Shown here piece after piece: positions 1 to 28,121 of a DNA stretch of 28,121 bases. The position numbers and the translations under genes were made by a program. The stretch comes from a virus, in the IMG/VR virus record IMGVR_UViG_3300006810_000287, positions 1 through 28,121 of that record. One strand, 5' to 3'. Positions within the stretch are counted from its first letter, which is position 1; every line of letters begins with the position of its first letter. Under the pieces are notes generated by a model. That model did not search any database. It was not told the DNA's origin and saw only the letters and a list, made by a program, of their open reading frames with translations.

Positions 1-3000
1 ACCCTTGGCCATGACCGCTCTAGACTGGCCATCCTCGCGAAGAAGCTTTCCAATCTGCTTGTTTTCAATGACTTTGCGAGTAACTTTTTCTTTCGAGCCA
101 TACTCCTCTGTAACGTCGAATCTAAACTTGGTACTATCAAATGATTTGTTTGGCTCTCTGGTCTCCTCTACAGTGCCTAAGCTAAACGTCTTCCCTTTGG
201 CTCTCACTTCTAGTACGCCGTCGCTTGCGCTTCTGTACACAAACAGTGGGGATTCGTCAGCATTCTTAACCTCTGGGTCGAGCATAGACAGCTGCATAGA
301 GCTACGCTTCATACCTGTAGGATCAGGCTTGTCCATCGCCTCCACCATCTGCATCTCAAGATCAGCTTCGGCTTGCATAGCTCTCTCGATGGCAATCTCG
401 TCCATCCTATTAAGAGCCATGTAAGATCCATCACTAGCAATACGGTCGAGGATAGGGTCATAAGGCGTGTATGACGTTTCCAATGTCAGGCCAGGAGCTC
501 TCGTGTTGAGAGTCTGTCCTGCAGCGTAAAGGATCTGCCCCGCCTGAGCGACAGTAATCTTGCGCTCTGGGTTGAACTCGTTGTATATGCCGACAGCATC
601 CTCTATAATCCTTTGCCTAGCGGCAAATTGCTTTTTCTTTTTGCCCTTGCTAGAGTTCTTTCTCTGAGGCATAGCCTTAAAGATCTCGTTAAAGATCCTA
701 GACGCCGCCTCTCTGTCATTAGGGACTGGGGCGTTTTTCTTTTCCTGAATTAGCTTCAGAGCAAGAATTTTTGGAGGTGTATTTGGATTTACATCAAGGA
801 ACTCAGCGACCTTATAGATCTGATCGGTGGTCATATAGTTGAAGTCAAACTGAATCTCGCCAGATAGAAGGGCCATCTGATCCATGACGTGCAAGTCCTG
901 TGTCAATACAGACTCGTCACCCATGAGGTTGATAGCCCAAGCTCCGAGCTTAAATGTCTCTCCTCCTCCAAACTTGTTCTGAGCGAACTTCATGTCCCCA
1001 GATTTAGATCGCATCTTCTCTTTGAAGTTGTTGCCTCTGAACTCCCCTGTAGCTGGATCGTAGTATCTCAAGGCGACCTCAGAAATATCCTTCAAGTGCA
1101 TGAGCATAGAAGCTCTACGTCCTGACATCTTGTTGTAGATATCTCCGAACATCTCGTCGTCTTTAGTGCCAAGCCTGTCAAGCTCGCCGTCAAGGAATAG
1201 TTTGCCATCACTCTTTATGTTCCCCATCATGTGATAGAACAACTTAGTAGCGATCTGCAAGTTTGTCTCGGCTGGCAAGCCGTTTGAAGTAAAGGCGACA
1301 ATCATGTCAAAGAGCGGAGCAAAGTCTGCTACATTGTCAGGCATATTAGGATCGCTTGCCAAGTTTGACAAGAACCCCTCCCTAGAGGTTCTGTAGTTCC
1401 CAATGAGATCTAAGATACCCTCTGGTCCATCGTTGATGGCCACCTCGAACTCTCTTGCCATAAGTCTAGCTACGTCCTGTTCGGTTGGGTTAGGCCCTAG
1501 GATCTCAGCAGCTTGCATAGCCAAGAACTCAAGGTCTGTAACCTTGCTGTCCAAAGCGCACTTATCTGCATAGTAGCCACAGAGAATCTGTCTCTTGATA
1601 CTTCTGAAGTCCTCAAAGTCCATTGCGCTAGAGGACTGTGCCAGCTGACGCAACACGAACGAACCCCTAGAAGACGCCTCCATTTTGCCATCGTCGAACC
1701 CTTTGTCGCTAAGAGCGTCGTTGATTTTATTGACGTCCTCCATAGACATATTCTTCCACCATCTGTACCCTTGCTTACCCTCTCCGATAAGCTCAGATGC
1801 AGCATTAGTTATGTCCTCCATAGTCGTCGGCTGATTAGGAGAGATGTAGTTCTTAACTCTATTTAGCAAAGCGTGCTTAGCAGCCTCCATCTTTCTCGCA
1901 TCTGTAGCCGCTATCTGCTCTTCAGTAGGTGGCTTCTCTGGGAACTTCCACTTCCTTATAGCTGCGACGTTCACTGGAGTTCTCACTCCATCTTTGATCA
2001 TGTCTGCATTTTCAATGAAGACACCCTTAGACTCCATGAAGTTGAACCAGTTAATGAAGTGCCACTTGCCATTGAACTTTTGCTGACCGACTCTAGATGG
2101 CAGCGGCCCTCCAAATCTGTCAAGTGTGGGTTTGTTAAACTCCATCGTAAATGACTCTTCATCAGGCAACTTACTTGGGTATAGCTGTGCAGACTTTCTG
2201 GTTTTGATATCCCCCTCCGCGCTTTCTACCGTAAACGTTTGACCGCTCTTTACGAGATCTACATACTTGCTCAGAATAGACAGAGCACTAGAGTCGCTAG
2301 TAATCTTCAGCTCTCTCCCTGCTCTACCCATGGCTGCATCAATCGTTCTGTTGATGAACAGCTTGAGCTTAGCGCCCATATCCAACTTCACTTTTTGATC
2401 GCCACTGATTGCGCTAACAATCTCGACTATGACCTCGTCTAATACTTCAAGTTCATTTCTTACATTACCATCGGAATCTTTTTTCTCGTACTGAGCAGCC
2501 TTAGAGTTGATTCTATCCATCAACGCCTTATCCGACTTAACCAATCCTATTAGATTGTTCTTTAGCCCCCTGAGCTTTTGAGGGTTTTCTGCATAGATCT
2601 TAGCGAACAGAGGGGATAGGTTTGCATGAAGCACTTCCTCAAGGATGGTCTCCTGAAAGCTTTTTGTTCTGTCGAACCCAGCCTCTGCTTCGGCGGCCAT
2701 GTTTCTCTTGATTCCCTCTGGGGAAATGTGAACCATATTTCCGTCAAAATCAACAAACCCACCCATACCTGCACCACCAGCAGTGTCGCCTGACTTAGCG
2801 GTAGTGTGAACCCTGAAAGTAAATCCAGGGTTAATAAGCGCTAAAGCCTTAAGGACTCTGTTCACTGAGGCAGCGTCCTGAACTGACAAACCAAAGTCAC
2901 CTTCTCTTACCCCGAATGTCCCATCTTTATTTGGCTTGAGGTCTTGGAATTCACCTTCAATCCCCAAATTGTTTGACGGCTCTCCGACGAGAGTGTCACC

Positions 3001-6000
3001 ATCCTCTCTAGTAGGAGCTTCTTGAGTAACCTCTGGGCTGGCCCAGAAAGCATCTTCTTTAATCTCCTTTCCATCTACGTCCTTGTATTCTCCCTGTACC
3101 GATCTAGCGAACGCTACGGTGCTTCCGTCCTCAAGCTTTACTGCGGTGAACATGTCGTCACCATCTCTAACCTGATCTCTAAACTCGACTTCACCTAGAG
3201 AAGCTACGCTTCCGTCCGCCTTAACCAATCCCCCAGGAGTAACCACGCTATGCTGAGCAAACTCACGAGCAAACTCTTTAGCCTGATCTACAGTCATTCC
3301 CTCGACGATGAGGCTGTTCTCCCCCTTGCCGTCGTATCTTCCCTTCACTTCATAGAACTTGAGTCCTTTACTTCTCAGGTAGTTACGCGCCCGCTGAAGT
3401 CGCTGAAGGTTAGCTTCTTCACTGAGGGTAGAATTATTTGGATTCTCTGCCGTAAGTATGGCATAGTCAGAGGATGCGAGTATAGCCTCAAGACCTTCTC
3501 TTGTAAGCTCTGTTGCTTCTTGATCTGTAAGAGCTTCGTTTACCCACGTATCCGACTGCCTTCTTTCTGCTTCCGCAGCCTTCTGAGATTGGCTCTCAGT
3601 CATTGCCTGCGATCTAGACACAGCATCGAAATCCATGCCTAGGGCATCAGCCAGTCTAGCCTCGATATCTCTTATTCCAGCGAGTGCAGACTCTGTGTCT
3701 TCTACGCTACCAAGCTCGGTGCCCTCAGCGCTCTCCATTGCTTCAATAGCGGCGTTAGCCTCACTGACCAAAGCTTGAGCCTCTCTAAGTCTCTTGACCA
3801 CCTCACCTCTGCGACGAGCCATTTCTCTGATGTTGTTCTCATTAAAGAGCTCGGTACCTTCCGCTTCGTATTCAGCCTCAATGCCAGCTTCCAAAGACTC
3901 AATCTCTCTCTGCATAGCCACAAGCTTTGCAGCAACAGAGTGCTCGTTGTACCTTCTTCTTTCATCTAAGGTCAAGTCCAAGCTTTCTTCTTTGAAGTTT
4001 CCTTCAAGCTCCATACGCTTAGCCACGAGGCTCTCCATTTCCTCACGGATGTTTTCTCTCGACTTTTCGTCTGCTACACTTTCAAAAGCAATGGATCTCT
4101 GAGCTATAGCCAAGTCTAGTCTACGCATCTGATCAAACACCTCTGGATGACGCAATGCCATCATTGTGTAGAACGGACGCTTCCTGTCTTGCCTAGCTCT
4201 CTCTTCCGTCTCGATAGCCTTTATTTGAGCCTTAATAAGCTTCTGCTTTTGAGGGTCAGACGTAGCCTTAAGCTCACCCATAAGACCTTCAATAACAGTC
4301 TTAGACTTTGACGATGAATTGTCTATGTCTGCATTAGCCAAGGTAGCAGCCTTTGTTGCGGCTTCCAGCGCGACGAGGTCTGCGCTAGGACCACCAAACA
4401 TCTTTTGTCCAGTTTTGCCGCCAATAAACCCACCAATAACGGCACCCATAACACCAGCATCAACAATTTGATTCCAGTAGTTTGAAGGCAAGTCCTCTCC
4501 AGTCAAGCCAGCTCTAGCTACGCCTTGTATGGCAGCCACGCCCATCTCCTCTGCCGCTTCAATAGGCATGGCAATGCCGTATCTGTATGCGTTGCCTACA
4601 GCAAGATTTTTGGCCGCATCGAAAGCAGACTTAAATCCTTGTTCTTGAAATCCTTTCTGAGCTGCCTTTAACAAAACTCTAGAGCCAATGCCGCTTGTTA
4701 CCCAAGCAAAAAGCGCGTCAGCGCTTCCATTTACAGCACCCCAGCCGAGACGCTGCCAGTCGTTTTCAAATGCTGGATCATCCTTTGCTTCCATGTAAGC
4801 CGAGGCACCACTACCTGAGCCAAGTACACCCCATCCTACTGGTCCAGCCGCTGCCAGGACGACCGAGGGTATACTACCGCCAAGGCCCTGTGTAAATGAA
4901 TTCGCAGCAGCCCAGGCATTACCCTTCAAAACGTTTTCTGAAAATCCTTCTGGCACCTTTACCTCCAAGGCTCTCAGCGCTTCCTTAGTTCCTTTTGAGC
5001 TTTCTCTGTATAATTCTGAAAGGTTCCTTCCTCCTTCTAGGCCACCTATAGCTGTACCCATAGCACCCGCCGCCAAGTACATCGCTGGATCAAGCGTCAG
5101 ATCAATACCTGTATTGACTGCAGCGCTTGGTACCCCCAACACGGTTTGCAAAAGCTTTCCTACCTGGGTATCAGCCTCTCCGTACATGCCATTTCCGTCG
5201 AGGTCTGAGTTAATGCCGAAGTTAAACCACAGGTAATCCGTAATCTCCTTAACCTTTTCTGGATCATTTGCAATCTCCTCTGGAAGCTGTTCTAAGATCT
5301 GGGCGCGGAATGCCTCGTTCTTTGCTTTTCTAGCCTTGTCTCCGTATTGGGATTTAATCCCTCTTATACCTTCAGCTATGTAGTCCTCGGTTATAGCAAC
5401 ATTCCCCTTACCTCTGTATTCACCAGATCTGCGCTCAGCGGAGGTTGTCCGACGCATATCTCCTACTTGATTGGCATCAATAAAAGCCTGAACTTCTTCT
5501 TCGATCTCTTTGTTGATAGCCTCTTTGTCTTGAGGTCTATCAAATTCTTTAGAGTTGAAGTAAGAGTCTACATAGGGCAGCGGGTCAAACCCATATTCAT
5601 CATCGAGCTTTTTAGCTCCGTTCTTCCACTCCTCTACTTTTTTCTCCTCTCTTTGCTTTACAAAGTTCTCTGTGTACTGACCAAGTGTTTCAGCAATCTC
5701 ATCTCCCCACAGGCTTCTTACGATGGTTGTGCCTGCTTGCATTCCAGGAAAGAAGCCAGAGGCAACCGTTGAGGCAAACTCATCAGCAGCTTCTCCTGAG
5801 AACCAGCTCCCATCCGAAGAGTCGGACTGAGAATCTTTTTTTTTTACATCTCCGAAATAAGCATTGTAGAACTCATCTTCATCAAGATCGGTCATCTCCT
5901 GGCCCTTCACGTAGGTATACAAATCACCAAACTTCTCTGGATCTGAGTACGCATCGTGAAAAGACTGAGCATCAAGGTCGGTCATTCCCTGACCATTGAC

Positions 6001-6033
6001 GTAGTCATAGAGTTGTTGAAACTGTTCGTTCAT
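1..6033 (-). CDS. Giant internal virion / ejected cargo protein (3' end outside window)
   Basis: One uninterrupted reading frame of 2011 codons runs from ATG at 6033 to the window edge, so the C-terminus is missing. The start lies one base after the stop of the upstream gene (TAAAATG). Residues 8-67 are two tandem 30-residue repeats (LYxYVxGQxMTDLD). Three Gly/Ala-rich hydrophobic stretches follow near residues 321-331, 386-411 and 523-541, for example AGVMGAVIGGFIGG. A charged, coiled-coil-like region spans about 560-760. Near 1110-1200 there is a zincin-like layout: VHISPEG, then EEVLH (1132-1136), then NELEVLDEVIVEI; the first His of HExxH is Glu. Around residue 1670 is a patch reading FKLGAWAINLMGDESVLTQD. 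Size, mosaic make-up and position after the tail gene fit the very large polyvalent or cargo proteins that phages package and inject. Catalytic activity is not established. Function is inferred; the reading frame is certain. Confidence 0.85.
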   Translation of the reverse strand, partial: MNEQFQQLYDYVNGQGMTDLDAQSFHDAYSDPEKFGDLYTYVKGQEMTDLDEDEFYNAYFGDVKKKDSQSDSSDGSWFSGEAADEFASTVASGFFPGMQAGTTIVRSLWGDEIAETLGQYTENFVKQREEKKVEEWKNGAKKLDDEYGFDPLPYVDSYFNSKEFDRPQDKEAINKEIEEEVQAFIDANQVGDMRRTTSAERRSGEYRGKGNVAITEDYIAEGIRGIKSQYGDKARKAKNEAFRAQILEQLPEEIANDPEKVKEITDYLWFNFGINSDLDGNGMYGEADTQVGKLLQTVLGVPSAAVNTGIDLTLDPAMYLAAGAMGTAIGGLEGGRNLSELYRESSKGTKEALRALEVKVPEGFSENVLKGNAWAAANSFTQGLGGSIPSVVLAAAGPVGWGVLGSGSGASAYMEAKDDPAFENDWQRLGWGAVNGSADALFAWVTSGIGSRVLLKAAQKGFQEQGFKSAFDAAKNLAVGNAYRYGIAMPIEAAEEMGVAAIQGVARAGLTGEDLPSNYWNQIVDAGVMGAVIGGFIGGKTGQKMFGGPSADLVALEAATKAATLANADIDNSSSKSKTVIEGLMGELKATSDPQKQKLIKAQIKAIETEERARQDRKRPFYTMMALRHPEVFDQMRRLDLAIAQRSIAFESVADEKSRENIREEMESLVAKRMELEGNFKEESLDLTLDERRRYNEHSVAAKLVAMQREIESLEAGIEAEYEAEGTELFNENNIREMARRRGEVVKRLREAQALVSEANAAIEAMESAEGTELGSVEDTESALAGIRDIEARLADALGMDFDAVSRSQAMTESQSQKAAEAERRQSDTWVNEALTDQEATELTREGLEAILASSDYAILTAENPNNSTLSEEANLQRLQRARNYLRSKGLKFYEVKGRYDGKGENSLIVEGMTVDQAKEFAREFAQHSVVTPGGLVKADGSVASLGEVEFRDQVRDGDDMFTAVKLEDGSTVAFARSVQGEYKDVDGKEIKEDAFWASPEVTQEAPTREDGDTLVGEPSNNLGIEGEFQDLKPNKDGTFGVREGDFGLSVQDAASVNRVLKALALINPGFTFRVHTTAKSGDTAGGAGMGGFVDFDGNMVHISPEGIKRNMAAEAEAGFDRTKSFQETILEEVLHANLSPLFAKIYAENPQKLRGLKNNLIGLVKSDKALMDRINSKAAQYEKKDSDGNVRNELEVLDEVIVEIVSAISGDQKVKLDMGAKLKLFINRTIDAAMGRAGRELKITSDSSALSILSKYVDLVKSGQTFTVESAEGDIKTRKSAQLYPSKLPDEESFTMEFNKPTLDRFGGPLPSRVGQQKFNGKWHFINWFNFMESKGVFIENADMIKDGVRTPVNVAAIRKWKFPEKPPTEEQIAATDARKMEAAKHALLNRVKNYISPNQPTTMEDITNAASELIGEGKQGYRWWKNMSMEDVNKINDALSDKGFDDGKMEASSRGSFVLRQLAQSSSAMDFEDFRSIKRQILCGYYADKCALDSKVTDLEFLAMQAAEILGPNPTEQDVARLMAREFEVAINDGPEGILDLIGNYRTSREGFLSNLASDPNMPDNVADFAPLFDMIVAFTSNGLPAETNLQIATKLFYHMMGNIKSDGKLFLDGELDRLGTKDDEMFGDIYNKMSGRRASMLMHLKDISEVALRYYDPATGEFRGNNFKEKMRSKSGDMKFAQNKFGGGETFKLGAWAINLMGDESVLTQDLHVMDQMALLSGEIQFDFNYMTTDQIYKVAEFLDVNPNTPPKILALKLIQEKKNAPVPNDREAASRIFNEIFKAMPQRKNSSKGKKKKQFAARQRIIEDAVGIYNEFNPERKITVAQAGQILYAAGQTLNTRAPGLTLETSYTPYDPILDRIASDGSYMALNRMDEIAIERAMQAEADLEMQMVEAMDKPDPTGMKRSSMQLSMLDPEVKNADESPLFVYRSASDGVLEVRAKGKTFSLGTVEETREPNKSFDSTKFRFDVTEEYGSKEKVTRKVIENKQIGKLLREDGQSRAVMAKG
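5833..6012 (-). repeat. Tandem 30-residue repeat at N-terminus of giant virion protein
   Basis: Two adjacent 90-bp units encode residues 8-37 and 38-67 of the giant protein. They share the pattern LYxYVxGQxMTDLDxxxFxxAY. The first is LYDYVNGQGMTDLDAQSF and the second LYTYVKGQEMTDLDEDEF. DNA similarity is visible at 5971 and 5881 (atcaaggtcg against atcaagatcg). A duplicated short helical unit at the extreme N-terminus could be a packaging or docking signal; that role is inference. Confidence 0.85.
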
Positions 6034-6034
6034 T

Positions 6035-7483
6035 TTATCCGTTAAGTTTTCCTGACGAATCAGCTGATTGCTGACCTCCGTTAAGTCTGTTTTTCTCTGC
6101 GTTCATCTGGGCCGAAGGCACTTCTCTAAGATCAGTACCAAACGCTTCTGTTCTCAAATCTTCTAGCGTCAATCCATAAACGTCAAGCGCAACATCAAGT
6201 TGAGACAACGACGCCTGACCTTCTGCTGTGGATGGATCTAGCTCCACTTCACGAGTGATAGTATCCTTGTCGTTGGTAAACTCCATACCGCTAAGCACCA
6301 CAACTCCACGGACGTTATCGAATTCAATTCTCTGAACCTTAAACTGAGCCATCTCACCGTCAGCTTCTACAGGAATAAGGTCTTGAATTGCTGGGACAGG
6401 GAATATCTGTCTGGCAGGTACTGTCGTAAACGTTCCCTCTCCAGTAGGTATATCAACAGTATCTTCTGTTTTGAATGAGGAATTGAGCATTGTGTCAACT
6501 CTGTCCTCAAACTCTTTTGTCTCCTCCTCTTTCTGGGCGGCCAGTGTTCTCTCACCAGCAGACATCGTCGTTGATGTATCTGGCTTGGTCCACGCCTTAA
6601 GACCGTCTTGGATGTACTCCTCTCTAGCCTTTTCAAGATGCTGTGGCCTCTCCATCACTTCGTCAACAGTTAGTTGAAGATTGTTTTGTTCGATGTACAT
6701 CCTGATGGCTTGACGTTCAATCGGCCCTCTTTTGAGTTCGTTCTCCATGACGACTCTTGCTTGCTCTTCAGTCTCAAGCTTAAGAGGAGCTCCGTTCTTC
6801 ATGAATACATCGTATCCAGTAACGTAGTCTGTTTCAACAAGGTTGGCTACAAAAGGAGCATCTTGTCTAGCGTACTGATTAAATGGTTTACCGTCGATCA
6901 TCACCTCTCCATCAACCACTGAGAAAGAGTGAGCACTCGGGTCGTTCAGTTGCTGATAAACTCCTTCATAGTAGGCCAAGTCATTGCTATCTTCCAGAAA
7001 ATTCTTAGCCCACGGATTCTGTCCTTGATCTGCAAGCTTACCCCTACTGACCGCTCCACCCCAAGTGCTAGAAGCGCCAGGGTCATTGGGTGAGCCAAAG
7101 TTGGTCGTGTAGTACTGCTGCGACTCAGAGATGAAAGTATTTAACTGCTGCACCATCTGATTATACTTAGCCATACCCTCTTTCGTTTCAGCGAACTGAT
7201 TGATAGTGGTTTCATCTTGCAAGTAGTTAGACCAAGCATCCGCTACAGCGAAGTCTGAGTCAAACATACCCGTTGTGCTGGGTACCACTACCTCAGCAGC
7301 TGACTCGTCTACAAACTTTTGCTGATTCTCTTCGTCGGCTCTACGCTTTTCTTCAGCGAGCTTAGCCTCGTCTTCACCTATCTTCTTGAGCTCGTCGTTG
7401 TACTTCTGCTGACTCTTGAGATACTCGTTCTCAGCAACCCCAGGGTTGTAGAACTTCGTATATAACATTTGTCCTTCGGCCAT
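6035..7483 (-). CDS. Internal virion (cargo-like) protein, 482 aa
   Basis: ATG at 7483 overlaps the stop of the upstream gene (TGATG), which suggests coupled translation; a GTG one codon earlier is less likely. The N-terminal 70 residues are charged and helical (QQKYNDELKKIGEDEAKLAEEKRR), ending in an Ala/Val/Pro linker. The middle is rich in Gln, Asn and Tyr, and the C-terminal third looks beta-rich (ARQIFPVPAIQDLIPVEADG) with a Ser/Gly-rich tail. No signal peptide or membrane segment is seen, and I recognise no catalytic motif. It is sandwiched between a Gly-rich internal virion-type protein and the giant protein with almost no spacing. By position it is a candidate for one of the proteins packed in the capsid or tail and released with the DNA. 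No family name can be assigned from sequence alone. Confidence 0.8.
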   Translation of the reverse strand: MAEGQMLYTKFYNPGVAENEYLKSQQKYNDELKKIGEDEAKLAEEKRRADEENQQKFVDESAAEVVVPSTTGMFDSDFAVADAWSNYLQDETTINQFAETKEGMAKYNQMVQQLNTFISESQQYYTTNFGSPNDPGASSTWGGAVSRGKLADQGQNPWAKNFLEDSNDLAYYEGVYQQLNDPSAHSFSVVDGEVMIDGKPFNQYARQDAPFVANLVETDYVTGYDVFMKNGAPLKLETEEQARVVMENELKRGPIERQAIRMYIEQNNLQLTVDEVMERPQHLEKAREEYIQDGLKAWTKPDTSTTMSAGERTLAAQKEEETKEFEDRVDTMLNSSFKTEDTVDIPTGEGTFTTVPARQIFPVPAIQDLIPVEADGEMAQFKVQRIEFDNVRGVVVLSGMEFTNDKDTITREVELDPSTAEGQASLSQLDVALDVYGLTLEDLRTEAFGTDLREVPSAQMNAEKNRLNGGQQSADSSGKLNG

Positions 7484-8589
7484 CACTTGTTGTTCTCGCG
7501 GTTAAATTTACGGAGAAGCTGTCTAAAGTAAGGGCTTTGTGATGCTACTTTTTTCTCTTGATCTGGATTTAGAATGACTTCACCTCCTGTCATCTCACCA
7601 ATCTTTCGACCATTACGCATGATGTCGATTGGGTTAGTAGCGTGACTGAAAGGACCTGGAGTCTTAGAAATATCTGGCTGCTTACCACCGTCTTCGTTCG
7701 TTGGCATAGCATTAAGGCCTGACAAAAGACCGCCGACACCTCCGCCACCGCCATCGGTTCCACCACCACCACCGCCACCGCCAAACTTACCAGCTGCAGA
7801 AGCGATGTTTACACCAGCTTGAGCGGCCCCAAGAGCTGTGTCAAGGAAGCCCATATTAGCTGCTCTCTTCTGTTCGTCAGCAGCAAACTGTCCAGCCTGT
7901 GCTTTCTGCTCCGCCAATGAAGCGGCATCGCCCGAACTCTGAGCTCTTCTCATTTGATCGCCGAGCAATCGCTGCATGTCTCTCACGTTAGAGTCAGCAA
8001 CAGTTTGTTGTCTTCTGACGTTTGTCTCACCAACTCTCTGCTCTTCTCCAGCAAACTTAGCTAGAGCAGCTTGCTTTCTTTTTTGTGACTCAGCCTCAAT
8101 GTTGCCTCTGTTCTCTGCAGCAGCTCTAGTGACCTTACCCAAACCACCGATCAAAGCTCTAGCTCCACCAGACCTGAGAGCGGCTATGTTTGTAGCCTCT
8201 TGCTCTGCGGCCTGCCTGCGGCGCATAGCGGCCACAGGGTCTCTCTTAGACTCGTCGAGATACTTCTTAAATGAAGCACCCACTTGCTGCTCTGGACCAA
8301 CCTTAAGCTTCTGCTTGAAGCGAGCTGCCTGCGCCTGCTGGAACTGCTTTTCTGCTGCCGCCTTCTGCTCTGCAGCTTGAGCCTCTAGACCTTCTTGACG
8401 CTCCTTCTCTCTCTTAGCTTTTCTTCTACCACCAATACCCTTTGCAATACCTCCCAGTGCAGAGATGCCTGCAGAGATAAGCATAGGCGTAATTACTGGA
8501 TCTATGGCGTATGTAAGGTTAGGATCTGGAGTCCTGAACAATATGTCCCAGATAACTGTGTCCCAGATTGTTTGCAGTAGTTCCAACAT
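7483..8589 (-). CDS. Internal virion protein with Gly-rich helix and C-terminal EMTGGE motif
   Basis: 368 aa from ATG at 8589, four bases after the motif TATATTTG. Residues about 33-55 are hydrophobic and small-residue-rich (MLISAGISALGGIAKGIGG), the kind of segment found at the N-terminus of many phage internal virion or ejection proteins. An internal ATG at 8481 (residue 37) would put this segment at the very N-terminus, so it is an alternative start. Residues 55-250 are a long Ala/Gln/Arg/Lys-rich, coiled-coil-like region. A poly-Gly stretch follows. The C-terminus has FSHATNPIDI and GRKIGEMTGGEVILNP, a motif I associate with phage internal or tape-measure-type proteins. Together with its two downstream partners it probably forms the set of proteins ejected at infection. 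The gene overlaps the next one by TGATG. Confidence 0.8.
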   Translation of the reverse strand: MLELLQTIWDTVIWDILFRTPDPNLTYAIDPVITPMLISAGISALGGIAKGIGGRRKAKREKERQEGLEAQAAEQKAAAEKQFQQAQAARFKQKLKVGPEQQVGASFKKYLDESKRDPVAAMRRRQAAEQEATNIAALRSGGARALIGGLGKVTRAAAENRGNIEAESQKRKQAALAKFAGEEQRVGETNVRRQQTVADSNVRDMQRLLGDQMRRAQSSGDAASLAEQKAQAGQFAADEQKRAANMGFLDTALGAAQAGVNIASAAGKFGGGGGGGGTDGGGGGVGGLLSGLNAMPTNEDGGKQPDISKTPGPFSHATNPIDIMRNGRKIGEMTGGEVILNPDQEKKVASQSPYFRQLLRKFNRENNK

Positions 8590-8593
8590 TTTA

Positions 8594-8601
8594 CAAATAT
8601 A
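8594..8601 (-). promoter_or_regulatory. TATATTTG, Bacteroidota -7-type motif, 4 nt before ATG
   Basis: On the minus strand the sequence reads TATATTTGTAAAATG, filling most of the 24-bp gap after the tail protein gene. It matches TAnnTTTG exactly. No convincing -33 TTG element is seen at the usual distance. If it is a promoter, the mRNA would begin at or next to the ATG. Confidence 0.5.
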
Positions 8602-8613
8602 GTTATTATGCGA

Positions 8614-11600
8614 TTACCCGTAGTGGTTGGGTGAATCGGAGATGTGAGTGTTTATAGCGTATAGCTCGTACTGAGAAGTAGAGTCATTTTCAAGCTTTAC
8701 CTTAGCCCAAGCCCCACGGATTGGATCACCGTTGACTTCGTTAGTACTTTGAGACGCAAACCATTCAAATTGATTGGCGCTGTATGAAGCTCCTCCGTAG
8801 TCATTAAACGTCAACTCCTTACCGTTTACTTTTTTTATAGTTAGATCCGTCGGAACGAATACACCCCCCAATAGAGGTCCTGTAATCATATTCTTCTTTA
8901 GAGGCAGTCTATCCAACTTGTTGCTAAATGTTATCGAACCCGTGCTTGAGTCTATAACAGACGGAATTGCATCAACGTTACTACCTAGAGGGATCAGCGT
9001 TGCCACGTTATCAGCTTCGTCTCTACCGAAAGCAGAGTACCTAACACCTTCTTTAGTTTCAAAGCTCCTTATCCTACCAGAGCTACCTAGGTCAGTAGTT
9101 ACCCCTCCACTAGGTGACTCCCAGTTGTCTGAATCTGTCTCCAAAGACAGGGCGTCAAAGACCTTTACTTTGCCTGGAACAGCGTTGACAACAAAAGTTA
9201 TAGAACTCGAATTACTAGTCCCGTAAAATTTAGCCCTATCAGCTGAGTCGGTGTGCTCGTGCATTAGATGAGCTATGTTGTTGTAATACGGATCGCCACT
9301 CAAGGCTCCGTTCAGACGGTAAAATGAAAACAGTCTATTGTCTACAGTCGCATACCTGTCAGGTATAAAGCTGTATCTAGACGCCCACCCTCTTGTTTTT
9401 TCAGAGTACCCGTAAGTCTTTGAGTCAGAGTCTCCTGTATCAAACGTAAAGAAAACTACCTGATCTCTTGGATCGTACCCAGAAACTATGTTGACAGGAG
9501 AAGCCTTGGACTTGTAAGTTTCAAACACATCCTCAAACGCACTGCGCATACCGATGTCTGATATAGAGACCACGTTGTTCCCCTGAACCATGCCTATCTC
9601 TTCTCTATCATAATCAATGAAATACACCGCAGATCCTGTGTTCACCACAGAGCCTACGTACGGGTCTGACAAACCAAAGTCTGCAGAAGCGTACATGGTA
9701 GACCCAAATGGATTCTCAGACACAGCAACAGTGCCACCACCATCAGCATAAGAAATTACGTTCTTATTTACTGTAGTCAAAGAAACCTTTTGCTGCTGTA
9801 ACCCTATAAGCCTGTCGTTATAGTCCCCGATGTAGTACAGACTCCCGTATTTCTTATCGAAGTTAAAGAAGTTGGCTTTCGCTGGATTAAAGCTAGATAG
9901 CGTCAGGATATTGATATCTGACTGATACTCGTCACTATGAACTATAGAGCTTCTATAAAATCTTTCTCCATCGTTTTTTACCTCAACGTGGGTTCTGCCC
10001 TTAGACCAAACTTCGCTATCTTCAATATAGTCAGATATATAAGAAGTCTCTATTAAAGAGTCATTGAACCCCCAGGCTTCTGGTGGGCGACCTGTATTGA
10101 AGACCAAGGTGCTTGGGGTGTCAAGATTGTAGTAACCAAGGTTTGGCCCGTTTACTGAGGAGTACCTCATGTAAGCATCGCCTGCAATAATTATAGGTTG
10201 GCTATGCTTAGATATATCATGACACTCACCTATCTCATACCAAACCCTATCAGAGGACTCATCTCTAGGCGTCAGTATCTCTACTAACGCCTTGCTCCAA
10301 TCTATATCTGAAGGAGTATCTCCGTTTGAGTATGTTATAGGCTCCCCTATAAACGGATACTCGGTGTCTGGGTCTACATAATTTACATCATCAGTAAAAG
10401 GAGAGTCACCGTTATCCCAGCGTGAGTGACTAATAGAGTGCCAGTCATAACCTGGAAACTTCTCGATATCTCCATCGTCATTGTACGGCAATCCCGCCCC
10501 AAGAGGTTCACATACCAAAAATCTTCCCTGCATAATCTTTGGCATCTTCTTGGGTGAAGAATTTTTATTTTTAGGGTAGAGGGGGTTGTCTTCATCGTCG
10601 TAATAAGTAACTTGATCAATGACTCTAAAAGACATCGGCTTATCAGAAGACGCTTTCTTGAAGAAGTACTGACCTATAAGCCCAGGACCCTCTGTAGGGG
10701 ATTTCATTTGAGCGCCGCATATAATCCTCAATATATCGCCAGCCTGATAGTTGTAATCTATGATCGCACCTTTTTTCTTTTTGAATTCAGCAAGCGTCGT
10801 CAAGGGTATGTACACATACTTGTTTTTTACATCTACGACAAGATGCTGCTGCAGCTCTTTTTCCCACAAAGTGATGGCGTTGGCCCCGCCGCCTCTGATG
10901 CTAGCTGTTGTTATTGTGGGTGATGCAGTTTCGTTCGCATTCTCCCACTCTCCCTGATCAAAAGCCGCTCTAGCCTCTCCCGTACTGTAACTAAACATAC
11001 GAGAAAAAGATCCCATCCCAGGGTATACGAACTGAAATGACTTAGCCCATGAGGGAGGTGCGGAAGTCATCTCCACCTCACACAAAGAAGGCGCAAAAAT
11101 TTCAGCGCTGTTGTTTCTAGAATCGCCAGACATAAACTCTGAATAAAAAGAACCTATCTTATTTACAAAGCCTGGTCTGTTAAACTCGTCAAAATATACA
11201 ATACCTATGTCGTGAGAGGACCCAGTTTTAAACGAGCTCACGCAGTTTCTCGTTTGAACCTTAATGCTTTTTGAAGACGTCGATCCTGATACACCAGAAA
11301 GGTTGGTCTGTATACCGCTTACGGTTGCGTAAGGTACAGTGACATTCGTATTTGTCTTGGGTATCTTATCAAACTCTACCTCAGAAGAATTATCTATAGC
11401 CGCAAAAATGAACTTTCTATGCTGCCTCTTAGTGAAGGCCGTAAAGACCTCACCAGAAGAAGCGTTAGTCTCGTCCGAAGCTGGGCTTAAATCAGCGCCG
11501 TAAACCCTTCTTATTGCGGGTATAATTCGAATACCAGTGTGAGCACTGGCCGTGCCTATGTCTTCGGCAAATAAGCTCCACTCTACCTTTACGGTGCCTA

Positions 11601-12654
11601 CAAAATCAACTGTGTCTCCCTCTGCAAACGTAGAAGACCCACTCGGTGCGTAGTCTAAAACCATGGGCGCCTCACCATCGGCTATCGCGTAAGAGAAAGT
11701 AGCTGTTATTTCTTTAGCATTTATTGCCGAGATCATCTCTTTGTATAAGCCGTGCTGATCTGTTTCATGTAGTGACAGCTTATGATTAAACTCGAACTTT
11801 ATGTCGTGGTCTTCGGTAAGGGTTAGTTGATTGCTAGATCCACCCCCTATGTGGCCTCCGTACTTGTATCCACTGCTGTCTTTTACAAATCCATACAGGA
11901 TGGGGGCCGTTCCAGAAGCTCCGTAGATCTGTACGTTACTTGGTAATTCTAAATCAAAGCTTAGATTTACTTCGGTACCGTATTTATATTTATCACTGGA
12001 GCCAATACCTGACGCATTAGCAAGCTCAACGTTGATACCTGCATACGCGGTGTGATTGGTAACTATGGCGTTAGTATCTGTAGTGCCAGAGGCAAGGGTC
12101 TGGCGATGCGGTCTCCCGTTGCCAACTCCTGTATAGTTCCAAACTCTTTCAGTTAGTGTCCCGCTAACCGCATTGCCATTTGAATCTCCATTGTCATATC
12201 CCTCCTTATAGTATGAGTATGTCAATCTGTTTCCAGATATCGTCTGACCCATAGCGTATTTAGGAACATTGTCGTAGGGTTTGAGGACCGTATCTTGATC
12301 GACTGCCCTATACGCCGAATCGTTGTAGAACCTATATATCCTAGAGTGGTGATTATACACTTCCCTGTCAACGCCCATAACCTTTCTGGTTATGCTTTGA
12401 TCTGGTGGGAATTCGTCCACAACAAACATCTCTGAACTATTGCCGTTTCTTCCTAGAATACGTATGTTTTTGACGTCTGGCCTAAAAAAGTCTGAACCAG
12501 TATATGAGGCGTAATTAGTAGTTATCACACATACGTTATCCTCGTTTGAGGGTGTAGACTGACTAGCGGATTGAATTCCTTGAGTCGGTATAACAGAAGA
12601 ATATGCTAGCTTCGAGTACGGAGATATAGCAGAAACCTCTCCGTCTTTATACAC
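8614..12654 (-). CDS. Tail nozzle / 'muzzle'-type structural protein, main part after in-frame stop
   Basis: A 1346-codon reading frame begins at a GTG at 12654, but clear coding sequence continues upstream without a break to the TAA at 12730-12732. The extra in-frame residues include VTFETDEGIGVNNFAKKSF and FAIQLVYKDGEVSAISPYS. They form the usual 'FxxDxxxGxNNFxxKxFQF...YKDGExSxxSPxS' junction of a conserved phage tail protein. The frame upstream of the TAA is the same one, so this is the C-terminal ~1370 residues of a protein of about 1574 residues. The rest is long, beta-rich and Ser/Asp/Gly/Tyr-rich, with no membrane segment. In crAss-like phages a protein of this size and position forms the tail-end muzzle, and the P22 gp10-like 'stabilization protein' label is often used; both comparisons are inference. 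The GTG start is doubtful because it would remove conserved residues. First in-frame ATG is about 75 codons further on. Confidence 0.75.
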   Translation of the reverse strand: MYKDGEVSAISPYSKLAYSSVIPTQGIQSASQSTPSNEDNVCVITTNYASYTGSDFFRPDVKNIRILGRNGNSSEMFVVDEFPPDQSITRKVMGVDREVYNHHSRIYRFYNDSAYRAVDQDTVLKPYDNVPKYAMGQTISGNRLTYSYYKEGYDNGDSNGNAVSGTLTERVWNYTGVGNGRPHRQTLASGTTDTNAIVTNHTAYAGINVELANASGIGSSDKYKYGTEVNLSFDLELPSNVQIYGASGTAPILYGFVKDSSGYKYGGHIGGGSSNQLTLTEDHDIKFEFNHKLSLHETDQHGLYKEMISAINAKEITATFSYAIADGEAPMVLDYAPSGSSTFAEGDTVDFVGTVKVEWSLFAEDIGTASAHTGIRIIPAIRRVYGADLSPASDETNASSGEVFTAFTKRQHRKFIFAAIDNSSEVEFDKIPKTNTNVTVPYATVSGIQTNLSGVSGSTSSKSIKVQTRNCVSSFKTGSSHDIGIVYFDEFNRPGFVNKIGSFYSEFMSGDSRNNSAEIFAPSLCEVEMTSAPPSWAKSFQFVYPGMGSFSRMFSYSTGEARAAFDQGEWENANETASPTITTASIRGGGANAITLWEKELQQHLVVDVKNKYVYIPLTTLAEFKKKKGAIIDYNYQAGDILRIICGAQMKSPTEGPGLIGQYFFKKASSDKPMSFRVIDQVTYYDDEDNPLYPKNKNSSPKKMPKIMQGRFLVCEPLGAGLPYNDDGDIEKFPGYDWHSISHSRWDNGDSPFTDDVNYVDPDTEYPFIGEPITYSNGDTPSDIDWSKALVEILTPRDESSDRVWYEIGECHDISKHSQPIIIAGDAYMRYSSVNGPNLGYYNLDTPSTLVFNTGRPPEAWGFNDSLIETSYISDYIEDSEVWSKGRTHVEVKNDGERFYRSSIVHSDEYQSDINILTLSSFNPAKANFFNFDKKYGSLYYIGDYNDRLIGLQQQKVSLTTVNKNVISYADGGGTVAVSENPFGSTMYASADFGLSDPYVGSVVNTGSAVYFIDYDREEIGMVQGNNVVSISDIGMRSAFEDVFETYKSKASPVNIVSGYDPRDQVVFFTFDTGDSDSKTYGYSEKTRGWASRYSFIPDRYATVDNRLFSFYRLNGALSGDPYYNNIAHLMHEHTDSADRAKFYGTSNSSSITFVVNAVPGKVKVFDALSLETDSDNWESPSGGVTTDLGSSGRIRSFETKEGVRYSAFGRDEADNVATLIPLGSNVDAIPSVIDSSTGSITFSNKLDRLPLKKNMITGPLLGGVFVPTDLTIKKVNGKELTFNDYGGASYSANQFEWFASQSTNEVNGDPIRGAWAKVKLENDSTSQYELYAINTHISDSPNHYG

Positions 12655-12732
12655 CAGCTGAATAGCAAACTGAAAAGACTTTTTTGCGAAGTTGTTTACA
12701 CCGATACCTTCATCAGTCTCAAAGGTGACTTA
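12655..12732 (-). other. In-frame TAA and conserved coding residues splitting the tail protein
   Basis: The stop at 12730-12732 (context TGC CCC TAA GTC ACC) is in the same frame as both flanking reading frames. The 25 codons after it carry conserved protein sequence (ETDEGIGVNNFAKK, then SFQFAIQLV). No ATG, GTG or TTG in this frame lies between the TAA and the GTG at 12654. One base change (for example AAA, CAA or GAA to TAA) would explain it. Options are a recent nonsense mutation, a sequencing or assembly error, or real stop readthrough. Confidence 0.85.
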
Positions 12733-13341
12733 GGGGCAGATTTGAGTTGATGGTTTTGCGGTGGACAAAAGTATATTTTCCGCACCATCAGTAAGGTCGT
12801 CTCTCAAGTCATAATCCCCAGCTATAGCTCTGTCAGCGTTAATCTTCCTGGGCGGATGAAGTAGGCTATCCCCTGTGAAATACACAATAGTCTCAAGGCT
12901 TGTTGTCTGAGAGAAATACCCGCTGACAACAGTGGCCGTGATATTCATTTCATCACCAAAGCCCATATCTCTTTTGAGGACCTCTACGTAGTAGCCGTCA
13001 TCTTTAGAGTATCTGTAAATTGCGTCCTCATTGTCGGCAGCGTATCCTGTGTCGGAATCGTCTTTACTAACGAAGAAGTATATGTGACCTCTAGAGTCGT
13101 CTTCTACAGTCCCGATGACCTTTGTTCCAGAGCCATAAAAAGGAAATCCATCGTTGCGCTCAAGGATTGTTGAATCAAAGTAAATTTTCTCCGTGCCTCT
13201 TACGTTTTTGATCACACCGCTAGTCCCTTCTCCATCATCCGAGACAGTTACATTCAGCGCATCAACCATATCAGATGGTTGCAGCATCTTCTCGTCTGTG
13301 TCAGAAACAAGACGTCTAGGTATGTTCTTACTTGTAGCCAT
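12730..13341 (-). CDS. Tail nozzle / 'muzzle'-type protein, N-terminal fragment
   Basis: 203 aa from ATG at 13341, overlapping the stop of the upstream connector gene (TAATG). The N-terminus (MATSKNIPRRLVSDTDEKML, then DMVDALNVTVS) and the later YFTGDSLLHPPRKINADRAI have the layout of the N-terminal domain of large phage tail proteins: a beta-propeller-like region, then a 'YFTD...PRKIN' segment, then a Pro-rich hinge. The hinge here is KPSTQICP and is followed at once by the TAA. The frame stays open without shift for another 1372 codons, so this is the first eighth of a single ancestral gene rather than a complete protein. If the stop is real and not read through, the product would lack the main body and probably not assemble. 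Confidence 0.75.
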   Translation of the reverse strand: MATSKNIPRRLVSDTDEKMLQPSDMVDALNVTVSDDGEGTSGVIKNVRGTEKIYFDSTILERNDGFPFYGSGTKVIGTVEDDSRGHIYFFVSKDDSDTGYAADNEDAIYRYSKDDGYYVEVLKRDMGFGDEMNITATVVSGYFSQTTSLETIVYFTGDSLLHPPRKINADRAIAGDYDLRDDLTDGAENILLSTAKPSTQICP

Positions 13342-14171
13342 TAGCCCTTAGGTGCTTGCTTGTAGTTCTTTCTAATTGTCTTCAACGCCTCCTCCCTAGT
13401 GAAGGTCTTCATGCGAGAGTTAGCTAGTCTACGCTCATTGTAGTACTCCGCTCTTGCTCTCGCCTTCTCGTTGGCTGGTACGTTCTTCTTGCGCTCAATG
13501 ATCTTATAGTACATGTACGCACGAAGAGCCTCTTCTGTGTATACGTGAACCTGAGGATTCGTAGACCTAGCTTCGTCAGCTATGTACTCCATTACAATCT
13601 CAGACACGTTGTTTGCGTTGGACAACTCTATTCTGTTCTGATCCAAGTTGATGCGGAACTCACCGTTTTGAAACCCACCCCCCAAGCCGTACAGCCTGCC
13701 AGCTACGTTTTCATACACGTAGTTTCTAAATATCCTAGAGTCAAATCCCTGAGCGATGCTATCTGCAGTGCTTCTAGACGTCCCAGCTGTAGCTGTCTTT
13801 GAGTCCTCTCTGTCAAACAGACCGTCACCATCGGTGTCGTAGTTATTTCCAGAAGCGTCTTCAGAATACTTTTGAGAGTAGTTTATATTCTTGTTTTCGT
13901 TAAGAACGTAAATTAACCCATCAGCTCCTACCACACCGATCTTAGTCCAATCTACATAATCATCAGGGAGCACAGCTGTATCTGTAGACGAGTCTACATC
14001 TATCTTAATAGACCTTATTCTGTTTGCGATATCAAACCCTAACTCCCTAACCCCTCTCAAAGCAAAAGCCCTGATCGTGGTGTCAGGGACATTGCTTACA
14101 TAGTCATCACCATCCAAAGTGATTATGAAGTCATTGATTACCTCGCTAAGCTGTATATAGTTTCTCGCCAT
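13341..14171 (-). CDS. Head-tail connector / ring-like protein with a Ca-loop-like insert
   Basis: 276 aa from ATG at 14171. The N-terminal half is helical then beta (IRAFALRGVRELGFDIANR, then LPDDYVDWTKIGVV), a pattern I associate with neck or tail-tube-adaptor proteins of Bacteroidota podoviruses. Residues 111-123 (YDTDGDGLFDRED) form a thrombospondin type-3-like or EF-loop-like acidic motif inserted in a polar loop. The C-terminal third is basic and helical (YMYYKIIERKKNVPANEKAR). It lies 8 bp after the previous gene and overlaps the tail protein gene by TAATG. This places it in one transcript with the other neck and tail genes and supports a role in joining portal and tail. Exact ring number or partner cannot be said from sequence. 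Confidence 0.75.
   Translation of the reverse strand: MARNYIQLSEVINDFIITLDGDDYVSNVPDTTIRAFALRGVRELGFDIANRIRSIKIDVDSSTDTAVLPDDYVDWTKIGVVGADGLIYVLNENKNINYSQKYSEDASGNNYDTDGDGLFDREDSKTATAGTSRSTADSIAQGFDSRIFRNYVYENVAGRLYGLGGGFQNGEFRINLDQNRIELSNANNVSEIVMEYIADEARSTNPQVHVYTEEALRAYMYYKIIERKKNVPANEKARARAEYYNERRLANSRMKTFTREEALKTIRKNYKQAPKG
13803..13838 (-). other. Acidic DxDxDGxxDxxD loop in connector protein
   Basis: Codes for DTDGDGLFDRED (residues 112-123). The spacing of acidic residues is that of calcium-binding thrombospondin type-3 and EF-hand-like loops. It sits within a low-complexity, polar stretch and is likely surface exposed. Metal binding is inferred from the motif. Confidence 0.6.
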
Positions 14172-14179
14172 TGGATTTC

Positions 14180-14938
14180 TTATTCTTGCATCTTCTGAGC
14201 CTCTTCAGTTGCGAAGAAGGATTGTATGGTCTGGTCCTTGAGTGTCAACCCAATCATAGATGCAATCTCTATAATCAAATCGTTTGTGTAGTGCTCAGGG
14301 AGCTCAAAGTCTCTACTGGTTGAAGCGTCGTACGTCTCTACGCCGTTAGTCACGTTAAAGTCAAAGTAAGGGTATTGAGACGTTCGATCATTGTCACCGC
14401 TAGCTTCAACAGACCGAGGCTGTCTGTAGTACCTGAGACTTATCTTCTTGATGGACTGAGGGAATACTTCTATGTCGTTTGACACCAAGGCCACTGGGAA
14501 TGAGGTTGTTGGAGCACTCAGTGTACTACGCAGGATTCTGTCTATCTTCTCCTCGTCGTATAAGACCTCTATGTTCGTTCTAGTGCTTTGGCCTAACAGG
14601 ATGCTCCCAAACGTAGTGGCTGCGATAATTCTGTACAAATCATCTGGCTTCTCGTACAATCCTGTAGTGGTGTTTGCTGTAAGCGTCTCTCTGTGAGCAA
14701 AGTATGCGAGGTCCTCTTGAATCTGCTTTCTCTTTGACTTATCCCTACCCTCGTCCAATCCTGACGCAGCGAGAGTCTTATACTTCTTGAACGAATTGAA
14801 CAGCCGTGTAAATACATTACGCTGAGCAATAGACGCGAAGTCGTTGAACACAGCAGGGGTGATAAACCCGCGCTGGTCCTTGTTTGCGAGGCTCTTCAAT
14901 CTTGAGTATACCTCGTTTACACTTGCTGTGCTTGCCAT
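14180..14938 (-). CDS. Head-tail connector / ring-like structural protein, 252 aa
   Basis: The start is taken at ATG 14938 (MASTASVNEVYSRLK). A longer frame from a TTG at 14953 would translate the promoter-like TATATTTG and is rejected. The first 70 residues are helical (YSRLKSLANKDQRGFITPAVFNDFASIAQR), and the pattern 'ITPAVFNDFASIAQRNVF' is typical of short connector-type proteins of Bacteroidota phages. The middle has LYEKPDDLYRIIAATTFG and a beta-rich part around RNIEVLYDEE-like residues; the C-terminus is again helical (HYTNDLIIEIASMIGLTL). No catalytic motif is visible. A strong terminator hairpin ends just upstream, so this gene begins a new transcription unit that continues through the ring, tail and cargo genes. 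Neck location is inferred from order: capsid genes before it, tail protein after it. Confidence 0.75.
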   Translation of the reverse strand: MASTASVNEVYSRLKSLANKDQRGFITPAVFNDFASIAQRNVFTRLFNSFKKYKTLAASGLDEGRDKSKRKQIQEDLAYFAHRETLTANTTTGLYEKPDDLYRIIAATTFGSILLGQSTRTNIEVLYDEEKIDRILRSTLSAPTTSFPVALVSNDIEVFPQSIKKISLRYYRQPRSVEASGDNDRTSQYPYFDFNVTNGVETYDASTSRDFELPEHYTNDLIIEIASMIGLTLKDQTIQSFFATEEAQKMQE

Positions 14939-14942
14939 GAAA

Positions 14943-14950
14943 CAAATATA
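14943..14950 (-). promoter_or_regulatory. TATATTTG, Bacteroidota -7-type motif, 4 nt before ATG
   Basis: The minus strand reads TATATTTGTTTCATG. The motif begins right after the U-tract of the terminator at 14952-14986, so an end and a new start of transcription are back to back. Spacing to the ATG is the same four bases as at 8589 and 20115. No clear -33 TTG; the upstream DNA is the terminator stem. Confidence 0.55.
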
Positions 14951-14951
14951 C

Positions 14952-14986
14952 AAAAAAGAAAAGCCACCTCTCGGTGGCCTTCTTTT
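14952..14986 (-). terminator. Intrinsic terminator after the 279-aa gene
   Basis: On the minus strand the stem arms GGCCACC and GGTGGCT/C (one G-U pair) enclose a GNRA-type GAGA loop. A-rich DNA precedes and TTTTCTTTTTTG follows, extending the stem by A-T pairs. This is a textbook rho-independent terminator placed at the stop codon of the 279-aa gene. Confidence 0.85.
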
Positions 14987-15824
14987 ACAGCTGTCGGTCG
15001 ATTTCTTCGACCACTGGTACTGCCGCTTCTGTTAGGCAGTATCTAACAAAGACATCAAGCGGATCTTTACCAGCTGGTACTGAGACTATTAGCTGGTTCG
15101 AGTCGAACCAACGTACACCGTCTGCAGACAGTTTAATAATGTTGTATTTATCCGCCATTTTAATCTTGCTCTTCATAGCTACAGAAGGGTTGTCAAATGA
15201 CTCAATAAAACCCTCTGGATCTTTCTTGGCTTTCACAAGAAGGTCGTGCTTGATTTCAGCAACTGGGCGGTCAACGTCCATTCCGTATGCTACTGCAACA
15301 GAGAATAAATCGTCCAGGTCTTTGGTTCTTAGCAAGTTAATAGCGTCATTAACCATAAACTCTTTGTCCAGTGATACCTCCTTTTTCTTCTTCTCGTCGA
15401 TAAGCTCAAACATAGAGCCACCATTAGCTGAGTTAGCTGGGTGCATCATTAAGAAGTTCATGAGGTTAGGCTTCGTCTTAGGCACGAACAACCTGCCCAT
15501 GCGAAAAATTACAGGGCTCTTCACAGAATTAGGCGCCTGCTCATCTTTGTAAATAGAGTTCTCTCTCTCACAGTATCTGATCTCTCTGACTTTGTTTTGA
15601 TCCTTGTCATAAACAGTTACTCCGCTTTGCATAAGCATAAACGTGGCCTGGCTCTGAAGAGCCTTAAACTCGCGAGCTTCGTACTGAACTTCTTTGCGCT
15701 TGATCTTTGTCTTAGAGGGCTTGACGGCTGTTGGGGCCGTATTCTCTGTTGACACTTGCTCTACTGCAGGTGCAGCAGGTTTGCGCCCGCGTCTAGCGCC
15801 AGGCTTCTTAGTTTGTTGTTCCAT
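14985..15824 (-). CDS. Conserved phage virion-associated protein with AT-hook-like N-terminus
   Basis: 279 aa from ATG at 15824. Residues 1-45 are basic, Pro/Ala-rich and probably disordered, with ARRGRKPAAP at 10-19, close to an AT-hook core (RGRP), and further Lys clusters (KPSKTKIKRKE). The folded part begins near residue 48. It contains REIRYCERENSIYKDEQ and FRMGRLFVPKTKPNLMNFL, segments I associate with conserved proteins next to capsid genes in marine phages. The C-terminal part has GVRWFDSNQLIVSVPAGKD. The basic tail suggests contact with DNA or with the capsid interior; that is inference. The gene stands alone between two hairpins (after 15903 and at 14952) with its own promoter-like motif, so its level may be set separately from the capsid gene. 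No enzyme motif is seen. Confidence 0.75.
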   Translation of the reverse strand: MEQQTKKPGARRGRKPAAPAVEQVSTENTAPTAVKPSKTKIKRKEVQYEAREFKALQSQATFMLMQSGVTVYDKDQNKVREIRYCERENSIYKDEQAPNSVKSPVIFRMGRLFVPKTKPNLMNFLMMHPANSANGGSMFELIDEKKKKEVSLDKEFMVNDAINLLRTKDLDDLFSVAVAYGMDVDRPVAEIKHDLLVKAKKDPEGFIESFDNPSVAMKSKIKMADKYNIIKLSADGVRWFDSNQLIVSVPAGKDPLDVFVRYCLTEAAVPVVEEIDRQL

Positions 15825-15846
15825 TGTTATTTAATTGAATGTGTTA

Positions 15847-15854
15847 CAAAAGTA
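15847..15854 (-). promoter_or_regulatory. TACTTTTG, variant -7-type motif before the 279-aa gene
   Basis: TACTTTTG fits TAnnTTTG and lies 22 bases before the ATG at 15824. It overlaps the U-rich tail of the hairpin at 15861-15887. The leader after it is A/T-rich and has no Shine-Dalgarno site. No -33 element stands out. Confidence 0.4.
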
Positions 15855-15860
15855 GTAAAA

Positions 15861-15887
15861 GAGAAGGGAGAGCCATTCTCCCCTCTC
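15861..15887 (-). terminator. Terminator-like hairpin after the 108-aa gene
   Basis: Minus-strand arms GAGAGGGGAGA and TCTCCCTTCTC pair over 11 positions with one G-U pair around a 5-base loop. They are followed by TTTTACTACTTTTG. The U-tract is short, so termination may be partial. Confidence 0.7.
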
Positions 15888-15902
15888 AGTTACCGATTTA
15901 GA

Positions 15903-16229
15903 TTAGTCGATTGAGGCGGTTCCTTGAAGCCCAACACATCTCCATCCGTCAGGAAAGAACATGCACTGTGCGGAATCACCAGTTGCGGAGAAGGTAATCG
16001 TATCAAAAGACGTGCCGCCAGCTGCGGTACTAAAGGTTACCGTAGCGTCTACCGTAGAGTTCGTGCAGAGAAAGTTTACAAAAGTTCCAACTTTTACTGC
16101 GTCATCCAAAGTCAAGTCAATACCAGACCCCAAGTTTACATGACTAGAAACAACCTCGTAGGATGTGTCGTCTCCAGCGGGGGTGTCAGGGTTGGCTTGA
16201 AAATAAAGGGGAAGGACCAAATCTGCCAT
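15903..16229 (-). CDS. Small beta-rich protein next to capsid gene, candidate decoration protein
   Basis: 108 aa from ATG at 16229 (MADLVLPLYFQANPD). A longer frame upstream would run through the hairpin at 16252-16275 and is rejected. The sequence is short, acidic to neutral and beta-rich, with Thr/Ser/Gly-rich strands (DATVTFSTAAGGTSFDTITF) ending in CMFFPDGWRCVGLQGTASID. This is a pattern I associate with small capsid-proximal phage proteins. Three Cys residues, two of them flanking PDGWR, are unusual for such a small protein. The gene follows the major capsid gene and is bracketed by hairpins on both sides, suggesting an abundant virion component made in its own ratio to the capsid protein. 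Decoration or minor capsid function is inference from size and place only. Confidence 0.7.
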   Translation of the reverse strand: MADLVLPLYFQANPDTPAGDDTSYEVVSSHVNLGSGIDLTLDDAVKVGTFVNFLCTNSTVDATVTFSTAAGGTSFDTITFSATGDSAQCMFFPDGWRCVGLQGTASID

Positions 16230-16251
16230 AATTAAAAAGATTACGAAGTTA

Positions 16252-16275
16252 GAGAAAGCCCCGAAGGGCCTTCTC
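16252..16275 (-). terminator. UUCG-capped hairpin after major capsid gene
   Basis: The minus strand reads GAGAAGGCCC-TTCG-GGGCTTTCTC: a 10-bp stem with one G-U pair and a C(UUCG)G tetraloop, one of the most stable RNA loops. A U-run (TCTTTTT) comes about 12 bases later, not directly, so it may act as a partial terminator, an RNA 3'-end stabiliser or a processing site. Confidence 0.7.
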
Positions 16276-16290
16276 GTCACTTCAGGTTAA

Positions 16291-17733
16291 TTACTTGATG
16301 ACAACGTGCTGGTTAGCAGCGCGGACACACAAGTTAGACTCAGAGCGGTAGTAGAACTCAGCAACGTCCTCAGACATGTTGTTATACCCCAAGATAGAAC
16401 CGCGTACCCAGTGCTCGACATCTCTGTCGTACCCGTTAGTACCCTTGTAGTTCATCTCCAAGGCAGGGGCCTTAGAGCCGCTCTTAGCGTCAACAACGTT
16501 AGCCAAAGGAACCATCGCACCCTTAATGTCGGATACAGCTCCGAGGGTTGGATCGTTCAACAATTTCCAGTCATGCTTGTGGAAGGTGTATCCACCGCGA
16601 GTGAAAGACTTAAAGCCGAGCTTTACAGCCATGTCAGCATCGTTGTTGAATGCACCGAACTGTCCTGGCAAACCAGCAGTAACCTGCGTAGCGATACCCT
16701 GAGCGAGCATATCGTCGATGTCCAAAGAGACAGCTCTGTTGACGTACATAGCGTACTCAGCAGGAGCGCCTTCCTTGTCCAATTCGAGAATGATGCCATC
16801 AATGTCAGACATGTCAGCGAAAGAACCCTGAGCGCCTCCAGATACAGTAGCGGTGATACCGCGACGGTCAACAGCCTGGAAGTACCCTTCAGAGCCAGCA
16901 GCTCCAACAGTAGAAGATGAGCCATCAGGGAGAACGATGTCTGCGTTGTTGTCCATCGTACCAGAGCCGTCAATGTTGATAGCAGACTGACCGAACAACA
17001 ACATCATCTCACGCTGGTTCATGAAGCGCTTACGAGTGTCCATCTCACCCTTCACGTACCATCTGTAGTCACCATTACCCACATTCACCCGGCCAATGTT
17101 GGTCGCTTGAGAACCGTTGACCTTGTAAGTCTCCTTGGTGATGATGAATGGGTTTGTGAACTTGGCGATGTCTGGGTGGTAGAAGCTGGAAGGCTGATCC
17201 GTTCCCTGACCGTAGATGTTACCAATAATAGCGATGTTTGCACCAACAGTAGCTTCTGCGGCGACGGTTCCACCGTCAAGTCTCTTCACGAGAACCTCAT
17301 CATTAGGTTGATCATAGCCAGAAACGTACAGTCTTTGACCTCCTGCAGTCAGCAATACATCGTTTAGTCTTACGGGCTCAGAGCCAGAAGCATACGCACC
17401 GACGTGCAATTCAGCCTCAGCACCATCGCTGCCTCCAGCTGCAAGAGCTCCAGTAGCTGTAGTCAAGACCTTGTGCAGACGACCTTCTTCCCACCAGGTG
17501 ACTTCGTCTGCTGTACCATTGTTTCTAGTAGCGCCCGTAAGCGTCAAGAAGCCTGTGATACCCTGATCACCGTAAATGTTTACCAACAAGTCTCTGTTGT
17601 CAGGCTTGTTTGTATCGATCACCTGGCTCAACGAGATATATCTTGAAGGATCTGCGTTCAGCGTAGGTGGTTTTTGATTTGAACCGAGACCGCCGATTGC
17701 GCTCCCGCCTCTTGTTACACTATCAAGTGCCAT
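16291..17733 (-). CDS. Major capsid protein
   Basis: 480 aa from ATG at 17733, 20 bases after the scaffold-like gene. The N-terminus (ADPSRYISLSQVIDTNKPDN) is followed by EVTWWEEGRLHKVLTT, a beta-rich domain with GQRLYVSGYDQPNDEVLVKR, and then a helix/spine-like segment with TKETYKVNGSQATNIGRVN and MDTRKRFMNQREMMLLFG. The C-terminal third has FKSFTRGGYTFHKHDWKLLN and a Pro-loop. The layout and length fit HK97-fold major capsid proteins of Bacteroidota podoviruses. Position (scaffold before, hairpin plus small capsid-proximal gene after) agrees. It lacks membrane segments and has one Cys (near the C-terminus). The gene is followed by a UUCG-capped hairpin, consistent with high, separately controlled expression. 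No protease gene is seen nearby, and no obvious delta-domain cleavage signal is visible at the N-terminus. Confidence 0.88.
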   Translation of the reverse strand: MALDSVTRGGSAIGGLGSNQKPPTLNADPSRYISLSQVIDTNKPDNRDLLVNIYGDQGITGFLTLTGATRNNGTADEVTWWEEGRLHKVLTTATGALAAGGSDGAEAELHVGAYASGSEPVRLNDVLLTAGGQRLYVSGYDQPNDEVLVKRLDGGTVAAEATVGANIAIIGNIYGQGTDQPSSFYHPDIAKFTNPFIITKETYKVNGSQATNIGRVNVGNGDYRWYVKGEMDTRKRFMNQREMMLLFGQSAINIDGSGTMDNNADIVLPDGSSSTVGAAGSEGYFQAVDRRGITATVSGGAQGSFADMSDIDGIILELDKEGAPAEYAMYVNRAVSLDIDDMLAQGIATQVTAGLPGQFGAFNNDADMAVKLGFKSFTRGGYTFHKHDWKLLNDPTLGAVSDIKGAMVPLANVVDAKSGSKAPALEMNYKGTNGYDRDVEHWVRGSILGYNNMSEDVAEFYYRSESNLCVRAANQHVVIK

Positions 17734-17752
17734 AGTTTCTTAGTTTTTTTAG

Positions 17753-18832
17753 TTAGAGAAATTTCATGGTGTTATCCCCAAGCAAAGCTTCTCTCAACTG
17801 TTGAGAAAGAGCATCCGCTTGAGGGGGTGCTCCTCCTTGATTTGGTGTTGTACGACTAACGTTGGCCGCTCTGTCTACAATGCCTCGTTGCCCATCGCTC
17901 TGACCCTGCCTGTAGGCGGACCTAACGATGCTTTGAATGTTGTCAACGACGGCCCTGTGCATGTTTAGCCTATCGAAATCCCACGAACCAGAGTCATCGA
18001 CATAAGGGTCGAAGAACTCATCAAGTCGGGCGTTTTTATCCACTAGACGATTCTTGTAGTCGTTTTCCAATCCGAACGTGAAGCTGTTTCCATTGCCCAG
18101 GTCAAACTCGATCCCGCGCAAATCGCTTACACTATTCCTCATGGTAGCGATCCACTGATCGTCTATTGGAGATTGAATCTCTTCTTCAGGTCTGCGCTCT
18201 GGGGCCTGATACTCAGTCCTCAATTCGTCAATAGACTTACGCGCATTCTCTGCGTCGATCTTCATTTGCAACGTGGACAGCTTAACGTCTTCCTCACTAT
18301 AGATAGTGCTGTCGACCTTATACTTGCTAGAAAGAAGCGTATTGATTTCGTCTTGTGAGAGATTCGGATAATCCGAAGTCATTTGCACCTGAATCGCTGT
18401 CATGTCATCCATTTCGGAAGGATCAAGCGATTGATACACAAACCAGTCTCTCGGATCTCGACCAGTCTTTTCGACAAAGTCTGCGATCACACCGATACGT
18501 TCATCCAGCTCACGCTGTTCTTGTTGCTGAGCAAGCGTCAGATCGTCATAGGAGTTTACTTCTCTACCAAGCTTTTCGCTAAGAAACGAGAAGACAGCAC
18601 CGTTGATTTGATCTTCTGAGTTCTCTTGATTGTATGATTGCTCTTGCCGAGGGGCTTCGTCAAACCTCTCGGGTTGAGCATAGGTTTCTTGTTGTGGTTG
18701 TGACTGAGGTTCTGGCTGAGACTCTTGTTGAGGTTCAGCCATAGCCTGAGCCACTTCTTCTTCAGATACAAAAGAAAATCCTGGGCCTTCGCTTTGGACT
18801 TCTTGTGTTGGGGTTGATTCGTTATTTTCCAT
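17753..18832 (-). CDS. Scaffold-like protein upstream of capsid gene
   Basis: 359 aa from ATG at 18832, in an A/T-rich leader without a Shine-Dalgarno site. Residues 1-85 are acidic and very rich in Gln, Glu, Pro and Ser (MAEPQQESQPEPQSQPQQ), hence probably disordered. Residues 85-240 are strongly charged and helical. The C-terminal 90 residues end in a small helical segment (SQQLREALLGDNTMKFL). Disordered acidic N-terminus, helical body and a short C-terminal helix, placed directly before the major capsid gene, are the usual traits of phage assembly scaffolds. No protease motif is seen, so removal of the scaffold would need another factor or exit through the shell. Sequence similarity to a named family was not recognised; the call rests on composition and position. 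Confidence 0.72.
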   Translation of the reverse strand: MENNESTPTQEVQSEGPGFSFVSEEEVAQAMAEPQQESQPEPQSQPQQETYAQPERFDEAPRQEQSYNQENSEDQINGAVFSFLSEKLGREVNSYDDLTLAQQQEQRELDERIGVIADFVEKTGRDPRDWFVYQSLDPSEMDDMTAIQVQMTSDYPNLSQDEINTLLSSKYKVDSTIYSEEDVKLSTLQMKIDAENARKSIDELRTEYQAPERRPEEEIQSPIDDQWIATMRNSVSDLRGIEFDLGNGNSFTFGLENDYKNRLVDKNARLDEFFDPYVDDSGSWDFDRLNMHRAVVDNIQSIVRSAYRQGQSDGQRGIVDRAANVSRTTPNQGGAPPQADALSQQLREALLGDNTMKFL

Positions 18833-18857
18833 AAATTAAATTTTTTGTTTCTATCTA

Positions 18858-19199
18858 TTAAGCGCCTATGTAGGCAATGATTGAGCCTGAATCGAGCTCA
18901 ACATTCGTCCATCTCCCATATATGGTTACACCCTTGGGAAAGGTGTTCGCAGCGTCAACCTGCTTACCACCCGTGCCCTCTTTGCCTGTAGCAGTAGTCA
19001 ATGAGTGAGCTGCGTCACCTGTGCCGAAAAAAACTTCGCTGTCTTCCGCCACCAAGCCGTTAAAAGCATCGAGCACAGTGTCTTCTAGAAATGTAATAGC
19101 AACGAACACACGCCCAGTTGGTGGCGTTATAGCCGTGGCAGTGTCTAGGAATGCACAACCGAGTTGACCGAATTCATTTTGACTTCCTGGATATCCCAT
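18858..19199 (-). CDS. Small conserved capsid-region protein, 113 aa
   Basis: ATG at 19199 follows TATATTTG by 14 bases. The N-terminus is MGYPGSQNEFGQLGCAFLDT; the middle has GRVFVAITFLEDTVLDAF; the C-terminus reads FPKGVTIYGRWTNVELDSGS and ends IIAYIGA. The 'FPKGVTIYGRWT...SGSIIAYIG' ending is one I associate with small structural proteins beside phage capsid genes. It is beta-rich and has no membrane segment or enzyme motif. It is first in the scaffold/capsid transcription unit, 25 bp before the scaffold-like gene, so it may be a capsid-decorating or head-completion protein. That role is inferred from place, size and composition. Confidence 0.72.
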   Translation of the reverse strand: MGYPGSQNEFGQLGCAFLDTATAITPPTGRVFVAITFLEDTVLDAFNGLVAEDSEVFFGTGDAAHSLTTATGKEGTGGKQVDAANTFPKGVTIYGRWTNVELDSGSIIAYIGA

Positions 19200-19213
19200 T
19201 ATTCTTGTTTTTG

Positions 19214-19221
19214 CAAATATA
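19214..19221 (-). promoter_or_regulatory. TATATTTG, -7-type motif before the capsid operon
   Basis: TATATTTG lies 14 bases before the ATG at 19199 and in the 30-bp gap after the 79-aa gene. The leader CAAAAACAAGAAT is A-rich, as is usual for Bacteroidota translation starts. It would drive the 113-aa, scaffold and capsid genes. No convincing -33 TTG. Confidence 0.5.
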
Positions 19222-19229
19222 TAACTTAT

Positions 19230-19469
19230 TTACTTCCTGTACTTTGCGACCTTTTTCTTGATCTTATCGGGCTGAGAAACAAACTGCTTACCCTTCTTGT
19301 TGCCCTCGGCTTTAGCTCTGTTTGTCGCAGCCTTCTCGCTGGGACTCAATGCTTTCCAGGCAGCATCAGGCAAGTAGCGCTTCTTCCCTTTAGACGGTTT
19401 GCCGTCAGAGGTTCTCCACTTCTGTGCCGTCCATTTACGAAGACTCTTCTGTGACTTAGATAATCCCAT
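19230..19469 (-). CDS. Small basic conserved phage protein, 79 aa
   Basis: ATG at 19469 overlaps the upstream stop (TAATG). The sequence is extremely rich in Lys and Arg and nearly free of acidic residues. Visible blocks are SLRKWTAQKWRTSDGKPS, KKRYLPDAAWKALSPSEK and KKGKQFVSQPDKIKKK. The 'KWRTxxGKxS...RYLPxxAxxALSxxE...GKQFVxQP' layout is one I remember from short proteins of marine phages and large algal viruses, of unknown function. High charge and capsid-region context suggest DNA binding or neutralisation inside the head, but this is inference. It is the last of a run of tightly packed tiny genes. Confidence 0.75.
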   Translation of the reverse strand: MGLSKSQKSLRKWTAQKWRTSDGKPSKGKKRYLPDAAWKALSPSEKAATNRAKAEGNKKGKQFVSQPDKIKKKVAKYRK

Positions 19470-19645
19470 TAGTTCTTGTAACCTCCGCCTGCTTTCTTAT
19501 ACCTAGCTGCAAGAAGCTGTGCTTTACGAGCCGACCACTGCCCAGGCTTACCTCCTTTGCTACCAGCTTTGATGCGCTGGAACAGTCTTTTACGCATTCC
19601 AGGCTTGGTGTAGTTGCCTGCTTCATTGACGCGAGACTTACCCAT
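19469..19645 (-). CDS. Small basic conserved phage protein, 58 aa
   Basis: A 59-codon frame from ATG at 19645 to TAA at 19469-19471. It overlaps the upstream gene by 8 bases and the downstream ATG by TAATG. The product is MGKSRVNEAGNYTKPGMRKR at the start, then GGKPGQWSARKAQLLAARYK and an ending GGGYKN. The 'GGKPGQWSARKAQLLAxRYKxxGGGYK' block is one I recall as a recurrent short module in phage and algal virus proteins, so the frame is very likely real despite its length. Net charge is strongly positive. The function is unknown; it shares its context with the other tiny basic proteins. Confidence 0.75.
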   Translation of the reverse strand: MGKSRVNEAGNYTKPGMRKRLFQRIKAGSKGGKPGQWSARKAQLLAARYKKAGGGYKN

Positions 19646-19823
19646 GGTCTACCATTTTAAACTTAGCTTCCTTTACAGCACCAGGATGCGGCTTGTACTT
19701 ACCCTTCATGAGGTAGTACCTGCCACTCTCTTCCATCCAGTGATATCCATCTGGTGGTGGGACGCTCATGGTCTTCTTGCTGATCTTCAGCTTGCCTCCT
19801 TTGTTGTACTTGACTGCTTTCAT
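19638..19823 (-). CDS. Small basic protein, 61 aa
   Basis: ATG at 19823 lies one base after the upstream stop (TAATATG), and the end overlaps the next gene by 8 bases. The sequence is Lys-rich at both ends (MKAVKYNKGGKLKISKKTM and KGKYKPHPGAVKEAKFKM) around a central PPPDGYHWMEESGRYYLMK. The Pro-rich segment followed by aromatic residues suggests a compact beta fold, with a 'GxYYLM' strand. I do not recognise a named family. Its place in an overlapping chain of tiny basic genes between fibre and capsid genes suggests a shared structural or DNA-associated role. Confidence 0.68.
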   Translation of the reverse strand: MKAVKYNKGGKLKISKKTMSVPPPDGYHWMEESGRYYLMKGKYKPHPGAVKEAKFKMVDHG

Positions 19824-19824
19824 A

Positions 19825-20115
19825 TTACCACTTTACTTTGTCTGCCCAGTAAGCCGCACTCATCTTACCCTTCTTAATGTTTTTGGCATGACGAGCTTTG
19901 AAGCTTGCACGCTTTTTTTGTCTAGCTGGAGTTGGGTTTGACTCCGTTACAGTATCTGCTCCCTTCTCTCCAAAGCGAATAAGCTTAACCTTGTTGCCTT
20001 CTTTGGCTAGAACCATGTGAGACTTTTTAGGGTGCTTAGGGGTGGCCTTGGGTTTGTTCACCCCTTTAAGGCTATGCTTCTTAAGTAAGTTTTTTACTCT
20101 TGTGTTTTGAGACAT
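19825..20115 (-). CDS. Small basic conserved phage protein (SAAYWADKVKW ending), 96 aa
   Basis: The start is taken at ATG 20115, four bases after TATATTTG; a longer frame would translate the motif. The N-terminal third is Lys/Pro-rich (NKPKATPKHPKKSHM), the middle has a beta hairpin-like VKLIRFGEKGADTV, and the C-terminus is KARHAKNIKKGKMSAAYWAD followed by KVKW. The 'RHxKNIxKGKxSAAYWAxKVKW' ending is one I recall from short proteins of many marine phages; its function is not known to me. The protein has strong positive charge. It starts a transcription unit that includes the other tiny basic genes. Confidence 0.78.
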   Translation of the reverse strand: MSQNTRVKNLLKKHSLKGVNKPKATPKHPKKSHMVLAKEGNKVKLIRFGEKGADTVTESNPTPARQKKRASFKARHAKNIKKGKMSAAYWADKVKW

Positions 20116-20119
20116 AATA

Positions 20120-20127
20120 CAAATATA
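20120..20127 (-). promoter_or_regulatory. TATATTTG, Bacteroidota -7-type motif, 4 nt before ATG
   Basis: The minus strand reads TATATTTGTATTATG, directly after the stop of the 40-aa gene (20129-20131). The four-base spacing equals that at 8589 and 14938. It would drive the cluster of tiny basic genes. No clear -33 TTG at the usual distance. Confidence 0.52.
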
Positions 20128-20128
20128 A

Positions 20129-20251
20129 TCAAGAACCAAGCCCCCAAAGATCTGAGTTTAGTGATCGAACAATCTCGTTGATTTTGTCGATAATCTCTTG
20201 ACTTGATGCTGAGCTATCTAGCTCTTGAATTTGTTGCTGAGGTGTTGCCAT
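20129..20251 (-). CDS. Short protein coupled to the fibre gene, 40 aa
   Basis: A 41-codon frame from ATG at 20251, overlapping the fibre stop (TAATG), to TGA at 20129-20131. The product MATPQQQIQELDSSASSQEI continues as a helix (IIDKINEIVRSL) and ends DLWGLGS. The exact stop/start overlap, seen at three other junctions in this window, and the filling of an otherwise empty 110-bp gap support it. The composition is acidic to neutral and amphipathic, unlike the basic genes that follow. It may be a small partner or chaperone of the fibre, but no family is recognised. Confidence 0.6.
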   Translation of the reverse strand: MATPQQQIQELDSSASSQEIIDKINEIVRSLNSDLWGLGS

Positions 20252-23200
20252 TATAATACTAATGATACAGTTCCTTGTTGAGATAAATATACTGTTGACG
20301 AAATCGTCTGGTTATCAAGCCCTACAACGAATATCACATAGTGACCTTCGGGTATTGCTGATGTTGTTGTGGCAACGTTAGTGTCCCAGAGGCTCGTACT
20401 AGACCCAGAAGTAAAGGTTCTGTCAGCCCTTAGAGTCCACGTAGACTGAGAGCCAGTTGAAGGGAAGGTTCCGATGCTCCATATTTGAGCCCTAAAGTCT
20501 AACGAATAAGCAGTAGAACCTCCTGGTTTGTGTTGAAAATCCCATCTAACCTTAGCTAATTCTGGCATCCTAAAAGAAGGCCCAGCATAAATGTTACTCA
20601 TATTTTGAGTAGTGGTGTCTACTGTCCCAGAAGATACAGTGTCAAAAATCTCTGTACTCCACAAGTAGTAGTTTGTACCGAACGTACTGTTACCACAAAT
20701 TATAGTCCTGTTGTCATCATCTGCATCAAACTGAAACCTACCAGTAAGTGTTGTAAGCGATTTCGGGAAACCGTTGTCTACAAAAGATAGATTGCCGCTC
20801 CCATCTGTCTGAATAACTTGACCGCTAGAGCCATCAGAACTGGGCAGAGCGAGGGTTAGGTTTGAACTAACCGTCGATGGCACTGTAAGTGTTACAGAGT
20901 TAGAGCTATCTGCATCTTTGATTATCACCTGACCTCCAACAGATCCATTGCCATTAACAATACTTCTTCCAGTGGCTTGAACATACCCCTGAGGGGTTAT
21001 CCTAGCCACCTCAGTAGATGAGTTATCAAAGATGAGATTATTACCTCCCATCTCCACAGTCCTGTCTGCAGATAGGGTCTGATCGTCAGAACCAAGATTT
21101 GTGTCAGCACCAGCATCAGACCACGATAACACACCAAACCCATTGGTTGTCAATACTTGATCCGCATCTCCATTTGTTGTAGGTAGAGTAAGTGAATAAG
21201 TAGCGGATAGAGACCCAGGAGCTTGAACGCTTACCCCGTATGTGTTGTCAGAATTATTAAACAAAACACTTCCTGGGCCCGAAGTATATCCTTTTGCGGT
21301 AATGCGTCTTCGGAACTCGGCCTCTCCATTGTTGGTTATTTTAGCTGCGTCAGAGACAGCACCATCAAAGGTCAGAGTATTACCGTCTAGGTCAATCGTC
21401 CTATCGGTAGCAAGAGTCTGATCGCTATTTCCTAGGTTTGTGTTTGTATCAGTAAACGTACTGAACGAAAGAACACCAGCTCCATTAGTGGTTATCGCCT
21501 GACCAGTCGTTCCGTCTGAACTTGGGAATTGCAATCCCTGAAGGTTGAGCTCAGAGCCAGTAGCTCTAAGATACTCGTGAGACAGGTCGTCGATTTTAAA
21601 TTCACCTCCATTTACATCTATCTCCTGAGTCTCACCAGCGATATCGTAAACATGGCTACCTGTTGCTGTAAGGTCTCCAGTAGAGATGTTAGTGTTGGTA
21701 TCTGTTATATCACTGGTTAGTGCTATTGTGCCTGTTCCGCCTGGTATAGTGTGTGTATTTAAGGTGCCACTAATTTCAGCATTACCATCTATATCTAGGC
21801 TGTCTGCCTCTAGTTCGCCTGTAATATTAACACCATCTGATTTCGTGCTGAGTTTTAGATTGTTGTCATAGCGCAGAGCCACAGGGCCGTTCTCTGTGGC
21901 AGTGATCATCAATTCACCAGTGGAACCTAAAATTGATACCGTGCTTCCCGTGATAGCGTTACCATTCACATCTAGGTCACCACCAAGCTGAGGAGTGGTG
22001 TCCTCCACAACATTCTCCAACCCTCCTGCAGGGGTTCCGATCAGGTCGGAGTATTCGCCTGTTGTTGCGACTGTAGCAAGAGTGGTTGGTGTGGCTACGC
22101 CAGAAGCGTTACCAATCCAGGCCTGACCATTGGGGATATTAGGAACATCGTTAGCTCTTCCAGCACCCATGACAATGCCTGAGATCTTGTCAGTAGACGT
22201 GTTAACCTTGATAATAATCCCAAGGTTTTGAATGGCGTTGGTTCCTGTTGGCTTTGTCGTAACCCACCCACCAGAAGCACCAAGATATACGGTCTGACCC
22301 TCTGTGTAGATAGAAGCGTCAGGCACGTCAACGTTGTTAATAAACCCAAGGGCAATACCCTGACCCTCCCCATCGTCGGCGAGATCCTCGTCTAGAACAA
22401 AGTGAGCTGGGTAGTTTGTTGCTGCATCAGCAGCGATAACTTCAGCTAGATTCCCTACGCTACCAGTAACGTGAACAGGAGTTCCCTTTGGAAGTGGACC
22501 ACCACTTACGTTCTTTACGCTTTCTGATATCGTCTTAGGATAAGCAAAAGAAACAACTCCAGCTCCGTCAGTAGTAAGTACCTGACCGTCCTCTCCGTCA
22601 GCAGACGGCAAAGTATAGGGGTTGGATGCGTCATTTACTTTGAGGTTCTTCACCTCAAGGGTCTCAGTAGATGAATCGTACGTCAACCCGCTAGCGTCAG
22701 TATGAAGCGTTTGATCACCTGTTGCGTCAGTAGCAAATACAGGGAAGCATGTTGTATCAGAACTCTCGTCTGTAAGAGCTACGTCAGAGGCTGTTCCGTC
22801 GGAACTAATGGTAAACCCATTCGCTGTTATAGAACCAAATGATATGTTACTCCCAGCAGTGATGTCTACAGTGTCGTCAGCCGTTGGATTGCTCATTGTA
22901 AGACGAACAACACTTTGATCCCCGTTTGAGTCGCTAGCCTCAATGGTTTGATCATCAACCACAAAATCTACGTCATTAGTAGCGTCCTGATAAGTAACGG
23001 TTATACCCGTTTGCTCCCCAGTGTTGCTGCTGTCTATTAAGTTGCCAGCATAGTCCTCTACTTCTTCTTGAGTGAGCGTGGTGTTTGCAAGCGTATTATT
23101 GAGCGTGATAGTGTCACCGCTCCTAGATATGCTCATGTTAGTGCCAGCTTCGATGACAACATCGTCGCTATTTGTACCATCTGAGATTCTTATCTTCTCC

Positions 23201-23742
23201 TGAGTGGCGACGTCTCCGTCTTGAGCGGTGATCGTAATAAGATCCGAACCTACAGATCCGTCCTCAAGGAGTACCTTCTTCCAAGCAGTGTCGTCACCAA
23301 AGTAAATGTTTCCGCTTGTATCAGCGTACAAGCCACCCTCTATAACAGCTGGTGTCGCTTGATTCTTAATCTTAACAGCGCCATCGAGGTTTATATAACC
23401 AGTGCCGTTTGCTACAATATTTATGTTCTGATTAGCCGAGTCTGTCGTTATGCTGTACGTCTGAACGTCGAGATTACCTCCAAGGTGAGGACTGGTATCT
23501 TCTTGCACGGAGGCCAGTCTGTCAGCCCAAGTTGTGTCATAATTAGCTCCACTTGCTTTTACAAGAGACTGACCAGTGGTTCCTCCAGCAGCCACACCTT
23601 GGCCTGGAACTCCAGCAGAGCCAAGATTTATAGTCCCACTAATAACCCTCTGAGTGGGCGCAGTAATACTAATCGTATTTACCTGCGGGGCCGAGATTGA
23701 TATAACACTGGCCTGAGTAGATGATACGATTATGGAACTCAT
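20251..23742 (-). CDS. Large repeat-rich fibre protein, candidate head fibre
   Basis: 1163 aa from ATG at 23742, which overlaps the upstream stop (TAATG); a frame 15 codons longer would overlap that gene by 46 bases and is less likely. The N-terminus is Ser/Ile/Thr-rich, then GSAGVPGQGVAAGGTTGQSL. Paired motifs EDTSPHLGGNLDV and EDTTPQLGGDLDV mark about residues 81 and 580. Residues ~405-535 look like a small beta domain (VKNVSGGPLPKGTPVHVTG to GIVMGAG) common in phage fibres. Then come repeats of 'LPSSDGxxGQVLTTDGxGxLSF' and 'TNLGxxDQTLxxDRT'. The last 150 residues differ (KVRWDFQHKPGGSTAYSLDF) and look like a terminal beta-sandwich receptor-binding domain. A trimeric fibre is likely. Its place between portal and capsid genes, not after the tail genes, suggests a capsid-attached fibre. 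Confidence 0.8.
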   Translation of the reverse strand: MSSIIVSSTQASVISISAPQVNTISITAPTQRVISGTINLGSAGVPGQGVAAGGTTGQSLVKASGANYDTTWADRLASVQEDTSPHLGGNLDVQTYSITTDSANQNINIVANGTGYINLDGAVKIKNQATPAVIEGGLYADTSGNIYFGDDTAWKKVLLEDGSVGSDLITITAQDGDVATQEKIRISDGTNSDDVVIEAGTNMSISRSGDTITLNNTLANTTLTQEEVEDYAGNLIDSSNTGEQTGITVTYQDATNDVDFVVDDQTIEASDSNGDQSVVRLTMSNPTADDTVDITAGSNISFGSITANGFTISSDGTASDVALTDESSDTTCFPVFATDATGDQTLHTDASGLTYDSSTETLEVKNLKVNDASNPYTLPSADGEDGQVLTTDGAGVVSFAYPKTISESVKNVSGGPLPKGTPVHVTGSVGNLAEVIAADAATNYPAHFVLDEDLADDGEGQGIALGFINNVDVPDASIYTEGQTVYLGASGGWVTTKPTGTNAIQNLGIIIKVNTSTDKISGIVMGAGRANDVPNIPNGQAWIGNASGVATPTTLATVATTGEYSDLIGTPAGGLENVVEDTTPQLGGDLDVNGNAITGSTVSILGSTGELMITATENGPVALRYDNNLKLSTKSDGVNITGELEADSLDIDGNAEISGTLNTHTIPGGTGTIALTSDITDTNTNISTGDLTATGSHVYDIAGETQEIDVNGGEFKIDDLSHEYLRATGSELNLQGLQFPSSDGTTGQAITTNGAGVLSFSTFTDTNTNLGNSDQTLATDRTIDLDGNTLTFDGAVSDAAKITNNGEAEFRRRITAKGYTSGPGSVLFNNSDNTYGVSVQAPGSLSATYSLTLPTTNGDADQVLTTNGFGVLSWSDAGADTNLGSDDQTLSADRTVEMGGNNLIFDNSSTEVARITPQGYVQATGRSIVNGNGSVGGQVIIKDADSSNSVTLTVPSTVSSNLTLALPSSDGSSGQVIQTDGSGNLSFVDNGFPKSLTTLTGRFQFDADDDNRTIICGNSTFGTNYYLWSTEIFDTVSSGTVDTTTQNMSNIYAGPSFRMPELAKVRWDFQHKPGGSTAYSLDFRAQIWSIGTFPSTGSQSTWTLRADRTFTSGSSTSLWDTNVATTTSAIPEGHYVIFVVGLDNQTISSTVYLSQQGTVSLVL
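20779..21528 (-). repeat. Imperfect fibre repeats (three units)
   Basis: Units at 21528-21364, 21186-21022 and 20847-20779 encode variants of FPSSDGTTGQAITTNGAGVL, LPTTNGDADQVLTTNGFGVL and LPSSDGSSGQVIQTDGSGNL. The first two also carry DTNxNLGxxDQTLxxDRT. A further copy lies at 22611-22543 (LPSADGEDGQVLTTDGAGVV). DNA of the copies has drifted, so the repeats are old and held by protein function, probably as rungs of a beta-helical shaft. Confidence 0.75.
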
Positions 23743-24107
23743 TATACCGTTACATCTTCTACAATGGTGAACAACCCATGAAGCCAAGTCCTAACAGCTG
23801 TGCCGTCATTAGTTTGAAGATCATACACATACGTGCCCGAGCTCCACAGCGCAGCATGAGCTGCAGTAATGTCGATTTTAAGCTCTTCTCCAGTTACAGT
23901 AAAGTTGCTTGAGGTGGTAGCATAAGTAGTATTCCCGTTAGTTGGGCCTCCCGTACCAGTATCAGAATCTCTGATCTCCATCTCCCACACAGTAGCGGGG
24001 TAGTCATCAGTGAGAGTCTCATTAAAATCTATAGTAAGGCTAAACGTATCTCCCTTTCTGCAAGTGATATCAAGCCTTGATGATCTGTCTAGATTAACTG
24101 CTGCCAT
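23742..24107 (-). CDS. Beta-rich fibre-anchor-like protein, 121 aa
   Basis: ATG at 24107, two bases after the portal stop (TAATCATG). The sequence has LDITCRKGDTFSLTIDFNE, VWEMEIRDSDTG, ELKIDITAAHAALWSSGTY and YDLQTNDGTAVRTWLHGLFT, ending IVEDVTV. This order of strands ('kGDTFxLxIxF...P...W...IR...L.I.L....L..G.Y.YDLQ...G.V.T...G.F.V..DVT') is one I associate with small phage proteins that resemble the N-terminal domain of BppU-type baseplate/fibre-holding proteins. It is immediately followed by, and overlaps, the large fibre gene. A role as fibre base or adaptor between portal or capsid and fibre is therefore a reasonable inference. No enzyme motif. Confidence 0.7.
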   Translation of the reverse strand: MAAVNLDRSSRLDITCRKGDTFSLTIDFNETLTDDYPATVWEMEIRDSDTGTGGPTNGNTTYATTSSNFTVTGEELKIDITAAHAALWSSGTYVYDLQTNDGTAVRTWLHGLFTIVEDVTV

Positions 24108-24109
24108 GA

Positions 24110-26572
24110 TTATTGCTGTCCTAGAATGTTATCTACTGCTTTCTCTATATCTGGGGCTTCGCCCTCTTTAGGTGCGCCTCTAAGTTCTCCTCTCGCGCCT
24201 TGACGCTGAGAAATAAGCTTGCTTTGCTGAACGGCTTGCTTTTTAATTCTATCGTCCTTGCGATCTTCTTTGAGCACTTCCAGCTTCTCTCTAAACTCCT
24301 GCTCTTCAGTTCTAAATCCGAGAGTGGCCTGAGCCCTAATAAGTTCAATCTCTCTTCTCAGCTGGTGAAGGGCTGTAGCTGTATGAACCTCGTACTCTGC
24401 TTTCAGCTTGATCTCAGCAGCCTTGAGCTGAGCCTCCAGCTGCATCTCCTGCTGCCTACCCTGTGAGGCGGCTTGCGCGGCCTGGGCTTGAGCTTGAGCT
24501 TGCATCTGAGAGTTCTGCTGGGCCATCTGCTGGTTAGATTGCAAACGCTTCTTGCGTCTAACAACGAGAAGTCTTTCAGCTTGGTTTACATCCTTTAGAT
24601 TTCTGATCGCAATGGCGTCTTCAAGATCCAACTCTTTCTGAGACAAGGCCATCTGTATATTCTGCTCAAGAAGCATCTTTTCACTCTCTTCCATATTCTT
24701 AACCACCTGCACCCCAAAGTTGTACAGCATAAGGTTTTTGAAAGAAGAAAGAACCTTCATATTCTCCTGCCCTATAGCGTTCTCGTATATGTGATACAAG
24801 ACAGACTCGGGGTGTATAACCTGAAGACACTTAACGATATCGGAGCAAACCTTCTTGAAGAGAACCATAGAAGCGTTCGTGATATCGTAGATCGCATTGT
24901 TACCCGCAGCAATGGCTTGCTCGCGAACACCGACCAAAGCATCACCCTTGGGAGAGCTAGCATCCATAGCTTCGTTGATGCCTGTAGTATCTCTTATCAG
25001 CCTCAAGTAGTGATTGTACAATCCAATCAACTCATTGATGTTTCTGATACTGTTTCCGATTTCTCTAATCGGTGGGTTTTGGAATCCTCCGTCTGGATTC
25101 TTACTTCTGTAGTAGAAGACACCAGTCTGTTCGTAGATGTCGTGCAGCTCAAGCGGTTGAAGCTCCCCACCCTTACCTACCTGAACATTCTCCAAGCCTT
25201 CGATGTCAATAATCAATCCATCTGGCTTAGCTTTAGCCACCGCCTGTTGAATTTTAAGGTGCGTTAGTTGAAGCTGATCGGCAAAGCCAACGCAACTGTC
25301 AACCAACGACTTCGGCATCATATTCTGAATGTTGGTGGCAACAACAGAGTACGACATATTCACACTAGAAATGTCGTGGATGTTTTTAGGCATGTTTGTT
25401 TTAATGCCATAATCGAAGAGATATTCTTCACACCCCATGACGTAGCATCCGCCGTACACCGTGGCGTTCTCAACCTTTTTTACCTCTCTCTCAAATATAG
25501 AGTTCTTAGGCTTCTTGTAGGAGCTGCCCTTGTAGTAAAGATTCTTATTTCCGTACTTATTCTCCTTATCTTCAAAGTACATCGTATCTACAGAGATGAA
25601 CTCAAAGCTGAGCACATCAACCATAAACTCGTCGTACCCGTACACGTTTCTGTTCGCGTACTGATCGTAAGAGCTTTGAGTAATCTTTGAAGCATCGTAG
25701 CCGTACTTCTTAGAAGCTTTACCAGCAATCTTCTTGTAGTCCTCGTCTGTAAATTGATCTCCAGCTCTACGCTTGAGCTCTTGAATAGAGATTCGCTCTA
25801 TGTGCCCAGCATATACAATGTCTCCAAAGTTTGGGTCTTCGGTGTAGCTATGAATAAAGTTTGCTGGATCTACATAGTGAGTCTTGATCCCCTGAGACGG
25901 ATCGTTACTCCTTTTGACAACAGACATACCAAGGGTAGCTATGTCATTTACACACCTTCTGTAAACAGAGTCAGCAAAGTCATTCCACTTAAGAGTCATG
26001 TTCGTGGCAACCTGAGCCGCCACCTCTCCAGAGGTTTTAAGGTTTGTATCCAAAAAAATCTCCGCCTCCTCTAGCGTGTCTGGAGTGTCCTTCGTGCCCA
26101 TGTCCTTCCCAAGCATCTGCTCGATCTGCTTTAGACCTGGCTTAGTCTGAACTTTCATCTCAACCTTGCGCCGCTCTCTATCTTTCTCCGCAGAGGAGAG
26201 AGGATCGACAGCTTCAAGGTTGGGGTACGGCTCGCGAGAAAGTATCTTGTTGACTACGATCCTTACGAACTTTGGCAAGATGGGGACTGGGGTAAAGTCC
26301 AAGTTGAGCATACTGCCGTCCGAGTTGTTCGGGTCGAGGCTGTTCAATAACTGCTTGTATATAGATGTATCTTGCGTTCCGTTCGCGTACGCTCGGTTCC
26401 TATCAAACACCCTACGTCTTTTTCTGTAGAGTGAGTTTTCCTCCTCGATCTTACCCCACTGATCTTGGATGGCTTTAGCGTATCTCAGCCCGTATTCCTT
26501 TTCCTCCTTTTTCTCACGGGGGAGCAGGGGGTCAGGAAAGCCGCTACGCTTTTTTCCTTGGTTATCGTACAT
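24110..26572 (-). CDS. Portal protein
   Basis: 820 aa from ATG at 26572. The N-terminal 60 residues are Arg/Lys/Glu-rich. Residues 90-118 (NLDFTPVPILPKFVRIVVNK, then ILSREPYPN) match the wing/clip entry segment of portals from crAss-like and related Bacteroidota phages, where 'PxxPKFVxxxVNK' is typical. The core has TNMTLKWNDFADSVYRRC, VKRSNDPSQGIKTHYVDPAN and helical SIRNINELIGLYNHYLRLIR. This last stretch resembles the long stem helix that lines the DNA tunnel; DTTGINEAMDA follows. From about residue 680 on the protein is Gln/Ala-rich and coiled-coil-like (QMQAQAQAQAAQAASQG), a C-terminal barrel or crown extension. It lies directly after the terminase gene, as in most tailed phages. It is larger than common portals (450-600 aa). 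No Shine-Dalgarno site; an A/T leader follows a TATATTTG motif. Confidence 0.88.
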   Translation of the reverse strand: MYDNQGKKRSGFPDPLLPREKKEEKEYGLRYAKAIQDQWGKIEEENSLYRKRRRVFDRNRAYANGTQDTSIYKQLLNSLDPNNSDGSMLNLDFTPVPILPKFVRIVVNKILSREPYPNLEAVDPLSSAEKDRERRKVEMKVQTKPGLKQIEQMLGKDMGTKDTPDTLEEAEIFLDTNLKTSGEVAAQVATNMTLKWNDFADSVYRRCVNDIATLGMSVVKRSNDPSQGIKTHYVDPANFIHSYTEDPNFGDIVYAGHIERISIQELKRRAGDQFTDEDYKKIAGKASKKYGYDASKITQSSYDQYANRNVYGYDEFMVDVLSFEFISVDTMYFEDKENKYGNKNLYYKGSSYKKPKNSIFEREVKKVENATVYGGCYVMGCEEYLFDYGIKTNMPKNIHDISSVNMSYSVVATNIQNMMPKSLVDSCVGFADQLQLTHLKIQQAVAKAKPDGLIIDIEGLENVQVGKGGELQPLELHDIYEQTGVFYYRSKNPDGGFQNPPIREIGNSIRNINELIGLYNHYLRLIRDTTGINEAMDASSPKGDALVGVREQAIAAGNNAIYDITNASMVLFKKVCSDIVKCLQVIHPESVLYHIYENAIGQENMKVLSSFKNLMLYNFGVQVVKNMEESEKMLLEQNIQMALSQKELDLEDAIAIRNLKDVNQAERLLVVRRKKRLQSNQQMAQQNSQMQAQAQAQAAQAASQGRQQEMQLEAQLKAAEIKLKAEYEVHTATALHQLRREIELIRAQATLGFRTEEQEFREKLEVLKEDRKDDRIKKQAVQQSKLISQRQGARGELRGAPKEGEAPDIEKAVDNILGQQ

Positions 26573-26602
26573 CTATAGTATCTCTGCAGTTATACTTCCA
26601 TG

Positions 26603-26610
26603 CAAATATA
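26603..26610 (-). promoter_or_regulatory. TATATTTG, -7-type motif between terminase and portal genes
   Basis: TATATTTG begins 7 bases after the terminase stop and ends 30 bases before the portal ATG. This gives room for a leader of about 25 nt, unlike the 4-base spacing at three other copies. No -33 TTG at the expected distance. It would start the portal-fibre transcript. Confidence 0.48.
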
Positions 26611-26616
26611 GTAAAT

Positions 26617-28121
26617 TCAAGAGTGCCAGGATTTTGCCTTGTACCTCCTAAAGAATTTCTTTTCGTCGAAGTTAGTCTTCTTTTTTTCTTTTTTAAACTT
26701 TTGAGCAGCCAGCAGAGCAAGTCCAGAACTAATTGTCAAGTCAAACTTTGTTCTATCTGATATCTTATACCCAATCCAGTCCTCTAAAGTTCTGTCAAAA
26801 TACATCTTACCGAACTCATCCGTCTCTGGATTGATACCCACATGGTTGTGTATGTACGCTTCTATCGCTTGGGCGTGAGCATGGATGACATCTTGAGAGT
26901 TTGAAGGTATACCTTTGGTCCTAACTTTTGTTGTGGAGTTCGGGGCTTTGAGGTGCTCTGGTCTATCCATTAGATACCCATCGTAACCTCTTGACTCAAA
27001 GTATCTTACAATACCGTACTTATTGTTTTCTACGAGGAGAGGATATCCATAAAAGAATGCAGCCATCAGTACGTCTTCATAGAAGATCTTAGCGAGATCT
27101 GGACGCGAAGCGTACTCAACGACAAACATATTAGATGGGTGGTTCATACTGAACTTGTTGTATAGATGTAAAGCACCCTTAGACCCCCTGCCGTCCAGCA
27201 CAGCGTCGAGATCGTAGGAGTCAACGCCACCGCACCCAAGATCTTTATTGGGAGCTACCTTCTTACCTCTTTCAGTTGCAGTCTTATTCCTTAACTCTTT
27301 AGGCGGCATCCAGGATACCCTGAATCTTCCGTTTGGATCTGGAGAGAACACCACCTCTTTATCCATCTCTTTCCACATGAAGTTACCCCTAACCACGGGG
27401 TTTGGATACATGTCTTGGTTGAATTCTATCTGCTGATAGATCTTACCGATGTTGAAAATGCTTCCCTCGACACTGTCTCTAAAAGCCTCATCTTCGGTAA
27501 ATGGGAACTGCCTAACAACCTCGTTCAACTCAGAGGCGTCAGACTTAAGAGACTGACGCTCGTTCTTCAGGTACGTCTTCGCCCCTTCTTCAATGCGATC
27601 ACCGTCAAGGCCGTCCACAGGATCACTAGGATCGTCAATGACGGGTTCTCCATAGTTGTCAAAAAATCCCTCAAGTGCTTCATAGGCTGGTATAAATATG
27701 CGGTAAAGACCAGTCTTAGTCCTACCGTTTGCATTACGTTCGTTAGGGTTGCTGTCCTCCCACAGGTTTCGGTATTCCTTACCGCCCTTGTCCATGGGAT
27801 TTACAGTACTGCCCACCAAAGCCTTTCCCACAACCTTACGGCCCACGATAAGACACGTACGCTCAATACGCCAAGCCTCACGAATGTCGACAGGCTTCTC
27901 CCACTTACCTGCCTCATCAAGGTAGAGCATGTGAAGCTTCTCACCATCGTATGCGTTGTTGGTGGTGTTCTTCCAGTTTATGACCGTATTAAGAGCGTCC
28001 CCCTTCTGCGAAGTCTTATTCTTCTTCGTGATTCTCTTACTCGGCTCGCGAAAAGCCAGCTCCATGCGCGGATTGGTCGTTCCATCTTGAATAGGTTTAA
28101 AGAAGAAGGGGTACGACTTAA
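26617..28121 (-). CDS. Terminase large subunit (5' end outside window)
   Basis: The frame is open to the window edge; about 500 codons are present (first residues KSYPFFFKPIQDGTTNPR), and the Walker A region is not included. HMLYLDEAGKWEKP is a Walker B motif (hydrophobic run then DE), and KALVGSTVNPMDKGG supplies the coupling Thr/Ser motif of the packaging ATPase. The C-terminal nuclease domain shows GCGGVDSYDLDAV (first catalytic Asp of an RNase H-like fold), GYPLLVENNKYGIVRYFESR (second acidic residue, Glu) and KFDLTISSGLALLAAQK (third, Asp). The protein cuts and pumps DNA into the prohead through the portal, encoded next. Sequence style fits terminases of Bacteroidota podoviruses. Stop TGA at 26617-26619. 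A clear AGGAGGT lies in its last codons (about 26640) but is coding. Confidence 0.9.
   Translation of the reverse strand, partial: KSYPFFFKPIQDGTTNPRMELAFREPSKRITKKNKTSQKGDALNTVINWKNTTNNAYDGEKLHMLYLDEAGKWEKPVDIREAWRIERTCLIVGRKVVGKALVGSTVNPMDKGGKEYRNLWEDSNPNERNANGRTKTGLYRIFIPAYEALEGFFDNYGEPVIDDPSDPVDGLDGDRIEEGAKTYLKNERQSLKSDASELNEVVRQFPFTEDEAFRDSVEGSIFNIGKIYQQIEFNQDMYPNPVVRGNFMWKEMDKEVVFSPDPNGRFRVSWMPPKELRNKTATERGKKVAPNKDLGCGGVDSYDLDAVLDGRGSKGALHLYNKFSMNHPSNMFVVEYASRPDLAKIFYEDVLMAAFFYGYPLLVENNKYGIVRYFESRGYDGYLMDRPEHLKAPNSTTKVRTKGIPSNSQDVIHAHAQAIEAYIHNHVGINPETDEFGKMYFDRTLEDWIGYKISDRTKFDLTISSGLALLAAQKFKKEKKKTNFDEKKFFRRYKAKSWHS

Follow-up and report, generated by a model that had tools for sequence, protein, structure and literature searches.

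A single in-frame TAA in an otherwise intact muzzle gene of a Crassvirales phage contig

The muzzle, the tail-tip protein of Crassvirales phages, has been solved structurally for phicrAss001 (gp44; PDB 7qok and 7qol), in which the gene order is terminase, portal, capsid, ring proteins and muzzle. The muzzle likewise follows a ring gene in Cellulophaga phage phi38:1 (gp097; Callevirus) and in the Flavobacterium elemo phages, where it is encoded by one unbroken ORF each (1,328 and 1,495 codons, respectively, stop to stop). Stops within late structural genes have been described in the same order: in gut crAss-like phages, readthrough or reassignment concerns TAG or TGA, extends over many genes and is often accompanied by suppressor tRNAs (PMC7886860; PMC9523058). 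The locus analyzed here has the gene order of phicrAss001, but differs from the recoded gut phages in that it contains one TAA in one gene and uses TAA as a normal terminator.

The stretch of DNA that we analyzed (hereafter the window) corresponds to one complete public virus record, 28,121 bases long, and is a fragment that spans the structural part of the phage. The muzzle frame occupies positions 8614-13341 on the minus strand and comprises 1,575 codons, which are open except for a TAA at codon 204 (12730-12732). The 5' part of the gene (12733-13341, minus strand) contains 203 sense codons counted from the ATG at 13341 and corresponds to the N-terminal region and the first β-strands, before a predicted strand at residues 204-208. 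The 3' part (8614-12729, minus strand) continues in the same frame for 1,371 sense codons to its own terminal TAA at 8614-8616. The first-pass annotation had placed the TAA in frame with the 203-codon part, as the reading frame confirms, and had counted 1372 open codons after it; the frame is indeed open, but this figure includes the final stop. A virion structural gene matching PHROG 13977 (13341-14171, minus strand) lies beside the muzzle gene in the position of a ring protein, and its TAATGG end overlaps the muzzle ATG. The muzzle gene is thereby placed directly after ring-type genes within the structural block, and neighboring genes matched PHROG terminase, portal, capsid-type and virion structural families. 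No second muzzle copy, intact or otherwise, was present within the 28,121-base record. Elsewhere in the window, an open-ended ORF of more than 2,000 amino acids with a DUF3293 domain (1-6033, minus strand) occupies a place equivalent to that of an 11 kb gene of the elemo phages, which also carries DUF3293, and four consecutive small lysine/arginine-rich ORFs without Pfam matches are found at 19230-20139 (minus strand).

The interrupted gene is the muzzle gene of a Crassvirales phage. Its downstream part matched the Pfam families crAss_MUZ (PF25731) and crAss_MUZ_C (PF25729) with 58.6 and 32.6 bits, respectively, against a curated cut-off of 27 bits for each, and a match to PHROG 14478 extended across the stop (residues 10-392). 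These matches indicate that the downstream frame is not a chance open frame. When muzzle residues 1-420 were modeled with AlphaFold2 by reading through the stop, the mean pLDDT was 75.9, and a Foldseek search with the model retrieved the phicrAss001 muzzle (7qol_P, E = 8.6e-8; 7qok_A, E = 9.1e-8), whereas no other solved structure matched below 1e-3. The two proteins thus have common Pfam families and an N-terminal propeller/Ig-like fold, but identity with gp44 is ~15% over the structural match, and the TAA at codon 204 is found in the window copy. Since sequence searches of the PDB with the muzzle protein and with its profile gave no match, the identity rests on Pfam and the fold. The muzzles of phi38:1 and the Flavobacterium elemo phages are alignable along their length, with 25-26% identity. 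In the AlphaFold2 model, the predicted strand 204-208 begins at residue 204, following the strands that make up the first part of the propeller, and by comparison with phicrAss001 the stop probably lies near the start of IG1.

Homology is continuous and gap-free in frame 0 across the stop in 51 aligned relatives, from KPSTQICP before it to VTFETDEG..NNFAKKSFQFA after it. This bears out the earlier view that one tail protein is split without a frameshift and that the sequence after the stop is its conserved continuation. Alignment of the joined product with homologues, which had been proposed as a check, gave one frame with no codons gained or lost, indicating a codon substitution rather than an indel or insertion. 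A frameshift at the CCCC run that precedes the stop is ruled out because frame-0 homology continues on both sides, and an intron or inserted element at codon 204 is ruled out by the gap-free alignment across this codon. All 51 relatives have a sense codon at position 204. The column is variable (the 20 closest relatives include T, S, E, D, N and L, with small polar or acidic residues being commonest), and the preceding proline is the common residue of the family at that place. A profile search of related loci recovered 150 distinct homologous N-terminal segments, 55,019 residues in total, all of them free of stops, while the same pipeline does recover the window's own stop at codon 204. Thus, the muzzle runs uninterrupted through the propeller and Ig domains in these segments, whereas it is broken here at codon 204. 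Nine structural queries likewise yielded no premature in-frame stop among ~399,000 homologous residues of relatives, an approximate figure (252,626 + 146,453) because the two sets overlap in some contigs and are not fully independent; stops were crossed only in the locus L148, where a tandem pair marks a genuine gene boundary. A search of viral contigs for close strains with a DNA pattern in which the stop codon was left open gave no match, with near-identical records possibly left out. Whole-protein searches retrieved no close muzzle relative, the best match having ~45% identity over the N-terminal part, and a ring-gene search of genome contigs found none. The ancestral state of this strain is therefore inferred from distant relatives.

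The gene downstream of the stop is not decaying. When columns with the same residue in 19 or more of 20 relatives were taken as near-invariant, 108 of 117 were kept in the downstream part and 21 of 29 in the upstream part. As a close relative was lacking, an open-frame bound was used for dating in place of dN/dS. About 3.6% of substitutions would create a stop in the muzzle gene, and the absence of a second stop across 1,371 codons limits the neutral divergence since the change to below about 2%. As a single change suffices to turn any of 443 among the 1,574 muzzle codons into a stop, a nonsense event is cheap; the gene family is already known, and there is nothing unusual in an isolated nonsense codon. 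We consider it very likely that the TAA arose either as an error of the consensus or assembly in this metagenome contig or through a very recent nonsense mutation of a single genome, an error being somewhat more likely than a true mutation. The TAA would then be an unselected nonsense substitution that affects a single codon, the crAss-like muzzle gene being otherwise intact.

A general reassignment of TAA in the phage or its host has practically no chance of being correct. The in-frame TAA itself, and nothing else, speaks for it, but TAA terminates 16 of the 19 genes in the window (TGA ends three and TAG none), several of these stops overlap the start of the next gene, as in TAATGG, and the portal, capsid, terminase and ring genes have no internal TAA. 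TAA would stand as a sense codon in one internal instance only and is not avoided as a terminator. The genetic code is thus standard and a general code change is excluded, as the first-pass annotation had concluded from TAA gene ends at 23742, 20251, 19469 and 13341, all four of which are correct. Readthrough of this one stop, by a suppressor tRNA from the missing part of the genome or from the host or through inefficient termination after a proline codon, is quite unlikely, as is its expected outcome of a 203-residue product together with some full-length muzzle. It is possible in principle, since late-gene readthrough of TAG or TGA is known from Crassvirales and an alpha-group genome has a tRNA mutated to a TAA suppressor with TAA not reassigned (PMC7886860), and an intact, conserved downstream frame agrees with it. 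The window also covers the structural part of the genome only, and the tRNA genes of relatives lie upstream of terL, past the window's end. A tRNA-Arg (tct), often with tRNA-Ile (tat) or tRNA-Met, is found just upstream of terL in the loci L011, L029, L030, L060, L064, L067 and L075, a place that corresponds to just past the end of the window. Nothing here, however, points to readthrough. The stop is absent from every relative, both the 51 aligned and the 150 segments, and there is one such codon rather than many. Since TAA ends 16 of the 19 genes, the muzzle gene itself included, its suppression would extend most proteins. No tRNA was found in the window (28,121 nt, structural part), and the 52 related loci gave Arg, Ile and Met tRNAs only; neither set yielded a suppressor tRNA. 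RNA folding around the stop is no more stable than in shuffled sequences (z = +1.05), the stretch 3' of the stop is average for the muzzle gene, and no Rfam family was matched. The proline before the stop, being common in the family, provides no special context, and nothing in the muzzle family suggests that both a short and a long product are made. The earlier list of explanations (recent mutation, error or readthrough) therefore stands as a list, but its last member is unsupported because the stop occurs in no relative and falls in a variable column. It is very unlikely that a crAss-like phage is caught starting TAA suppression, with one ochre codon tolerated in an essential late gene and a TAA-reading tRNA supplied by the phage or host; in the literature that we read, ochre reassignment is represented only by a suppressor tRNA with no matching codon use (PMC7886860).

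It is hardly credible that the muzzle is assembled here from two separate proteins, the 203-residue N-terminal piece and a C-terminal piece made by re-initiation. The stop does precede the predicted strand 204-208, in the region of the phicrAss001 propeller-IG1 junction, and the C-terminal domain of the muzzle is a separate gene in some relatives. However, no ATG overlaps or closely follows the stop, and the first in-frame ATG, GTG or TTG is a GTG at 12654, 25 codons further on. A start there would lose N216, Q224, F225 and A226, which are near-invariant and lie between the stop and the GTG (12655-12729, minus strand). Re-initiation is thus unlikely; the lack of an in-frame start over 25 codons and the loss of conserved residues had both been noted before and hold. 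The natural splits are also of another kind, lying near residue 1,305, ~1,100 residues downstream of codon 204, at the boundary of the C-terminal domain, with an ATG 8-18 nt past the upstream stop. None of the 150 homologous segments is split at residue 204, which answers the question raised earlier of whether relatives encode two proteins at this stop. Separate C-terminal ORFs with such an ATG follow the main muzzle ORF in four relatives (L148:11066, L149:11591, L151:11933 and L167:12569), the main ORF of L148 and L149 terminating in tandem TAA TAA. In another relative (L171:9602-10970; MW202828), the main muzzle ORF and the separate C-terminal ORF flank a putative glycosidase gene.

The readings as an error or a fresh mutation explain all observations with fewer assumptions than readthrough. 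Premature stops are rare in comparable contigs, with none elsewhere in the ~399,000 residues, so that errors and defective variants are themselves uncommon, and the present case becomes ordinary only through being picked from a large scan. Contig IMGVR_UViG_3300046167_000515 (L134/L067) contains three frame changes in three structural genes (an R2-like gene, a 359-aa gene and the C-terminal part of the muzzle gene) and looks like an indel-prone assembly, indicating that assembly faults occur in this collection. Taken literally, the sequence would specify a 203-residue fragment without most of the β-propeller, both Ig-like domains and the crass domain. As most of the propeller and everything downstream would be lost, this product should not form a working tail tip. 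If the mutation is true, the sampled genome would probably be defective or a minority variant. Ordinary representatives of this phage would produce the muzzle as one protein of ~1,575 residues, as the relatives do.

For annotation, the ORFs at 8614-12654 and 12730-13341 represent one muzzle gene and not two tail proteins. A functional stop would provide evidence of ochre readthrough or of TAA reassignment at an early stage in Crassvirales, for which the cases that we found in the literature are TAG and TGA only. Early TAA suppression, if true, would be a first step to ochre reassignment.
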